Source: Saccharopolyspora gloriosae (GTDB taxonomy: Bacteria > Actinomycetota > Actinomycetes > Mycobacteriales > Pseudonocardiaceae). Taken from it: 64,000 bases of DNA. Positions 1 through 64,000 of this stretch are shown in pieces (the first letter of the stretch is position 1; each line of letters opens with the position of its first letter). The notes under the pieces are model-generated. The model was not told the origin of the DNA. It saw only the letters and a list, made by a program, of their open reading frames with translations, and did no database searches. The stretch is taken from positions 1,117,501 through 1,181,500 of the forward strand of contig NZ_JACHIV010000001.1 in assembly GCF_014203325.1 (NCBI RefSeq), given 5' to 3'. The translations under genes and the position numbers were made by a program.

Positions 1-1005
1 TCGGTGCTGCGGCGGCTGATGATGGACGACAACGCGTTCCGCGGCGAGGTCATCTTCACCTTCGACGGCGACGCCGCCGGGCAGAAGGCGGCGTTGAAGG
101 CCTTCGACGGCGAGCAGCAGTTCGCGACGCAGACCTACGTGGCGATCACGCCGGACGGCATGGACCCGTGCGAGCTGCGCCAGGCCAGCGGGGACACCGC
201 GGTGCGGGACCTGGTGGCGCGGCGGAAACCGCTGTTCGAGTTCGCCATCCGCAGCCTGCTCACCGAGTACGACCTGGATTCGGTGGACGGCCGGGTGGAC
301 GCGCTCCAGCGCACGGTGCCGCTGGTCGCGCAGATCAAGGATTTGGAACGTCGCGACGGCTACGCGGTGCAGCTGGCCGGTTGGGTCGGCTGGAACGACG
401 AGAACCAGGTGGTGCGCCGAGTCCGCGAGTCGGCGGGCGCCCCGGTGAAGCAGCAGCCGCGACGTCGCCAGCAGCGCAATCCGGATCAGGATTCGCTGGG
501 CGTGGACGTGGAGTTGCCGAAGCGGCCACGCCGGGACGACCCCCGCTGGTGCCAGCGGGAGACGTTGAAGCTCGCGCTGCAGGTGCCCGCGCTGGCGGGC
601 CCCGTCTACGACTCGCTGCCGGACGAGGCGTTCACCGAGCCGTCCTACTCGCGGCTGCACCAGGCGATCGTCGCGGCGGGCGGCACGATGTCCGGCCTGT
701 CCGGTGCCGGTCTGGTGGACGCGGTGGGGCGGGAATGCCCGGACGAGGTGACGCGGCGCCTGCTCACGCTGCTGGCAGTGGAGGCCCTGGACACGAAGTC
801 CGAGGAGGATCCGCGCTACGTGGCCGGGGTGATCGCCCGCTTGCAGGAGATCATGGTCGGCCGCGAGATCGCGGACATCAAGTCGCGGGTGCAGCGGATG
901 TCCCCGACGGAGCAGCCGGAGGAGTACAACTCGCTGTTCGGGGACATGCTGGCGTTGGAGCAGTACCGCCATTCGCTGCTGCACCAGGCCTCGGGAGCGT
1001 TGTGA
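1..1005 (+). CDS. dnaG: DNA primase DnaG, 3' part (5' end outside window)
   Basis: This is the C-terminal part of the replicative primase, which lays down RNA primers at the fork and contacts the DnaB helicase. The open frame runs in from before base 1, so the zinc-binding domain and most of the catalytic core are missing. Near the start the frame reads FTFDGDAAGQKA, the DxD-containing end of the Toprim catalytic domain. The remaining ~250 residues have a basic Arg/Pro/Gln linker around residues 145-180, then a helical segment like the DnaB-interaction domain, ending in LEQYRHSLL. The stop codon overlaps the ATG of the next gene (TGATG), so the two are probably cotranslated. The family assignment is firm; the start cannot be placed. 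Confidence 0.93.
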   Translation, partial: SVLRRLMMDDNAFRGEVIFTFDGDAAGQKAALKAFDGEQQFATQTYVAITPDGMDPCELRQASGDTAVRDLVARRKPLFEFAIRSLLTEYDLDSVDGRVDALQRTVPLVAQIKDLERRDGYAVQLAGWVGWNDENQVVRRVRESAGAPVKQQPRRRQQRNPDQDSLGVDVELPKRPRRDDPRWCQRETLKLALQVPALAGPVYDSLPDEAFTEPSYSRLHQAIVAAGGTMSGLSGAGLVDAVGRECPDEVTRRLLTLLAVEALDTKSEEDPRYVAGVIARLQEIMVGREIADIKSRVQRMSPTEQPEEYNSLFGDMLALEQYRHSLLHQASGAL

Positions 1006-1529
1006 TGGCGTGGTTGCGCGGTTTCGTCGCCCGCTTGTCCGGCACGGCGGAGCTGCCCGCGGACTTCGCGGGTGAGCTCACCGGCGACGAGCGGGTGCTG
1101 GCGGTGGCGCGCTCGGCCGAGGGCCCGCTGGTCGCCACGCACCTGGGCTTGTGGTTGCCGTCGGGGCGCCGCCTCGGCTGGCACCTGGTGAGCAAGGCGA
1201 CCTGGAACGACGGCGCGCTGACCTTGATCGAGTCCGCGGAGTCCGGTCCGGCGGGCGAGGCGGTCCTGCTGCGGGACCTGCCGCCGCAGCGCGTCGCGCT
1301 CACCGAGCCTGGCAGGTTGCCGGAGGTCGTGCACGAGCGCGTGACCGGCTCCATCCGCAGCACGCAGCACCGGGAGTTCCCGGCGGGCGGCGCGCGGTTC
1401 GTGCAGCGCAAGGTGCCGGGCCGCAACGGCCTGGTGCTGCAGGTCCGCGCCGACCCGGGCACGGACGAGGACGCGCTCGCGCCGGTGGCCGCCGAGGTGG
1501 CGCAGCGGCTGCGCGGCGCGGCGCGATGA
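1005..1529 (+). CDS. Conserved hypothetical protein downstream of dnaG
   Basis: A 174-residue protein whose ATG overlaps the dnaG stop, so it is translationally coupled to primase. It begins MAWLRGFVARLSG and has no signal peptide or clear membrane segment. The middle is beta-rich (VLAVARSAEGPLVATHLGLWL, then RRLGWHLVSKATW), suggesting a small barrel-like fold. The C-terminal part contains RFVQRKVPGRNGLVLQVRADPG. I do not recognise a catalytic motif. Small proteins of this kind often follow dnaG in actinomycetes, but the function is unknown. The coding call rests on strong GC at third codon positions and the overlap. Confidence 0.8.
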   Translation: MAWLRGFVARLSGTAELPADFAGELTGDERVLAVARSAEGPLVATHLGLWLPSGRRLGWHLVSKATWNDGALTLIESAESGPAGEAVLLRDLPPQRVALTEPGRLPEVVHERVTGSIRSTQHREFPAGGARFVQRKVPGRNGLVLQVRADPGTDEDALAPVAAEVAQRLRGAAR

Positions 1530-1543
1530 CGGCTGGACAACCC

Positions 1544-1563
1544 AACAGTACGGTCGTACTGTT
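1544..1563. promoter_or_regulatory. Perfect 9-2-9 palindrome before the methyltransferase start
   Basis: AACAGTACG, a 2-base centre GT, and CGTACTGTT form a perfect inverted repeat ending 6 bases before the GTG at 1570. It has the size and symmetry of a TetR-family operator. The T run just after it means it could also act as a weak intrinsic terminator for the dnaG transcript. No regulator gene lies next to it. Confidence 0.5.
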
Positions 1564-1569
1564 TTTCGG

Positions 1570-2322
1570 GTGTGGGATCCGCAGAAGTACCTGTCGTTCA
1601 GCGAGCACCGCGACCGCCCCGCGCACGACCTGATGGCCCGCGTCCCGGCGCGCCGAGCCCGCCGGATCGTCGACCTCGGCTGCGGCGCCGGCAACCTCAC
1701 GCGGCTGCTCGTCGACCGCTGGCCGGGAGCCGAGGTCGAGGCCACCGACTCCTCGCCGGAGATGGTCGAGGCCGCGCGGGCCAACGGGATCGACGCGCAC
1801 CGGCAGGACGTCCGCGACTGGGAGCCGCGGCCCGATTCCGACGTCGTGCTGTGCAACGCGGTGCTGCAATGGGTTCCCGAGCACGTCGACCTGCTGCGCT
1901 CCTGGCTCCCGGCGCTGCCCGCGGGCGCCGCGTTCGCCTTCCAGGTGCCCGGCAACTTCGATTCCCCGTCGCACCGCGAGATCCGCGACCTGCTCGGCGA
2001 GCAGGGGTGGGAGGTGCCGGGGCTGCTGGGCGCCGACGCCGTGCGCTCACCCGCGGAGTACGCCGAGGTCGTCGCCGACCTGGGCCTGTCGGTCGACGCG
2101 TGGGAGACGACCTACGTGCACCGGCTCAACGGCCCGGACCCGGTCCTGGAGTGGATCAGCGGCACCGCGCTGCGGCCGGTGCGGGCCGCGCTGGACGCCG
2201 AGCAGTGGACGGCGTTCCGCGCCGAACTCGGCGCCCGGCTGCGCGCGGCGTACCCGGCTCGGCCGGACGGCACGACGTGGCTGCCCTTCCGGCGGATCTT
2301 CGTCATCGCCCACCGCCGCTGA
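1570..2322 (+). CDS. tam: Trans-aconitate 2-methyltransferase-like SAM methyltransferase
   Basis: A 250-residue class I methyltransferase. VDLGCGAGNLT (about residues 35-45) is the SAM-binding motif I, ATDSSPEM follows as the acidic ribose-binding motif II, and CNAVLQWVPEH matches the post-II motif. The N-terminal WDPQKYLSFSEHRDRPAHDLMARV is characteristic of the Tam family, which methylates trans-aconitate, a spontaneous by-product that inhibits aconitase. The length matches the family. The chosen GTG at 1570 gives the expected N-terminus but lies only 6 bases after a perfect palindrome and lacks an obvious ribosome-binding site, so translation may be leaderless or tightly controlled. Substrate specificity is inferred. 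Confidence 0.88.
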   Translation: MWDPQKYLSFSEHRDRPAHDLMARVPARRARRIVDLGCGAGNLTRLLVDRWPGAEVEATDSSPEMVEAARANGIDAHRQDVRDWEPRPDSDVVLCNAVLQWVPEHVDLLRSWLPALPAGAAFAFQVPGNFDSPSHREIRDLLGEQGWEVPGLLGADAVRSPAEYAEVVADLGLSVDAWETTYVHRLNGPDPVLEWISGTALRPVRAALDAEQWTAFRAELGARLRAAYPARPDGTTWLPFRRIFVIAHRR

Positions 2323-2438
2323 GCATGGCGCCGTGACCTGCGGTGTTCGTGGGTCCAGGGGGGGTGTGAGAAGGGCTTGGCGGATGGGTTAAAGTAGTAC
2401 ACGTCAGCGAGCAAGGGGCTGGCGAGCACAACCGACAT

Positions 2439-2511
2439 TCCTCCATAGCTCAATTGGCAGAGCATTCGGCTGTTAACCGGAGGGTTACTGGTTCGAGTCC
2501 AGTTGGAGGAG
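2439..2511 (+). tRNA. tRNA-Asn (GTT)
   Basis: A 73-base cloverleaf: acceptor TCCTCCA pairs with TGGAGGA (2504-2510), discriminator G at 2511, D arm GCTC/GAGC, T loop GTTCGAGTC. Anticodon GTT is at 2472-2474. The 3' CCA is not encoded; the sequence continues CAC. Confidence 0.97.
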
Positions 2512-2517
2512 CACTTC

Positions 2518-2550
2518 ACGAAACCCCAGGTCAATGACCTGGGGTTTCGT
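2518..2550 (+). terminator. Intrinsic terminator after tRNA-Asn
   Basis: ACGAAACCCCAGGTCA and its exact complement surround a one-base centre, giving a very strong stem (about 14-15 usable base pairs) directly after tRNA-Asn. Confidence 0.85.
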
Positions 2551-2674
2551 GCGTTCAAGGGTGCTTTCGCGGAGGTCGGCGCAGCCCCGGCGAGCGCGCG
2601 ACCGCCGTGGCGACGCGGCGGCCCGCGCGCGACCCTGGTCCCGGTCAGCAGAACCGAGACGAGGGGCGGCACCG

Positions 2675-3313
2675 ATGAGTTCGACCATCGCGGGCGTGGA
2701 GATCCCGGACAGCGCGCTGGCCCGGGAAGCCACCGAGCTGGTGCGCGACGTCGCCTCGCCGCTGCTGTACGACCACTCCCGGCGGGTGTTCCTGTGGGGT
2801 GCGCTGCGCGGACGCGACGAGGGCGTGCGGTTCGACGCGGAACTGCTCTACGTCGGGGCGATGTTCCACGACCTCGGCTTGACCCGGCGGTACCGCCGCG
2901 CCGACCAGCGATTCGAGCTCGACGGGGCCGACGAGGCCCGCGCTTTCCTGCGCGGGCACGGCATCGACGAGCCGCGGGCCGAGCGGGTGTGGACGGCGAT
3001 CGCGCTGCACACCACTCCTGAGATCCCGCTGCACATGGCCGCCGAGATCGCCCTGGTCACGCGGGGAGTGGAGCTGGACGTGCTGGGCATCGGTCACGAC
3101 GCGGTCACCGCCGAGCAGCGCGCCGCCGTGGTCGAGGCGCATCCGCGCCCGGACTTCAAGAACGGCATCCTCGCCGCGTTCACCGCGGGCGTCGAGCACC
3201 GCCCGGCGACGACGTTCGGCAACGTCAAGGCGGACGTGCTGGCGCACTGCGTCCCCGGATTCGTGCGCGGCGACTTCGTCGAGGTCATCAAGAACTCGCC
3301 GTGGCCGGAATGA
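2675..3313 (+). CDS. HD-domain metal-dependent hydrolase
   Basis: A 212-residue HD-superfamily protein. LLYDHSRRVFLWG supplies the first metal-binding His, and VGAMFHDLGLT carries the defining HD doublet. WTAIALHTTPEI and the later HDAVTAEQRAAVVEAHPR region complete the pattern seen in cyanamide hydratase-like and related HD enzymes. The ATG at 2675 follows GAGGGGCGG at a good distance and gives the expected N-terminus; an earlier in-frame ATG would add unconserved residues. It stands alone after tRNA-Asn and converges on argG. The substrate is unknown: members hydrolyse phosphoesters, nucleotides or cyanamide-like compounds. Confidence 0.85.
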   Translation: MSSTIAGVEIPDSALAREATELVRDVASPLLYDHSRRVFLWGALRGRDEGVRFDAELLYVGAMFHDLGLTRRYRRADQRFELDGADEARAFLRGHGIDEPRAERVWTAIALHTTPEIPLHMAAEIALVTRGVELDVLGIGHDAVTAEQRAAVVEAHPRPDFKNGILAAFTAGVEHRPATTFGNVKADVLAHCVPGFVRGDFVEVIKNSPWPE

Positions 3314-3343
3314 GCCCCGGCCGAACTCCGCCACGACGCACGC

Positions 3344-3377
3344 GGGGCCGGCGCGACGCTGCGGTCGCACCGGCCCC
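3344..3377. terminator. Bidirectional terminator between HD gene and argG
   Basis: GGGGCCGG/CCGGCCCC forms the outer stem and GCGAC/GTCGC an inner one. It sits in the 80-base gap where the two genes converge. Confidence 0.7.
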
Positions 3378-3395
3378 GGTGTGTTCGGCGGCGGG

Positions 3396-4965
<1,570 letters not shown>

Positions 4966-5078
4966 CGGAGCAGTCCCGAGTCCGGCACGGGCGTTCCGGC
5001 TGGTCGGGGCGGGAGTGACCTGGATCATCCGCCCGGAGGCTTGAGCCTGCCGCGACGGCCGGGTGTTCGCTCGGAGCC

Positions 5079-7361
5079 ATGACCCCGAACCACGGAACCG
5101 AGCCGGCGATCCGGCTGACGAACGCGGACTACGCCCGCGCGGAGATCATGCAAGACCCGTACCGGGCGCGGCGCGTGCCCGGCGGCTCGGTGCGGCCGCG
5201 GTGGCTGTCCGGCGGACGCCGCTTCTGGTACCGGGCGGGCGCCCGCCACGTCGTGGTGGACCCGGCCGAAGGCACCCGCCGCGACGCGTTCGACCACGAC
5301 CGGCTGGCCGCGGCGCTGTCGGTGGCGGCGGGCCGCGCGGTCGCCGCGGACGACCTGCCGATCACCTCGGTCGACCTCGACGTCCCGGAGCACGAGGACT
5401 GGACGGTGCGGTTCTCGGCGTTCGAGTCCCGCTGGGAGTGGTCCGACGGCGCAGGCACCTGCACCCGCGTCGAGGACGCCGAGCCGCTGCCCGGCGAGGT
5501 CGTGTCGCCGGACAAGGCGTGGATCGCCTTCCGCCGCGACGGCGACATCGTGGTCCGCTCCCGCGACGGCGAGCAGGAGTTCGCGCTCACCGACGACGCC
5601 GAGCCGCACTTCGACTACGGCGGACTTCCCGAAGCGCTGGGCATGCGCGCGCTGATGCGCAACCTCGGCCTGCCGGCGCCGCTGGCGGTGTCCTGGTCGC
5701 CGGACTCGACCCGCCTCCTGGTGCACCGGCTCGACCAGCGCGACCTGCCCGAGCAGGTGCTCGTGGAGTCCGCGCCCCGCGACGGCGGCAGGCCCGTGGA
5801 ACACCGGTCCCGCTACCCGATGCCCGGCGACGCGGCGCAGGCGACGATGCAGTGGGCCGTGCTGGACGTCGCCACGCGCGGTGTCGTGCGACAGCAGGAC
5901 GAGCCGTACGTGATCGTGCATCCGGCGAGCATCGCCTACCAGTGGTGGTCGGGGGAGAAGGGCGACGCGGTGCACTTCCTGCGTCACTCCCGCGACGCCC
6001 GCACCTTGGAGCTGCGCCGCCTCGACCCGGCCGCCGGCGCGGTGACCACGCTGATCAGCGAGAGCGGTGAGACGCGGGTCGACCCGACCCCGCAGCTCGG
6101 GGAACCGGCGATGGTGCACGTGCTGGATTCCGGCGAGATCCTCTGGTGGTCGCAGCGCGACGGCTGGGGGCACCTCTACCTGCACTCCGCCGACGGCGAG
6201 CGCGTCGCGCAGGTGACCTCCGGGCAGTGGCCGGTGCGCAAGGTCCTGTGGGTGGACCAGGACGCGCGGCAGGTGTGGTTCCTGGCCGCCGGGCTCGTCG
6301 ACCACGATCCCTACGTCCGCCAGATCTGCCGGATCGCTTTCGACGGCACCGGTTTCACCCGCCTCACCGACGACGACCTCGATCACGACGCGGTGAGCCC
6401 GGCGGAGGGCGGTTACCTCGTCGACCGGGCCTCCACCGTGAGTTCCCCGCCCCGCTCGGCGGTGCTGGGCGGGGACGGGCAGGTCCTGGTCGAGCTCGAA
6501 GCACCGGACGCGGGAGGGCTCGAAGCCCTCGGCTGGCGCCCGCCGGAGCGGTTCCGCACGACCGCCGCCGACGGGAAGACCTCCATCCACGGACTGCTGT
6601 GGCGCCCGCACGGCTTCGACCCCGGCCGCCGCTACCCGGTGATCGACTGCATCTACCCCGGCCCGCAGGTCCACCGGGCCGGACCCGCGTTCGACAGCGC
6701 CGTACCGGGCGAAGCGGAAGCGCTGGCAGCACTGGGATTCGCGGTCGTCGCCGTCGACGGGCGGGGCACCGCGGGCCGCGGCAAGGCGTTCCACGACCAC
6801 TCCTACGGCGCACTCGACGACGCCGGTTCGCTCGTCGACCACATCGCCGCGATCCGCGAACTCGGCCACCGGCACCCGTGGCTCGACACCGAGCGGGTCG
6901 GCATCACCGGACACTCCGGCGGCGGGTTCGCCACCGCGCGCGCCATGCTCGCCCACCCCGAGTTCTACTCGGTCGGAGTCGCCCTGGCCGGGAACCACGA
7001 CATGGGCGTCTACGTCCCCATGTGGCCCGAGCAGTACCACGGCGAGATCGACGACGAGAGCAAGCGCGCGTTGTCGAACCCGGCGCTGGCCGCGAACCTG
7101 CAGGGCAAGCTGCTGCTGATCCACGGCGAGCTCGACGACAACGTGCTCCCCGCGCACACCCTGCGTCTGGTGGACGCGCTCATCGAGGCCGACAAGGACG
7201 TCGACGTGCTGCTGATCCCCGGCGACGAGCACGCGCTGCTGCGCCGCAAGCACTACGTCACGCGCCGCACGTGGGACTACTTCGTGCGCCACCTGCACGG
7301 CACCGAACCGCCCGCCCACCGCCTCGCCCCGCACCCGCTTCCGCTCGGCGAAGGTTCCTGA
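5079..7361 (+). CDS. S9 family (DPP IV-like) serine peptidase
   Basis: A 760-residue prolyl-oligopeptidase-type enzyme. The N-terminal ~490 residues form the DPP IV-type beta-propeller (WSPDSTRLLVHRLDQRD, EILWWSQRDGWGHLYLH). The C-terminal alpha/beta hydrolase carries GHSGGG with Ser613 as nucleophile, Asp686 in GELDDNV and His718 in GDEHAL, matching the catalytic triad order of the family. No signal peptide is visible, so it is probably cytoplasmic and acts on short peptides with a penultimate Pro or Ala. It is monocistronic, convergent with the tetR gene, and ends at a strong terminator. The fold and triad are certain; the substrate is inferred. Confidence 0.93.
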   Translation: MTPNHGTEPAIRLTNADYARAEIMQDPYRARRVPGGSVRPRWLSGGRRFWYRAGARHVVVDPAEGTRRDAFDHDRLAAALSVAAGRAVAADDLPITSVDLDVPEHEDWTVRFSAFESRWEWSDGAGTCTRVEDAEPLPGEVVSPDKAWIAFRRDGDIVVRSRDGEQEFALTDDAEPHFDYGGLPEALGMRALMRNLGLPAPLAVSWSPDSTRLLVHRLDQRDLPEQVLVESAPRDGGRPVEHRSRYPMPGDAAQATMQWAVLDVATRGVVRQQDEPYVIVHPASIAYQWWSGEKGDAVHFLRHSRDARTLELRRLDPAAGAVTTLISESGETRVDPTPQLGEPAMVHVLDSGEILWWSQRDGWGHLYLHSADGERVAQVTSGQWPVRKVLWVDQDARQVWFLAAGLVDHDPYVRQICRIAFDGTGFTRLTDDDLDHDAVSPAEGGYLVDRASTVSSPPRSAVLGGDGQVLVELEAPDAGGLEALGWRPPERFRTTAADGKTSIHGLLWRPHGFDPGRRYPVIDCIYPGPQVHRAGPAFDSAVPGEAEALAALGFAVVAVDGRGTAGRGKAFHDHSYGALDDAGSLVDHIAAIRELGHRHPWLDTERVGITGHSGGGFATARAMLAHPEFYSVGVALAGNHDMGVYVPMWPEQYHGEIDDESKRALSNPALAANLQGKLLLIHGELDDNVLPAHTLRLVDALIEADKDVDVLLIPGDEHALLRRKHYVTRRTWDYFVRHLHGTEPPAHRLAPHPLPLGEGS

Positions 7362-7366
7362 CCCGA

Positions 7367-7406
7367 GGTCGGTGCGCCGCCCGACCGGACGGGCGGCGCA
7401 CCGACC
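7367..7406. terminator. 17-bp stem bidirectional terminator
   Basis: GGTCGGTGCGCCGCCCG is repeated as an exact inverted copy around a 6-base loop, in the 52-base gap between the convergent peptidase and tetR genes. Confidence 0.8.
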
Positions 7407-7413
7407 CGGTGGT

Positions 7414-8019
7414 TCACGGCAGGGCCAGGCCGGCCGTGATGAAGTCGCGGTAGTGCGCCACGACGCGCGCCCTCGGCACCTCGGGGTGGGCGAGCCACCA
7501 GCGGCCGAGCTGTTCGCCGACGCCGCTGATCGCGTAGGCGAAGGCGGTGGCGCGCTCCTCGTCGAAGGACGCGAAGTGGCCGACCATCTCGGCGATCCGG
7601 GTGATGGTTCCCAGCCGCATGGCGGCGATTCCCGCGGCCAGTTCCGCGGAGAGCGCGGTGCTGGGGGTGAACAGGATCTTCCAGCGCTGGGGGTCGTGTT
7701 CGAGGATCTCGAAGAAGATGTCCCCGGCCCGCCCGATGACCGCTCCGGCACCCGCCCCCGACTCGATCATGATCTCAGGTTCGCGGATCCGGCTCTCCAG
7801 CTCGGAGCGAGCTCGTCGCACGCAGCCGAGGAACACCTCGTCCTTGGTCGCGTAGTGCGAGTACACCATCGGCCGGGTCACCCCGGCGCTGCGAGCGATG
7901 TCCTCCATCGAAGTGCCCTCGATCCCGCGTTCCGCGAACAGCCCCTCGGCGATGTCGAGCAGCTGGGCGGCACGCGCTTCGCGGGACAGGCGGGTTCGAC
8001 GCGGCGCGGGGCCGGTCAT
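7414..8019 (-). CDS. TetR family transcriptional regulator
   Basis: A 201-residue repressor. The N-terminal helix-turn-helix is recognisable: RAAQLLDIAEGLFAERG, then TSMEDIARSAGVTRPMVYSHYATKDEVF. The C-terminal ligand/dimerisation half is divergent. It is encoded 25 bases after the secreted esterase gene in the same direction, so it is the second gene of a two-gene operon and may control it. A regulator placed downstream of its target would be made in proportion to it. The ligand is unknown. Confidence 0.9.
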   Translation of the reverse strand: MTGPAPRRTRLSREARAAQLLDIAEGLFAERGIEGTSMEDIARSAGVTRPMVYSHYATKDEVFLGCVRRARSELESRIREPEIMIESGAGAGAVIGRAGDIFFEILEHDPQRWKILFTPSTALSAELAAGIAAMRLGTITRIAEMVGHFASFDEERATAFAYAISGVGEQLGRWWLAHPEVPRARVVAHYRDFITAGLALP

Positions 8020-8044
8020 GCGCGGACCTCCGCTGGGGACGACG

Positions 8045-9061
8045 TCATCGTGCTCCTCCTCGCATCGGGTGGGCGGCGGCGAATTCCCAGATGACGCGCG
8101 CCATGTCCGGCCCGGCCCGGTCGGTGAACAGACCGCTGGCCGCGGGCCCGGACCAGGCGTGCGCCATGCCCGAGACCAGGTAGTGCTCGATCAACGGGGC
8201 TCCGGACGCGGTGTAGGTCGAGTGGACGTACGGGTGGCGCCCCGGTGGATTCTGCCGCTGCACCGCATCCGGTACGGCGTCGACGTCCCCGTCGAGCCGG
8301 CCGTCGTCGACGAGGTCGTTGACCGCGGCCCAATGCTCGACCAACCGCGTGGCCACGAACGGCGGGACTGCCTCATCGCGGTCGCCTTGGAACACGAGCA
8401 GCGGGACCCGGCGGGCGCGCGGCCCCATCTGGGCGTGGGCTTGCCCGGCCGTGTAGGTGGGCGGTACCCGGCCGGGATCTTCCGCGTCGACCTGGTCCAG
8501 GGCGTATTCGCCTCCGGCCACCGACGTGGCGGTGGCGAACACGTCGGGATAGGTGGCGCCCAGGATCACCGCCGTGCCCGCGCCCGACGACGCCCCCGCC
8601 ACGTGCACCCGAGCGGGATCGGCGTTGAACTCCGAGACGACGCGCCGGGCGACCCCGGCGAGCAGTTCGGGCTCGCCGCGGCCTCGGTGCTGGTGCCGGG
8701 AGTCGTTGGAGTTCCAGCAGTTCAGCTTGTCCGCGAACGGGGTCTGCGTCGGGTAGACGACGATGAATCCCGCTTCGTCGGAGAGCCGGTCGAACCGCGT
8801 CGTGCCCTTCATCGAGTTCCACCCGAAGCCGGTCATCCCGCACCCGTGCAGCGCCATCACGACCGGTGGACGGAGGTCGTCGCGGTAGTTCGCCGGTAAG
8901 TGGACCTGGTAGAGCACGCGGCCTTGGTCGCTGGAGTACGTCCCCAACCGGTCGCGGTCACCGGAGGAACCGGGCAGCCCGAACTGGAACCCCAGCGACA
9001 GGAGCACGACGAGCGCGAGCGCCACACCGCTCGACACCAGGAACTTGCGAGATCTGAGCAA
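8045..9061 (-). CDS. Secreted or membrane-anchored PHB depolymerase-family esterase
   Basis: A 338-residue alpha/beta hydrolase of the poly(3-hydroxybutyrate) depolymerase/feruloyl-esterase-like family. Residues 10-30 are hydrophobic (SSGVALALVVLLSLGFQF), acting as signal peptide or anchor; no lipobox Cys follows. VVMALHGCGMTGFGWN forms the oxyanion region, GASSGAG contains the nucleophilic Ser, GDRDEAVPP the Asp, and GMAHAWSG the His. LNCWNSNDSRHQHRG is also typical of the family. It is first in an operon with a TetR gene. Expected role is extracellular hydrolysis of polyester or aromatic esters; the actual substrate is not shown. Confidence 0.88.
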   Translation of the reverse strand: MLRSRKFLVSSGVALALVVLLSLGFQFGLPGSSGDRDRLGTYSSDQGRVLYQVHLPANYRDDLRPPVVMALHGCGMTGFGWNSMKGTTRFDRLSDEAGFIVVYPTQTPFADKLNCWNSNDSRHQHRGRGEPELLAGVARRVVSEFNADPARVHVAGASSGAGTAVILGATYPDVFATATSVAGGEYALDQVDAEDPGRVPPTYTAGQAHAQMGPRARRVPLLVFQGDRDEAVPPFVATRLVEHWAAVNDLVDDGRLDGDVDAVPDAVQRQNPPGRHPYVHSTYTASGAPLIEHYLVSGMAHAWSGPAASGLFTDRAGPDMARVIWEFAAAHPMRGGAR

Positions 9062-9312
9062 GGGAGGAACTCCGGTTCAGGAGGGCGTTTCCGGTGGTAT
9101 ACGGCTTGTCCAGTAGAACTATACACACTGTCAAGTTGTGAGTGATCGTTCCGCGTTGCCGGACGAGAGATAGCGGCGCCCGAAAAATCCGCTCTAGTGC
9201 GAAATTTCCTGTTGTGTCAGGAGAAGTGGAGGCCCGCGCGACCGTCCGCGGCGTCCCGGAGGGCGGTGGTGGCCGAAGCGGGGCTTCGGCGGGCGGCTGG
9301 TATGCTGATCGC

Positions 9313-9469
9313 AGAGTCTGAAGCCGGTTGAACCAGGCAGAATCAGGGTTCGCGAAGGCACGAAGAGGTGTCGACATCCCTGGATCGGCCTTCGTCGAAC
9401 GGCGCTCAGATCAGTCGGCTAACCAAGGGTTGACGAACCGCGAAGGGGTGCCAATTCGGCACCTTTTTT
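9313..9469 (+). ncRNA. Candidate structured small RNA with its own terminator
   Basis: No coding frame explains this stretch. It ends at an intrinsic terminator on the plus strand although no plus-strand gene precedes it. Internal pairings are possible: AGCCG (9322-9326) with CGGCT (9416-9420), CGAAGGC (9353-9359) with GCCTTCG (9388-9394), and GGTTCG with CGAACC near the 3' side. A TATGCT box at 9301-9306 could be the -10 element, preceded by a perfect GCCGAAGC-GGG-GCTTCGGC hairpin (9272-9290); no good -35 is visible. The 5' end is a guess, and I do not recognise a known family. Confidence 0.4.
9443..9469 (+). terminator. Rho-independent terminator with T6 tract
   Basis: GGTGCC (9447-9452) pairs with GGCACC (9458-9463) around AATTC, is extended by weaker pairs, and is followed by six T residues. 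It cannot serve the esterase gene, which lies on the other strand and points away. Confidence 0.8.
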
Positions 9470-9771
9470 GATGTTCATGGAACCAGTTCCACTCTTTCGG
9501 GCGATTCAGTCTCGGGTTGATCAGGGTCGGGTAACGATTCTGATGAGCTCGCCGATCTGATTCGTGCAGCTCGACGACACCCCGCTTCCCCCTGAGGTTT
9601 TCCCGCAGGTCACAGCGGGCATGGATGATCAGGATCGGCCCGTGGTCCCAGCCGCGTGGCATGAACCAAATCGATTCATGATGCATGAGAACCAACGAAA
9701 CTCCCACTGCTCTCCGTCCTCGGAGCAGTGGTGCACAAACGGGGACGACAAGAAGGACGGGGGAAGTCGGG

Positions 9772-9975
9772 ATGTCCGCTCCAGGAATCGGCAAGGAAAA
9801 CCACTTCGCACTGCCCGATCTGGCCACGGTGGCGCAGCTGCCGAAGCCGATCAGGGCTCTGGTCTATTTGGTCATGCTGTCGCTGCTGACGGTGGCGGGG
9901 ATCAGCGCCCTGCTGGCCACCATCGTGATCATCGGTCAGCTGACCGGTGCCTTCAGCATCACGGCGTTCATGTGA
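9772..9975 (+). CDS. Small single-pass membrane protein
   Basis: A 67-residue protein starting at ATG 9772 after a good GGGGGAAG ribosome-binding site. A polar N-terminus (MSAPGIGKENHFALPDLATV) precedes about 40 hydrophobic residues, roughly 27-60 (IRALVYLVMLSLLTVAGISALLATIVIIG), long enough for one or two membrane helices. It ends FSITAFM and is followed 16 bases later by a strong terminator, so it is a self-contained transcription unit. No family is recognised. Such short hydrophobic proteins can be subunit partners or membrane-stress proteins, but nothing here decides between these. Confidence 0.72.
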   Translation: MSAPGIGKENHFALPDLATVAQLPKPIRALVYLVMLSLLTVAGISALLATIVIIGQLTGAFSITAFM

Positions 9976-9990
9976 CGCTGCGACGAGAAC

Positions 9991-10021
9991 GGGCCGGCAC
10001 CCACGGGTGCCGGCCCTTTTT
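9991..10021 (+). terminator. Rho-independent terminator
   Basis: GGGCCGGCACC and GGTGCCGGCCC form an 11-bp stem with a 4-base loop followed by TTTTT, directly after the small membrane protein gene. Confidence 0.92.
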
Positions 10022-10164
10022 GCTGCCACGAACGGATTCCCCGCCACCGCCCCGCATCACGGCCCAGGTCTAGCGGTTTCGCCCGGTCGAGCGGGCAACC
10101 CAACGAGCTTCTCGCCGCCCAGCCTCGCTACGATCACCCAGAGGAGCGTTTCATCACGCCATCG

Positions 10165-10241
10165 GGGGCAGTAGCTCAGTTGGTCAGAGCAGCGGACTCA
10201 TAATCCGTCAGCCGTGGGTTCAAGTCCCACCTGCCCCACCA
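10165..10241 (+). tRNA. tRNA with CAT anticodon (elongator Met or Ile2)
   Basis: Acceptor GGGGCAG pairs with CTGCCCC (10231-10237), discriminator A, and CCA is encoded (10239-10241). D arm GCTC/GAGC, anticodon stem GCGGA/TCCGT, T loop TTCAAGT. Anticodon CAT is at 10199-10201. The acceptor starts GGGGC rather than the GGCGGGG I recall for actinobacterial elongator Met, so a lysidine-modified tRNA-Ile2 is plausible. It is not an initiator, since position 1 pairs normally. Confidence 0.93.
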
Positions 10242-10428
10242 TCTGACCTGCGGCGAAGATCGCAGCAAGATCGAATTTCGTGGGATTCGGTTCGGGTTCG
10301 GGTTCGTGCGGTGCCGGATGCTGACGAGGCCGAATCGGGAAGCACTGCAGGACACTCCGCGTGAGCGTTTATTCCGCAGTGGCGTTGGCTTCCGGCAAGC
10401 GGACGTACTCGCGCGATGCGGTGAGGGG

Positions 10429-10590
10429 GCAGGCGAGGCCGACCGGAAGCGGGCCGAGCGCCTGCTGAACAAGTTGCTGTCGCAGGCCTATGGGAGGCAT
10501 TCGTCGGCGATGTTGTCCTGCACCCTTGGCGAGTGGCTGCGGACGAACGAGATCGAGCAGTGCACCCGCGAAACGTACGAGGGTTCCGGT
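10429..10590 (+). pseudogene. Tyrosine integrase remnant (N-terminal core-binding fragment)
   Basis: About 190 bases after the tRNA, one plus-strand frame reads AERLLNKLLSQAYGRHSS, then TLGEWLRTNEIEQCTRETYEG. This matches the layout of the N-terminal SAM-like core-binding domain of phage and ICE tyrosine integrases (alignment of the AEKLLxxLL and TLGEWLxxxxIExxTRETYEGY type). The match stops at 10590, and the fkbP terminator and gene follow, so the catalytic domain is absent. No start or ribosome-binding site is seen. Integrases of tRNA-targeting elements usually lie beside the target tRNA, so this looks like the scar of a lost integrative element. Confidence 0.6.
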
Positions 10591-10602
10591 TCCCGCCCGG
10601 GT

Positions 10603-10629
10603 GTCGGCCGGGGCGGGGCCCCGGCCGAC
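10603..10629 (-). terminator. Terminator of the FKBP gene
   Basis: GTCGGCCGGGG and CCCCGGCCGAC form an 11-bp stem with a 5-base loop, 6 bases beyond the FKBP stop codon. Confidence 0.8.
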
Positions 10630-10635
10630 TTCGGG

Positions 10636-10962
10636 TCACTTGACCTCGAGGAGTTCCACGTCGAAGTGCAGGGTGGCGTTCGGCGGGATGATCGGCGGGA
10701 CGCCGCGCTCGCCGTAGGCCATGGAGGGCGGGATCACCAGGGTGCGGGTGCCGCCGACGCGCATGCCGGTGACGCCGCGGTCCCAGCCCTCGATGACCTG
10801 GCCGGAACCCAGGGTGAAGTTCAGGCCTTCGCCCCGGTCGTGGGACGAGTCGAACTTCGAGCCGTCGCTGAGCGTGCCCGTGTAGTGCAGGGTCACGTCG
10901 TTGCCCGGCTGGGCCTCGGTGCCGTCGCCGACCTTGGTGTCCTCGACCTGAAGATCGCTCAC
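10636..10962 (-). CDS. FKBP-type peptidyl-prolyl cis-trans isomerase
   Basis: A 108-residue single-domain FKBP that speeds isomerisation of Xaa-Pro bonds. Family landmarks are present in order: [39 protein letters not shown], then [26 protein letters not shown]. It has no signal peptide or trigger-factor extension, so it is a cytoplasmic minimal FKBP. The Tyr, Asp, Phe and Trp positions lining the FK506 pocket are retained. It forms its own transcription unit, ending at the 10603-10629 hairpin. Confidence 0.96.
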
Positions 10963-11200
10963 ATCATCCTCCTCGGTTTGCGGACCGCTCAGTCTGCCTT
11001 GCAGGGAACGCCGGTGAGGGGGCGGGTCCGCGGTCTCGCGAGGGGAAAAGCGGGGCCGAGTTGTTCGAGTCGGAAATGGCCGGCTGCTTTTCGCACTTCT
11101 GGATCGGTGGTGTGGGGTGGTTCATTCTGCTCCCGCGTTGTGCCGGCCCCGGCCGCGTGGTCATCGTGAACGGGGCTTTCGTTTTCCGGGGAGATGGGCG

Positions 11201-11833
11201 ATGAGCAGGTACGCGCGGCTGGCGTTCACCGACGCGGTGCGGAACATGCAGGTGGAGCAGGGGAGCCGGCCGGTGCACCGGAAGGAGCTGGGTGCGGCGG
11301 TAGGGCTCGAAGCCGATCCGCTGGGGGATCGGGAGCGCGATTTCATCGCGGCGCGCGACGGTTGTTATCTCGCTTCCGTCGGGGAGACCGGGTGGCCTTA
11401 CGTGCAATTCCGCGGTGGTCCCGCCGGATTCGTGCACGTCCTGGATTCCGGCACTCTCGGATACGCCGATGTGCGGGGGAACCGCCAGTACATCACCGAT
11501 GGGAACGTGCGCGGTGACGATCGGGTGGCGCTGTTCTTCATGGACTACGCGACGCGCACCCGGCTGAAGCTGTTCGGGCACGCCGAGGTGCGCGACGTCG
11601 CCGAGGAACCGGAGCTCGCGGCTCGGTTGGACGAACCACGTACCGAGGGCCGGGTCGAGCGGCTCGTGCTGATCCGAATCGAGGGCTACGACTGGAACTG
11701 CCCGAAGCACATCCCGCACCGCTATTCGGAGGCCGACCTGGCCGCGGTGCACGTTCGCCTGAATCGCGCCGAGAACGAGAACGCCGCTCTCCGCGCCCGC
11801 CTCGCCGCCCTCGGTGAGTCCCTGCCGGAGTGA
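11201..11833 (+). CDS. Pyridoxamine 5'-phosphate oxidase-like FMN-binding protein
   Basis: A 210-residue split-barrel flavoprotein. FIAARDGCYLASVGETGWPYVQFRGGPAGF matches the first half of the PNPOx-like barrel, and GDDRVALFFMDYATRTRLKLFGHAEV the second half. YDWNCPKHIPHRY is a signature of a PNPOx-related group often annotated as general stress or flavin-nucleotide-binding. The C-terminal ~30 residues (RLNRAENENAALRARLAAL) form a short coiled coil. ATG 11201 follows GGGGAGATGGG and gives the conserved N-terminus. It is probably a cytoplasmic FMN- or F420-dependent reductase; true PNPOx activity is doubtful. Confidence 0.86.
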   Translation: MSRYARLAFTDAVRNMQVEQGSRPVHRKELGAAVGLEADPLGDRERDFIAARDGCYLASVGETGWPYVQFRGGPAGFVHVLDSGTLGYADVRGNRQYITDGNVRGDDRVALFFMDYATRTRLKLFGHAEVRDVAEEPELAARLDEPRTEGRVERLVLIRIEGYDWNCPKHIPHRYSEADLAAVHVRLNRAENENAALRARLAALGESLPE

Positions 11834-11881
11834 GTGAACGGACCGTTCGTCCGATCTCGTTGGACGAACGGTCCGTTCACT
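11833..11881. terminator. Perfect 20-bp inverted repeat between convergent genes
   Basis: A 20-base arm (11833-11852) is repeated in exact inverse (11862-11881) around a 9-base loop, overlapping the PNPOx-like stop codon. Each arm also contains the near-palindrome AACGGACCGTT, so it could fold in more than one way. There is no T tract. Its position suggests a bidirectional terminator. Confidence 0.75.
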
Positions 11882-11896
11882 CCGAAGCCACGTCGG

Positions 11897-12364
11897 CTAC
11901 GCGTAGGCGCGGCGGAGGGCGGCGAGGTCGAGCTTGTGCATGGTGAGCATTTCCCGCATGACGCGGTTGGAACGCTCGGGGTCGGGGTCGCGCAGCATGT
12001 CGGTGAGCTCGGTGGGGACGATCTGCCAGGACAGGCCGTAGCGGTCCTTGACCCAGCCGCACGGTCCCTGTTCGCCGCCCGCGACGAGCCGCTCGGTCAT
12101 CCGGTCCACTTCTTCCTGCGAGTTGCAGTCCACGTGCAGCGAGATCGCTTCGGTGAACGAGAACTCGGGGCCGCCGTTGAGGCCGAGGAACTGCTGACCG
12201 GCCAGTTCGAACGTCACCAGCAGCACCGTGCCGGGGGCACCGGGGCCCGCTTCGCCGTAGTGCTAAATCTCGGTGATCCGCGAATTCGCGAAGATCGACG
12301 TGTAGAACCGCGCCGCCTCTTCCGCCTGGCCGTCGAACCACAGGCACGTGGTGATCTTCTGCAT
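11897..12364 (-). pseudogene. VOC/PhnB-like protein gene interrupted by an in-frame TAG
   Basis: Reading from ATG 12364 the frame encodes a 155-codon VOC-superfamily protein (glyoxalase fold, 3-demethylubiquinone methyltransferase-like/PhnB-like): MQKITTCLWFDGQAEEAARF, then FELAGQQFLGLNGGPEFSF and GWVKDRYGLSWQIVPTEL. Codon 34 (12265-12263) is TAG, in place of a residue just before HYGEAGPG, where relatives read through. Apart from this the frame and codon use are intact, so the lesion is recent, a sequencing error, or read through. Translation could restart at a GTG at 12226, but that would lose the first beta-alpha unit. No partner genes suggest a substrate. Confidence 0.75.
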
Positions 12365-12473
12365 GACGTCCTCCCCGCTCGCACCGCGCCGAACGCGCCG
12401 CACCTGACAGGAAGACCGTGCTCGCCCGCAGGACTCATCGCAGGCCGAGGGCGAGGCCGCAGCTGTCCGAACG

Positions 12474-13334
12474 TCAGAGATACGTGGGGATCATCGTGAG
12501 GAGGAACAGCAAGAGCAGCACGGCGGGCACGTTCGCCCGAAGCACGGGTGCCCACGACGCGTTCTCAGCCTGCTGCGGCCGATCACGGTGGTAGACGACG
12601 GGAATTCGGGCGCCGGCGCGCTTGGGAACGCGCCGACTCGCGAACTGGATTCGTCGTCCGTCGTGATCTTCGAAGTCGACGAGCCAGGCCGCCGACTGCG
12701 AAGCGTCGGTCCTGCGGACCACCACGCCCTCCGTGTGGATCCCGGTCCGGTGCAGTAGCGCGAAGCTGGTGATCCGCAGAACCGGAAGGGTCAGCGCGAG
12801 AAGCAGGATGCCCGCGCAGACGGCGGTGGTGAACATGGACGTGGACGCCGAGCTCGAGTCGGCGGGAGCTTGCGGGGCGGGAGCCTGCGGGGCGGGGGGA
12901 GCCAGCGGGGCGGGATCCGAAAGCAGGGTGACCGCGAACGCGACGGCCCCGAAGCAAAGAAGTGCGCCTAGCATGAACGCGAAGGGCGCGATCTTCCACG
13001 GTGTGCCTTCGGTCGCCGCCAACCTCGAAGTCCCAGGATCCTCCGGCAGGTAGAGCACGTCCGCTTGGTCCCCGACAGGGGTGAAGGTGTCGTGGGAATC
13101 GGTCGGCGTCAAGGTGAACTGGCCGCCCTGCTGATCGCTGTAGCCGTACAGCGGCTGATCGATCGTGTGTCCTCGCTCATGACCGATTACGGTCGCCGTC
13201 GTCCGAACGCCGTGGTCCCGCAATCGTCGGGTGACTCGCACTTCGCGCCCGCCGTGCCACAGGACGGCGATGCCTACGGCGAGCAGGAACACGCAGACGA
13301 TCAACCCGGGTACGTGATCCTCAGTGATCGTCAC
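12474..13334 (-). CDS. DUF3592-like membrane protein
   Basis: A 286-residue protein with four likely membrane segments: near residues 10-25 (LIVCVFLLAVGIAVLW), 115-140, 170-190 and at the extreme C-terminus (VPAVLLLLFLLTMIPTYL). Between them lie two similar soluble beta-rich modules, one with VRTTATVIGHERG...ADVLYLPEDPG, the other with IHTEGVVVRRTD...IPVVYHRDRP. This VxGxVxxx...xVxYxPxxP pattern is that of DUF3592 proteins, here apparently duplicated. A Pro/Ala-rich linker (PAPLAPPAPQAPAPQAP) separates the halves. The start is a GTG at 13334. The function is unknown. Confidence 0.78.
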   Translation of the reverse strand: MTITEDHVPGLIVCVFLLAVGIAVLWHGGREVRVTRRLRDHGVRTTATVIGHERGHTIDQPLYGYSDQQGGQFTLTPTDSHDTFTPVGDQADVLYLPEDPGTSRLAATEGTPWKIAPFAFMLGALLCFGAVAFAVTLLSDPAPLAPPAPQAPAPQAPADSSSASTSMFTTAVCAGILLLALTLPVLRITSFALLHRTGIHTEGVVVRRTDASQSAAWLVDFEDHDGRRIQFASRRVPKRAGARIPVVYHRDRPQQAENASWAPVLRANVPAVLLLLFLLTMIPTYL

Positions 13335-13442
13335 GAAGCACCCCGCAGATCGTGTCGACGCGTACGTCGCGATCTCACCAGAGGATTCGCCGCGGCCGCC
13401 AGGAACCGTGCCCGAACGGCCGCAGGGCGCTGCCCGCCCGGC

Positions 13443-13667
13443 TCAGCAGCAGCGGGAGCCGGGGTGGGTGTCGCCGCGGTCGACGTGGCGCCGCCAGAAC
13501 TCGCGCTCGCCCAGCGGCGTGCTGCTCGCGTGGTGGTGGCGGTGGTGCTCCAGGTACCGCTCGTAGGCGGTTTCGCCGACGATGCCGCGGGCGATCTGCC
13601 AGGCCTCGCGGGCGGAGCGTCCCAGCCGGGACAGCACCGCCCGCGAGGAAGGCGTCCGGGAACTCAC
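13443..13667 (-). CDS. YbdD/YjiX (DUF466) small protein paired with CstA
   Basis: A 74-residue protein of the YbdD/YjiX family: AWQIARGIVGETAYERYLEHHRHHHAS and PLGEREFWRRHVDRGDTHPGSRCC match the family's conserved GxxxYxxYxxHxxxxHP and CxC-like ending. Its GTG overlaps the cstA stop codon by four bases, so it is translationally coupled. Members are nearly always encoded after a CstA/BtsT-type transporter and are thought to assist it. The His-rich and Cys-rich regions might bind metal. Confidence 0.87.
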   Translation of the reverse strand: MSSRTPSSRAVLSRLGRSAREAWQIARGIVGETAYERYLEHHRHHHASSTPLGEREFWRRHVDRGDTHPGSRCC

Positions 13668-15871
13668 GTGCCCGCGCCCACTTCCTGGCGGTCCTCCGGT
13701 TCGCGGCGTTCCCGCTGGATGCGCCGCTCTTCAGCGGTGGGGATGAGACCGGCCGGTGCCCACAGCTGCGACTCGGTGTGCGGCGTTTCGGTGTCCTTCA
13801 GCGGCTGAGTGCTGCGCAGCGCCTGAATCCACACCCGGATCGCGTCGACCAGCACGATGAGGATCAGCACCGCGAACAGCACGCTGAGCACGCCGCACAC
13901 GGTGGAGTTCGTGACCACCTGGCGCATCTCCTCGACGGAGCCCGCCGAGCCCTTGCTGGTCTGCCCGGCGTCGATCGCCGCCTGGTACGCGGCGCGCTGG
14001 GAGAAGAAGCCCAGCTTCGGGTCGGCGGAGAACACCTTCTGCCAGCTCGCCGTCAGCGTCACGACCGCGTCCCAGGCCAGCGGGACGATCGTCACCCAGG
14101 CGTACTTCGCGCGCCCGGACTTGATCAGGACCGTGGTGGCCACCGCCAGCGCCACCGCCGCGAGCAGCTGGTTGGCGATGCCGAACAGCGGGAACAGCTG
14201 GTTGATGCCGCCCAGCGGGTCGTTCACGCCGGTCCACAGGAAGTAGCCCCAGCCGCCGACGATGGCGGCGCTGGAGATCCAGATGCCGGGCTTCCAGGTC
14301 ACGTCGCCGAAGCGCTTCCACACGTTGCCGACGGTGTCCTGGAGCATGAACCGCCCGACGCGGGTCCCGGCGTCGACGGTGGTGAGGATGAACAGCGCCT
14401 CGAACATGACCGCGAAGTGGTACCAGAACGCCCGCATCGCGTCCCCGCCGAGGACCTGCGAGAACACCTCCGAGAGCCCGAGCGCGAGCGTCGGGGCGCC
14501 GCCGCTGCGGCCCACCAGCGTCTCCTCGTCCACGGCGGCGGCCGCGGCGGCGAGCTGTTCGGGGGTGATCTGGAAGCCCACTCCGGCGACGGCTTGCGAC
14601 GCGGACTGCAACGTGTCGCCGAGCGCTGCACTGGGCATGTTCATCGCGTAGTACATGCCGGGGTCGATGATGCAGGCCGCGGCCAGCGCCATGATCGCCA
14701 CGAACGACTCGGTGAGCATCCCGCCGTAGCCGATGACGCGGACCTGCGACTCCTTCTCGATCAGCTTCGGCGTGGTCCCCGAGGACACCAGCGCGTGGAA
14801 GCCGGAGAGCGCACCGCAGGCGATCTGGATGAACACGAACGGGAACAGCGTGCCCGCGAAGACCGGGCCCTGGCCGTTCCAGGCGAACTCGGTGATCGCC
14901 TCGGTCTTCATCACCGGCATCGCGATCAGGATCGACACCGCCAGCATCACGATGACGCCGACCTTCATGAACGTGCTCAGGTAGTCCCGCGGCGCCAGCA
15001 GCATCCACACCGGCAGCACCGAGGCGATGAAGCCGTACACCACCAGCGCGAGCACGACCTGGTTGCCGGAGAGCGTGAACGTCTCGGCCAGTGCGGAATC
15101 GGCGACCCAGCTGCCGCCGATGATGCTCAGCAGCAGCAGGACGATGCCGATGATCGAGGTCTCGATGATCCGGCCGGGCCGCAGGTAGCGCAGGTAGATG
15201 CCCATGAACAGGGCGATGGGGATGGTCATCCCGATGGAGAAGGTGCCCCACGGCGAGTCCTTCAGCGCGCCGACCACGACCAGCGCCAGCACCGCCAGCA
15301 GGATGATCATGATCGCGAGCACGGCGATCAGCGCCGCGATGCCGCCGACCGGGCCGATCTCCTCGCGGGCCATCTGGCCGAGGCTGCGGCCGTCGCGGCG
15401 GGTGGAGAAGAACAGCACCACCATGTCCTGCACGGCGCCGGCGAACACGACGCCGACGATGATCCAGATCGTGCCGGGCAGGTACCCCATCTGCGCGGCC
15501 AGCACCGGGCCGACGAGCGGGCCCGCGCCCGCGATGGCGGCGAAGTGGTGCCCGAACAGGACTCTGCGGTCCGTGGGCTGGAAGTCGGTGGCGTTGTTCA
15601 GCCGCTCCGCCGGTGTCGCGCGGGTGTCGTCCACCCGCAGCACCCGGTAGGCGATGAACCGCGCGTAGAACCGGTATCCGATCGCGTAGGAGGCGAGCGC
15701 GGCGAACACCAGCCAGGCGGCGGAGATCTCCTCGCCGCGGCCGAGCGCGATGACTCCCCAGGAGATGGCGCCGATCACGGCCACCAGCACCCACACGACG
15801 ATCTGCTTCGGACTCCACTTGCGTTGCGGCGACGCCTCGTCCGTCGGCGCCGTCGTCGTCGTGTTCCCCAC
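13664..15871 (-). CDS. cstA: Carbon starvation protein CstA family peptide/pyruvate transporter
   Basis: A 735-residue polytopic inner membrane protein with well over a dozen hydrophobic helices. Landmarks include GHHFAAIAGAGPLVGPVLAAQMGYLPG near residue 100, FALVSSGTTPK-type sequence (GFHALVSSGTTPKLIEKE), and a C-terminal domain starting ILTTVDAGTRVGRFML. CstA/BtsT proteins import peptides or pyruvate during carbon limitation, probably by proton coupling. The GTG at 15871 follows GGAGACCGGGGACG and gives the usual cytosolic leader RKWSPKQIVVW before helix 1. It forms a two-gene operon with the small YbdD-like gene. The substrate cannot be read from sequence. Confidence 0.94.
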   Translation of the reverse strand: MGNTTTTAPTDEASPQRKWSPKQIVVWVLVAVIGAISWGVIALGRGEEISAAWLVFAALASYAIGYRFYARFIAYRVLRVDDTRATPAERLNNATDFQPTDRRVLFGHHFAAIAGAGPLVGPVLAAQMGYLPGTIWIIVGVVFAGAVQDMVVLFFSTRRDGRSLGQMAREEIGPVGGIAALIAVLAIMIILLAVLALVVVGALKDSPWGTFSIGMTIPIALFMGIYLRYLRPGRIIETSIIGIVLLLLSIIGGSWVADSALAETFTLSGNQVVLALVVYGFIASVLPVWMLLAPRDYLSTFMKVGVIVMLAVSILIAMPVMKTEAITEFAWNGQGPVFAGTLFPFVFIQIACGALSGFHALVSSGTTPKLIEKESQVRVIGYGGMLTESFVAIMALAAACIIDPGMYYAMNMPSAALGDTLQSASQAVAGVGFQITPEQLAAAAAAVDEETLVGRSGGAPTLALGLSEVFSQVLGGDAMRAFWYHFAVMFEALFILTTVDAGTRVGRFMLQDTVGNVWKRFGDVTWKPGIWISSAAIVGGWGYFLWTGVNDPLGGINQLFPLFGIANQLLAAVALAVATTVLIKSGRAKYAWVTIVPLAWDAVVTLTASWQKVFSADPKLGFFSQRAAYQAAIDAGQTSKGSAGSVEEMRQVVTNSTVCGVLSVLFAVLILIVLVDAIRVWIQALRSTQPLKDTETPHTESQLWAPAGLIPTAEERRIQRERREPEDRQEVGAGT

Positions 15872-16047
15872 CGTCCCCGGTCTCCGTTCCGCGATCAAAG
15901 CAGTTGTGCATGCAACTTGCCGTTGTGATCGCACCGATCTGCAAAGCAGTCGCAAGGATCTGCCTGCGATGTCCCCCATGTCCAGTGCAAGACCGGGAAG
16001 TAACCAGGATGTAAGGGGCCGTCGCCGCACCGGCGGCCCCTCACGGC

Positions 16048-16869
16048 TCAGCTGTGCTCGGTCACCACACCGGCCAGCAGGTCGAGCCGCTCCAGCGACT
16101 CGTCCCGCGGCTTGGTCGGCAGGTAGAACAAGATCCGATCCACCCCGGCCTCCGCGTACTCCTCGACCACCGAGTCCTTCGGCGCCGCGTACAGCGACAC
16201 CGGGACCCGCCAGCCCGCGTGCTCGCGCACCTTCGCGATCAGGTCGCCGAGGTTCTCGGTGCCCGCGCGGGGCAGCCAGCCCCCGCCGTACTCGGCGACC
16301 CGGTCGAAGGAGCGCTTGCTCTCGCCGCCGATGTAGATCGGCGGATGCGGTTGCTGCACCGGCTTCGGCCACGAGTAGATCGGGTCGAAGTCCACGTGCT
16401 CGCCGTGGAACTCGGCGAGCTCCTTCGTCCAGATCTCCCGCATGGCCCGGATCCGCTCGTCCATCAGCGCGCCGCGCCTGCCCGGATCGGTGCCGTGGTT
16501 GCGCATCTCGTCGCGGCTCCACCCCGCGCCGATGCCGAAGATCGCCCTGCCTCGGGAGACGAGGTCGAGGCTGGCGACCTCCTTCGCGGTGGTGATCGGA
16601 TCGCGCTGGATCATGAGCGCGATCCCGGTGCCCAGCAACAGGTTCTCGGTCACCGCGGCCGCCGCGGTGAGGCTCACGAACGGGTCGAGCGTGCGGTAGT
16701 AGATCCGCGGCAGGTCACCGCCGCCGGGATACGGGGTGTCGCGGCTCGCGGGAACGTGGGTGTGCTCGGCGAGGAAGAGCGAGTCGAAACCGCGGTCCTC
16801 CAGCGCGCGCCCGAGTTCCGCTGGGCCGATGCCCTCATCGGTGTTGAACGTCGAGATGCCGAACTTCAT
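16048..16869 (-). CDS. LLM-class F420-dependent oxidoreductase
   Basis: A 273-residue TIM-barrel protein of the luciferase-like monooxygenase superfamily. GLFLAEH-type sequence (FDSLFLAEHTHVP), LLLGTGIALMIQRDPITTAKEVASLDLVSRGRAIFGIGAGW and HPPIYIGGES are the hallmark segments; the GIGAGW stretch contacts F420 in characterised relatives. It ends with a short helical segment after VDRILFYLPTKP. In actinomycetes most members of this subgroup use reduced F420 rather than FMN, but the substrate is unknown. It is a single-gene unit, divergent from the sigma factor operon. Confidence 0.92.
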   Translation of the reverse strand: MKFGISTFNTDEGIGPAELGRALEDRGFDSLFLAEHTHVPASRDTPYPGGGDLPRIYYRTLDPFVSLTAAAAVTENLLLGTGIALMIQRDPITTAKEVASLDLVSRGRAIFGIGAGWSRDEMRNHGTDPGRRGALMDERIRAMREIWTKELAEFHGEHVDFDPIYSWPKPVQQPHPPIYIGGESKRSFDRVAEYGGGWLPRAGTENLGDLIAKVREHAGWRVPVSLYAAPKDSVVEEYAEAGVDRILFYLPTKPRDESLERLDLLAGVVTEHS

Positions 16870-17409
16870 GGCCGGTTGAGGCGGCCGGGAGGCCGCCTAT
16901 CCTCCCATCGCGTGCCGGGTGTGGAACCGTGCTGTCCCGCTGCCGAACGGTAGTCGAACGAAGACCCGGCGGCATCGGCTGCCAAACGGGCGAGTGAGGG
17001 TGCCGATGATCGGCTGACCAGCGACGACGTCAAACGGGTGATCTTGTGGTGTGGTGATTCTTACCCGCTGTCGAGGCCCGGGGGAGCGGCCCGCGGGACC
17101 GTTGCGGTCCTTTGTGGAGCAACGCGCCGCCGGGACGGCGAGCGAGCCCGTGCGCGGGCGAATCGGCCACCCGGACGAGGCACCCGCGCGCTCGGGGCCG
17201 CCGCGGTCGGCGGCCGATCCGGACGATCACTCCGCGACCGCACTCGTGGCGGACGGTAAGCTGCGCCTCTCCGCCGGTCGGAGCTTCGATCGGGAAATCT
17301 GGTCCGCGTCGGCTGCCAACCGCGAAGGGGGTCTCGGGCGTCATGCAGAGATGTGACGGTTTCGATCGCATTGCCCGTGACCGCCTGGCCGGGCGACGGG
17401 CTGGCGGCC
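16870..17409. other. Intergenic region between divergent oxidoreductase and sigma-factor genes
   Basis: About 480-540 bases with no convincing gene; open frames here lack ribosome-binding sites and are side effects of high GC. It presumably holds both promoters. No clear operator or hairpin stands out. Confidence 0.6.
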
Positions 17410-17901
17410 ATGGATGAACTGACGACCAAACTCACCGAGCTCTACCAGGACAACTACCGGCAACTGCTGCGGATCGCGGTGCTGCTCGTCGATGACCGGG
17501 CTTCGGCCGAGGACATCGTGCAGGACGCGTACGTGCGGGTCTTCGACTCCAGGACGCGGCTGCGCGACCCGGACAAGGCGCTGGCGTTCCTGCGGCAGGC
17601 GGTGCTCAACCGGGCTCGGTCGGTGCTGCGCCGCCGCATGGTCGCCAAGCGCTACCAACCCCGGATCGCCACCGAGGACTCGCGCCCGGACGACACCGGA
17701 CGCGGCCTGGACCGCGCAGTGCTCGCGGACGCCCTCACCCACCTGCCGCGCAGGCAGCGGGAAGCGGTGGTGCTGCGGTACTACGCCGACTTCAGCGAGG
17801 CGCGGACCGCGCAGCTGATGGGCGTGAGTCAGGGTGCGGTCAAGTCGTACTGCTCGCGGGGAGTGGCTCGGCTTTCGGATTTGCTGCGGGAGCGGGTGTG
17901 A
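17410..17901 (+). CDS. ECF sigma factor, SigE family
   Basis: A 163-residue extracytoplasmic-function sigma factor. Region 2 is YRQLLRIAVLLVDDRASAEDIVQDAYVRVF, contacting core polymerase and the -10 element. Region 4 is LTHLPRRQREAVVLRYYADFSEARTAQLMGVSQGAVKSYCSRGVARL, binding the -35. This is the 'SigE family' type common in actinomycetes. I place the start at ATG 17410, where homology begins; a GTG at 17353 would add 19 unconserved residues. Neither has a strong ribosome-binding site. The stop overlaps the next gene by four bases, typical of a sigma factor and its regulator. Confidence 0.9.
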   Translation: MDELTTKLTELYQDNYRQLLRIAVLLVDDRASAEDIVQDAYVRVFDSRTRLRDPDKALAFLRQAVLNRARSVLRRRMVAKRYQPRIATEDSRPDDTGRGLDRAVLADALTHLPRRQREAVVLRYYADFSEARTAQLMGVSQGAVKSYCSRGVARLSDLLRERV

Positions 17902-18932
17902 GGGATCCAGACGACACGCAGGCCGTCGACGAGCTGCGCAGCGGGCTGCGCGCGCTGGTGGACGACGTCGAGCCGCGCGGCGACACGCTGCCGCGGCTGC
18001 TCGCGGCCCGCCAGCGCCGATCGCGGCGACCGTCCCGGCGCCCGCTGATCGCCGCGGGAGGGGTGGCGGTGGCCGCCTCCGCGGTGTTCCTGGTCGCGCT
18101 GGCGGTGGTGCCCGGCACCAGTCCGCGCCAGGCGGAGCCGGTCAGCATCGCGCCGAACAGCTACGTCGCGGCGCCGGAACCGGGCACGCTCGCCTCGTTC
18201 GACGTGCTCACCGGCAAGCAGCACGAGGTGCTCGCCGACGTCGGAGGACCGGTGCAGGGCGGCCTCGCCGCCGACGGCGACCGCGTCTACGCGACCGTCC
18301 CGGCCGCGGGCGGCAGCGACATAGTCGTGCTCGGGCCCGATCGGATCATCAGGCCGGTCGCGCACCGCACCGGCACGGACACCGCGCTGGCGGCCGGCGG
18401 TGGGCGGCTCGCCTACGCGGAGGGCGACGACGTGGTGGTCGACGGAACCGGCGGGCCGCAGCGGATCGGGTTGCCCGCGGGCGAGCAGGCGCTCGACCTG
18501 GCGGTGGACCGCGAGGGACGGCTCGCGGTGCTCACGTCCCGGTCCGAGATCCACGTGGTGGCTCCCGGCGCCACCGAACTGGGCGCTCCGATGCCGACGC
18601 CTCCCGCCGGGGCGTGCGCCCCGCAGGCGGTGGCCTGGTCCGACAGCGACGTCGCGGTGCTCACCCCGGCCGAATGCGGCAACCCGCCCGCCGAGCGGAT
18701 GCGGATCAGCACGCTCGACCGGGACAGCGGCGCCGCGGTCGGTGGCGGCGTCCCGTTCGACACCGGCGGCGCGCTCGCCGCGGAGCAGGTGCAGCTGTCC
18801 GTGGACCGGGTCGGGCGGTACCTGGTGTCGGTCGCGGACGGCAGGCAGTGGCTGGTGGACGGTGCGGACGTGCGCCCGGTGGCACCGGCGTGCGCCGACG
18901 CCGGGTGCGTTCCCGCGACCTTCTGGGGCTGA
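17898..18932 (+). CDS. Membrane-anchored protein coupled to the ECF sigma factor (possible anti-sigma)
   Basis: A 344-residue protein translationally coupled to the sigma gene (GTG inside the sigma stop region). Residues 1-50 are cytosolic and Arg-rich (LLAARQRRSRRPSRRP). Residues ~50-72 form one membrane helix (LIAAGGVAVAASAVFLVALAVV). The ~270 outside residues have repeating beta patterns (DVVVDGTGG, LAVDREGRLAVLTS) like a propeller. Position and topology suggest an anti-sigma or signal sensor, but the N-terminal HxxxCxxC zinc motif of ZAS anti-sigmas is absent. Four Cys in the external domain (near the C-terminus CADAGC) could form disulfides. Confidence 0.75.
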   Translation: MRDPDDTQAVDELRSGLRALVDDVEPRGDTLPRLLAARQRRSRRPSRRPLIAAGGVAVAASAVFLVALAVVPGTSPRQAEPVSIAPNSYVAAPEPGTLASFDVLTGKQHEVLADVGGPVQGGLAADGDRVYATVPAAGGSDIVVLGPDRIIRPVAHRTGTDTALAAGGGRLAYAEGDDVVVDGTGGPQRIGLPAGEQALDLAVDREGRLAVLTSRSEIHVVAPGATELGAPMPTPPAGACAPQAVAWSDSDVAVLTPAECGNPPAERMRISTLDRDSGAAVGGGVPFDTGGALAAEQVQLSVDRVGRYLVSVADGRQWLVDGADVRPVAPACADAGCVPATFWG

Positions 18933-18941
18933 TCACGTGCG

Positions 18942-18976
18942 ACCGGTGGAATCCGCGCTCGGCGGGTTCCACCGGT
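18942..18976. terminator. Bidirectional terminator
   Basis: ACCGGTGGAATCCGC pairs with GCGGGTTCCACCGGT (one G-T wobble) across a 5-base loop between the convergent sigma-operon gene and the following minus-strand gene. Confidence 0.8.
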
Positions 18977-18989
18977 GCCGCGCGGCGGC

Positions 18990-20255
18990 CTACTCGGGCG
19001 CGCGCAACCGCAATCCGCGTTCGGCGAGCACGCGCAGCGAGACGTCGTCCGGATCGGACTTCCCGGAGGCCCAGGCCGCCTGCACGATCCGCACCTGGGA
19101 GCCGGTCTGCTGCACCGCCTGCGCCGCGCCGTCGAACTCGGCGGGCGGACCGGGTTCGGCGGCCGGGTCGGAGAGACCGCCGGAACCCGGAGTGTTCAGC
19201 AGTTCCCGCAGGTTCCGCGCCGGTGTCGCGTCACCGAGGTCCACCACCGCGAGGGACGTGGTGGCCGCCCGGCCCGCGGCTTCGCTGTCGAAGACCTGCC
19301 TGGACAGCGACTCGCACGGATGCCGCTGGAACCAGGCCCGCACGTCGCCGAACGAGGCTTCGGCGCAGTCGCCGCCGAGGTCGGCCGCGGTGCGCTCGAA
19401 CGAGACCCCGTCCACCTGCTGCGCGGTCATGTCCCGGGTCGAGCCCGAAGCACCCGCCCACACCGAGGACAGCACCGCCCCGGCGAGCACGGCGGCGGCC
19501 GCGCCGAGCGCGGTCAGCACCGTGCGCCGCGACAGGCCGCCCAGCCGAGCGCGCAGCCCGGCCGGTGCCGCGGCCGGAACCGGCGCCGGTTCCTCGTCGC
19601 GCACCTTCGGGATCAGCAGCGTGTTCGCCGACGCGAGGTCGGGGGTCACCGAATCGGGGAAGCCCTCCGCGGTCAGCTCCGCGACGGAGAGCCGGCCCGC
19701 GCGTTCGTCGAGGATGCGCAGCACCTTCCGCGCCGGCTCGACGCCGCAGGCGCGTTCGTAGGTGGCGAGTTCGCGGACGGCGGCGAGCATGCTCGTCGTG
19801 GACGGGTACAGCACCCGCACGCCGCGGTGCAGGTCGTTCGTCGGCTGGGTGATCCGGACGACGTAGGGGCCGAGCGCGACGATGGCGGCGACGGGCATCG
19901 GCTCCGCGTCGCGGGACTGCAACGCGCGGGCCAGCGCGGCGGCCGATTCCAGCGCTTCCAGCGCCGGGTTCATCGCGGCGGTCTGGCGCAGCAGCGGCCA
20001 GCCGTCGACCGTCCACGGGGTCTGCACCGGCGCCTCCACGGCGAGCGCGGACTCCGGGAGATCGGTGCCGACGACGACCACGATGCCGCGCGGCAGCACC
20101 AGGACCGCGTCCAGCGTGCGCGGCGCGCCCGGCGGTTCGGCGCCGAAGACGGCGACCCCGCCGAAGACACCGCTGCCGGGACCCCACGCCGCGATGGCCG
20201 CCCGGATGTCCGCGCCGATCTTGGTCGGCTCCTTGCCGAGCCGCACCACCCGCAT
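18990..20255 (-). CDS. Conserved hypothetical protein with one membrane helix
   Basis: A 421-residue protein. The N-terminal ~215 residues look like a nuclease-related (NERD-like) or generic alpha/beta domain (GGVAVFGAEPPG, TLDAVLVLPRGIVVVVGTDL), but no catalytic motif is certain. An Ala/Pro linker and the helix RRTVLTALGAAAAVLAGAVLSSVWAG (about residues 255-280) precede a ~140-residue extracellular domain with two or three Cys (GGDCAEASFGDVRAWFQRHPCESL). So it probably has its N-terminus in the cytoplasm and its C-terminus outside. ATG 20255 is the natural start. It converges on the sigma-factor operon, and nothing nearby reveals its role. Confidence 0.72.
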   Translation of the reverse strand: MRVVRLGKEPTKIGADIRAAIAAWGPGSGVFGGVAVFGAEPPGAPRTLDAVLVLPRGIVVVVGTDLPESALAVEAPVQTPWTVDGWPLLRQTAAMNPALEALESAAALARALQSRDAEPMPVAAIVALGPYVVRITQPTNDLHRGVRVLYPSTTSMLAAVRELATYERACGVEPARKVLRILDERAGRLSVAELTAEGFPDSVTPDLASANTLLIPKVRDEEPAPVPAAAPAGLRARLGGLSRRTVLTALGAAAAVLAGAVLSSVWAGASGSTRDMTAQQVDGVSFERTAADLGGDCAEASFGDVRAWFQRHPCESLSRQVFDSEAAGRAATTSLAVVDLGDATPARNLRELLNTPGSGGLSDPAAEPGPPAEFDGAAQAVQQTGSQVRIVQAAWASGKSDPDDVSLRVLAERGLRLRAPE

Positions 20256-20661
20256 GGTCGTCTCCGTTCCCGCGATCGAGCTCCACTCGCCCGGTCGGTC
20301 TACGGCCGCCGGGTCCGGCAGGCATTGTCGCCTACTGCGCGTGCTCCCCCATTCGAGTGGTATCCGACACTCGTCCGCACCTGCGGGACTGGGCCGTCCG
20401 GGGCACCGGTTCGTCCGCTCGGGCGGCCCTGGAACTGCGAGGACCTCGCTCCGGCAGGAACGGGGGAGTCCCGCGAACGGTATCGGAACGACGTGCCCCG
20501 GTCGGGCAGTTCATCAACTTCATGTGGCGGGCGTGGTCAACGCCCGTGCAGAATGACGCCGCACACCACCGATCCACCGCGACGCGGGTGATCGGCGGCC
20601 GGGCCACCGCCGGACGAGGTCGTAGGGGAAGACGTCCCTCGTCGAACAGCGGAGGTCAGCA
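20256..20661. other. Intergenic region with a 7-5-7 hairpin
   Basis: About 400 bases between divergent genes. I see no gene. CGGGCGT-GGTCA-ACGCCCG (20528-20546) is a perfect short inverted repeat that might be an operator or transcript hairpin upstream of the DUF3145 gene. Confidence 0.5.
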
Positions 20662-21165
20662 GTGAGCACCCGTGGCAGCACCAGTGGCGTGGTCTACGTC
20701 CACTCGTCGCCGTCTGCGGTCTGTCCGCACATCGAGTGGGCCGTCGCCGGCGCACTCGGCATGCGGACCGAACTCCGCTGGACGGCGCAACCCGCGGCGC
20801 CTGGGCAGTTGCGCGCCGAACTCACCTGGACCGGGGAACCTGGAACGGGGTCCCGCTTGGTCACCGCGTTGCGCGCGTGGCCGATGCTCCGGTTCGAGAT
20901 CACCGAGGACCCCAGTCCGGGCATCGACGGGCAGCGGTTCTGCCACGTCCCCGGACTCGGCCTGTGGAACGCACGCACCAGCGCCAACGGCGACATCGTG
21001 GTGAGCGAAGACCAGCTGCGCACCCTCGCCGCCAACAGCCGGGGCTCCGAATCGTTCACCCACCGCGTCGACCAGCTGCTCGGCGCGGCGTGGGACCAGG
21101 AACTGGAACTCTTCCGCCACGCCGGAGACGGAGCCCCAGTCAGCTGGCTCCACCGAGTCGGCTAA
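20662..21165 (+). CDS. DUF3145 family protein
   Basis: A 167-residue actinobacterial protein of the DUF3145 family. Typical segments are GVVYVHSSPSAVCPHIEWAV at the N-terminus, LRAELTWTGEPGTGSRLVTALRAWPMLRFEITEDPSPG in the middle and the C-terminal WDQELELFRHAGDGAPVSWLHRVG. It is soluble and lacks a signal peptide. The family is nearly universal in actinobacteria, and its biochemical function is unknown as far as I know. The GTG at 20662 follows GGAGG-like sequence (gcggaggtcagca). A repeat-rich region lies downstream. Confidence 0.9.
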   Translation: MSTRGSTSGVVYVHSSPSAVCPHIEWAVAGALGMRTELRWTAQPAAPGQLRAELTWTGEPGTGSRLVTALRAWPMLRFEITEDPSPGIDGQRFCHVPGLGLWNARTSANGDIVVSEDQLRTLAANSRGSESFTHRVDQLLGAAWDQELELFRHAGDGAPVSWLHRVG

Positions 21166-21169
21166 CCCC

Positions 21170-21320
21170 ACCAAACCAAGCAAAACCCATGCCCCGGGCA
21201 GCGAAGCCAAGCCTGCCTCGCGGCCAAAGGCCGTGCCTTTGCGGCGAAGCCGTGCTTTGGGCTGCGAAGCAAGCCTGCTTTGCGGCCGTAGGCCGTGCCT
21301 GTATGTGCGGAGCACATAGC
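21170..21320. repeat. Short palindromic repeat patch (GC-rich hairpin units)
   Basis: Variants of GCGGCC-(A/G)-(A/T)-AGGCCGTGCCT occur twice (about 21219-21237 and 21281-21299), alternating with GCGAAGC-aagcctgc units. A hairpin TATGTGC-GGA-GCACATA lies at 21302-21318. The units resemble extragenic palindromic repeats and code for nothing convincing. Confidence 0.6.
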
Positions 21321-21350
21321 CCACGTCGAGAAGTCGACCACCCGCGGGTT

Positions 21351-21435
21351 CTCAGTCGGTCTCTCGCGAGGACAGCTTTTTCCCTCGTGGCGGAGCCACT
21401 CGGGAAAAAGATCCCGCAGCGAGAGACCGACTGAG
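21351..21435. repeat. 85-bp nested inverted repeat
   Basis: A perfect 17-bp outer inverted repeat (21351-21367 and 21419-21435, starting CTCAGTCGG) encloses a second stem, CTTTTTCCC..GTGGC (21376-21391) against GCCAC..GGGAAAAAG (21395-21410), with a GGA loop. The whole could fold as one long hairpin. It may terminate the DUF3145 transcript or be a small non-autonomous repeat element. Confidence 0.7.
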
Positions 21436-21511
21436 GTTCCGCCACCCGGACACCAAGGCAGAACGAGCCCGGAGAACCTCGAACAAGCCCCGCTGTGGGA
21501 AGCTGATCGGT

Positions 21512-22096
21512 GTGCAGTCGACTTCTCCGGTAGGCCGTTCGCGCAACTCCTGGCTGAAATGGGGCGTGCCGATCGCCGTCATCGTGCTGCTCGCGGCGGG
21601 TGCCGGGGGGATCGTGGCGCAGCGCTACTACTCGGAGCCGTCGGGGACGACCGGTGTGATGGGCGAGGCGCAGGATCAGGGCGGTCAGTACGCGAACATC
21701 GAGTTGAGCCCGGACGCCGAAGCTCACCCGGACAGCGCCGACATCCGCTGGACGCTGCAGATGCACTTCAACGCGATCAACATGCGCCGGTACGAGACCT
21801 GGAAGGCCACCGTCGTCGCGGAGAAGCAGCGCCAGCTCCCCGAGGACAAGTGGCAGCAGGAGTACGCGACGACGCGGGACGCGGCGGTCAGGGTGCACCG
21901 CGTCGAGCCGGGGCCGAAGGATTCGCTGCGCATCCTGATGACCTTCGTGAGCACCCAGGATCCGCACGACGCCCCGCCGGGGCTGGAATCGCCGTGCCTG
22001 CGCTGGTCGGTGGTGTATCCGATGGTGGTCGACGCCGGTGGTTTCCGGCTCGACACGAACAGCCTGCCCGGTAGCGCTCTCGCCGTCCGCTGCTGA
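21512..22096 (+). CDS. Membrane-anchored hypothetical protein
   Basis: A 194-residue protein with a short basic N-terminus (SRNSWLKWG), one hydrophobic segment at about residues 17-37 (VPIAVIVLLAAGAGGIVAQRY) and a ~150-residue exported domain. That domain is rich in charged residues and ends in a disulfide candidate pair (SPCLRWSVVYP and the terminal ..AVRC). The segment MRRYETWKATVVAEKQRQLP resembles the NTF2-like, Mce-associated or lipoprotein-like domains of actinomycetes, but the match is weak. The GTG at 21512 is preceded by GGGAAG. It is a single-gene unit that converges on the fatty acid operon. Confidence 0.72.
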   Translation: MQSTSPVGRSRNSWLKWGVPIAVIVLLAAGAGGIVAQRYYSEPSGTTGVMGEAQDQGGQYANIELSPDAEAHPDSADIRWTLQMHFNAINMRRYETWKATVVAEKQRQLPEDKWQQEYATTRDAAVRVHRVEPGPKDSLRILMTFVSTQDPHDAPPGLESPCLRWSVVYPMVVDAGGFRLDTNSLPGSALAVRC

Positions 22097-22292
22097 TCTC
22101 CGCGGTCCGGGTGACGGCACGATGATCCGCCCGCGGCGCGTTCCGGTGATGGCCGGGTCACTGCTCGGATGCCGCTGCGACAGCTGAACTTCCCGCCGAT
22201 CGGGTGATCATCTCCGCGGACGGGTGGCGCGCGCGGCGCCGAGTCGATCGGGCGCGCTGCGCTGGGGAGAGGTCGCCGGGAGCGGTCCCGAG

Positions 22293-22326
22293 GACAGCCC
22301 CGAAGCGAGGTGCGCTCGGGGCTGTC
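22293..22326. terminator. Terminator downstream of fabF
   Basis: GACAGCCCCGA and TCGGGGCTGTC form an exact 11-bp stem about 70 bases beyond the fabF stop codon, between convergent genes. Confidence 0.75.
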
Positions 22327-22394
22327 GATCAGGTCCTGGCACGCGCCGCCTGAGGTCCCGGCCCCCCGCTCGGGGTTGGCCGCGAACGGACTCG

Positions 22395-23642
22395 TCAGGC
22401 CTTGGCGAACGCGAGCGCCACGTTGTGCCCGCCGAAACCGAAGGAGTTGTTCACCGCGGCCGACAGCTCGACTTGCCGCGGCTTGTCCGTCACCACGTCC
22501 AGTTCGACCTTCGGGTCGAGCTCGTCGAGGTTGCGGGTGGGCGGGATCTGCCCGTGGTAGATCGACAGCAGCGTCACGATGCTCTCGACCGCGCCCGCGC
22601 CGCCGACGAGGTGCCCGAGCGCGCTCTTCGGCGCGGTCAGCGCGACTCCGTCGCCGAACGTCTTGCGGATGGCCGCCGCCTCGCCCACGTCGCCCACCAC
22701 GGTGGACGTGGCGTGCGCGTTGACGTGCTCGACATCCGAAGTGGACAGATCCGCGGTGCGCACGGCCTGGGTCATGGCGTTGACCTGGCCGACGCCGTCC
22801 GGGTGGCTCCCGGTGATGTGGTACGCGTCCGAGGTGATGCCCACCCCGGCGAGCCGACCGTAGATCCGCGCTCCGCGGGCCTTGGCGTGCTCGGCGCTCT
22901 CCAGGATCACCACGCCCGCGCCTTCGCCGAGCACGAACCCGTCCCGGCCCGTGTCGAACGGGCGTGAGGCCAGCTCCGGCTCGTCGTTGCGCGTGCTCAA
23001 CGTCCGGGCCTGGCAGAACCCGGCGACGGTGATCTGGTGGATGCAGGACTCCGCACCACCGGCGACCACCACGTCGGCCTGACCGGACCGGATCATGTCC
23101 CAGCCCCGCGCCAACCCCTCGGCGCCGGAAGCGCAGGCGGAGGCGGGGGAGTGCACACCGGCGCGAGCGCGCAGGTCGATGCCGACGTGCGCGGCGGGAC
23201 CGTTGGGCATGAGCATCGGCACGGTCAGCGGCGAGATCTTGCGCAGCCCGTGCTCCTCCAGGAGGTCGTCCTGGTTGAGCAGCGTGACCGGCCCGCCGAT
23301 GCCGGTGCCGAGCGCGACGCCCAGCCGATCCGGATCCACCGACTCGTGCTCGTCGGTGGGCATGTCGTAACCGGCGTCGTTCCACGCCTGGCGAGCCGCG
23401 ATGATCGCGATCGCCTGGCAACGGTCCAGCCGCCGCAGCTGCACCCGAGGCAGCACCTCGGAGGGCTCCACGACCAGCGGTGCGCCGATCTTGGCGGGCA
23501 GGTCGTACTTGTCGACCCACTCCTCCGTGAGCCTGCGAACGCCGCTGCGCCCGGCCAGCAGACCGTCCCAGGTGGACGCGACGTCACCACCGAGTGGTGT
23601 CGTCGCGCCCATCCCGGTGATGACGACGTCGGTCGCCGTCAT
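22395..23642 (-). CDS. fabF: 3-oxoacyl-ACP synthase II (KAS II)
   Basis: FabF condenses malonyl-ACP with growing acyl-ACP during elongation of the dissociated type II fatty acid synthase. At 415 residues it is full length. The thiolase-fold catalytic triad is visible: Cys170 in SACASGAEG, His310 in NAHATST and His344 in SALGHLVGGAG. FGFGGHNVALAF at the C-terminus is the family gatekeeper motif. Its ATG overlaps the acpP stop by four bases, as in Streptomyces fabD-fabH-acpP-fabF operons. It is the last gene of this operon. Confidence 0.96.
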   Translation of the reverse strand: MTATDVVITGMGATTPLGGDVASTWDGLLAGRSGVRRLTEEWVDKYDLPAKIGAPLVVEPSEVLPRVQLRRLDRCQAIAIIAARQAWNDAGYDMPTDEHESVDPDRLGVALGTGIGGPVTLLNQDDLLEEHGLRKISPLTVPMLMPNGPAAHVGIDLRARAGVHSPASACASGAEGLARGWDMIRSGQADVVVAGGAESCIHQITVAGFCQARTLSTRNDEPELASRPFDTGRDGFVLGEGAGVVILESAEHAKARGARIYGRLAGVGITSDAYHITGSHPDGVGQVNAMTQAVRTADLSTSDVEHVNAHATSTVVGDVGEAAAIRKTFGDGVALTAPKSALGHLVGGAGAVESIVTLLSIYHGQIPPTRNLDELDPKVELDVVTDKPRQVELSAAVNNSFGFGGHNVALAFAKA

Positions 23643-23878
23643 GCGTTCTTGGTGATGTAGTCCACCGCATCACCCACGGTCTTGAGGTTCGCCAGCTCGT
23701 CGTCGGGGATCTTCACGCCGAACTTGTCCTCCGCCTGCACGGCGATCTCGACCATCGACAGCGAGTCGATGTCGAGGTCGTCGACGAACGACTTCTCGAC
23801 CTGGACGTCCTCGGCGTCAACGCCGGCGACCTCTTCGACGATGCTGGCGAGACCCTGCGCGATTTCCTCGTTCGCCAC
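23639..23878 (-). CDS. acpP: Acyl carrier protein
   Basis: A 79-residue acidic four-helix protein that carries acyl chains on a phosphopantetheine arm. The attachment Ser39 is in the DIDSLSMVE motif. GTG 23878 was chosen because AGGAAAGGAACC lies just before it and it gives the normal ACP N-terminus; an upstream start would add ten unconserved residues. It overlaps fabF by four bases and lies 70 bases after fabH. Its place in this operon marks it as the primary-metabolism ACP rather than a polyketide ACP. Confidence 0.96.
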   Translation of the reverse strand: MANEEIAQGLASIVEEVAGVDAEDVQVEKSFVDDLDIDSLSMVEIAVQAEDKFGVKIPDDELANLKTVGDAVDYITKNA

Positions 23879-23948
23879 GGTGGTTCCTTTCCTCTGTTGC
23901 GGTCTCACCGCGGGCGCGGCCCGCGGTGGTATCGGTGAGCGCGAACGC

Positions 23949-24929
23949 TCAGGGGCAGATCACGACCTGGCCGGCGTAGGACAGTCCAGCCCCGAAGCCG
24001 ACCAGCAGCAGCACGTCCCCGCTGGAGAGCTCGCCCGCCGACCGCATGTGGTCGATGGCGAGCGGGATCGAAGCGGCGGAGGTGTTGCCGGAGTAGACGA
24101 TGTCACGAGCGATCACCAGGTCATCGCGGGCACCCTGGCTCTGCAGCTTCTTGGCGATGCCCTCGACGATGCGCAGGTTGGCCTGGTGCGCGACCAGCGC
24201 ATCCACATCGGACAGTTCCAGGCCCGCGAGCTCCACGGCGCGCTTGGCGACGGGGGCGATCTGCGTCGTCGCCCAGCGGAAGACCGCCTGGCCCTCCTGG
24301 TAGATGTACTTGCCGTCGCGCAGGTAGATGGTGTCGACGAGGTCGCCCGCGCTGCCCAGCGCGGCCGGGCCGATGCCGGGCTCGTCGGACGGTCCCACGA
24401 CCGCCGCACCCGCACCGTCGGCGAAGATGATGCAGTTCGCCCGGTCCTGCCAGTCGATGGTCTCCTGGAACCGCTCGGCGCCGATCACCAGCACCCGGCG
24501 GGAGGACCCGGCCAGCACCATGTCGGAAGCCATGCTGAGCGCGTAGCAGAACCCGGCGCACGCGGCGTTGAGGTCGAAGGCGCCCGCGGCCTTGACGCCG
24601 ATCTGGTCGGCGACCTGCGCGGCGGCGTTCGGAATCCCGCCCGGCATCGTGCAGGTGGCGATGATCACCTGGTCCACGTCGGCCGGGGTCAGGCCCGCGT
24701 CGGCGATCGCCTTCGAACCGGCTTCGACGGCCATCGCGACCACGGTCTGGTCCTCGTCGCCGAGACGGCGGTGCACGATGCCGACGCGCTGCTGGATCCA
24801 CTCGTCGTTGGTGTCGACGATCTTGGCCAGATCGTCGTTGGTGACGATCCGGTTGCCCTGGGTGCTACCGAAACCGAGCAGCTTGGTCGCTGCCGGACCG
24901 GTGGACTGGCGCAGGGTCGGTGTGCTCAC
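23949..24929 (-). CDS. fabH: 3-oxoacyl-ACP synthase III (KAS III)
   Basis: FabH starts fatty acid synthesis by condensing acyl-CoA with malonyl-ACP; in actinomycetes it prefers branched starters. The 326-residue protein has the catalytic Cys124 (NAACAGF), His248 (AHQANLRI) and Asn282 (SGNTSAAS). The C-terminal GFGAGLSYAGQVV is also standard. Its GTG overlaps the fabD stop codon (GTGA). Second gene of the operon. Confidence 0.96.
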   Translation of the reverse strand: MSTPTLRQSTGPAATKLLGFGSTQGNRIVTNDDLAKIVDTNDEWIQQRVGIVHRRLGDEDQTVVAMAVEAGSKAIADAGLTPADVDQVIIATCTMPGGIPNAAAQVADQIGVKAAGAFDLNAACAGFCYALSMASDMVLAGSSRRVLVIGAERFQETIDWQDRANCIIFADGAGAAVVGPSDEPGIGPAALGSAGDLVDTIYLRDGKYIYQEGQAVFRWATTQIAPVAKRAVELAGLELSDVDALVAHQANLRIVEGIAKKLQSQGARDDLVIARDIVYSGNTSAASIPLAIDHMRSAGELSSGDVLLLVGFGAGLSYAGQVVICP

Positions 24930-25903
24930 GCGTCGCTCCCAGAGGTGTTCGCGTCTTGGGCGGACTCGTCGGAGTCCGCGGCCAGCAGGTCGGCGACCTT
25001 GTCGAGGTCTTCGGGCTTCTTCAGCGCCACGGTCTTGGTGCCCTTGAGCTCGCGGCGCACCAGGCCGGTCAACGCGCCGGCCGGGGGGAACTCCACCACG
25101 GCCCGCACTCCCCGCTCCGCGAGGGTGGCCATGCAGTGGTCCCAGCGCACCGGCCGGGTGATCTGCGCGACGAGGCGGCGCACGAACTCGTCGCCCGCCT
25201 CGACGACGGAACCGTCCGAATTGGACAGCAGCGGGAACGCGGGGTCGTCGACGGCGACCTTGTCGGCCTGCGTGCCGAACGCGTCCTGCGCGGGTGCCAT
25301 GAAGCGCGTGTGGAAGGCCCCGGCGACGGCCAGCGGCCGCACCTTAGTCCCGGTCAGCGGTTCTTCGGCCAGCGCCTCCAACGCGGGCTTGCGGCCCGCG
25401 GCGACGATCTGACCGGCGCCGTTGCAGTTCGCCGGGTCCAGGCCGAGCGACTCCAGGTGGCTCACGACGGTCTCCGGGTCGCCGCCCATCACCGCCGACA
25501 TCGACGTCGGCTCCAAGGCGCACGCGGCGGCCATCTCCCGGCCGCGCACCGCTGCCAGCGCGACGGCGTCGTCCGGGGAGAGCACGCCCGCGATCGCGGC
25601 TGCGGCCAGCTCGCCCACCGAATGTCCCGCGACCGGGGTCTCGGCGGGGATCTCGAAGCGGGACCGCAGCTGCTCGGCCGCCAGCAGCGACAGCGCCACC
25701 ACCAGCGGCTGCGTGATGGCGGTGTCCTTGATCTCGTCGGCCTCGGCGGTGGTTCCCAGCCGCACCAAGTCCAGGCCCGCGTGCTCGGACCAGGCCTCCA
25801 CGCGCTCGCGGGCGCCGTCGAGTTCGAGCCAGGGCGTGAGCATGCCAGGGGCCTGGGAGCCCTGGCCGGGGGCGAGGAGCGCGATCACCCTGCTACTACA
25901 CAT
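24926..25903 (-). CDS. fabD: Malonyl-CoA:ACP transacylase
   Basis: FabD loads malonyl groups from CoA onto ACP. The sequence shows LLAPGQGSQAPGM at the N-terminus, the nucleophile Ser95 in GHSVGE and the catalytic His198 in GAFHTRFM. The C-terminal ~25 residues are acidic and probably disordered. I choose ATG 25903 (about 325 residues), preceded by AGGGTCGGGG; a GTG at 25888 (IALLAPGQGSQ start) is a fair alternative. It is the first biosynthetic gene after fasR and lies directly downstream of the palindrome at 25956-25972. Confidence 0.95.
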   Translation of the reverse strand: MCSSRVIALLAPGQGSQAPGMLTPWLELDGARERVEAWSEHAGLDLVRLGTTAEADEIKDTAITQPLVVALSLLAAEQLRSRFEIPAETPVAGHSVGELAAAAIAGVLSPDDAVALAAVRGREMAAACALEPTSMSAVMGGDPETVVSHLESLGLDPANCNGAGQIVAAGRKPALEALAEEPLTGTKVRPLAVAGAFHTRFMAPAQDAFGTQADKVAVDDPAFPLLSNSDGSVVEAGDEFVRRLVAQITRPVRWDHCMATLAERGVRAVVEFPPAGALTGLVRRELKGTKTVALKKPEDLDKVADLLAADSDESAQDANTSGSDA

Positions 25904-25955
25904 CCCCGACCCTGATCGGCGTGATGTCGACACGGACGAGATCCGAGGCCCAATC

Positions 25956-25972
25956 TTGTGGAGTGTCTACAA
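25956..25972 (-). promoter_or_regulatory. Near-perfect palindrome upstream of fabD, candidate FasR operator
   Basis: On the minus strand the site reads TTGTAGA-CAC-TCCACAA, a 7-3-7 inverted repeat with one mismatch, 53 bases before the fabD start and in the 187-base gap after fasR. FasR proteins of actinobacteria activate this operon by binding inverted repeats in this gap, so it is the best candidate site. A promoter would lie just downstream. Confidence 0.6.
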
Positions 25973-26090
25973 CAGCATCCCTGATTCGGGCATCACGGAG
26001 CGTGAATCGTTGTTGCCCGTGTCGGTTCGATCACGTCAGGACACCGCGGCGCCGAACCGCTGCGGGGCGGTGACCAGCGGCGGCGCGCGC

Positions 26091-27293
26091 TCACCACAGG
26101 CCCCGAGCCCGCGCCAGCCTGCCCATCGACAGCGCCACCCGCAGCACCAGCGCGTCGCGCGCGTTCGACGGCGTGCGCCCGGTGAGCTCGGCGACCCTGC
26201 GCAGCCGGTAGCGCACCGTGTTCGGGTGCACGTAGAGCTGCCGGGCGCAATTCTCCAGGACCCCGCCCAGCTCCAGGTAGGTGTCCACGGTCTCCAGCAG
26301 CGCGCCGCCCGCGTCCACCAGCGGCAGCACGATGCCTTCCACGAGCTGGCGCTCCGCTTCCGGATCTCCGGCCAGGGCCCGCTCCGGCAGCAGGTCTTCG
26401 GCGAGCACCGGACGCGGCGCCGTCGGCCACGCCACCACCGCGCGCAGCCCGGACATCGCGTCCGAAGCGGACCGGTGCGCCTCGGAGAGGCTGGACGCGG
26501 TGGGGCCGACCACCACCGGCCCGTCGTCGAAGGCCTCCGTCAGCTTGGTCGCCGCCTCGTGCGCGGCCCGGTCGTTGGACGGCCCGCCGAACACCACCAC
26601 CAGCCTGGTGCCCTGCACGCCCAGCAGCACCGGGCGTCCGGCGCGGGCCGCCCTGCTGCGCACCTGGTAGATGATCTTCGGCGGATCGTCCGAGGGAGCG
26701 GTGCCGACCAGCACCGTCGCCTCCGAGCCCGGTTCCCAGCCGAGCGCCGCGGCCCTGGACAGCAGCGACTCCTCCGGGTCGCCGCGCACGATGCCGTCCA
26801 CGACGAGCGCCTCCAGCCGCGCGTCCCACGCCCCGCGCGCCTCCGCCGCCGCCGCGTACGAAGTGGCCGCCGCGAACGCGATCTCCCGCGTGTAGCGCAG
26901 GATCAGCTCGGTGAGCGCGGTGCGCTCCTCGGCCCGTTCGGCCAGTTCCGGCAGCTGGTGCTCGAACACGTCGATCGCGGCGCGCACCAGGTCCAGCGTC
27001 TGGCGCAGGCTCACCCAGCGCGACAGGTCCTTCGGCGCCGCGCGGAACGCCTCCGCGGTCAGCCGGATGGCTTCGGTCGGGTCCTGCAGCCAGGCCACGA
27101 AGTTCGAGACGCCGGTCTGGGTCACCAGCAGCACGCTCGCGCGCTGGTCGGCGGGCAGTCGGCGGAACCACGGCAGCCGGTGCTCCATCGCGTTGATGCT
27201 CGCGGTGGCCAGGTCCCCGGATGCCCGTTCCAGTGCGCGCAAGGTGACCGCGGAAATGCGTTCGCCTTGTTCACCTGCGCCTTCGGAATTCAT
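26091..27293 (-). CDS. fasR: FasR-like PucR-family activator of fatty acid synthesis genes
   Basis: A 400-residue regulator. The N-terminal ~160 residues are helical (LPWFRRLPADQRASVLLVTQTGVSNFVAWL), followed by a GGDEF-like/CdaR-type middle and a C-terminal PucR helix-turn-helix: LLETVDTYLELGGVLENCARQLYVHPNTVRYRLRRVAELTG (about 325-370). In Streptomyces and Mycobacterium the orthologous gene lies just upstream of fabD and its product activates the fab operon, possibly sensing acyl-CoA. The position and domain order are the same here. ATG 27293 is the natural start. The assignment rests mainly on synteny plus the HTH. Confidence 0.88.
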   Translation of the reverse strand: MNSEGAGEQGERISAVTLRALERASGDLATASINAMEHRLPWFRRLPADQRASVLLVTQTGVSNFVAWLQDPTEAIRLTAEAFRAAPKDLSRWVSLRQTLDLVRAAIDVFEHQLPELAERAEERTALTELILRYTREIAFAAATSYAAAAEARGAWDARLEALVVDGIVRGDPEESLLSRAAALGWEPGSEATVLVGTAPSDDPPKIIYQVRSRAARAGRPVLLGVQGTRLVVVFGGPSNDRAAHEAATKLTEAFDDGPVVVGPTASSLSEAHRSASDAMSGLRAVVAWPTAPRPVLAEDLLPERALAGDPEAERQLVEGIVLPLVDAGGALLETVDTYLELGGVLENCARQLYVHPNTVRYRLRRVAELTGRTPSNARDALVLRVALSMGRLARARGLW

Positions 27294-27588
27294 ACCGCCA
27301 GAATCGCACGGGCCCTCCGAGCGCGGAGCCGGGCACCGCGCGCGCCGTGCGTCCGGCGTGGAGCGAGCCCGGTCACCGCGCCGGCCGGGTCCGATGTGGA
27401 GGGTTCGCCGGAGGTCGTCGCCAGGGGTGTCCGACACGCCCGCGCGCCACCGTTCGCCGGGCCGATGACCACCGGTCGACCGCAATTCATCCGATCAGGC
27501 GTGGTCGGGGCGGTTGATCGCAGGACACGATGGCAGCAGGCAAGCGACGCGAACGCGGCTCGGACGGGCCGCCAGGGGAGTGATCGGC

Positions 27589-28518
27589 ATGGCTCTGCCG
27601 CTGGTGTGGCTCGGTGACGTGTTGCGAGCGGCGGGGCTGACCGTCGTCGAGGCACCGGGGTGGCAGGAGCGCACCGCGAGCTCCGGCGCGCAGCCGGAGC
27701 CGGTCGGGGTGCTCCAGCACCACACCGCCACCGTCGCCTCCTACGAGGACCCCGCGCCGAGCCTGCAGCTGGTGATCGACGGCCGGTCCGATCTGGCCGG
27801 ACCGCTGTGCCACGGGCTGATCGGGTTCGACGGGGTGGTGCACTTGATCTCCGCCGGGCGCGCCAACCACGCTGGGAAGGCGCAGGCCTCCGGACCGGTG
27901 CCGGCGGGCGACGGCAACGTGCTCTACGTCGGGTTCGAGTGGGACTACCAGGGCGTCGAGCAGGGTCCGAGCCCCGAGCAGTACACCGCCGCGCTCGTCG
28001 CGACCAGGGCGGTGCTCGACCACCTGGGCGCGCCGCACGAGGCCTCGCGCGGGCACAAGGAGACGAGCGTGACCGGCAAGATCGACCCGGGTCACGTCGA
28101 CCTGGACCGCTTCCGGGCCGAACTCGCCACGAACGAACAGGAGAACGCCGACATGACGCCCGAACAGGACGCGATCCTGCGCCGCATCGAGAACGAACTG
28201 CTCGGCCCGCGCGGACCCGAAGGGCAGATCGCCGGGTGGAACACCGCGCTCGGTCCGCGCACACCGGTGGCGATGCTGGTGGACCTGGTCAACGGCCTGC
28301 TCGCCACGCAGACCCCCGCACCGATGCAGGCGCCCGCGGTGCCGCAGCAGCAGACCGCGCCCGGCGAAGCCCCGGCGCAGCCAGCCGATCCCGAGTCGAT
28401 CAAGGCCGCGTTCTCCGCACTGCCACCGGAGCAGGCCGCCCCGCTGCTCGCCGAACTGGTCCGCATCCAGCAGGACCGCCAACTCACGCCGGAGCAGCAG
28501 GCCCGCACCACTACCTGA
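27589..28518 (+). CDS. N-acetylmuramoyl-L-alanine amidase (Amidase_2/PGRP fold)
   Basis: A 309-residue amidase predicted to cut the bond between muramic acid and the peptide stem. GVLQHHTATV carries the first zinc-ligand His, followed by GLIGFDGVVHLISAGRANHAG and the second-ligand/catalytic region RGHKETSVTGKIDPG. No signal peptide is visible, as in phage endolysins and some cytosolic actinomycete homologues. The last ~100 residues are Pro/Gln/Ala-rich with a repeated PEQ(D/Q)A-type segment. ATG 27589 is preceded by CAGGGGAG; it lies divergent from fasR. The lack of a secretion signal makes a phage origin possible. Confidence 0.85.
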   Translation: MALPLVWLGDVLRAAGLTVVEAPGWQERTASSGAQPEPVGVLQHHTATVASYEDPAPSLQLVIDGRSDLAGPLCHGLIGFDGVVHLISAGRANHAGKAQASGPVPAGDGNVLYVGFEWDYQGVEQGPSPEQYTAALVATRAVLDHLGAPHEASRGHKETSVTGKIDPGHVDLDRFRAELATNEQENADMTPEQDAILRRIENELLGPRGPEGQIAGWNTALGPRTPVAMLVDLVNGLLATQTPAPMQAPAVPQQQTAPGEAPAQPADPESIKAAFSALPPEQAAPLLAELVRIQQDRQLTPEQQARTTT

Positions 28519-28554
28519 GGAGTCGCAGCGGACGGGCGGAACGGCGGCGGGAGC

Positions 28555-28791
28555 TCAGCGGCGAGGTGCGGCGGCTCTGCGGTCCGATCGTTCCGCTCGT
28601 CTGCGTAACAGGCGGTTGACCAGCACGGGCTGTTGGGCCAAGGCCTCCGGTTCGTCCAATAACCGGTTGAGGCGCTGGTAGTACCGCGTGGGCGAGATCC
28701 CGAAGCGCTCCTGGATGACGCGGTCCTTGCTGCCCGGATAGCGCCAGAACTCGCTCTCGAACGCCAAGATGGCGTGATCGACGTCGTTCAC
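28555..28791 (-). CDS. DUF3263 family protein
   Basis: A 78-residue basic protein matching the actinobacterial DUF3263 family: ILAFESEFWRYPGSKDRVIQERFGISPTRYYQRLNRLLDEPEAL is the typical block. The spacing of ERFGISPTRYYQRLNRLL resembles a helix-turn-helix, so DNA binding is plausible. The family's role is not known to me. It is a single-gene unit ending with a highly basic tail (LLRRRAERSDRR), convergent with the amidase gene. Confidence 0.88.
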   Translation of the reverse strand: MNDVDHAILAFESEFWRYPGSKDRVIQERFGISPTRYYQRLNRLLDEPEALAQQPVLVNRLLRRRAERSDRRAAAPRR

Positions 28792-28984
28792 CCGGGCACC
28801 CCCTTCGCGTCGCGCGCTCGTCGCCCTGCCGTCTGATCGATTCCACCGGAGATCGCCGAGTCTACCCCGGGTCGCACCCCTGTTCGATCACCTGATCGAA
28901 GATTCGGGAGCTGTGATTCGAACCACGACGAGTCCGCGGAACAAGCACGGCGACCGACGATGTTGACAGCAGTACGAAACGTCG

Positions 28985-29125
28985 TGCGCTCCGGGGCTCG
29001 GTGAGATTCCGAACCGGCGGTGACAGTCCGCGAACCGGTGCCTCCCGGCCGAACCCGGCCAGGAGCTCCGGCCGATCCGGTGGAACTCCGGAACCGACGG
29101 TGACAGTCCGGATGGGAGGCGGCGC
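28985..29125 (+). promoter_or_regulatory. FMN riboswitch (RFN element)
   Basis: The conserved RFN blocks appear in order: GGCTCGGTGAGATTCCGAACCGGCGGTGACAGTCCGCG, then after a variable arm GATCCGGTGGAACTCCGGAACCGACGGTGACAGTCCGGATGGGAGG. FMN binding is expected to block expression of the ribM gene 99 bases downstream. The expression platform probably includes the hairpin TGGCACCGG/CCGGTGCCA (29158-29166 with 29191-29199), close to the ribosome-binding site GGAGGAG at 29210-29216. Confidence 0.95.
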
Positions 29126-29223
29126 ACGGGCACTCGACCGCGACCGGTCGCCATGCGTGGCACCGGTGGCCGCCGCGTTCCCGCTCAGCCCCGGTGCCAG
29201 GACCGGCTGGGAGGAGTGGGGTT

Positions 29224-29862
29224 GTGCGCGCTGTCGCGGAATGGGTGCTCGGCAACGGAATCACCGTGCTGGGCCAGCAGATCTCCTGGGCGGAACTGGT
29301 CGGGCAGCTGTGCGCGCTGGCGGTCGTCTTCCTGGCGCAGCGGCGCACCCTGGCCACCTGGCCGGTGCAGGTGACCGCGACGGTCCTGCTGTTCACCGTC
29401 TACGCCTCCGCCGAACTCGGCGGCCTCGCGGTCCGGCAGATCGTGATCCTGCTGATCTCCGTCTACGGCTGGTGGGCCTGGAGCCACCGCAGCGACCCGG
29501 TCTACGGCGTCGCGGTCCGCAAGGGCACCGTCCGGGAGCGCTTGGTGCTGCTGGGAGTGCTGGCAGTGGCCACGACCGGATTCGCCTCGCTGCTCACCGC
29601 GATGGACGCGTCCTGGGCGCCGTGGCCGGACGCCTGGATCTTCGTCGGCACGGCCGTCGCGTTCTGGGCGCAGGGCCGCGGGCTCGTCGAGTTCTGGTTG
29701 GTGTGGCTGGCGGTGGACGCCGTCGGCGTGCCGCTGCAACTGGCGTCCGGGCTCTACTTCAGCGCCGCGATCTACGTGGTGTTCGCCGCGCTGGTGATCC
29801 ACGGCTGGTGGAGCTGGAACCGCACCGCCCGAGCTCGCACGCTCGCTCCCGCGACGACCTGA
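29224..29862 (+). CDS. ribM: RibM/PnuC-family riboflavin transporter
   Basis: A 212-residue PnuC-superfamily membrane protein with about seven hydrophobic segments. LISVYGWWAWSHR is the characteristic WGWWxW-like segment of PnuC-type vitamin transporters, and LVEFWLVWLAVDAVGVPLQLASGLY follows. PnuC proteins move vitamins by facilitated diffusion, with trapping by phosphorylation. In actinomycetes, members controlled by an FMN riboswitch (RibM) take up riboflavin, and the RFN element directly upstream supports this. GTG 29224 was chosen because GGAGGAG lies 7 bases before it. Confidence 0.9.
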   Translation: MRAVAEWVLGNGITVLGQQISWAELVGQLCALAVVFLAQRRTLATWPVQVTATVLLFTVYASAELGGLAVRQIVILLISVYGWWAWSHRSDPVYGVAVRKGTVRERLVLLGVLAVATTGFASLLTAMDASWAPWPDAWIFVGTAVAFWAQGRGLVEFWLVWLAVDAVGVPLQLASGLYFSAAIYVVFAALVIHGWWSWNRTARARTLAPATT

Positions 29863-29866
29863 CAAG

Positions 29867-29915
29867 CCCGCCGCCGGCCGGCGGAGCCGATGCGGCTCGG
29901 CCACCCGGCGGCGGG
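29867..29915. terminator. Nested hairpin terminator between ribM and aceE
   Basis: CCCGCCGCCGG and CCGGCGGCGGG form an exact outer 11-bp stem enclosing GAGCCG-ATGC-CGGCTC-type pairing (29884-29898). It lies in the 58-base gap between convergent genes. Confidence 0.8.
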
Positions 29916-29920
29916 GGTGC

Positions 29921-32689
29921 TCAGGCGTCGCCCGGGTCCGAGGTCTGCGGCCCCGCGGCGCGCACGTCGTCCAAGCGGTACCGGCGGGTCGCCTCGGTGA
30001 CGCGCGACCCGTCGATCACGCCGCGCCGGGCCAGCGCCGAGAGCGTGGCGACCACCGCGGACTCCGCGTCCACCAGGAACACCCGGCGCGCCGCCGGCCG
30101 GGTGTCGGAGAACCCGAAGCCGTCCGCGCCCAGGCTCACCATGTCGCCCGGCACCCAGGAGCGGATCAGGTCCGGCACCGCGCGCATCCAGTCGCTGACC
30201 GCGACCACCGGACCTTCGGCGTCCGCCAGCGCGCGGGTCACGTACGGCACCCGCGGCTGCTCCTCCGGGTGCAGCAGGTTGTGGCGGTCCACCGCTTCTG
30301 CTTCGCGCCGCAGCTCCGTCCAGGACGTCGCCGACCACACGTCGGCGCGCACGTCCCACTCGTCGGCGAGGATCTGCTGCGCCCGCAACGCCTCGGGCAT
30401 CGCGACGCCCGAGGTGAGGATCTGCGCGGGGACGGAACCGGCCGAACCGCGGCGGAACAGGTATAGGCCCTTCAACAGGCCGTCCACGTCCACCCCGTCC
30501 GGCTCGGCGGGCTGCTGGTACGGCTCGTTGTAGATCGTCAAGTAGTAGTAGACGTTCTCGGCGTCCTCGCCGTACATCCGCCGCAGGCCGTCCTTGACGA
30601 TGTGCGCGATCTCGAACGCCCACGCCGGGTCGTAGGCCACCACCGCCGGGTTCGTCGCGGCCAGCAGCAGCGAATGCCCGTCGGCGTGCTGCAGCCCTTC
30701 GCCGGTGAGCGTGGTGCGCCCGGCGGTGGCCCCGAGCAGGAATCCGCGCGCCATCTGGTCCCCGGCGGCCCACAGGCTGTCACCGGTGCGCTGGAACCCG
30801 AACATCGAGTAGAAGATGTAGATCGGGATCATCGGTTCGCCGTGCGTGGCGTAGGACGTCCCCGCGGCCGTGAACGACGCGCTCGACCCGGCTTCGTTGA
30901 TGCCTTCGTGCAGGATCTGGCCCTGCTCGCTCTCCCGGTACGCGAGCATCAGCCGGTAGTCGACCGGCGTGTACGACTGCCCCATCGGATTGTAGATCTT
31001 CTGCGACGGGAACATCGAGTCCATCCCGAAGGTGCGGGCCTCGTCCGGGATGATCGGCACGATGCGCGGCCCCACCTCGGGGTCCTTGGCGAGGTCCTTG
31101 AGCAGCCGGACGAACGCCATCGTGGTGGCGACCTCCTGCTTGCCGGAGCCGCGCCGGATCACGTCGTAGACCTGGTCGCCCGGCAGCACCAGCGGCTTCG
31201 CCTTCACGCGCCGCTCCGGCAGGTAGCCGCCGAGCCGCCGGCGGTGCTCCCGCAGGTACTGGATCTCGGGGGCGTCCTCGCCGGGGTGGTAGTACGGCGG
31301 CAGGTACGGGTCCGCTTCGAGCTGCTCGTCGCTGATCGGGATCCGCAGGCTGTCCCGGAACAACTTCAGGTCGTCCAGGGTCATCTTCTTCATCTGGTGC
31401 GTGGCGTTGCGGCCCTCGAAGTGCGGCCCGAGGCCGTAGCCCTTGATCGTCTTGGCGAGGATGACCGTCGGCTGCCCGTGGTGCTCGGTCGCGGCCTTGT
31501 ACGCCGCGTAGACCTTGCGGTAGTCGTGGCCGCCGCGGCGCAGCGCCCACACCTGCTCGTCGGTCAGGTCCTTGACCATGTCCTTGGTGCGCGGGTCGCG
31601 GCCGAAGAAGTGCTCGCGGACGAAGGCGCCGTCGTTGGCCTTGTAGGTCTGGTAGTCGCCGTCGGGCGTGGTGTTCATGAGGTTGACCAGCGCGCCGTCC
31701 CGGTCGGCGTGCAGCAGCGAATCCCACTCGCGGCCCCAGACGACCTTGATGACGTTCCAGCCCGCGCCCCGGAAGAACGACTCCAGCTCCTGCACGATCT
31801 TGCCGTTACCGCGCACCGGCCCGTCGAGCTGCTGCAAGTTGCAGTTGACCACGAAGGTCAGATTGTCCAGCCCTTCGTTCGCCGCAACGTGCAGCAGGCC
31901 GCGCGATTCGGGCTCGTTCATCTCGCCGTCGCCGAGGAACGCCCACACCCGCTGCTGGCTGGTGTCCTTGATGCCGCGGTCGTGCAAGTAGCGGTCGAAC
32001 CGCGCCTGGAAGATCGCGTTCATCGGCCCGAGCCCCATCGACACCGTCGGGAACTCCCAGAAGTCCGGCATCAGCCGAGGGTGCGGGTAGGACGGCAGCC
32101 CGCCGCCGGGGCCGGCGTGCGAGTGCTCCTGGCGGAATCCGTCGAGCTGATCGGTGGTCAACCTGCCTTCGAGGAAGGCGCGAGCGTAGATGCCGGGGGA
32201 GGCGTGGCCCTGGATGTAGAGGTGGTCCCCGCCGCCGGGGTGGTCCTTGCCGCGGAAGAACCAGTTGAACCCGACCTCGTAGAGACTCGCCGAGGAGGCG
32301 AACGACGAGATGTGCCCGCCGACGCCGATCCCGGGCCGTTGCGCACGATGCACCATCATCGCGGCGTTCCACCGCATCCAGGCGCGGTAGCGGCGTTCGG
32401 TCTCCTCGTCGCCGGGGAACCACGGTTCCTGCTCGGTGGCGATGGTGTTGACGTAGTCCGTGCTGGTCAGCGACGGCACGCCGACGCCGCCTTCCCTGGC
32501 GCGCTGGAGCAGCCGGAGCATCAGGTAGCGGGCGCGCTGCTGGCCCGCTTCACCGAGCATCGTGTCGAACGACTGCAACCACTCTTCGGTCTCCTCCGGA
32601 TCGATGTCCGGGAGATGCGAGGCGAGACCGTCTCGGATGACCCGCACCCGTTGCGGGGTGCCGCCGACGTCATTGTTCTGCGCGGGCAA
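29921..32689 (-). CDS. aceE: Pyruvate dehydrogenase E1 component, homodimeric type
   Basis: A 922-residue thiamin-diphosphate enzyme that decarboxylates pyruvate and passes the acetyl group to E2 lipoate. The TPP motif begins [12 protein letters not shown] and ends with a distal Asn in [28 protein letters not shown], the [16 protein letters not shown] region and the [19 protein letters not shown] segment are typical of AceE. The start is taken as TTG 32689, which has AGGAGTTCC immediately before it and gives the common [23 protein letters not shown]-terminus; no better ATG fits. It is divergent from the DUF3052 and peroxiredoxin genes. Confidence 0.96.
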
Positions 32690-32981
32690 AGGAACTCCTC
32701 GACTGCTTGCGGTGCTTGTCGCGGGCTTGGGTGACGCCCGACACGTGCCATCGTCCCCCATCTTCGTGGCCGCTGCGTACACCGCGGTGATTACTTGCCG
32801 GTACCGTTCTAGCCTGACCTGGATGTGGGCGCCTACAGTCGAGTTCCACGCCGGATACCGGCGTGTCGTGCGCCCAGCAGTTGCGCCGGAAGCGGTTCGC
32901 AGTGTTCGCTATCGGCCAGATCTGCCCAACCTGGGTGTGGCGTTCGCGCCGCACCGCCTGCATTGGAGGAGTGAGAACGCC

Positions 32982-33416
32982 GTGGTCGCCGCGGGAGACG
33001 CCGGCAAGAGCGAAGTCGACGTCGCCGACAGGCTCGACATCGAGCCGGAGATGGTCGTTCAGGAGATCGGTTGGGACGAGGACGTCGATGACGCCGTTCG
33101 TGCCGCGATCGAGGAGCGTTGCGGGAGCGAACTGCTCGACGAGGATGCCGACGAGGTCGTCGACGTCGTACTGCTGTGGTGGCGGGACGACGACGGTGAC
33201 CTGACGGACACGCTCCTCGACGTGATGACGCCTCTTGCCGATGAGGGGGTGATCTGGGTGTTGACGCCGAAGACCGGTCGTGACGGTTACGTGGAGCCCA
33301 GTGACATCGCCGAGGCAGCGTCCACGTCCAACCTGGCCCAGACCTCGAACGCGAGTCTGGGGGAAGCCTGGATGGGTACCAGGCTCGCTTACCGCAAGGC
33401 CAAGTCCAAGCGCTGA
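32982..33416 (+). CDS. DUF3052 family protein
   Basis: A 144-residue actinobacterial DUF3052 protein. Markers: EMVVQEIGWDEDVDDAVRAAIE, ELLDEDADEVVDVVLLWWRDDDGDLTDTLLDVMTPLADEGVIWVLTPKTGR, then VEPSDIAEAASTSNL and the C-terminal WMGTRL. It is strongly acidic and soluble. The GTG at 32982 gives the conserved length; GGAGGA lies 11 bases upstream, slightly far. In actinomycetes this gene commonly sits next to aceE and a peroxiredoxin gene, as here. Function unknown. Confidence 0.88.
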   Translation: MVAAGDAGKSEVDVADRLDIEPEMVVQEIGWDEDVDDAVRAAIEERCGSELLDEDADEVVDVVLLWWRDDDGDLTDTLLDVMTPLADEGVIWVLTPKTGRDGYVEPSDIAEAASTSNLAQTSNASLGEAWMGTRLAYRKAKSKR

Positions 33417-33456
33417 CGAGCTCGGCCTCGAGTCGAGCGGATCGCCGATCCCACGT

Positions 33457-33494
33457 CCCGGGCACCGGTGGCGACCCCGCCACCGGTGCCCGGG
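33457..33494 (+). terminator. 16-bp stem terminator after the DUF3052 gene
   Basis: CCCGGGCACCGGTGGC and its exact complement flank a 6-base loop (GACCCC). It separates the DUF3052 gene from the peroxiredoxin gene, which probably has its own promoter. Confidence 0.8.
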
Positions 33495-33555
33495 TGCGTG
33501 TGATCGGTGTAGGTTCGGCGTCGTACGTGCACAGGCCGAACAGAAGGGTGCGCGC

Positions 33556-34020
33556 ATGACGCTCGAGGTCGGCGCCGACGCTCCGGACTTCACGCTGCCG
33601 GACTTCAACAAGGAGCAGGTCTCCTTGTCCAGCTTCAAGGGCAGCAAGAACGTGCTGCTCGTCTTCTACCCGTTCGCGTTCAGCGGGGTCTGCCAGGGCG
33701 AGCTGTGCCAGGTCCGCGACGACCTGGCCGATTTCCAGAACGACCAGGTCCAGGTGCTGGGCGTGTCGGTGGACACCCCGTTCGCGCTGAAGGCCTGGGC
33801 GGAGCAGCAGGGCTACACCTTCCCGCTGCTGTCGGACTTCTGGCCGCACGGCGAGGTCGCCAAGGCCTACGGCGTGTTCCACGAGCAGGCCGGCATGGCG
33901 TTGCGCGGCACGTTCCTCATCGACACCGCGGGCAAGGTGCGGTTCGCCGAGGTCAACCAGCCCGGCGAGGCACGCGACCAGAACGTGTGGAAGAAGGCGC
34001 TGGCCGAACTGGCCGCGTGA
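33556..34020 (+). CDS. AhpE-like peroxiredoxin
   Basis: A 154-residue thiol peroxidase that reduces hydroperoxides and peroxynitrite. VGADAPDFTLPDFNKEQVSL starts the thioredoxin fold, and FYPFAFSGVCQGELCQVRDD holds the peroxidatic Cys (first Cys of the CxxxxC) with the usual upstream Pro and Ser/Thr. GTFLIDTAGKVRFAEV carries the conserved Arg side of the active site. It resembles the 1-Cys AhpE group of actinobacteria, although the second Cys five residues on could act in resolution. The ATG at 33556 is clear. The gene ends in a GTACCGGT/ACCGGTAC hairpin (34021-34045). Confidence 0.92.
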   Translation: MTLEVGADAPDFTLPDFNKEQVSLSSFKGSKNVLLVFYPFAFSGVCQGELCQVRDDLADFQNDQVQVLGVSVDTPFALKAWAEQQGYTFPLLSDFWPHGEVAKAYGVFHEQAGMALRGTFLIDTAGKVRFAEVNQPGEARDQNVWKKALAELAA

Positions 34021-34045
34021 GTACCGGTGGTGGCCGGACCGGTAC
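34021..34045 (+). terminator. Hairpin after the peroxiredoxin gene
   Basis: GTACCGGT (34021-34028) and ACCGGTAC (34038-34045) form an 8-bp stem starting at the base after the stop codon. There is no T tract. Confidence 0.5.
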
Positions 34046-34090
34046 AGTGATCCGGCCGGTTGCGGTTGATCTTCGGACGGCCACCACTCG

Positions 34091-34162
34091 GGGCGCATAG
34101 CTCAGCGGAAGAGCACTTGCCTTACAAGCAAGGGGTCGCTGGTTCGAACCCAGCTGCGCCCA
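34091..34162 (+). tRNA. tRNA-Val (TAC)
   Basis: A 72-base cloverleaf: acceptor GGGCGCA pairs with TGCGCCC (34155-34161), discriminator A, D arm GCTC/GAGC, anticodon stem CTTGC/GCAAG, T arm GCTGG/CCAGC with TTCGAAC. Anticodon TAC is at 34123-34125. CCA is not encoded. Confidence 0.96.
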
Positions 34163-35033
34163 CTTTCGGTCGTCTGATCAGTGGTGATGCACCACCTTGT
34201 AAGAGATTGCCGGCCCAGGCTCGTACGCGAGATCGGCAGGTGCTGGCGTCGGCTGGTTCAGCGTGTCCGCCGCCCCCGGTCCTCCCCAGCCCTCCTGCCG
34301 CCGAGGGATTCCTGCCGTGCTTGGCTTGGTGCTGCGGCAAGCATTTACCGCATCTTTTTCGGCGGGTCGTCTCGATCTCGTGAGTCGCTCGGAGACGCGG
34401 CAGGTTTTTTGGGCTCTGGCATTAGCTCTGGTAGTCGCTGGTCGATCGCGGGATGGTGTTTATGCCCAGTCGGTATTATTCGATCAGCTTTCGGATTGCT
34501 CGTGCGTCGAAGCGGTCAGGAAAATGGTGTCGGTGGTGTCTCGCGGGGTCGGCTCGACCAGACCTCTTGCAGAGCCAGCCGCTCCGGGCCGACTGTTTCG
34601 GTCCTGTCCGGCCCGTCGGGCGCACCGGCGGCAACGGCGCGATCTGAACGACAACTCGCCAGAAACGATCCACGGCGCGGACGTCGACGGCGATCACCCT
34701 AGCTCCAGTCTGCCAACACGTTAGCGGCCCGTAGTGGCGATTTCTGTCAGCAAGTGCACGTTCGCCCTGATTTTGAATAGGGCGAGAAATCTTCTTGGCT
34801 GGGCGAAATCGAAGCGATGACGGCCGTTGGGGTATTTTGCGCAAGCGGCGAGCTCGCTTGGCGTCGGGGCGGTGAAGATCGTCGACGGAGGATGGTCGCC
34901 CGTAGATTTCGCATAGTGTCTGCCTATGTGGAGCATAGGCAAAAGGTACTTTGCGTCTGTTTTTGCGGGCATCTACTCTTCGCTATCGCAGCGCCGAATA
35001 CGTTTCGGTGGCTAGACGAGAGAAGCGGAAGTC
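34163..35033. other. Gene-poor, lower-GC stretch downstream of tRNA-Val
   Basis: About 870 bases without a convincing gene. Base composition is visibly less GC-rich than the flanks (for example around 34320-34500 and 34740-35030), and codon use in open frames is not actinomycete-like. Features seen: CGCCCT/AGGGCG hairpin near 34770-34792 and the operator-like palindrome at 34921. It could be decayed horizontally acquired DNA next to a tRNA; no integrase or tRNA 3' duplicate was found. Confidence 0.5.
34921..34941. promoter_or_regulatory. Perfect 8-5-8 palindrome upstream of the SDR gene
   Basis: TGCCTATG-TGGAG-CATAGGCA is an exact inverted repeat, 93 bases before the SDR start codon. This spacing and symmetry suit a dimeric repressor such as TetR, MarR or GntR types. 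No regulator gene is adjacent. Confidence 0.55.
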
Positions 35034-35801
35034 ATGACTCTTAACAACTCGAACAGGTTGCAAGGAAAGGTCGCACTTGTGACCGGTGCCGCCAAGGGGA
35101 TCGGGGCCGGCATCGCGAAGGAGTTCGCCGCTGCCGGGGCCTCGGTCGTGGTCAACTACGCCTCCGATGCCGAGGGGGCGCAGAAAGTGGTGAGCCACAT
35201 CCGCGACAGCGGGGGGACGGCGGTCGCGGTTCAGGGTGACGTTTCCGCTCGCGAGGATGTCGAACGCGTCTTCGGCGAAGTCGTGCACACCTACGGTCGG
35301 CTGGACGTCGTGGTCAACAACGCCGCGGTGTACTTCGCGGAGCCGGTCGAAGACGCGTCGCAGGAGCACATCTCGCACCAGCTATCGGTCAACGTGCTCG
35401 GGCCCATCCTCACGGTGCAGGAGGCGCTCAAGCATTTCGGGCCCGATGGCGGCTCGATCATCAATATCGGGTCGCTCGACAGCGCTCGCGCGGTTCCCGG
35501 GATGTCGGTCTACGCCGCGACCAAGGGGGCTGTCGACGCATTCACCAGGGTGCTGGCGGCCGAGCTGGGACCCCGTGGGGTCAGGGTCAACACCCTTGCC
35601 CCAGGAGGTGTGGAGACCGAGGGGATCCATGCCGCGGGCTTCATGGGAAGCGATGCCGAAAAAGAGATGATCGAGCGCACTCCGCTAGGGCGGATGGGGC
35701 AGCCGCAAGACCTGGCGAGGGTCGCGGTGTTCTTCGCCTCCGACGACGCGGCGTGGGTCACCGGTGAGCGCCTCACCGCGTCGGGCGGCCTTCGGAGCTA
35801 G
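35034..35801 (+). CDS. Short-chain dehydrogenase/reductase (classical SDR)
   Basis: A 255-residue classical SDR. TGAAKGIG (near residue 18) binds NAD(P), VNNAAVY matches the NNAG motif, Ser sits in INIGSLDS, and YAATKG supplies the catalytic Tyr-x-x-x-Lys. The C-terminal APGGVETEG and ASDDAAWVTGERLTASGG are typical of FabG-like and glucose-1-dehydrogenase-like members. NADPH preference is likely from the VNYASD segment after beta-2, without an acidic end. It starts the accessory stretch that includes the FAD oxidoreductase; whether they share a pathway is inference. The substrate is unknown. Confidence 0.93.
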   Translation: MTLNNSNRLQGKVALVTGAAKGIGAGIAKEFAAAGASVVVNYASDAEGAQKVVSHIRDSGGTAVAVQGDVSAREDVERVFGEVVHTYGRLDVVVNNAAVYFAEPVEDASQEHISHQLSVNVLGPILTVQEALKHFGPDGGSIINIGSLDSARAVPGMSVYAATKGAVDAFTRVLAAELGPRGVRVNTLAPGGVETEGIHAAGFMGSDAEKEMIERTPLGRMGQPQDLARVAVFFASDDAAWVTGERLTASGGLRS

Positions 35802-36533
35802 ATCCTCCCGGCTGTGAAGATCGACGATCGAAGCTTCCTTCGGCGGCGTTGACCTTGTTCTCACGGGTGACCACCGCGTCGCAGCCGTCGTCCGCTGGAC
35901 GTCCGGAGCGAGTGACGGTCGTCCGGTCGACGCGGGGAACTCGCGGCGGCGGGCGCGCGTGGCAGTGCACGGCTCGGTGGCTTCTTCGACACCTCGTGAG
36001 CAATGCTCGGCTTCGCTGCTGCTCGACCGTCGACGGCAGTTCGGGTTCTGCCTGTGTTTCCGTCGACAGCGGACACGGCTGACCGGTATTCGGAATCGTC
36101 GGCGTGTGTCCCGGAGATCGTGGGTCGAGAAAGGCGAACCCGATCGCCTCGGTGAGCAATGTAGTCGGTTTCGTGCCCGTGAATGATCCTCGTGAATATG
36201 GTGCAGGGGTCGTAGATATCGGTCACCGGCGGTGTTGTCGTTTGGTGCGAATCTGGAGCCTGTCCCGTCGCGGTGCGCTCAGGAGGGGGCCTCCGGCAGC
36301 GCCCGTCGACAGGGGGCTGTGGTGGCAGAACGCCGCGTCGAAGGAGGACGAACGTGACCCTTTTGGGCAAGGCGCTGGAACTCATGTGCAAGGTCGCCTC
36401 GCGGAGGTGCGCTACTCGATGGTACGTGCTTACAGTTCGGTAATGTGAGTTGTTTTCGTGAGATCCTCGTCGTTGCCGCCTCGGATGTCACTTTCCTGTC
36501 CTGATTCATTTGTCGGAGGTTAGTGCGATTCGT
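35802..36533. other. Intergenic stretch before the FAD oxidoreductase gene
   Basis: About 730 bases in which I find no gene with a plausible start and codon use. A GGAGG motif lies at 36515-36519 near the next start. The composition dips in GC around 36420-36510, consistent with a promoter. Confidence 0.5.
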
Positions 36534-38444
36534 ATGCGTGCGTTGATTCTTTGCGACGTGCCGGTGGAATACGGCCGTTCGCTGATCGGTGGGGATGTTC
36601 GGCACCGCCCCGAGCTGGCGCTGACGGGGGCGGAAACCGGGGACGTCGTGGCTGCGGCGGCTTTGGGCTCGGCGATCGCCGAGCTCCGGCCGCACGTGGT
36701 CGTCACCGCCGCGACGCTGCCGTCCGCCGTTCTCGCGCGGTGGCGCGCGGTGATGGGGACCGAAGCGGCGGTGTGCGTGCGCGTCGCGGACGCTGCGGAT
36801 GAGGTGAGCACCGCCGGAGCGGACGCGGCGGGAAGGATCGCGGTGCGCGTCGTCGACGCCGGAGCGGACGCCGCGTTCCGCGCGCTGGCCGTCGCCGAGC
36901 GGTACCTGCTGACCCGGCGCACCGCGGCCCCATCGGTCGAGGACAGCTGGTCGGGGTTGGCGGCAAGCGTTCCGTACCGGCGGCCGGGTGGCGGGGCCGA
37001 TGAGAGCGTCCTGCTGATCGGCGCCGGAGTGGTCAACCTGGTGACCGCGTCGCTCCTGGTCCGGCACGGGTACCGGGTCACGGTGCTGGAACGGTCGCCG
37101 GATCCGCGCAGGAACGCCGAGTGGTCGGCATACGGCTGCAGCCGTGGCGGCCACAACGCCCGCATGTTCACCCTGACCGAGGCCGACGACTACCACGACA
37201 AGGTTCCCGTCCCGCCGGATCAGGCGAACACGCTGTTCGATCGCCCGCCGTCCGAGCTGGGGTGGAACGTCCTCGTCGGCACCGGGCCCGCCGAGCAGGC
37301 GTGGATCCAGGAGTTCCGGCGAGTTCCGCCGTGGTTGGCGCGGGCCTACAACACCGACATCTTCGACCTCAACCGTCGCAGCGGGAAGTTGTGGGCCGAG
37401 TGGATGGCCGCCGATCCGGCGTCCTTCGACGACGTGCACCTGCGGCACGACGTCCTGCGGCTCTACCAGGACGCCGACCACTTCGCCGCCGGGGTCGGCA
37501 GGCAACGCGACGCGGGAGCGCTCCTGGACAGCTACGCCCCGGAGCGGGTACGAGCGGAGTTCCCCGCGCTGGCAGAGGCCGCGCCGGACGCCTACGCGGG
37601 CGGCGTGCTGGTGCGCGGGTTCACGCTGAACGTGCACGATTTCATCGCCCGGTTGCTCGACGAGTTGGAAGACGCCGGAGCGCGGCTGTCGTTCGACGAG
37701 GAGGCGGAGACCGCGCTGCGTGACCGGGCCGACCGGGTGGCCGGCGTGCTCACCGACCGCGGGAACTTCCACCGCGCCCACCACTACGTCGTCTCCCCGG
37801 GCGTGCACGGCGCGAACATGCTGGCCAACACCGAATCCGCCGGGCAGATCCACGGCGTCCTCGGCTGCTGGCTGGCCGTACCGAATCAGCGGCCGTTGCT
37901 GGAGCATTCGCTCAAAATCGCTCGTCGCGGGCACGTCGCCGAGGACGCCAACGTCACCGTCGCCCGCGACGAGCGCGGCGGTGAGGTGCTGGTGTTCGGC
38001 TCCGGTTACGGATACACCGGCGCGGACCCGGCCAACATCGACCGGGCCGAGCTGGCGGCGATGCACGCCGCGACCGCCGACACGGCACGACGGCTGTTCC
38101 CCCGCGCCTACGCCGCCGCCGGGATCACCCCTGGTGATCCGGACGCGCGGTTCTGCGTGCGCCCGTGGACCGCGTCGAACCTGGGCTTGTTCGAAACGCT
38201 GCCCGCCGCGAACGGGGCGTTCGTCGTCGCGGGCGGGCACAACACCGGCGGGTTCGCGCAGGCCCCGGTCGTCGCCGAGGCCGTGCTGGACGCCCTGGCC
38301 GGACGTCCGCACCCGATGCACGCGCTATACCACCCGCGACGAGCCCGCGACGTCCTCGGTGGCCCGCCGGCCGCGGCGCCCGTTCCGGCCGAGACCCTCC
38401 CGCCGAGGACGGTTCCGGCAGAGCAGGCGCACCAGGTCACCTGA
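36534..38444 (+). CDS. Two-part FAD-dependent oxidoreductase (DAO/DadA-like with extra N-terminal domain)
   Basis: A 636-residue protein. Residues ~155-610 are a DAO-family flavoenzyme: the Rossmann motif reads VLLIGAGVVNLVTASLLVRHGYRVTVLE, GCSRGGHNARMF follows, and the FAD-closing segment near the C-terminus is RPWTASNLGLFETLPAANGAFVVAGGHNTGGFAQAPVVAEAVLD. This is closest to D-amino acid dehydrogenase-like or sarcosine-oxidase-like enzymes that oxidise a C-N bond. The third glycine of GxGxxG is Asn168. Residues 1-150 (MRALILCDVPVEYGRSLIGGD..., ELRPHVVVTAATLPSAVLARW) form a separate alpha/beta domain I cannot name. ATG 36534 follows GGAGG, though 14 bases away; an in-frame TTG at 36510 is an alternative. 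Neighbouring exporter and amidotransferase genes suggest amino-acid-derived metabolism. Confidence 0.85.
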   Translation: MRALILCDVPVEYGRSLIGGDVRHRPELALTGAETGDVVAAAALGSAIAELRPHVVVTAATLPSAVLARWRAVMGTEAAVCVRVADAADEVSTAGADAAGRIAVRVVDAGADAAFRALAVAERYLLTRRTAAPSVEDSWSGLAASVPYRRPGGGADESVLLIGAGVVNLVTASLLVRHGYRVTVLERSPDPRRNAEWSAYGCSRGGHNARMFTLTEADDYHDKVPVPPDQANTLFDRPPSELGWNVLVGTGPAEQAWIQEFRRVPPWLARAYNTDIFDLNRRSGKLWAEWMAADPASFDDVHLRHDVLRLYQDADHFAAGVGRQRDAGALLDSYAPERVRAEFPALAEAAPDAYAGGVLVRGFTLNVHDFIARLLDELEDAGARLSFDEEAETALRDRADRVAGVLTDRGNFHRAHHYVVSPGVHGANMLANTESAGQIHGVLGCWLAVPNQRPLLEHSLKIARRGHVAEDANVTVARDERGGEVLVFGSGYGYTGADPANIDRAELAAMHAATADTARRLFPRAYAAAGITPGDPDARFCVRPWTASNLGLFETLPAANGAFVVAGGHNTGGFAQAPVVAEAVLDALAGRPHPMHALYHPRRARDVLGGPPAAAPVPAETLPPRTVPAEQAHQVT

Positions 38445-38681
38445 TGTTCCGCGGCGAGCAGGGATGACGAGCCTTCGGACACTCGATCACCCGCTCCTGC
38501 GCGAGCTGGGCTCTTGGTCGGCTGCGGCACGGCGTGCTGCGCAGCCGCAGCGGATCTCCGGCAGACAGCCGGTGTCGCTGCCGACGACTCCTCCCGAGCT
38601 GCACGGGCGCCGCGCCTACCGCGGAAGCCGGACCGAACCCGTTGATATGACAGGAAAATCCCCACTCCGGAGAAAGAGATC

Positions 38682-39668
38682 ATGACCTCGTTGCGCCAGT
38701 ACGCCGCTGTCCACACCGGACGGTCGACCGATACCGGGAAGCCGCGTGCGTTCTGGTGGGGCTGCGGGCTGGCGCTGCTGGCGGTGATGATCTGGGCCGG
38801 GAACTTCGTCGCCGCCCGAGGGTTGGGCGATGAGGTCTCCCCGGTGGCGCTGTCGTTCTGGCGCTGGACGATCGCCACCGCGGTGCTGGTTCCCTTCGTC
38901 GCCCGCGCACCGGTGGCCCAGTGGCGGCTGTGCCGCGCCCATGTCGGCTACCTGTGCCTGACCGGATTCCTCGGGGTCGCCGCGTTCAACACCCTGGTCT
39001 ACATCGCGGGCCGCACCACTTCTGCGACCAACCTGGCGCTGCTGGCGGTGGCCGCGCCGGTGTTCATCGTGCTGCTCGCGCGCGTGCTGGACCGCACGCC
39101 GATCACCGGTCCGCAGCTGGCCGGCACGGTCATCGCGTTGGGCGGGGTGGGAGCGCTGATCACCGGAGGGACGCTGATCGGCCTGCGGTGGCACTCCGGC
39201 GACCTGTGGATGCTGCTGGGCACGTTGACCTTCGCCTGCTACTCGCTACTGGTGCGCCGCAAGCCGCCTGAGCTGGGGAATTCGGTGTTCCTGGCGAGCA
39301 TCTTCGGCGTCGGCACGCTGTTCCTGCTGCCGCTGTACCTCGGGGACTTGCTGCTGCTGGGCGGCCGGATGCCCCTGGACGGCCGGGTGCTGTGGTCGCT
39401 GCTGTACGTCGGGGTGCTGTCCTCGGCGGTCGCCTTCGCGGCGTGGAACCGGTCGATCGAGATCATCGGCGCCTCGCGCGCAGGCTTCCTCTACTACCTC
39501 ACACCGGTCGCCACCGCGCTCGCGGCGTGGCTGGTGCTGGGAGAGCGAGCCGGGTGGGTGCAGGGCGCGGCGATGCTGCTGATCGTGTGCGGCGTCTTCG
39601 TCAGCAACCACGCCCCGACGACCGGCCGTACGACGAGCAGGGGCCCGGAGACGGGCCCCGGGAAGTAG
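38682..39668 (+). CDS. EamA-family (DMT) transporter
   Basis: A 328-residue membrane protein with ten predicted helices arranged as two five-helix EamA repeats: first from LLAVMIWAGNFVAARGLGDEVSPVALSFWRWTIATAVL, second from LWMLLGTLTFACYSLLVRRKPPE to AAMLLIVCGVFVSNHAP. The paired WxxxN/R and FxRW-like motifs are those of drug/metabolite transporters, usually exporters of amino acids or metabolites. The cytoplasmic C-terminal tail is short. ATG 38682 has GAGAAAGAG upstream. The amidotransferase gene starts 8 bases after its stop, so the two are cotranscribed. Likely export of the product of this small cluster (inference). Confidence 0.93.
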   Translation: MTSLRQYAAVHTGRSTDTGKPRAFWWGCGLALLAVMIWAGNFVAARGLGDEVSPVALSFWRWTIATAVLVPFVARAPVAQWRLCRAHVGYLCLTGFLGVAAFNTLVYIAGRTTSATNLALLAVAAPVFIVLLARVLDRTPITGPQLAGTVIALGGVGALITGGTLIGLRWHSGDLWMLLGTLTFACYSLLVRRKPPELGNSVFLASIFGVGTLFLLPLYLGDLLLLGGRMPLDGRVLWSLLYVGVLSSAVAFAAWNRSIEIIGASRAGFLYYLTPVATALAAWLVLGERAGWVQGAAMLLIVCGVFVSNHAPTTGRTTSRGPETGPGK

Positions 39669-39676
39669 GAGCGAAC

Positions 39677-40621
39677 GTGTGCGGACTGTTCGGAATCGCC
39701 GGGACCGGCCCTGGAGGGGGCGATGCGGGGGCGATCCCCGCGTTGACGTGGGCGCTGGGGTCTGCGTCCCGAGAACGCGGCGTCCACGGCTCCGGTGTGG
39801 CGTGCTTGTTCACCGCGATTGACGGCGGCCCCGGGCTCCGCGAGTGGGAACCGGCCACCGCGACCACCGTTGCCGACCTGCGCACGTCGCGGCTGCGGAT
39901 CGTGAAGACGCCGGGAGCGTTCGACACGATGCCCTCGGCCGGTAGCGCCGACGAGAACGACGGCCCGCCGGCGGACCTGGCCGCCGACTTGAACCGCGCG
40001 GCGATCGTGCTCGGCCACACCCGGTTCCGCACCCAGGGGGCGACCGCCGCGCTGGAGCACACCAGCCCGCTGCTGGTCGATTCCGTCGTCGGCACCCACA
40101 ACGGCGACGTCGACGTGGACACCCTGCCCGCCCCGCCGCCGCGCACGCGGCCGAAGTTCGACACCGAACTCCTGCTCGCCGCGCTGTCCGATGCGGGCGG
40201 CGATCGCGCGGCGATCTGCGACCTGCTCACCGGCATGGTCGGCCGTACCGCGCTCGTCTGGGCCGACCTTCGCGATCCGATGCACCTCCACCTCGCCCGC
40301 GCCGCGCTGAGCCCGCTGGCCGTGGCCCGTGACCAGTTCGGCCGGTTGCACTGGGCGTCCAATCCGGGGTGGTTGCGCACCCACCTGCCCGCGGTCGGAT
40401 TGCGCCCCACGGGGTTGCGGATGCTGCGGGAAGGGACGGTCGAGACCTACGACCTGCGCGGTGGCGTCCCGGAATCGGTCTGGCGGGCCGATTTCGTTCC
40501 CACCACCCGGGAAAGCGACCTGCGCAAACGCCACTCCGTCGCGTTGCTGGGCTACACCGACCGGGACCGCGCCGCCGACGACGCGTTGTTGCGGCGTCGC
40601 GTGCTGTCCTCGTCCGCGTGA
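39677..40621 (+). CDS. Stand-alone class II glutamine amidotransferase
   Basis: A 314-residue Ntn-type glutaminase domain protein. After removal of the initiator Met, the N-terminal nucleophile would be Cys2 of CGLFGIAG. GHTRFRTQGA and GTHNGDVD match the Arg, Asn-Gly and Asp positions that bind glutamine in GlmS- and GltB-type domains. There is no synthetase or isomerase domain, so the ammonia must be used by another protein or the enzyme hydrolyses a gamma-glutamyl compound (as EgtC does). GTG 39677 was chosen because it alone gives the N-terminal Cys and AGGAG lies 7 bases before it. It is 8 bases after the EamA gene. Confidence 0.88.
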   Translation: MCGLFGIAGTGPGGGDAGAIPALTWALGSASRERGVHGSGVACLFTAIDGGPGLREWEPATATTVADLRTSRLRIVKTPGAFDTMPSAGSADENDGPPADLAADLNRAAIVLGHTRFRTQGATAALEHTSPLLVDSVVGTHNGDVDVDTLPAPPPRTRPKFDTELLLAALSDAGGDRAAICDLLTGMVGRTALVWADLRDPMHLHLARAALSPLAVARDQFGRLHWASNPGWLRTHLPAVGLRPTGLRMLREGTVETYDLRGGVPESVWRADFVPTTRESDLRKRHSVALLGYTDRDRAADDALLRRRVLSSSA

Positions 40622-40806
40622 GCAGATCGCGACACCCTGATGTTGCACGCGCGTGGGGATTCCGCGCTCTGGCGCGGAGTGCTGTGCCGTCCGCTGAAAT
40701 GACCGACTGAAGACATGTCGCCCGTCGCGCGTCCCAGAGCGGGACGTCGCGTCGGCGCAACGTTGCGAAGACCATCGAATCTTCCCGGCCGGAAAGGCTG
40801 CTCGCC

Positions 40807-41430
40807 GTGAGTGATCAGACCGCATCGCTTCCCGAGAACCCGTGCTTGGTGACCGAGCGGCTCGTTCTGCGTCCGTGGGAGCCCGCCGACTTCGACGCGG
40901 TACGAGCATGGCACGCCGACCCCGTGGTCATGCGGCACCTCGGTGGAGTCCTCGATTCCGCCCGCAGCGACGCGACGGTGCGCCGCTGGACGGCGGAGCT
41001 GGAGTCGAAGGGATTCGGCATGCTCGCGGTCTGCCCGGCCGACGGTGCGCGGCCCATCGGCACCGTGGGGCTCGGCCTGCCTGCTTTCGACAGCCACTTC
41101 ACCCCGTGCGTCGAGATCGGCTGGCGCCTTGATCGGGGCGCCTGGGGGCGCGGCTACGCGACGGAGGCCGCGCGCGCGGTCCTGCGGGACGGGTTCGACC
41201 GGCTCGGGCTGGCGGAGATCGTCGCCTTCACCGCCAGGCAGAACACCGGGAGCGAACGGGTGATGAACCGCCTGGGCATGCGGTACGACCCCAGCGGGGA
41301 CTTCGTGCGCCGATTCCGCCCCGACGGGCCGGAAGTCCCGTCCGTGCTCTGGCGTGTCCGCGCCGGCGATCTGGGTGAGGACGGTGCACTGCAAGAAAAC
41401 GGCGACCCGCGAAAAGGGGGAGGCGTGTGA
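40807..41430 (+). CDS. GNAT-family N-acetyltransferase
   Basis: A 207-residue GNAT of the RimJ/RimL-like type. LVTERLVLRPWEPADFDAVRAWHADPVVMRHLGG is the usual first motif, EIGWRLDRGAWGRGYATEAARAVL binds acetyl-CoA pyrophosphate (RxxGxG), and the C-terminal TGSERVMNRLGMRYDP completes the fold. The last ~20 residues are polar and probably disordered. GTG 40807 follows GGAAAGG. It is 185 bases after the amidotransferase gene, probably in the same cluster. Such enzymes near a metabolite exporter often give self-resistance by acetylation, but that is inference. Confidence 0.92.
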   Translation: MSDQTASLPENPCLVTERLVLRPWEPADFDAVRAWHADPVVMRHLGGVLDSARSDATVRRWTAELESKGFGMLAVCPADGARPIGTVGLGLPAFDSHFTPCVEIGWRLDRGAWGRGYATEAARAVLRDGFDRLGLAEIVAFTARQNTGSERVMNRLGMRYDPSGDFVRRFRPDGPEVPSVLWRVRAGDLGEDGALQENGDPRKGGGV

Positions 41431-41975
41431 TCGGCTTCCACCTGCGGGGTGGCTCTCGTGAATCCGGGCAGCCCTGAATCGGGCAACGGCGTCGGGTGTC
41501 GACCATCGGACGTTGCGCAGCCGGGTGCGGGTGCTGATCACGCTGAGATCAGCCCTGTTGCTGTACTCCCCGCTGGTGAACTGAGGAGTCGCGGGAAGTG
41601 CCTGAGCGGGTGGCGGAGCTGGAGCCGCTGTTCCTGTTGACCAATGGTTCGCAGGTGTCGTGAAAGCCCGGTCACCGGACTTGCGGAGCGGCGACCGCTG
41701 TCGCGGCGCCACACTCCGAGCCAGGCGGAAACGTCCTGGCGCTGCCCTGCGGGCGGTCTCGTGCGGGATTCCCCCGAAGTGCGGGCGTGGAAAATGGAAA
41801 ATTTTTGTTTCCGGAATTATTAAACGATCTCAGCTCGCCGGTGTCGTGATATGGGAATGCGCGATCGGGCAGGGATAATTCTCGTACGTGATCGCTTCGA
41901 GGTGCTGGTGAGTTGAACTCTGTTTCGTCTGATTGACTCCGCTCGGCAACTGAAATTCGGCAGAGGGGAAAACTC
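41431..41975. other. Intergenic stretch with an AT-rich promoter zone
   Basis: About 545 bases with no gene I can support. Bases ~41800-41830 are strikingly AT-rich (gaaaatttttgtttcc..attattaaac), likely part of the promoter for the secreted protein gene that follows. Confidence 0.5.
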
Positions 41976-42326
41976 ATGAAGCAGGTCACGCAGCGCCGGC
42001 TGGGGCGTGGAACGGCGTTGACGGCGGCAGTGGGTGCCGCGCTCGCCATGGCGACGGCGGGCACCGCGCAGGCGGCCACTCCCGGGGTCTTCACGCTGTG
42101 CTCGAAGGGTTCTTACGCGTCCTACGCGGTGTTCCCGGAACGTGGTGGCATGGCCACGACCCTCGTTCCCAGCGGCGCCTGCGAGAAGTTCGAATTCGGT
42201 GGCAAGAAGCCGGAGCGGGTGGAGATCCACCAGGGTCGTGGCGCGCTCATCGGCCCGGTCACCTACGACGGCCGGGCGGGCTTGAACATCGCGACCGTCA
42301 ACGGGCCGAGCTTCCACCCGTTCTGA
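41976..42326 (+). CDS. Small secreted protein
   Basis: A 116-residue exported protein. A Sec signal peptide is clear: basic start MKQVTQRRLGRG, hydrophobic core TALTAAVGAALAMATAGT and cleavage after AQA-A. The ~83-residue mature part has two Cys (FTLCSKGSYASY and PSGACEKFEFGG), able to form one disulfide, and beta-strand patterns ending ATVNGPSFHPF. It resembles small secreted beta-sandwich proteins of streptomycetes, but I do not recognise a named family. GAGGGG precedes the ATG. No partner enzymes are adjacent. Confidence 0.85.
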   Translation: MKQVTQRRLGRGTALTAAVGAALAMATAGTAQAATPGVFTLCSKGSYASYAVFPERGGMATTLVPSGACEKFEFGGKKPERVEIHQGRGALIGPVTYDGRAGLNIATVNGPSFHPF

Positions 42327-42640
42327 TCCTCGCCGGCCGAGGACCGGGCTGTGCCGTTGCCATGAACCACGTGGCAACGGCGCAGTCATGTCGCCGGAGA
42401 TTTTCGGCACACCGATGCGGGGAAATCGAGCCGTGCGGAAAGGCGCCCTTGCGCCAAGTGGCGCGATCCGGTTTCAAGTGGGGGGAATCCCCGTTCGCCG
42501 GGAACGCGGTCCGGACGGCAGCCCGAGTTGCGGACACTCGTGGTGGTCGCGCGTTGCCGCGGATTTTCCGCCGTGGAGGAGTGGTTCGAAGGCGCTGCGC
42601 AACCGAACTGCTCGCTTTCCAGTTTCGGAGGATGATCGGG
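42327..42640. other. Short intergenic stretch
   Basis: About 310 bases between the secreted-protein gene and the LuxR-type regulator; no gene or clear hairpin seen. A GGAGG (42627-42631) serves the next start. Confidence 0.5.
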
Positions 42641-43324
42641 ATGACTTCCCAAGCCGAATCAGCAGAATCGTCGCCGGCCCTGCACGAGGAGCACGAGTCA
42701 CCGAAGCGCGTGCGGGTGGCGGCCTGGGCGGCTGATCCCATCACGCTGAACGGTTTGACGCAGGCGTTGATGGGCCGTCTCGACGTGTTCGTCGCGACGG
42801 GCGAACTCCCCGCCGACGTGGACGTCCTGGTGGTCGCAGCCGACCGGGTCAGCATGGACGTCATGGTCAACATGCGCCGGGCCGCCGCTCAGTGCTCGGC
42901 ACCGATGGTGCTGGTGACCAACGAGCTCGACCGGACCCAGCTGCTGGCCGCGGTCGAATGCCGCGTGGTCGCGGTGCTGCACCGCAGCGCGGCCACCGAG
43001 GAACGGTTGGTCAGCACGATCGACGTCGTGGCCGGAGGTGGTGGTCTGCTGCCGCCGAACCTGCTCGGTGATCTGCTGCGCCAAGTGCAGAACCTGCACG
43101 AAGAGGTGCTGGCTCCGCGCGGTCTGAACTCCTCCGGGCTGACCAGTCGCGAGGTCGACGTCATCCGGTTGCTCACCGAAGGGTGTGACACCGAGGAGAT
43201 CGCGACCCGGATGTGCTATTCGGAACGCACCGTGAAGAACGTCATCTACGCCATGACGAGCCGCTTCAACCTGCGCAACCGTCCGCAGCTGGTCGCGTAC
43301 GCGATGCGTTCCGGAATCATCTAG
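42641..43324 (+). CDS. LuxR-type regulator with degenerate receiver domain
   Basis: A 227-residue NarL/FixJ-like protein. Residues ~20-140 have receiver-like order (VRVAAWAADPITLNGLTQALM, ADVDVLVVAADRVSMDVM), but the usual phospho-acceptor Asp position reads Ala and the conserved Lys region is HRSA, so phosphorylation control is unlikely. The C-terminus is a standard LuxR helix-turn-helix: LTSREVDVIRLLTEGCDTEEIATRMCYSERTVKNVIYAMTSRFNLRN. ATG 42641 is 9 bases after GGAGG; ATG 42632 is an in-frame alternative. It heads a group of regulators before the secretion genes. Confidence 0.9.
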   Translation: MTSQAESAESSPALHEEHESPKRVRVAAWAADPITLNGLTQALMGRLDVFVATGELPADVDVLVVAADRVSMDVMVNMRRAAAQCSAPMVLVTNELDRTQLLAAVECRVVAVLHRSAATEERLVSTIDVVAGGGGLLPPNLLGDLLRQVQNLHEEVLAPRGLNSSGLTSREVDVIRLLTEGCDTEEIATRMCYSERTVKNVIYAMTSRFNLRNRPQLVAYAMRSGII

Positions 43325-43447
43325 CACCGGCGCGAGGAGCGGATCGGCAGGCGGTGGCGCCGAAATCCCCTCGCAGCACGCCGAAACCGGTGCCGCGCGG
43401 GGATGATCGGTGCCCTTCGTCCGTCCTGGTCTCAGCCCGCGACGTCC

Positions 43448-46189
43448 TCACGCGGACGCCGGCGCGGCGCCGCGCAACATCGCCGTCGCCAGCTCGGCGC
43501 GCGACTGGTACCCGGCGCGCTGGAAGAACCGGGTCAGCCGCCCCTCCACGCTCTTCGCGCTGGTCCCGAGAACGACGCCGATCTGCTGGTTGGTCAATCC
43601 GTCCGTGATGAGGGTCGCGAGCAACCGTTCGTTCTCGGCGAGGGTGGCGCTCCGGCCCGCGACGGCGATGTTGCGCGCGCGCATCAGCAGCCGCAGCCGC
43701 GCCCGCGGAATCAGCGCGTCGAGCTCGCCGAACGTCCGGTACGCCTCCCGCAGCAGCCGCGGGTCCCCGAGCCCGCTCTCGGCCACGACCAGGGCGGTGC
43801 GGGCCAACTCGACCTTTCGGCGGCGGGAGCGGGAGAGCTCGACCGCTTCGCGCGCGGCAACCGGATCGCGCTCCACCAGCACTCGCGCGAGCAGGTGATT
43901 GCGCCGCGCGGCGGGGGTTCCCAGGCGTTCGGCGATCCGCTTGAGCCGCGCCGCGCACTTCCGGCCGGCCGCCGCGTTCCCGTGCCGCGACTCCCATACC
44001 GCCAGTCGCAGCCACAGTTCGTCGGTGCCGACGACGATCCCGTCCGCGCCCGCGCGAGCGAGCCCCTGCTCGATGAGCGTGCGCGAGAGGTCGTGGACGC
44101 CGAGCGTGCTTTCCAGGTCCGCGGCGGGCGCGGCCAGCAGGTGCGGCAGCAGCAGGTGCTGCGAGCGGGCTTCGTCGAGCACGGTGCGCGCGCTGTTCAG
44201 CTGGCCGCGGGCGGTCAGGATCGTCACCGCTTCCCGGTACATCGGTGTGCGCCCGGGAGCTCGGCCGTGGACCGTGGCCGCGGCCATCGTGGACCGGGCG
44301 GTGTCGAGCGCTTCGTCCCACTGCTCGTGCGCACCGGGGTCGCCGAGTTCTGCCGCGCCGCGCAGGTGGAGGGCGTTCGTCACCAACTGCTTCACCGGCC
44401 CGGCGGCGCTGCTCGCGTCGTCCTCGGTCTGCTCCTGGCCGGACGCCGCCCCCAGCATCGACGCCGCTACTCGACCGATGGCCTGGCCGAATGCCGCCGT
44501 GGCCCGGCTTTCCGATCGCCACTGCTCGGATTCGGCGGCGAGCTGCTCGTGCGCTTCCTGCCAGCGATCGAGCAGGCAGAGCGCGGCGGCCCGGGTCACG
44601 ATCCGGGACGCCGCACCGCCGGGGATCGATCGCCAGCCCTCCCGGACGAAGTCCTGCAACGCGGTCGCGTCACCGTGCTCGGCCAACCCGGCCACGTAGA
44701 CGAGTTGCAGTTGCTGTTCGGCGATGGGTGAGAGCGCGTGGGGGAGCGTGCGCAGCGCGAGGGCGGCCGATTCGAAGGCGGAGCCGAACCGCTGCTGCAC
44801 CGCGCACGACACGGCGTGCCGGTGCAGCGCCACGGCTCGGCGGGCGGGGTCGGTGGTCAACTTGGTCGCCGCCAGCAGCCATCGCACCTCGTGATCCTCG
44901 TGCGCATCCGAGGCGCTGCGCTCCAGCAACTGCGCGGCGGCGCGCTCGGGATCCACCAACCTGCCCGCGTCCACCAGCCGTTCGGGCAGGTAACCGGGGT
45001 CAGCGCAGGGCGCGCCGTTCCAGAGGGCGCGCACGGCGAGCAGCCCGATCCTGCGCCGTTCGAAGGGCCCCGCGCAGGAAGCGAGCACGGTGGCGAGCAT
45101 CGGTACGCGGAAGCGCCAGGAATTCGGCTGCGGGCCGCGCAGCAGCACGTCCGCTTCGGCCAGCGCGCGCAGGATTTCGCGGACTTCGTCCTCGCCGCGG
45201 TTGACGCAGTCCGCGATCAACGATGGCGCGGCCTCGCCCAGCGGGTGCAGCACTGCCAGCGATTTCAGCACGGCCCTGGCCGGTGATTTCGGTTCGCACA
45301 GGTCGGTGAACAGCGGATGGGTGTTGGACAGGTGAGGAGCCCGGTCCCGCACCAGGTGCACTCGGCGGTCGACCACCCGCAGGCAGTCGGAGGCCAGGTA
45401 TCCCTCGACGGCGGCCTCGATGACGGCGGGGAGTCCTCGGCAGGAGTTCCGCAGCGCGGCGGCCATGCCGGGCGCGGGCACCGCGTTGAGCAGCTCCGCG
45501 AGGACCTGCTCCACTTCGGCTTCGCCCAGCGGGCGGAGCCGTTCCTCGTGCACCAGCCCGTTGCCCGCCAGTCGGTCGAGGCCCGCCCGGTCGGCTGCGC
45601 CGCTGCGAGCGGCGCAGACCAGGGTGATGCGGGTGCCTGCCAGCGCGTTCAGGAAAGCGGTGATGGCGCCGGCGGATTCCGGGTTGATCCGGTGCGCGTC
45701 GTCGAGGAAGACCACGAGCCGGTCGGGCTGCCCGGCCAGGGCCGCCAGCAGCCGCCGGAACGAGGCCGTGGCGAAGTCGCCGCGAGCGGGCGGCGCGCCG
45801 AGCTCGTCGGCGAGCCGGGCGGCGAGGTGCGCCGCATCGCATTCCCTGCGCGGTATCGGAACGTTCACCGTGGTGGTGCGCTCGTCGGTGAGCCGCAGCC
45901 GCGCTTGCGCGAGAGCCGTGCTGCGGCCGATCCCGGCGGGGCCGGTGACCACGATGAGCGGGACGTCGGGGCGGTGCAGGCAGACGTCGACGATGCGATC
46001 GACTACTTCGCCGCGGACGACCGAACGGGCACTCGGCCCGCGTTCTCGAGCAGTGTTGCCCCGCTGGGGCGTGCGCTGGAGGGCCGCGTCGGGGAGTGTC
46101 AGGTGGTCCGGGGCTGCGGGCTGGTGCGTGGGTCGATGAGTGAACACGGTCCCAGTATTGCCAGCGGTCCCGAGACCTTCCGCATTCAC
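43448..46189 (-). CDS. Large ATP-binding LuxR-family (LAL-like) regulator
   Basis: A 913-residue LAL-type regulator. The N-terminal AAA/NACHT-like ATPase has the Walker A VTGPAGIGRST, with Arg89 where Lys is expected, and Walker B LVVFLDDAHRI. The centre is helical and TPR-like, rich in Ala and Arg. The C-terminal LuxR helix-turn-helix is AENERLLATLITDGLTNQQIGVVLGTSAKSVEGRLTRFF (about 845-885). LAL proteins often control large clusters and respond to nucleotide or other ligands. The Walker A change may weaken ATP hydrolysis. The GTG start shares a ~180-base upstream region with the next gene, transcribed the other way. Confidence 0.9.
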   Translation of the reverse strand: MNAEGLGTAGNTGTVFTHRPTHQPAAPDHLTLPDAALQRTPQRGNTARERGPSARSVVRGEVVDRIVDVCLHRPDVPLIVVTGPAGIGRSTALAQARLRLTDERTTTVNVPIPRRECDAAHLAARLADELGAPPARGDFATASFRRLLAALAGQPDRLVVFLDDAHRINPESAGAITAFLNALAGTRITLVCAARSGAADRAGLDRLAGNGLVHEERLRPLGEAEVEQVLAELLNAVPAPGMAAALRNSCRGLPAVIEAAVEGYLASDCLRVVDRRVHLVRDRAPHLSNTHPLFTDLCEPKSPARAVLKSLAVLHPLGEAAPSLIADCVNRGEDEVREILRALAEADVLLRGPQPNSWRFRVPMLATVLASCAGPFERRRIGLLAVRALWNGAPCADPGYLPERLVDAGRLVDPERAAAQLLERSASDAHEDHEVRWLLAATKLTTDPARRAVALHRHAVSCAVQQRFGSAFESAALALRTLPHALSPIAEQQLQLVYVAGLAEHGDATALQDFVREGWRSIPGGAASRIVTRAAALCLLDRWQEAHEQLAAESEQWRSESRATAAFGQAIGRVAASMLGAASGQEQTEDDASSAAGPVKQLVTNALHLRGAAELGDPGAHEQWDEALDTARSTMAAATVHGRAPGRTPMYREAVTILTARGQLNSARTVLDEARSQHLLLPHLLAAPAADLESTLGVHDLSRTLIEQGLARAGADGIVVGTDELWLRLAVWESRHGNAAAGRKCAARLKRIAERLGTPAARRNHLLARVLVERDPVAAREAVELSRSRRRKVELARTALVVAESGLGDPRLLREAYRTFGELDALIPRARLRLLMRARNIAVAGRSATLAENERLLATLITDGLTNQQIGVVLGTSAKSVEGRLTRFFQRAGYQSRAELATAMLRGAAPASA

Positions 46190-46371
46190 GTGATGACAAA
46201 ACTCTTAATCATTTCTTGCGCGAATGTGGGCCGGGTGGAACATATTACACCGTTCTGAAATATGTCATTCCGGATTCTTGATCTCCTGCTGTTCCGCTGA
46301 TCCCGGCGCTAGCGTGCGGTCGTCGAGCCAGGGCGTCGAAGGCGGCGCAGCGATGCAGGAGGACGACGATC
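46190..46371. promoter_or_regulatory. Shared divergent promoter region of two LuxR-ATPase genes
   Basis: The 182 bases between divergent starts are notably AT-rich at 46195-46290 (for example catgatgacaaaactcttaa). No clean palindrome was found. Both promoters must lie here, so the two regulators may cross-control each other. Confidence 0.6.
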
Positions 46372-47727
46372 ATGACGCGGGAGAAGACGGCCATCACGGG
46401 CCGGGACGAGGTCTTGGCGGAACTGTGGACCGCGCTGTCGTCCGGAACGAAGCACGGTCGGCTGCTGGTCGTGCGCGGTGCGCAGGGCATCGGCAGGACC
46501 CGGTTGCTGGAGGCCGCCGCTCGGCGCTGGCTGTCCAGGGGGCTGCGGGTGACCCAGGTGCGTGCGAGACGTGAGCGCTACGGGATCGGCGCCGTGGTCG
46601 ACGCGCTCCGGGAGGACTTCGACCGGTCCGGCGGGCCCGCCCTGATCGAATGCATCAGCGCGCTGGCACGGCTCCGCGAGGGCGAGCCGACGGATCAGGG
46701 CGCGCGGTTCGTCACCGTGGTGGACGAGTTCAACCGGGTGTTCGGGCAGGTCGGTGGCACCGGGCGGACCGCGGTGCTCGTCGACGACGTCCTGGAGATC
46801 GCGGACCCCGTCCCGCTGCTGCTCGCGGCCCGCCGTCCGGGTTGCCTGGTCGTCGCGTCCTTGCGCACCGGTGCCGAGCCCTCCCCGGTCGCTCGCGAAC
46901 TGCTGGAGCTGGCCGACGAGGTGCTGGATCTGGATCCGCTGCGCAACGCGGATATCGCGACGATCACGGGCGGCGACCTCGACGAGAGCGTGCACGAGGC
47001 GCTGCGCGCTGCGCTGGGTCCGCTCTACGGCAATCCGGGCGCCGTCTTGGCGACCGTGCGGGAACTGCGGGACCGCGGGCGGATCGTCGACCACCGCTTG
47101 ACCCCCGCGGACGCGGAGATCGAACTTCCCGCCGACCACGAGCTGGTGCTGCGCGTCCGCCGGCTCGGCGCGCTCCCCCCGCGACTGCTCGCCGCGGTGG
47201 CCGCTCTCGGAGCGCTCGACCTCGACGACGTGCCGCTGGTCGCCCACGCCCTGGGGGACGACTTGGCGGAGTGCGAGCGGGCGGTGGACGAACTCGTCGA
47301 GGAGGGGCTGCTCGTGGGGGAGGAGGAGCGGCAGCTGCGCTGCGGCTGCCCGGCCCTCGCGGCGGCCTTCGTGCGCCAGCAGCGGGACGTGGTGCGGTGC
47401 CTGGCCGTCCCGCGACCGTCGGGCGCGAAGGTGCCCGTGCGGTCGAGGGCGGCGGTGGGCTCCTCCGGTTCGCGGTCGCAACCGGCCGCGCGGGCGCAGT
47501 CGTGGTCCGCGGCCGACGGCCGGCTGCTCGGCCTGATCAGTTCGGGGCTCACCAATCGACAGATCGGTTCGAAGCTGGGGCTGAGCGAGAAGACGGTGGA
47601 GAACCAGTTGACCAGGTTGTTCGCCAAGACCGGGTGCCGGTCCCGCGTGGAGCTGGTGACGGTGGCGAACGCGCCGCGGCTCGCGGTCGGCGGGGCCGTC
47701 GGCACCCGGATCGCTCCGTCGGCCTGA
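46372..47727 (+). CDS. LuxR-family regulator with compact ATPase domain
   Basis: A 451-residue relative of LAL regulators with a shortened sensor region. Walker A reads RGAQGIGRTRLLEAA, again with Arg (residue 42) in place of Lys, and the Walker B-like strand is TAVLVDDVLEI. An Ala/Leu-rich helical middle leads to a linker with basic patches and a C-terminal LuxR domain, LLGLISSGLTNRQIGSKLGLSEKTVENQLTRLFAKTG. ATG 46372 follows GGAGGACGACG. It is divergently transcribed from the larger LAL-like gene. Its role in the nearby secretion locus is inferred from position only. Confidence 0.9.
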   Translation: MTREKTAITGRDEVLAELWTALSSGTKHGRLLVVRGAQGIGRTRLLEAAARRWLSRGLRVTQVRARRERYGIGAVVDALREDFDRSGGPALIECISALARLREGEPTDQGARFVTVVDEFNRVFGQVGGTGRTAVLVDDVLEIADPVPLLLAARRPGCLVVASLRTGAEPSPVARELLELADEVLDLDPLRNADIATITGGDLDESVHEALRAALGPLYGNPGAVLATVRELRDRGRIVDHRLTPADAEIELPADHELVLRVRRLGALPPRLLAAVAALGALDLDDVPLVAHALGDDLAECERAVDELVEEGLLVGEEERQLRCGCPALAAAFVRQQRDVVRCLAVPRPSGAKVPVRSRAAVGSSGSRSQPAARAQSWSAADGRLLGLISSGLTNRQIGSKLGLSEKTVENQLTRLFAKTGCRSRVELVTVANAPRLAVGGAVGTRIAPSA

Positions 47728-47851
47728 TCGGATGCGTTGCGGAACTCCCCGGCGCGAGATACTCGTGCGTTCGCGGAACGCGCTGGGTCCGTGCGAGCGA
47801 CCGAGCTGCCCAGCGGCGGCCGGACCTGGCTCGATCCACTGCGCGCCGTCC

Positions 47852-48601
47852 TCAGCCGAGCTCGTCCCGGCCACCGGGGGGATCGAAGCGGTAGCCCACG
47901 CCCCACACGGTCACCAGCACCTCCGGGCGCGACGGGTCGAGCTCGACCTTCTCCCGCAGTCGTCTCATGTGGACGGTCACGGTGGAGTCGTCGCCGTAGT
48001 CGCGATCCCACACCTTGCGCATCAGCTCGTCGCGGCGGAACACCCGGCCGGGGTTGTCCATGAGGAACGTCAGCAGCGCGAACTCCCGGTTGGTCAGCAC
48101 CAGTCGCCGCCGACCTCTGCTGGCGACCCGCGCGTAGTGGTCCACCACCAGGTCGCCCGCGCGCCGGATGCCGGGAGACGGTGCGGGAGGTCTGGCCCGC
48201 ACCCTGTGGAGCACCGACTGGACCCGCATCACCAGCTCTCGCGGGTCGAGCGGTTTCGTCAGGTAGTCGTCCGCGCCGGCCTCCAGCCCGCGCAGCCGGT
48301 CCTGCTCGGCGTCCGGCGAGGTCAGCATGATCACCGGTACCCGGCTCCGGGTGCGCAGCTCCAGGCAGAACTCCGAGCCGTCGAGGCCGGGCAACGTCAT
48401 GTCGAGCACGACGAGGACGGGACGCAGCTCGTGCGCCAGCTCCAAGCCGAGCAGGCCATCGGACACGACCACCGCGGTGTAGTCCGCTCGGCGCAGGTGA
48501 TCGGTGATCGCCTGGGACGTCGCGGGATCGTCCTCGAGAACCAGGATGCGTGGTCCTCGTGCGCGCGAGCGGTCCTGCTGAGCACGATTCGGCGGTGTCA
48601 T
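47852..48601 (-). CDS. Orphan OmpR/PhoB-family response regulator
   Basis: A 249-residue response regulator. The receiver has the acidic pair in ILVLEDDPATS, the phospho-acceptor Asp67 in LVVLDMTLPGLDG, Thr in IMLTSPD and Lys in YLTKPLDP, so it is phosphorylation-competent. The C-terminal winged helix runs LTNREFALLTFLMDNPGRVFRRDELMRKVWDRDY...VTVHMRRLREKVE...VWGVGYRF. No histidine kinase gene is adjacent. I use ATG 48601 for the start because it lies close to the receiver, although AGGAG is only one base away; an upstream in-frame GTG at 48757 could extend it by 52 unconserved residues. Confidence 0.92.
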   Translation of the reverse strand: MTPPNRAQQDRSRARGPRILVLEDDPATSQAITDHLRRADYTAVVVSDGLLGLELAHELRPVLVVLDMTLPGLDGSEFCLELRTRSRVPVIMLTSPDAEQDRLRGLEAGADDYLTKPLDPRELVMRVQSVLHRVRARPPAPSPGIRRAGDLVVDHYARVASRGRRRLVLTNREFALLTFLMDNPGRVFRRDELMRKVWDRDYGDDSTVTVHMRRLREKVELDPSRPEVLVTVWGVGYRFDPPGGRDELG

Positions 48602-49204
48602 CTCCTGAACCTGTTTCTCACTCTCGAGCTCATTTCCGTCCACCTTGTTCCGAGGCGACCGGGCGGTGGTCACCGCCGGGCGCGGGTACGGCGAATCGGC
48701 CGTGCGCGACGGCGGTCGCGCGGCAGGCGATTGGTCGGCCTGGCCATTGTTCGCCACATTCCCCGGGGGATCGGTAGTGCCCGGATAAAGTCACGCTGCG
48801 CCTGGATCGGTGGTGGAAATTGTACGTCCCGCCGAGGACGCGGGGAGCGGCCCAGGTCGTTGCGGAATCCATTCCGCCTGTCCGTCGTCCACCAGCGCGA
48901 AGCTGAACGAGGTGGCGGGAGTGAACCGCTGATGAACAGCGGTTTTGTCGCTCATCGTCGTCATCGGTCGGGCTATGGATTCCAGGAGGGCGCCGATTCG
49001 CGGCTGCTCGCTGATGTCGCGGAAACATGGTTTCGCTGGTTCGGTGATGCCCTTCCGGGTAATTCCGTTGCCTGGAGGTGTCATCCGCTCCCCGTCGGCC
49101 CCGCCGCGGTGGTGACTTCGGTTAGTTTTGGGGTAAATGAATTGATCGGTAGTGGATACTCGGCTCGCCGCAGGCGGTCCGGTGCGTCGTGCGATCGGGA
49201 GAAA
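48602..49204. other. Intergenic stretch upstream of the secretion-locus genes
   Basis: About 600 bases without a gene I can support. It must hold the promoter of the response regulator (minus) and perhaps one for the downstream plus-strand genes. The lower-GC spot at about 49110-49150 (gttagttttggggtaaatgaattg) is a likely promoter zone. Confidence 0.45.
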
Positions 49205-49210
49205 TGAAAG

Positions 49211-49516
49211 ATGAAGAACGGTTTCCTGTCGTATTCGGACCACTTCGCCGGCGGCAGTGGCTGGAAAGTCCCTGCGCTGGGCAAGGAGTACGGACCGGGT
49301 GAGGAAGTGCCCGCACCCGTGAAAGCGCGCCGGAGCGGTCCCGGCACGAGCGCGGAGACGCTCCTGCTCGGCGGTCGTACCGAACGGGCGTGGTTGCGCG
49401 GCACGGCGGTCGGGCCTTGCTCGCGGTGCGCTGAGCACGGTCCGGGGCAGCCGCGCGCGGTGGCGCTGGCCGAAGCGCCGACCAGGTGCTGTCCCGGTTG
49501 TCCGGGATGCCGGTGA
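49211..49516 (+). CDS. Possible small Cys-rich protein (uncertain)
   Basis: An open frame of 101 codons with actinomycete-like third-position GC and GGGAG upstream. The product starts MKNGFLSYSDHFAGGSGWKVPALG and ends with closely spaced Cys (PCSRCAEHG, RCCPGCPGC), which could bind metal or be a natural-product precursor tail. A competing 32-codon frame starts at 49205. No homologous family is recognised; it may not be real. Confidence 0.3.
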   Translation: MKNGFLSYSDHFAGGSGWKVPALGKEYGPGEEVPAPVKARRSGPGTSAETLLLGGRTERAWLRGTAVGPCSRCAEHGPGQPRAVALAEAPTRCCPGCPGCR

Positions 49517-49625
49517 CGTCGATGCCGAAGCGGTTCCGGGGTGCGCCGAGCGCACTCGCCCTCGGTCGGCCCGCAGACGGCTCCGGCGCAGCGGCTCCGC
49601 GGCCGCAACGGCGAAGCGAGATCTG

Positions 49626-50378
49626 ATGTGCCCTGTCGTGAGCGCCGATGAAGCAGCGCATCGCGCCCTCAGCGGGGGAGGTTCGGCCACGGGACGCGTC
49701 GAAGAGCTGCTGACCGTCATGTCGGAGCAAGCGGCCGCGGTGGCGCTGCTGCGGGAGAAATGGGCCGAGTCGGTCCGAGCGGTGCCACCGGCGCCCGACG
49801 ACGGCGGGTCTGACGGGGCGAGCTCGTGGTCGCTCACCGACCCGCGGCGCCGGCTGTGGTTCAGGGCCGAAGGCGTGCGCGAGATGAGGTTCTCGAACTA
49901 CGCCCTGTGGGTGGGGTGGTGGGTAGATACCGCGCAGCTCGCGCTGCGATCCGCCGTGGGTGAGCCGGACCCCGAACTGCGGGAGGCGACCGCGGACGGC
50001 TCGTCCGAGGCCGCGCAGGGGCCGGAGCGCGGGAAATCCGATCCGCCGCGGCTGGTTCAGCGCGCCCGGCTCCGCCGCTGGGGCGAGAATTGGATCAACG
50101 ATTCGCTGCCCTGGTTGCTCCCGCGCGATGATCTGGACAGGTTGCTCGCGCTCACCGGCGATACGAGCTCCGCGCGGGCCGTGCGGCTCGCCCACCGATC
50201 CGTGCTGGACGCTCGGCACGCCGGGGATCTCGCGCTGGAGCAGGAGGAGTCGGGTTCGGCCGCGACGTGCGAGGTGAACCGGAACTGGAACCTCTACGGC
50301 CGGCGGCATCCCCTGGTGTGCGAATACGCGCGCGCGATCGCCGACCACTTGGCGAAGTGGACCTCGGCGCGACCGTGA
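49626..50378 (+). CDS. Hypothetical protein near the type VII locus
   Basis: A 250-residue soluble protein with no signal peptide. The N-terminal part is helical (GRVEELLTVMSEQAAAVALLREKWAESV), and the middle is Trp-rich (FSNYALWVGWWVDTAQLALR, RRWGENWINDSLPWLLP), with an acidic disordered linker at ~125-140. The C-terminus has NRNWNLYGRRHPLVCEYARAIADHLAKW. No domain is recognised. The high Trp content and position before the ESX-like genes suggest a chaperone or regulator, but this is a guess. It ends 13 bases from the convergent CAP-domain gene. Confidence 0.65.
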   Translation: MCPVVSADEAAHRALSGGGSATGRVEELLTVMSEQAAAVALLREKWAESVRAVPPAPDDGGSDGASSWSLTDPRRRLWFRAEGVREMRFSNYALWVGWWVDTAQLALRSAVGEPDPELREATADGSSEAAQGPERGKSDPPRLVQRARLRRWGENWINDSLPWLLPRDDLDRLLALTGDTSSARAVRLAHRSVLDARHAGDLALEQEESGSAATCEVNRNWNLYGRRHPLVCEYARAIADHLAKWTSARP

Positions 50379-50391
50379 GCCCGCCCGTGGT

Positions 50392-50799
50392 TCAGTAGCC
50401 GAAGTTCTGCGTCCACCACGGAGTTCCGCGGCCGATGTGCAGTCCGACGCCGATCGCCCGGAACTCGCCGTTGAGGATGTTCTCCCGGTGCGGGATGCTC
50501 TGCATCCAGGCGCGCACCACGCTGGCCGGGGTTTCCTGCCCGACCGCGATGTTCTCCCCGGCCGGGTCCTCGAAACCTTCGGCCAGCATCCGTTCGAACG
50601 GCGACGGGCCGCGAAACCCTTGGTGTGCGAAGAAATCCCGCTGCGCCATGTCGGCGCTGTGCCGTCGGGCCGATCGGCGCAGCCGCTCGTCGCCCTCCAG
50701 CCGGGTCAGTCCGCGCTTGGTGCGCTCGGCGTTGACCAGTGACACGACCTTGTCCTCGGTTCGGGACCGCACCGCGTCCCGACCGGCTCCGAGCGCCAT
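50392..50799 (-). CDS. CAP/SCP-domain protein without signal peptide
   Basis: A 135-residue protein that is almost only a CAP domain (YkwD-like). VVSLVNAERTKRGLTRLEGDERLRRSARRHSADMAQRDFFAHQ gives the first helical part and a conserved His, GENIAVG and HRENILNGEFRAIGVGLHIG the central motif, and WWTQNFGY the end. CAP proteins are usually exported, yet no signal peptide is visible from ATG 50799 or from upstream in-frame starts. It may be carried by the type VII system next door or act inside the cell. GGAAGG lies about 10 bases before the ATG. Confidence 0.85.
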   Translation of the reverse strand: MALGAGRDAVRSRTEDKVVSLVNAERTKRGLTRLEGDERLRRSARRHSADMAQRDFFAHQGFRGPSPFERMLAEGFEDPAGENIAVGQETPASVVRAWMQSIPHRENILNGEFRAIGVGLHIGRGTPWWTQNFGY

Positions 50800-51053
50800 G
50801 CGTCGTCCACCTTCCTCGGTCCGCGGGTTCCGAACTCGACGGTTGCCATCGGTCTCCCTTATATCGCGAAGTCCGCCGCCGAATGCGGTGCGAGCGGGGA
50901 TGTGCCCGAGCAGGCAATCGTGCCCGCGTTCGGGTAGGGGGCGCGCACGTCGGCTTCCATATTCGAATTCGACGACGAGTATTGCGGGTGCCCGCGCACG
51001 CGCGCCGGTCCTCCGGTGCGGTACGCGGCGAGCACAGCGAGAGGAGCTTTCGA

Positions 51054-51377
51054 ATGGCACAGCAGGTGCAGACCTCGACTCCGGGCATGCAGTCCGCGGG
51101 GCAGAAGTTCAGCGACACCGCCAGCGATTTCACCAGGGACATGCAGTCCGTCAACACCATGATGGCGACCCTGCAGACGAGTTGGCACGGCGACGCCTCC
51201 CGGAACTTCAACCAGGCGATGGACAACTGGGAGAAGTCGTTCAGCATCGTGATCAACAAGCTGATCGGCATGATGGAGGTCATGGGGATCAACTCCAAGG
51301 ACTACGTGGCGGCGGAGGACGACGCGACCAGCCAGGCCGGTTCCTTCGGCTCCGCTCTCCCGCTGCCGGGAGTCTGA
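51054..51377 (+). CDS. WXG100 protein, EsxB-like
   Basis: A 107-residue WXG100-family protein, secreted through type VII systems as a helical-hairpin heterodimer. The turn motif is W-H-G in LQTSWHGDASRNF, with a helix either side. Near the C-terminus, DYVAAEDD gives the YxxxD/E export signal. There is no Sec signal. GAGGAG lies 8 bases before ATG 51054. It is followed 61 bases later by a second WXG100 gene, the usual partner pair. Confidence 0.94.
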   Translation: MAQQVQTSTPGMQSAGQKFSDTASDFTRDMQSVNTMMATLQTSWHGDASRNFNQAMDNWEKSFSIVINKLIGMMEVMGINSKDYVAAEDDATSQAGSFGSALPLPGV

Positions 51378-51438
51378 GCGGTTCCGTCCTTTCCGCATTG
51401 TTCGAGTCCGCTCGCCAGCGGATTGATGAGGAGTGTAA

Positions 51439-51738
51439 ATGTCTGATTATCGGTTCAACTTCGGTGTCGCGGACGCGACCCTCTACGACATGGACGCGGT
51501 CAACAACAAGGTTCGATCGGCGCTCACCGAAATGGAGCGGGCCGTCGAGTCCAGCCTTTCGGAATGGACCGGTGACGCGCAGGCCGCCTACTGGGAAGCC
51601 AAGGCGGCGTGGAACCAGCAGGCCAACATGATGCCGCAGTACCTGCAAGCGGGTCGCCAGACCCTGCTCAACATCTCCGACAACTACGGCACGACCGAGC
51701 AGCGCGCTCGGCAGATCTGGGACCAGACCCGGGGTTGA
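51439..51738 (+). CDS. WXG100 protein, EsxA-like
   Basis: A 99-residue WXG100 protein, probably the partner of the preceding gene product. The motif is W-T-G in SLSEWTGDAQAAYWEAKAAWNQQ. The C-terminal NYGTTEQRARQIW contains a YxxxE export motif. It starts MSDYRFNFGVADATLYD, with GAGGAG seven bases ahead of the ATG. Being the second of the pair before a type VII core matches actinomycete ESX-like loci. Confidence 0.94.
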   Translation: MSDYRFNFGVADATLYDMDAVNNKVRSALTEMERAVESSLSEWTGDAQAAYWEAKAAWNQQANMMPQYLQAGRQTLLNISDNYGTTEQRARQIWDQTRG

Positions 51739-51853
51739 GGGATTGCGCGATCACGTTGCGGCTCGGCCGCCGGGGAGGTGACCCCGGCTTTCCCGGCGGC
51801 CAGCGCCGTGGCCATCGGGGCCGCATCCGGAGAACGAGCTTGGAGAGGTTGTC

Positions 51854-52648
51854 ATGGGAGACAAGCAGGGAATCGACTACTGGCGGGACAGCGACGCGTG
51901 GGAGGACACCGACTACGCCGACTGGAAGAAGATCGACGCGTTCGTCGACGAGGGGTATCTGACCGAGGACGAGCGTGAGCTCCTCCAGGCGCGCGGCAGC
52001 GCCGCCGCGCTCGGTCACAGCAGCAGTCCGGGCGAGACCGATGACCCGTGGGAGAAGTACCTCGACCTGAAGGAGGAGTACAAGGACGACCCGCGGTTCG
52101 GCGAGAACGGCAAAGCCGAGGACCTCGCGAAGCCGGACGGCTACGGGGAGGGGCCGAAGGAAGATACCGACTACGTCGACAAGCTCGACTGGGGACTGGA
52201 CGACGACAAGACGCCGCCGGAGGTGGAAGACCCGCCGAAGGTCCCTAAGTACGACAACGAGGGCAAGGAAGGCGACGAGGTCGTCGTGAGCACCGAGGCG
52301 CTCAAGACCTTCGCGCAGAACATGTTGAAGTTGAAAGCCATGATCACCCCGGCGAAGGACTACGTCAACGACGTGGAAATCCTGCCGGGAGCTTTCGGCA
52401 ACGCGTACCGGCTTCGCGACCGGGTCATGGGATCCGACGGGGAGAACGGTTCCGCGGGGCTCAAGACCGCCATCTACGACTTCCTGCACAACACGGAAAA
52501 GGGCTTCGACTTCCTGGAGGAAGACCTGGCGCGCGTGTTGAAGGAGTACGCCGAAGCCGAAGATCTGAACAAGGTCGCCGGCAGCGATTTCGACGCCATC
52601 ATGGCGAAGGCGTACTCCTACATCGGTGAAACGGAGTCCGGCGAGTAG
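51854..52648 (+). CDS. Acidic protein with WXG-like C-terminal half; possible ESX substrate
   Basis: A 264-residue, very acidic protein. Residues 1-155 are largely disordered, with many Asp, Glu, Lys and Pro (DYADWKKIDAFVDEGYLTEDEREL, PPEVEDPPKVPKYDNEGKEGDEVV). Residues ~160-255 are helical, beginning STEALKTFAQNMLKLKAMI and containing LKEYAEAEDLN, a YxxxE motif like that of type VII substrates. An exact WxG motif is missing. Context (after esx pair, before the Pro-rich gene) suggests a substrate or cytosolic chaperone. The ATG at 51854 is preceded by GGAGAACGAG. No family recognised. Confidence 0.75.
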   Translation: MGDKQGIDYWRDSDAWEDTDYADWKKIDAFVDEGYLTEDERELLQARGSAAALGHSSSPGETDDPWEKYLDLKEEYKDDPRFGENGKAEDLAKPDGYGEGPKEDTDYVDKLDWGLDDDKTPPEVEDPPKVPKYDNEGKEGDEVVVSTEALKTFAQNMLKLKAMITPAKDYVNDVEILPGAFGNAYRLRDRVMGSDGENGSAGLKTAIYDFLHNTEKGFDFLEEDLARVLKEYAEAEDLNKVAGSDFDAIMAKAYSYIGETESGE

Positions 52649-52675
52649 TACGAGTCGGACGCGGCGTAGTGGTGC

Positions 52676-52706
52676 GGGGTGCGGGAAGGGGCGGCCCGCG
52701 CACCCC
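52676..52706 (+). terminator. Hairpin between the acidic-protein and Pro-rich genes
   Basis: GGGGTGCGGG (52676-52685) pairs with CCCGCGCACCCC (52695-52706), with a small bulge, about 30 bases after the stop codon. Confidence 0.6.
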
Positions 52707-52782
52707 GGGGGCGACTAATTCGAGATCTTCCGGAACCGGGTGATCTCACCTCATCGGCGGTTCAGGGGCGGTAGGAGCAGGC

Positions 52783-55700
52783 GTGGGTTCGCACCAGGAA
52801 AATTACGACGAGAACAGCAGCAACACCACTGCGGATGATGACGACAAGCATTCCGTATTCGCCGATTCCGCCGGTACCGCTGAAGGGGACGACAACTTCA
52901 ACGACTGGGACTGGAAGCGGATCAAGGCCGCGCTGACCGGTGGCGCCGCCGTGATCGGGGACCAGGACGACCGGCTGCGCGGCCTGGTCGACCCGGTGAC
53001 CTTGCAACAGGCCGCCAACAACTTCGACTTCGCCCGCAAGACCATGGAGTCCGTCGCCGAGAACCTCCGCGACCAGGCCCGTGCCACGGCGGGTCCCGAC
53101 GGCATCTGGAAAGGGCCTGCCGCGCGGGCGTTCCTGGCGAAGATGCAGACGTTCGCCAACAACATCGACGCGCACGCCAGGCTGCTCAGCGACGGTGCGC
53201 TGGAGAGCGAGGCGGGCGGGTCGATCGCCGACACGCTGCGGATGAACGGGAACTACCTCGCTTGGGGCGGGCAGACCGTCGACTACTACGACCGCTACTA
53301 CGCCGACGTGGCATTGCAGCGCGGGGTCGCTCCGAAGATGGAAGACAACAAGGTCATGGTGAGCAAGGACGAGGAAGTCGTCAAAGCCATGACCGACTCC
53401 ATGCGCCAGGTCATCGTGCAGGTCTCCTCCAACTACGAGTGGCGCAAGGACGACGTCGTCACTCCGGACGCGGTCAAGGGCGAGGCAGCACCACCACCCC
53501 CGTCGCCCAAGCCGCCGCCGAAGGAGCCACCGCCGCCGAAGAACCCGCCGCCGCCCAAGGAACCGCCGCCGCCCAAGTCGCCGCCGAAGGAGCCGCCGCC
53601 CAACGAGCCGCCGCCGCCCAAGGAACCGCCGCCAGTGGAGCCGCCACCCGCTGGTGGTCCGGAAGGCGATCCGCCGCCGGTGGGTGGTCCGGAGGGAGAT
53701 CCGCCGCCGGTCGGCGATCCACCGCCGGTGGGTGGTCCGCCGCCGGTCGGTGGTCCGGGAGGCACGCCGCCGCCGGCGGGCGGCCCTGAGCAGCAGCAGG
53801 TGAACAGCCAAACCCCGCCGCCGGTGGGTGCGCCGCCGCCAGTGGGTGGTCCGCCGCCGGTGGGTGGTCCGGGAGGGACGCCTCCGCCGGGAGGCACCCC
53901 GCCACCGGGAGGCACCCCGCCACCGGGAAGGACGCCGCCACCGGTCGGCACCCCGCCGCCGGTAGGTGGGCCGCCGCCGGTCGGCACACCGCCGCCGGTG
54001 GGCAATCCCCCTGGGAACCGCCACAACCCGAGAAATCCTGGAGGAAATCAGGGCAACGTTCCGCCGCCGGTCGGCGGGCCACCAGTGGGCGATGGGCCTC
54101 CGGCCGGGAATCCCCCGCCGGTGGGCAGTCCGCCTCCTGTCGGGAGCCCGCCGCCGGTGGGAAGTCCGCCGCCGGTGGGTAGTCCCCCTCCAGTGGGAAG
54201 TCCGCCTCCGGTGGGGAGCCCGCCTTCGGCGGGCGGCCCGCCGCCAGTGGGGAGTCCGCCGCCGGTCGGCGGCCCACCTCCGGTGGGGCAGCCGCCGGGC
54301 GGTACGCCGGAGGGTTGGTCGCCGGGTGAGGGTCAGCAGTCGTCGTCCGGGCAGGACGAGCGCGGTGGGATGCCGATGATGCCGCCGATGATGCCGCCGG
54401 GCGCCGGTGGTGGCGGTGGTGGCAATGGCGGTGGTGAGCGTTCGGATGCGTCCGGTCTGCTCGACGCCGGGAATGAGCCGTGGTCGGGTTCCGGTTCGCC
54501 GGTGGGCGATCCGGAAGCTCCGTTCGGCGCCCCGCCGGTCGACGCTCCTTCGGCGGGTCGGCCGCCGGGTAGTACGCCGGAGGGTTGGTCGCCGGGTGAG
54601 GGTCAGCAGTCGTCGTCCGGGCAGGACGAGCGCGGTGGGATGCCGATGATGCCGCCGATGATGCCGCCGGGCGCCGGTGGTGGCGGTGGTGGCAATGGCG
54701 GTGGTGAGCGTTCGGATGCGTCCGGTCTGCTCGACGCCGGGAATGAGCCGTGGTCGGGTTCCGGTTCGCCGGTGGGCGATCCGGAGGCCCCGTTCGGCGC
54801 CCCGCCGATCGAGGCTTCTCCCGTCGGAGAGGCCGCGCCGGTCGACGTGCCGGGCGCGGACGAGCAGCAGGAGCCCGAGCAGCAGGTGGCCGGTGGGATG
54901 CCGATGATGCCGCCGATGGTGCCGCCGGGCGCCGCCGGTGGCGGCGGCGAGCGTTCCGACGCGTCCGGTCTGCTCGACGCCGGGAGCGAGCCGTGGGAGG
55001 CCGCAGGTCCGCCCGCGGGCGATCCGGAAGCTCCGGCCGTGCCGGTGCCGCCGGGCGAGGTGCCGTCCGCGCCGCAGCAGCGGGCCGATCCGCCCGCACC
55101 GGTGGGCGAAGCCGGGAAGGTGGCCGGCGGCGTGCCGGTCGTTCCCCTCGTGGTGCCGCCGCTGGGCGCTCTCGGCCCGAACCGGGAGCGCCGGCGCGGT
55201 ACCCACGAGCCGGAGGGCTCCGGGCCCGCCGGCACCACGAGCGCTGACGGGAACGGTGCGTCGGCCGAGCCGGTCGATCCCGCCGTCCGCGAGGACGAAC
55301 CGGCCGCCGAGCCGGAGTGGCCGCAGGACCACGTCCCGGTGGTGCGCCAGGAGGACGGGGCCAAGGACACCGGGGCCTGGGACAGCCCCGGCGTCCTGCC
55401 CTGGCTGATCCCGTTCCCGGTGTCCGGCGATGCCGATCGGGAGCGCGACCGGCCCGCCGCGGACCACTCGCTGCGGGACACCACCCCGTGGGAACCCGAG
55501 CGGGCCGCCGGCGATGCGGGCTACGCCGCGTGGCGGCGCGCGAGCTTGGGCGGAGACCGGCGGGTCCCGGCGGAGGAGGAGAGCCCCCTGCGCTGCGGCG
55601 GGCCGGACTTCACCCCGGAGGAGCTCGCGGCCATGCGGGCCGAGGAAAGAGCGGAAGCCGAACGGCAGGCGGAGGAGAAGGCCAAGGCGGAAGCCGAGGC

Positions 55701-55806
55701 GGAGGCGGAGAACGAGAAGGAGCGTTCCAGTTCGGACCTCCTCGTGAGGGATAACTCCGCCTGGGGCGGCGGTTCCGCAAAACCGCCGCCGGGCGCGCTG
55801 GGATGA
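52783..55806 (+). CDS. Large WxG-headed Pro/Gly-rich type VII-associated protein
   Basis: A 1007-residue protein. The N-terminal ~225 residues are folded and helical, with a WxG at 109-111 (IWKGPAARAF) in WXG100/PPE-like surroundings. Residues ~226-500 are a low-complexity proline run (PPPKEPPPP, then many GPPPVG repeats). Residues ~500-680 hold two nearly identical 78-codon blocks (270-bp period). The C-terminal ~300 residues are charged and end in a coiled coil (EERAEAERQAEEKAKAEAEAEAE) and DNSAWGGG. No signal peptide is seen. Resembles EspB/PPE-like or adhesin-type ESX substrates; function unknown. GTG 52783 follows GTAGGAGCAGGC. It is 40 bases before eccC. Confidence 0.85.
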   Translation: MGSHQENYDENSSNTTADDDDKHSVFADSAGTAEGDDNFNDWDWKRIKAALTGGAAVIGDQDDRLRGLVDPVTLQQAANNFDFARKTMESVAENLRDQARATAGPDGIWKGPAARAFLAKMQTFANNIDAHARLLSDGALESEAGGSIADTLRMNGNYLAWGGQTVDYYDRYYADVALQRGVAPKMEDNKVMVSKDEEVVKAMTDSMRQVIVQVSSNYEWRKDDVVTPDAVKGEAAPPPPSPKPPPKEPPPPKNPPPPKEPPPPKSPPKEPPPNEPPPPKEPPPVEPPPAGGPEGDPPPVGGPEGDPPPVGDPPPVGGPPPVGGPGGTPPPAGGPEQQQVNSQTPPPVGAPPPVGGPPPVGGPGGTPPPGGTPPPGGTPPPGRTPPPVGTPPPVGGPPPVGTPPPVGNPPGNRHNPRNPGGNQGNVPPPVGGPPVGDGPPAGNPPPVGSPPPVGSPPPVGSPPPVGSPPPVGSPPPVGSPPSAGGPPPVGSPPPVGGPPPVGQPPGGTPEGWSPGEGQQSSSGQDERGGMPMMPPMMPPGAGGGGGGNGGGERSDASGLLDAGNEPWSGSGSPVGDPEAPFGAPPVDAPSAGRPPGSTPEGWSPGEGQQSSSGQDERGGMPMMPPMMPPGAGGGGGGNGGGERSDASGLLDAGNEPWSGSGSPVGDPEAPFGAPPIEASPVGEAAPVDVPGADEQQEPEQQVAGGMPMMPPMVPPGAAGGGGERSDASGLLDAGSEPWEAAGPPAGDPEAPAVPVPPGEVPSAPQQRADPPAPVGEAGKVAGGVPVVPLVVPPLGALGPNRERRRGTHEPEGSGPAGTTSADGNGASAEPVDPAVREDEPAAEPEWPQDHVPVVRQEDGAKDTGAWDSPGVLPWLIPFPVSGDADRERDRPAADHSLRDTTPWEPERAAGDAGYAAWRRASLGGDRRVPAEEESPLRCGGPDFTPEELAAMRAEERAEAERQAEEKAKAEAEAEAENEKERSSSDLLVRDNSAWGGGSAKPPPGALG
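54303..54807 (+). repeat. Tandem near-identical block, 270-bp period
   Basis: Bases 54303-54537 recur at 54573-54807 with very few differences, in frame. Each block encodes TPEGWSPGEGQQSSSGQDER through EAPFGAPP. A third partial copy of the MPMMPPM-G segment follows near 54897. It arose by recent unequal exchange within the Pro-rich gene. Confidence 0.9.
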
Positions 55807-55846
55807 GGTCGATGTCCCCAGCGGTCGACACGAACGAGGCAAACCC

Positions 55847-58800
55847 ATGAGCACCATCACGGTGAAGCGCCCACCGCGCGCCACGGGGCCGGAGATGCCC
55901 GAGGGCACGGTGGAGCTGCAGGAGCCTCCGGTCATGGAGGAACCGGCCGCGATGGACTTCCGATCGGTGGCCATGATCGTGCCGATGGGCATCGGCTCGA
56001 TGGCGATGATCATGATGGTCTCGTCCCGGAGCAGCTCGCCGATGATGTACATCATGGGCGGCGGCATGGCGCTGGCGATGCTGGTCATGGTGCTGACCCA
56101 GCTCGGCCGCAACGGGGCCGAGCGCAAGCGCAAGATGGCGTCCGAGCGCCGCGACTTCCTGCGCTACATCGCGCAGCTGCGGGAGAAGGCCAGGGAGTCG
56201 GCGGACCAGCAGCGCCGGGCCGTGGTGTGGAGCAACCCGGCGCCGTCCTGGTTGTGGTCGATCGCCGCCGGTCCCCGGTTGTGGGAGCGGCGGGCCAACC
56301 AGGACGACTTCGGGCGCGCCCGGATCGGATTGGGCGCGCAGGCCGCGGCGGTGGAGTACACGGCGCCGTCGACCAAGCCGATCGAGGACCTGGAACCGCT
56401 GGCGGCGGTCTCGCTGCGGCGGTTCCAGGAGGCCTACGGCACCGTCTCGGGAATTCCGATGTCGGTGGGGCTGCGCAGCTTCACCAGCGTGGAGTTCGCA
56501 GGTGCGCAAGAAGGCGTGGTCGGCTTGGTGCGGTCCCTGCTGGGCCAGCTGGTCACCTTCCACTCGCCGGACGAGCTGCGGGTGGCGGTGCTGACGAGCG
56601 AGACCTGCCAACCCGAGTGGGACTGGGTCAAGTGGCTGCCGCACAACGCCCACCCCACCGCGCACGACGCAGCGGGCCCGCTGCGGTTGTTCGCCTGCGA
56701 CCACGACGAGCTGATGGACGTGCTCGGCGCGGACATCACCGACCGGCCCGACCACGACCCGAGCAGCCGCCCGGGCGTGGTCGAGCCGTTCGTGGTGGTG
56801 GTCGCGCACCTGACCGAGATCCCCGAGTCCTCGCGGCTGCTCGACACCGGGCTGCGCAACGTCGTGCTGCTGGACCTGTCCGGGCGGCTGCCCGGCGGGC
56901 CCAAGGTGCTGCGGCTGACCGCGGAGGACGACGAGGTGAGCTTCCCGGTGGGTGAGGAGACCGGCACGGCCCTGCGCGACGGGCTGAGCCTGGTGCAGGC
57001 CGAGGCGCTGGCCAGGTCGATGGCGCCCAAACGCACCAGCGGCTCCGTGGACGTCGTCGACCAGCCGTTGGAGAGCGACTTCGAGCTGACCACGCTGCTG
57101 GGCATCCGCGACCCGCGCACGTTCGACGTGCCCGCGCAGTGGCGGCCCCGCGCCGCGCAGCGCTCGCGGTTGCAGGTGCCGATCGGAGTCACCACCGAGG
57201 GCGAAGTCGTCGAGCTGGACCTGAAGGAGCCCGCCCAGGGAGGGATGGGCCCGCACGGCATGCTGATCGGCGCCACCGGCTCCGGCAAGAGCGAGCTGCT
57301 GCGCACCTTGGTGGCGGGCCTCGCGGCGACGCACTCGTCGGAGATCCTCAACCTGGTGCTGGTCGACTTCAAGGGCGGCGCGACGTTCCTGGGCATGGAC
57401 GAGCTGCCGCACACCTCGGCGGTGATCACCAACCTCGCCGACGAACTGCCGCTGGTCGACCGGATGCAGGACGCGCTCAACGGTGAGCTGGTGCGCCGCC
57501 AGGAGTTGTTGCGCGCCAGCGGATATTCCTCGTCGTTCGAGTACGAGAAGGCGAGGGCCGGGGGCGCCCGCCTGGTGCCGTTCCCGGACCTGCTGCTGGT
57601 GGTCGACGAGTTCAGCGAGCTGCTGGCGAGCAAGGCCGAGTTCATGGACCTGTTCGTCTCCATCGGGCGGCTCGGCCGCAGCCTCGGGGTGCACCTGCTG
57701 CTGGCTTCGCAGCGGCTCGACGAGGGCCGCATCCACCGGGTGGAAGGCCACCTGTCCTATCGGATCGCGCTGCGCACGTTCTCCTCGATGGAGTCACGGG
57801 CCGTGATCGGCCAGGCCAAGGCGTACGAGCTGCCGTCCGACCCGGGCAACGGCTACTTGAAGATCGATACGACCACGCTGGTGCGGTTCAAGGGCGCCTA
57901 CGTCTCCGGGCCCTGCCCGGAGCGCGACGGCGCGGCCCCTGCCACCTCCGAAGAGCGGGCGTTCTCCGAGGTCGTCTCCTTCCGCACGCAGCCCTACCCG
58001 AGCCTGCACCAGATCCGGCAGCACGAGGAGCAGGGCACCCCGGAGCCGGAGGCGGAACCCGAGGACGAGTCCGGTGAGGACGCCCCGTCGCTGATCGAAG
58101 TCCTCATCGGACGGTTGAAGGGCTCGGGCCCGCCCGCCCGCCAGATCTGGCTGCCGCCGCTGTCGGCGGCGCCGAGCCTGGACGGCCTGCTGCCCAGCGT
58201 GGTGCCGGACCCGGTCCGCGGCATGACCGTCGAGCCCACCGGCGGCCGGACCCCGCTGCGGGTTCCGGTGGCCGTCGTCGACCGGCCATACGAGCAGTCG
58301 CGGGACCTGATGACCGCGGACCTGTCCGGCTCGGACGGTCACGTCGGCATCGCCGGTGCACCGCAGAGCGGCAAGTCCACGCTGCTGCGGACCCTGGTGC
58401 TGGGGCTCGCGCTGCACAACACGCCGCGGGACGTGCAGTTCTACTGCATGGACTTCGGTGGCGGCGGCATCATGTCGCTGTCCGGGCTGCCGCACGTGGG
58501 CTCGGTCGCGACCCGGATGGAACGCGACCGGGTGGTGCGCACCATCGCCGAGCTGACCCAGCTGCTGGAGCGCCGGGAGTCCCTGTTCGCCGAGCACGGG
58601 TTCGAGTCGATCGCGGCCTACCTGCGGGCTCGGGAGCGCGGCGAGGTCGACGATCCGCACGGGCACGTGTTCCTCGTGGTGGACGGCTGGTTCACCGTCA
58701 AGCAGGACTTCCAGGAACTGGAGGCGAAGATCGGCGAGCTCGCCTCCCGCGGCTTGTCGTTCGGCATCCACCTGGTGCTGGCCGCGACCCGCTGGTCGGA

Positions 58801-59857
58801 GATCCGCACCTGGCTCCGGGACCTGCTGGGCAGCAAGCTCGAACTGCGCCTCGGCGATTCGATGGAGTCGGAGTTCGGTTCGCGCAAGGCCGCGACCGTG
58901 CCGAACCAGGCCGGTCGCGGGATCACCTCGGACGGCTACCACTTCCTCACCGCGCTGCCCCGGCTGGACGGACGGTCCGATGTGGACGACCTCTCCGAGG
59001 CGACCAAGACGGTCACCGAGGAGGTGCGGGCGTTCTGGCCAGGCGAGCCCGCCCCGCCGGTGCGGATGCTGCCGACGAAGCTGCCCGCGCGGCAACTGCC
59101 CGCCCCGCAACCGGAGTTCCGGATGTGCATCGGCCACGACGAGCAGCGGTTGCAGCCGGTGTGGCACGACTTCCACGCGCAGCCGCACCTGATGGTCTTC
59201 GGCGACGGCGCGACGGGCAAGACCAACCTGCTGCGCCTGGCGCTGCGCTCCATCCGGCGGCGCTACGGGCCTGACCAGGCCAAGATCGTGCTCGGCGATG
59301 CTCGGCGCGACCTCGACAACGAGGTGCCCGCCGAGTACAACGTCGGCTTCGGGGTCAACTCCGAGGCGCTGCACGGGCTCGCCGAGCAGACCGCCGCCTC
59401 GATGGTCAAGCGGGTGCCGGGCCAGGAGATCTCCTCGGAGCGCATGCGCAAGCGGGACTGGTGGGAGGGTCCGGAGCTGTTCCTGGTCGTCGACGACTAC
59501 GAACTGCTCACCCGCGGCGGGATGGGGTCGGCGCTGGACCCGCTGCTGTCGATGATCCCGCAGGGTGTCCACATAGGACTCCACCTGGTGGTCGCCAGGA
59601 GCACTTCCGGTGCCATGCGAGCGATGATGGACCCGGTGCTGCGCCGGCTCTGGGAGCTCGGCACCCCTTCGCTGCTGCTCTCCTACCCCAAGGAGGAGGG
59701 CACCTTCATCGGTGAGGCGAAACCGCGCAAGCTGCCTCCCGGCCGCGCCCAGCTGGTCACCCGGCGCGGCATCCAACTCATCCAGACCGGTCTGGTCGAC
59801 GACGAATTCGCCACGGCCGCCCAGCAGACGAGCACGATCAGGAAGGAGAACCGATGA
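55847..59857 (+). CDS. eccC: Type VII secretion ATPase EccC (fused EccCa-EccCb)
   Basis: A 1336-residue FtsK/SpoIIIE-type motor that binds and drives export of type VII substrates. Residues ~45-85 hold two membrane helices (MIVPMGIGSMAMIMMV, MYIMGGGMALAMLVMVL). Three ATPase domains follow, with Walker A at ~475 (GATGSGKSELLRTL), ~837 (GAPQSGKSTLLRTL) and ~1119 (GDGATGKTNLLRLAL), and Walker B strands such as LLLVVDEFSELL and LFLVVDDYELL. It is fused, not split as in some mycobacterial ESX systems. It overlaps eccD by four bases. Confidence 0.96.
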   Translation: MSTITVKRPPRATGPEMPEGTVELQEPPVMEEPAAMDFRSVAMIVPMGIGSMAMIMMVSSRSSSPMMYIMGGGMALAMLVMVLTQLGRNGAERKRKMASERRDFLRYIAQLREKARESADQQRRAVVWSNPAPSWLWSIAAGPRLWERRANQDDFGRARIGLGAQAAAVEYTAPSTKPIEDLEPLAAVSLRRFQEAYGTVSGIPMSVGLRSFTSVEFAGAQEGVVGLVRSLLGQLVTFHSPDELRVAVLTSETCQPEWDWVKWLPHNAHPTAHDAAGPLRLFACDHDELMDVLGADITDRPDHDPSSRPGVVEPFVVVVAHLTEIPESSRLLDTGLRNVVLLDLSGRLPGGPKVLRLTAEDDEVSFPVGEETGTALRDGLSLVQAEALARSMAPKRTSGSVDVVDQPLESDFELTTLLGIRDPRTFDVPAQWRPRAAQRSRLQVPIGVTTEGEVVELDLKEPAQGGMGPHGMLIGATGSGKSELLRTLVAGLAATHSSEILNLVLVDFKGGATFLGMDELPHTSAVITNLADELPLVDRMQDALNGELVRRQELLRASGYSSSFEYEKARAGGARLVPFPDLLLVVDEFSELLASKAEFMDLFVSIGRLGRSLGVHLLLASQRLDEGRIHRVEGHLSYRIALRTFSSMESRAVIGQAKAYELPSDPGNGYLKIDTTTLVRFKGAYVSGPCPERDGAAPATSEERAFSEVVSFRTQPYPSLHQIRQHEEQGTPEPEAEPEDESGEDAPSLIEVLIGRLKGSGPPARQIWLPPLSAAPSLDGLLPSVVPDPVRGMTVEPTGGRTPLRVPVAVVDRPYEQSRDLMTADLSGSDGHVGIAGAPQSGKSTLLRTLVLGLALHNTPRDVQFYCMDFGGGGIMSLSGLPHVGSVATRMERDRVVRTIAELTQLLERRESLFAEHGFESIAAYLRARERGEVDDPHGHVFLVVDGWFTVKQDFQELEAKIGELASRGLSFGIHLVLAATRWSEIRTWLRDLLGSKLELRLGDSMESEFGSRKAATVPNQAGRGITSDGYHFLTALPRLDGRSDVDDLSEATKTVTEEVRAFWPGEPAPPVRMLPTKLPARQLPAPQPEFRMCIGHDEQRLQPVWHDFHAQPHLMVFGDGATGKTNLLRLALRSIRRRYGPDQAKIVLGDARRDLDNEVPAEYNVGFGVNSEALHGLAEQTAASMVKRVPGQEISSERMRKRDWWEGPELFLVVDDYELLTRGGMGSALDPLLSMIPQGVHIGLHLVVARSTSGAMRAMMDPVLRRLWELGTPSLLLSYPKEEGTFIGEAKPRKLPPGRAQLVTRRGIQLIQTGLVDDEFATAAQQTSTIRKENR

Positions 59858-61251
59858 CCAGCGCCAGGGCCGCGGAGCTGTGCAGGGTCACGGTGTTCGG
59901 CCCGGACGGGAAGGCCGATCTGGCGGTACCGGTGTCGACCTCGGTGGCCGACCTGCTGCCGGTGCTGCTCAGCCACACCCGGCGGCAGCCCGCGGAGGAC
60001 GAGCCGGGCTCCTGGGTGCTGCAGCGGCTCGGCGAGCCGCCGCTGGACCCGGACGGCACCCCGGAGACGCTGGACTGGCTGGAAGGCGAGCGGCTGCACC
60101 TGCGCCCCGCCGCCGACCCGCTTCCGCAGCTGGACTTCGACGATCTCGCCGACGGGATCGCCACCAGCGTCGAGCAGCACCCGGACCGCTGGCGGCCGGA
60201 GTTCGGCCCGCGCCTGTTCCAGGTGCTCTCGGGCGTGCTCATCGGGCTGCTCGCGATGGTCCTGCTCGGCGACGGTCCGACCGGGCTGCACGCCGGCTTC
60301 GCCGGGGGCCTGGCCCTGATCTTCACCGGTGCGGCGCTCCCGCTGGCCAAGAACCTCAAGGACGTCGCGCTGGCGCGGCTCATCGGCCTCGCCGGGTGCG
60401 GCTACGCGGGGATCGCCGGGCTGATCGCCGCCGACGGCGTTCCCGACGGCGTGGCACCGACTCCGCCGGGACTCCTGGTGGGCACCGGGTGCGCCGCGTT
60501 CGCGGCCGCCGTCCTGCTGGTGCTGCACCGGTTCGCGGGCCGGGCCGTCCCGTTCGGCCCGTTCCTGGCGGTGCTGCTGCTGGCCGCGGTGGTCCACGGT
60601 GGGGTGTGGCTGGGACTGGGCTTCGGCCTGCGCCCGGGGCAAACGGCGGGTGCGCTCGCCGCCGTGGTGTTCGGGGTCGTGCTGTTCGCCCCCAAGGTGA
60701 CCATCCGGGCGGCGTTCCTGCGCGGGCCGCAACTCCCGCGCAACGCCGCCGACCTCCAGCAGGACATCGACCCCGCCGGGGCGGACGACGTGAGCTCCCG
60801 CACCGGCAACGCCGACCGGTACCTCAGCGCCGCGCTGGTCTGCGCCGCGGCCGTCCTCATCGCGGCGTTCCCCTTGATCATGACCGAGGCCGGATGGGTG
60901 GCCTGGGCGCTGGTGAGCGTGCTCTCCTGCTCGGTGCTGCTGCGGTCGCGCGCCCTGTTCAGCGCCTGGCAGCGGGTGTCGCTGGTGGCGGCCGGGACCA
61001 CCGGGCTCTCCCTGGTTGCGCTGGCCTTCGCGCGGGAGTTCTCCCCGGGATGGCGCGCGGTCCTCGTGCTCGGCCTGCTCCTGGTGCTGCTGGCGCTGGT
61101 GCTGGGCGCGCTGCGCCCGCTGCACCGCCGGATGCTGCCGATCTGGGGGCACCTGGCGAACATCTTCGACACCTGCACGGCCATCGCGGTGCTCCCGCTG
61201 CTGTTCCAGCTGCTGGAGCTCTACGCGTGGGCGCGCGGATTGGCCGGGTGA
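59854..61251 (+). CDS. eccD: Type VII secretion membrane channel protein EccD
   Basis: A 465-residue EccD. The N-terminal ~90 residues are ubiquitin-like (CRVTVFGPDGKADLAVPVSTSVADLLPVLL), facing the cytoplasm. From residue ~120 on come about eleven hydrophobic helices, ending ALRPLHRRMLPIWGHLANIFDTCTAIAVLPLLFQLLELYAWARG. EccD lines the membrane channel of the type VII complex. Its ATG overlaps the eccC stop codon (ATGA), and eccB starts four bases after its stop, so the three are cotranslated. Confidence 0.95.
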   Translation: MTSARAAELCRVTVFGPDGKADLAVPVSTSVADLLPVLLSHTRRQPAEDEPGSWVLQRLGEPPLDPDGTPETLDWLEGERLHLRPAADPLPQLDFDDLADGIATSVEQHPDRWRPEFGPRLFQVLSGVLIGLLAMVLLGDGPTGLHAGFAGGLALIFTGAALPLAKNLKDVALARLIGLAGCGYAGIAGLIAADGVPDGVAPTPPGLLVGTGCAAFAAAVLLVLHRFAGRAVPFGPFLAVLLLAAVVHGGVWLGLGFGLRPGQTAGALAAVVFGVVLFAPKVTIRAAFLRGPQLPRNAADLQQDIDPAGADDVSSRTGNADRYLSAALVCAAAVLIAAFPLIMTEAGWVAWALVSVLSCSVLLRSRALFSAWQRVSLVAAGTTGLSLVALAFAREFSPGWRAVLVLGLLLVLLALVLGALRPLHRRMLPIWGHLANIFDTCTAIAVLPLLFQLLELYAWARGLAG

Positions 61252-61255
61252 GCAG

Positions 61256-62605
61256 GTGCAGACCCAACGAGACCACGTCCACGCCTACCAGTTCCTGATG
61301 GGCAGGATGAGCTCGGCACTGGTGCTCGCCGACCCGGCCAGCGCCGAAGTACCGGCGAAACGGGCCAAGACCGGGTTGATCGCCGGTGTGGTGCTCGCGC
61401 TGCTGATCGGCGTCGGGTTCGGCGTCTACGGGCTGTTCGTCCCCGGCGGCAGCAAGAAGTGGCAGGCCCAGGGCGCGATCGTGGTGGAGAAGGAGACCGG
61501 GACCAGGTTCGTCAACGCGGGCGGGGTGCTGCACCCGACGCTGAACTTCGCCTCGGCGAAGTTGTTGCAGGGCGCGGGATCCGAGGTGAAGACGATCTCG
61601 CAGGCCTCCCTCGCCGGCGCCCCGCGCGGTGGCCCGATCGGCATTCCGGACGCGCCGCAGACGCTCCCCCCGGTCGAGGACCTGGCCGGTTCGCACTGGC
61701 TGGTCTGCCTGCCGGGAGCGAGCACCGGAGCCGCCCCCGGGCGGTTCAACCTCGACTTCGATCCGACGTCCACCGCCCGGCAGCCGTCCGCCGACCAATA
61801 CCTGCCGGTGCGCTCGGTCGACGGCACCGACTACCTGCTGTGGCAAGGCCGCAAGCACCGGATCGCCGATCCGTCGGTCCAGGTCGCGCTGGGCATGGCC
61901 AACGCGCGTCCGTCCACGGCTCCGCCGTGGTGGCTCGACGCGGTGCCGGACGGGCCGGTGCTGGCGCCGGCCCGGATCGACGGCGCCGGGTCCGCCGGGT
62001 CGCCCGTCGGCGGCACCCCGCGCCAAGTGGGGCAGCTGTTCGAGCAGCACGCCGCCAACGGCGGGGTCCAGCGGTTCGTGCTCCGCGCGGACGGACTGGC
62101 ACCGCTGAGCGAGACCGAGTTCGCGCTGCTGGCGGCCCAGCCAGGAAACCCGGCGCCGGAGCGGATCGGTGCCGCCGCGGTGGCCGGTGCGCCCCGCTCG
62201 GCGGACCGGTCGTTGTTCGACCGGATTCCCGACCTCAGCGGCGCAGGCTGGCAGTCCGGCGCGGACTCGCTCTGCCTGCGCCAGAACCCGGCCGGGGACC
62301 AGGTCCGCAGCCAGGTGGTGCTCGCCGCGCCGCGGCAGGCCGCATCGCCCGGTGGCGCGGTGAACGTGCGGCCGGGAACCGGGCTGGTGGCCGGTGCGCT
62401 GCCGATCCCCGCCGGGCAGCGGGTGCCGGACCGCTACCTGATCACCGACCAGGGCACCAAGCACCTGGTGCCGGACGACGAGTCGATGCAGGCCCTCGGT
62501 TTCGGCAGCGCGCCGGTGCGCCCGATCTCGAACGAACTGCTCGCCGCCCTCCCGGACGGACCGGTGCTCAGCCGGGCCGCGATGGGCGTGAGCGAGAAGG
62601 GATGA
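61256..62605 (+). CDS. eccB: Type VII secretion protein EccB
   Basis: A 449-residue EccB. The cytosolic leader MQTQRDHVHAYQFLMGRMSSALV matches the family's canonical start, followed by one membrane helix at ~38-60 (TGLIAGVVLALLIGVGFGVYGLF) and a periplasmic domain with two conserved Cys, in SHWLVCLPG and ADSLCLRQ, able to form a disulfide. RYLITDQGTKHLVPDDESMQALGF is typical of the C-terminal repeat domain. EccB caps the outer face of the complex. GTG 61256 is preferred as it alone gives this leader. Confidence 0.95.
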   Translation: MQTQRDHVHAYQFLMGRMSSALVLADPASAEVPAKRAKTGLIAGVVLALLIGVGFGVYGLFVPGGSKKWQAQGAIVVEKETGTRFVNAGGVLHPTLNFASAKLLQGAGSEVKTISQASLAGAPRGGPIGIPDAPQTLPPVEDLAGSHWLVCLPGASTGAAPGRFNLDFDPTSTARQPSADQYLPVRSVDGTDYLLWQGRKHRIADPSVQVALGMANARPSTAPPWWLDAVPDGPVLAPARIDGAGSAGSPVGGTPRQVGQLFEQHAANGGVQRFVLRADGLAPLSETEFALLAAQPGNPAPERIGAAAVAGAPRSADRSLFDRIPDLSGAGWQSGADSLCLRQNPAGDQVRSQVVLAAPRQAASPGGAVNVRPGTGLVAGALPIPAGQRVPDRYLITDQGTKHLVPDDESMQALGFGSAPVRPISNELLAALPDGPVLSRAAMGVSEKG

Positions 62606-62612
62606 ACAGCTG

Positions 62613-64000
62613 ATGCCCGCACTGCCTCCGCTGACCAGGCGCCGTCGCGATGAACCGGACATGCCGCTGACCAAGCACACCGTGGGCAACGCGCTCGTGG
62701 TGTGCGCGCAGCGGCGGATGACCACCGAAGCCCAGGAGATGGCCCTGGCGGTGGCTCCGGACACCGAACACGAGATGGTGGTCGTCGACCTGCCCAGCGA
62801 CCTGCCCATCTCGACTTGGGACTCCGTCGCCGCGCTGCTGCCCAAGCGGCGCCGCGGGGTCCGGCTGGTCGTGGGCGGCCGGTCCCGGGAGGCCACCGCG
62901 CTGGCCGGGCAGTGGCTCTCGGAACGCCTCGGGCGCACCGTGGTGGCCCCGGACGGAGTGATCTTCCGGGGGACCGGCGGGACGCTGTTCGTGCATGCCG
63001 GGAAGGGCAGCGGCTGGGTCCGGTTCCGGCCGGGGAAGGCGCCGGAGTGGGAGGCCAAGCGGTTCCCGCGGCCGCTCTGGGACTCCAGCTTGGTCGAGGC
63101 TTGGCCCACCAGCGCGGTCGGCGTCGCCGAGCCGGTGCCCGGCGGGGTGTGGATCCACCCCACGGTCCGCGACGCCGCCTTCAGCGGGCACTGGGAGCGG
63201 CTGGCGAGCGGGATGCCGTGCCAGCAGGAGGTGCTCACCGTGGTGCTGGGCTGTCCTGGTGCGCCCGCGCTCTCGCTCGACGACGTGGTGCGGTTCTGGC
63301 GGCGGCTGGACACCTCGGTGCGCGCCCGGGTCCGCTTCGTGCAGTACGGCCCGGTGCACCTGCCCGAAGGCGACACGCTGGGCCAGGCGCTCGCGGACCT
63401 GCTGCAGACCCGGGTCGCCTGCTACGCCGGGATGCCGGTGGGTTCCCCGCACGCGCCGGACATCTACACGATGTGCGCGGACGGGAACCTGGGCTGGCAC
63501 GCCTTCGCGCGCGAGATCGGTTACGTGCCCCGAGGGCACGCGGCGCACGGGGAGACCCCGGCGCTGCTGAGCCACCGCGCCCCGTTCGAGGGCTTGGAGG
63601 TGCTCTCCCCGGCGGTGTACTGGTACACCCCGGACGCGGTCGTGGAGGTCGTGCAGTCGGGCCTGTGGGTGCGTCCGCCGCAGGACGCGCAGAACGCGGC
63701 CGCAGTGCGCGCCGCACCGGTCGACCCCGAGGTCAACGTCCTGGCCTTCGACGCGACGGACGAGCGGGTGGCGGCCCGGATGCGGCTGCTGGCCGAGGAC
63801 GTGCTGGCCCGGTTGGACCCGGCCACCCGCGTGCGCTGCCGGCTGGTGGCGGCCTCGGAGCTGGGGCGCGGTGCCGAGCGCGTCGCCGGAGCCGCCCGCG
63901 GTGAGCTGGGCGCCGGGCCGGGGCAGGCGTCCGCGCGGACCGCCCTGGCGGAGGCCGCGACGGACTTCGTCACCCCGATCTCCGGCTCTCAGCCACCGCC
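62613..64000 (+). CDS. Type VII-locus protein of unknown function, 3' end beyond the window
   Basis: An uninterrupted frame from ATG 62613 to the window end (at least 462 codons, no stop). Just downstream of eccB (7 bases), so part of the same operon. The product starts MPALPPLTRRRRDEPDMPLT and contains two alpha/beta regions: one with LVVCAQRRMTTEAQEMALAV and VRLVVGGRSREATALAGQW, the other with QEVLTVVLGCPGAPALSLDDVVRFWRRL, and VYWYTPDAVVEVVQSGLWVRPPQDA. Neither mycosin protease nor EccE features are evident. It is probably an ESX-like accessory protein of actinomycetes. Function unknown. Confidence 0.8.
   Translation, partial: MPALPPLTRRRRDEPDMPLTKHTVGNALVVCAQRRMTTEAQEMALAVAPDTEHEMVVVDLPSDLPISTWDSVAALLPKRRRGVRLVVGGRSREATALAGQWLSERLGRTVVAPDGVIFRGTGGTLFVHAGKGSGWVRFRPGKAPEWEAKRFPRPLWDSSLVEAWPTSAVGVAEPVPGGVWIHPTVRDAAFSGHWERLASGMPCQQEVLTVVLGCPGAPALSLDDVVRFWRRLDTSVRARVRFVQYGPVHLPEGDTLGQALADLLQTRVACYAGMPVGSPHAPDIYTMCADGNLGWHAFAREIGYVPRGHAAHGETPALLSHRAPFEGLEVLSPAVYWYTPDAVVEVVQSGLWVRPPQDAQNAAAVRAAPVDPEVNVLAFDATDERVAARMRLLAEDVLARLDPATRVRCRLVAASELGRGAERVAGAARGELGAGPGQASARTALAEAATDFVTPISGSQPP

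Follow-up and report, generated by a model that had tools for sequence, protein, structure and literature searches.

A block of four genes in Saccharopolyspora gloriosae, a putative horizontally moved operon for the synthesis and export of an amino-acid- or amine-like metabolite

The detailed study of four adjoining genes in a 64,000-nucleotide stretch of the Saccharopolyspora gloriosae genome (the window, in whose coordinates all positions are given) leads us to lean towards reading them as a small operon, acquired by horizontal transfer, whose products make and export a metabolite resembling an amino acid or amine, on the evidence of sequences and structural models. All on the plus strand, they encode a two-part FAD-dependent amine oxidase (36534..38444, 636 aa; DAO, PF01266, 2e-28), an EamA-family metabolite exporter (38682..39668, 328 aa; PF00892, 9.5e-42), a stand-alone class II glutamine amidotransferase of the Ntn hydrolase type (39677..40621, 314 aa; PF13522 (GATase_6), 7e-11) and a GNAT acetyltransferase (40807..41430, 207 aa; Acetyltransf_3, 6e-35). 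The open reading frames and Pfam matches bear out an earlier, sequence-only reading, which had described these genes on one strand with two of them 8 bp apart; the two are the EamA and amidotransferase genes. What that reading overlooked is that the 237 bp between the oxidase and EamA genes (38445..38681, plus strand) contain the remains of a formyltransferase gene.

The block as a whole (36299..41448, plus strand) is delimited by its DNA identity to Saccharopolyspora sp. NFXS83, to which it aligns in three collinear pieces at 89-91%, with flanks that differ or are ~80% identical. The grouping is more than chance: NFXS83 keeps all four genes in one order with the window, and neither species has a broken reading frame among them. 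Their dN/dS is 0.27-0.46, below 1 for every gene; these values, together with the intact block in the sister species, indicate that selection acts on the four proteins taken together. The block was found in two of six sampled Saccharopolyspora (the window's host and NFXS83), and the remaining four congeners lack it. It sits in a variable region, at whose edge lies a tRNA-Val (TAC) gene (34091..34163, plus strand; ARAGORN). NFXS83 carries a 32-bp 3' tRNA remnant at a distance of 1 kb upstream from the block, and in another congener (G120) a second copy adjoins the tRNA. From these sequence comparisons, the four-gene block looks like a small operon that has moved horizontally.

The earlier description of the flavoenzyme as two-part agrees with both its Pfam match and its predicted structure. 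The DAO match covers residues 159-585 only, and in the AlphaFold2 model (pLDDT 84.5) residues 1-130 (36534..36923, plus strand) form a separate alpha/beta domain of alternating strands and helices. Queries with six family members gave this N-terminal domain no Pfam match, even with the E threshold relaxed to 1, and it has no significant sequence relative in the PDB. The FAD-binding motif GxGxx(G/N) is present as GAGVVN at residues 163-168 in a 30-member family alignment, and this motif and the DAO fold both place the protein among the DAO-superfamily FAD amine oxidases of the glycine/sarcosine oxidase type. By structure the model is similar to CmiS2 (Z 32.8) and glycine oxidase (Z ~32), and by profile its closest sequence relative in the PDB is NikD. 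The DAO fold of residues 155-610 is common to NikD (nikkomycin), CmiS2 (cremimycin), ThiO and monomeric sarcosine oxidase (Z 28-33), all of them biosynthetic or N-substituted-glycine oxidases. However, identity to these enzymes is only 14-23%, their operon context differs and they lack the extra N-terminal domain of ~130 residues. Furthermore, the oxidase family alignment shows no variation at Cys541, which belongs to the motif C-[VI]-R-P and is a candidate site for covalent FAD, by analogy with the C-terminal cysteine of sarcosine oxidase and NikD.

The amidotransferase gene starts with GTG and its protein begins Met-Cys. Aligned with GlmS, it keeps Cys2, Arg116, Asn142-Gly143 and the DTE motif, and thus has all four hallmarks of a class II amidotransferase (N-terminal Cys, TRF/TRW Arg, Asn-Gly oxyanion hole and DTE Asp). 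Its model resembles PurF and GlmS (Z ~22), whose glutaminase domains have the same fold and the same catalytic Cys, Arg, Asn-Gly and Asp, but their synthase or phosphoribosyltransferase domain is absent here: as had been noted from the sequence, the glutaminase domain stands without a synthetase part, the 314-aa protein ending directly after it. EgtC, the gamma-glutamyl hydrolase of ergothioneine synthesis, is likewise a stand-alone class II Ntn amidohydrolase with an N-terminal Cys (Z 19), although identity is 17% and the lengths differ (227 aa in EgtC). None of the block's four proteins matches the egt-type families (egtA, egtB, egtD, egtE neighbours). In a class-wide profile search, strong matches occurred in only five sampled genomes, one of them the window's own; the others were mostly weak and partial (<63 bits, long frames), as is typical of general class II enzymes. 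Elsewhere, relatives of the amidotransferase have no such oxidase beside them and mostly stand with gamma-glutamylcyclotransferase (GGCT) and/or amidoligase genes, or alone. The closest ones outside Saccharopolyspora and Frankia (~37-40% identity) belong to such loci on actinobacterial plasmids, which have no oxidase or EamA gene, whereas the window block has no amidoligase or GGCT gene. This frequent partnership with GGCT or amidoligases, instead of the oxidase, counts against an operon of these four genes, as does the presence of the block in so few congeners.

We surveyed the neighbourhoods of the oxidase family in 56 loci and placed 59 loci on a tree. An oxidase, a formyltransferase and an EamA of one subfamily occur together in Frankia, three cyanobacteria and two gammaproteobacteria, and the oxidase and formyltransferase also in a Methylococcaceae; in several of the relatives' loci the formyltransferase gene was found by tblastn. 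The window has a related oxidase and an EamA of the same subfamily, in the same direction, but differs in the presence of the amidotransferase and GNAT genes and in having only a scar of the formyltransferase gene. The scar is identified by aligning the DNA with the Frankia gene, which is intact, and with the frameshifted fragments in NFXS83, where the scar is longer than in the window. By these sequence relationships, the ancestral operon included the formyltransferase, whose gene in the window is dead. Elsewhere in the host genome there are only weak, general formyltransferase relatives. With the gene reduced to a scar in Saccharopolyspora, the present product, if any, would not be formylated by that enzyme.

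The window EamA is 79% identical to that of Frankia and 42-46% to those that adjoin this oxidase in cyanobacteria and gammaproteobacteria; the subfamily is 42-49% identical across groups, versus ~26% to EamAs linked to the oxidase in other loci. Of the 59 tree loci, 18 have a same-strand EamA gene no more than 6 kb from the oxidase, with nine changes of state on the tree, and the host genome holds ~10 EamA genes in 6.8 Mb, a density at which chance proximity is expected in ~1%. Among 296 genomes sampled from the phylum, close relatives of the window EamA were found in only one other, and one EamA relative, from another actinobacterial genome, lacks a neighbouring oxidase. A neighbourhood survey had been proposed for the four-gene set: the oxidase and this EamA subfamily do recur together, but the exact set is confined to the two Saccharopolyspora. 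The GNAT is 44% identical to one directly upstream of the oxidase in an Arthrobacter, the only other lineage in which a close relative of it adjoins the oxidase, which counts against the four-gene operon; it shows no detectable relation (no tblastn match) to the GNAT beside the rhizobial oxidase. A formyltransferase and a GNAT never occur in one locus among those scanned, a weak observation as the GNAT profiles were built from those same loci.

In general, the oxidase family lies near exporters, amino-acid enzymes, NRPSs or acyltransferases. One long ORF of Variovorax had suggested an oxidase-NRPS fusion, but this was discarded because the oxidase match lies in a different frame from the NRPS. 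Gamma-glutamyl-capable enzymes adjoin the oxidase in four unrelated forms: the class II amidotransferase in Frankia and Saccharopolyspora; a class I GATase with its Cys, His and Glu in cyanobacteria; GGCT in five rhizobial loci; and a eukaryote-type glutathione synthase in gammaproteobacteria and Methylococcaceae. Some relatives' oxidases adjoin a GNAT instead.

In the operon that we favour, the flavoenzyme, with the fold of glycine oxidase, sarcosine oxidase, NikD and CmiS2, would oxidise a C-N bond of an amino acid or N-substituted glycine. By hydrolysing a gamma-glutamyl amide, the amidotransferase would then either take a gamma-glutamyl group off an intermediate, like EgtC, or free ammonia from glutamine. 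The GNAT may N-acetylate the amine, as tailoring or self-protection, and EamA would export the product, a direction assumed from its family. In the ancestral operon, the compound would have been formylated by the folate-dependent formyltransferase. The substrates, order of steps, product and direction of export are those that we infer, as is either role of the glutaminase. The earlier suggestion that an amino-acid-like compound is made, protected and exported is supported for the oxidase-exporter core, which recurs in Saccharopolyspora, Frankia, cyanobacteria and gammaproteobacteria, while the linkage of glutaminase and GNAT is lineage-specific.

Loss of the formyltransferase in both Saccharopolyspora, together with the truncations in the Frankia operon, raises the possibility that the operon is decaying. 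A transferred island that makes nothing any more, one of its key steps being gone, is, in our view, unlikely. The different lengths of the scar in the two species would fit it, as would a dN/dS that is not strongly constrained, the restriction of the block to two of six congeners and the state of the Frankia locus (ordered oxidase-formyltransferase-EamA-amidotransferase), which adjoins a transposase-like ORF and in which oxidase and amidotransferase are both truncated. Against it, the four remaining frames are intact in both Saccharopolyspora, each with dN/dS below 1, and the active-site residues of the glutaminase are kept.

Two further explanations seem less probable still, to a similar degree. 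The glutaminase and GNAT could be unrelated passengers, the functional unit being the oxidase and exporter only and the amidotransferase coming from a plasmid amidoligase/GGCT system; on plasmids of Streptomyces and Nonomuraea, and in one further actinobacterium, its relatives do adjoin GGCT and/or amidoligases. Nevertheless, the amidotransferase gene lies downstream of EamA in Frankia too and only 8 bp from it in the window, and the non-homologous stand-alone amidotransferase of cyanobacteria adjoins EamA in the same operon. Alternatively, the block could be a catabolic or detoxifying module similar to the Puu (putrescine) pathway, which pairs a DAO oxidase with a gamma-glutamyl hydrolase of the class I GATase type. 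Here the DAO enzyme would oxidise a gamma-glutamylated amine before gamma-glutamyl hydrolysis, EamA moving the amine or product. The proximity of the oxidase to gamma-glutamyl-type hydrolases of several unrelated classes is consistent with this, but neither a gamma-glutamyl ligase nor an aldehyde dehydrogenase is among the four genes, and the formyltransferase, NRPS and acetyltransferase neighbours indicate synthesis over breakdown.

Searches of open-licence papers found no described cluster with these families, in line with the earlier reading, which knew of no described pathway with this exact set, and no description of the oxidase-formyltransferase-EamA operon either; nor did they give a match for pathways that combine an FAD amine oxidase with a gamma-glutamyl protecting group, or for stand-alone class II amidotransferases outside ergothioneine. 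A broader and more doubtful idea, which we offer tentatively, is that these loci form an undescribed family of amino-acid-metabolite operons. Each would combine an oxidase whose N-terminal domain lacks Pfam and PDB sequence matches with a dedicated exporter, the gamma-glutamyl step being performed by four unrelated enzyme types and N-acylation by a formyltransferase or a GNAT, and the Saccharopolyspora branch would have switched from formyl to acetyl. The comparison of loci predicts amine oxidation, gamma-glutamyl handling, an N-formyl or N-acetyl product and export. If our reading is right, the two-part oxidase would be a marker gene for dozens of small uncharacterised biosynthetic loci across Actinobacteria, cyanobacteria, rhizobia, gammaproteobacteria, Variovorax and Paenibacillus. 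Because many of the marker loci have neither an NRPS nor a PKS, they could escape searches that rely on such enzymes.

In a complete Saccharopolyspora chromosome of 6.83 Mb, four genes on the + strand lie where the sequence-only reading had placed them, with Pfam support for each family: a FAD oxidoreductase (DAO; 36534-38444), an EamA exporter (38682-39668), a class II amidotransferase whose GTG start gives Met-Cys-Gly (39677-40621, 8 bp after the EamA gene) and a GNAT protein (40807-41430). They most likely represent a compact, horizontally moved operon that would make and export a small amino-acid-type compound, and that has most likely lost its formyltransferase in Saccharopolyspora. The synthesis, protection and export of such a compound proposed earlier are supported for the oxidase-exporter core, which is well supported by recurrence; the product and the parts given to the amidotransferase and GNAT are putative. 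The earlier remark that no described pathway with this exact gene set was known agrees with our literature search, which covered open-licence papers and found none.

An oxidase profile run against 84,980 genomes gave 56 loci. Scattering of the homologues among unrelated neighbours had been named as one observation that would refute a functional set, and oxidase and exporter are not scattered: in the oxidase tree, 18 of 59 oxidases have a same-strand EamA gene within 6 kb (nine changes of state), against about 1% of loci expected by chance with the roughly ten EamA genes of the host genome, and 25 of 59 have an EamA, LysE or MFS gene. The oxidase-adjacent EamA proteins of Frankia, Saccharopolyspora, cyanobacteria and gammaproteobacteria share 42-49% identity between groups, as against about 26% with those of NRPS-linked oxidase loci, and at E 1e-60 just one further genome among 296 of the phylum has an EamA of this kind.

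In Frankia CiP1_Cm_nod1, the closest locus outside the genus has, in order, an oxidase at 81% that is cut short at its 5' end next to a transposase-like ORF, a formyltransferase (PF00551), an EamA at 79%, and an amidotransferase of which just the first 88 residues are present (65%). Three cyanobacteria, two gammaproteobacteria and one Methylococcaceae also have the same formyltransferase next to their oxidase (40-45% identity), with the N-x-H and LDxG motifs kept. In the sister species NFXS83, frameshifted formyltransferase fragments (tblastn 1.6e-7) occupy the oxidase-EamA gap; the corresponding gap in the window, 38445-38681, is a shorter scar that aligns to parts of them. Because of these remains between oxidase and EamA, we regard the four genes as the remainder of a longer operon.

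The oxidase had been called two-part, and so it is: the DAO match spans residues 159-585, and in the AlphaFold2 model residues 1-130 fold as an alpha/beta domain of their own. This domain gave no Pfam match in six family members tried at E 1 and no significant sequence relative in the PDB. Structures similar to the model are CmiS2 (Z 32.8), glycine oxidase (~32), sarcosine oxidase (~29) and others of that fold, and NikD is the best PDB sequence relative. Cys541, invariant and part of a C-[VI]-R-P motif, is predicted as a candidate covalent FAD site, by analogy with sarcosine oxidase.

The neighbours of the oxidase are mostly concerned with amino-acid chemistry, and a similar place beside it is filled by four unrelated enzyme types able to make or break gamma-glutamyl bonds. 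Cyanobacterial loci have oxidase, formyltransferase, a class I amidotransferase and EamA; the amidotransferase shows GICFGHQ and GHPE motifs and lacks a synthetase. Gammaproteobacterial loci have a eukaryote-type glutathione synthase (473 bits, above its cut-off), oxidase, formyltransferase and EamA; this synthase lies inside the oxidase-formyltransferase operon in Methylococcaceae as well (three loci in all, one at L041:428-1822). Rhizobia and Agrobacterium vitis carry gamma-glutamylcyclotransferase, aminotransferase, LysE and oxidase, with GNAT at three of five loci; this set is compact and uncharacterised, and seems more complete than the one in the window. One of the five is on a mobilizable Ochrobactrum plasmid. 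Streptomyces loci have GNAT, oxidase and a PLP decarboxylase; at seven loci of this type, including S. viridochromogenes DSM 40736 and a record named Streptosporangium, the three genes are consecutive and the PLP enzyme is diaminobutyrate-decarboxylase-like. Variovorax, Azospirillum and others have an NRPS (A-PCP-C) and EamA, often with a second flavoprotein or glutathione transferase, and genes for ornithine/arginine-type decarboxylase, alanine racemase, SHMT-like enzymes and aspartate aminotransferase occur at others. Quite unlike these are four loci in Paenibacillus, Cellulomonas and Vibrio, where the partners of the oxidase family are glycosyltransferases, a second flavoprotein and a polysaccharide deacetylase.

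The amidotransferase keeps Cys2, Arg116, Asn142-Gly143 and the DTE aspartate. Its model is nearest to the glutaminase domains of PurF/GlmS (Z ~22), followed by EgtC (Z 19). Because the protein lacks a synthase domain, it is more likely an amidohydrolase, whose substrate would be a gamma-glutamyl compound or glutamine, than half of a known synthase. Relatives of it have gamma-glutamylcyclotransferase and/or amidoligases as neighbours on Streptomyces and Nonomuraea plasmids, as well as in another actinobacterium. At three such plasmid loci the stand-alone amidotransferase adjoins the cyclotransferase, and the Streptomyces plasmids also bear several amidoligase genes.

The block (36299-41448) is carried by two of six Saccharopolyspora genomes compared. 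It matches NFXS83 in three collinear pieces at 89-91% DNA identity, with the same genes in the same order; outside it, the right flank keeps about 80% identity, and on the left only short pieces are related. Pairwise dN/dS values (oxidase 0.34, EamA 0.45, amidotransferase 0.46, GNAT 0.27) indicate selection, though not strong. Genus-conserved DNA runs as far as a tRNA-Val (TAC; 34091-34163), beyond which congeners differ. In NFXS83 a 32-bp remnant of the tRNA 3' end, with three mismatches (L017:6398), precedes the block by about 1 kb, and in the congener G120 a second 3' copy adjoins the tRNA. The border and remnants are what insertion at a tRNA usually leaves behind, though no integrase turned up in the vicinity of the block, and the NFXS83 and G120 copies suggest a site of repeated insertion. 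The variable region from the tRNA to the block (34091-36298) has a GC of 0.636, against 0.704. After the block, 42527-47727 holds genes for LuxR-type regulators, of which one has a STAND/AAA ATPase domain, as well as an opposite-strand gene for a large ATPase protein; part of this stretch is conserved in NFXS83.
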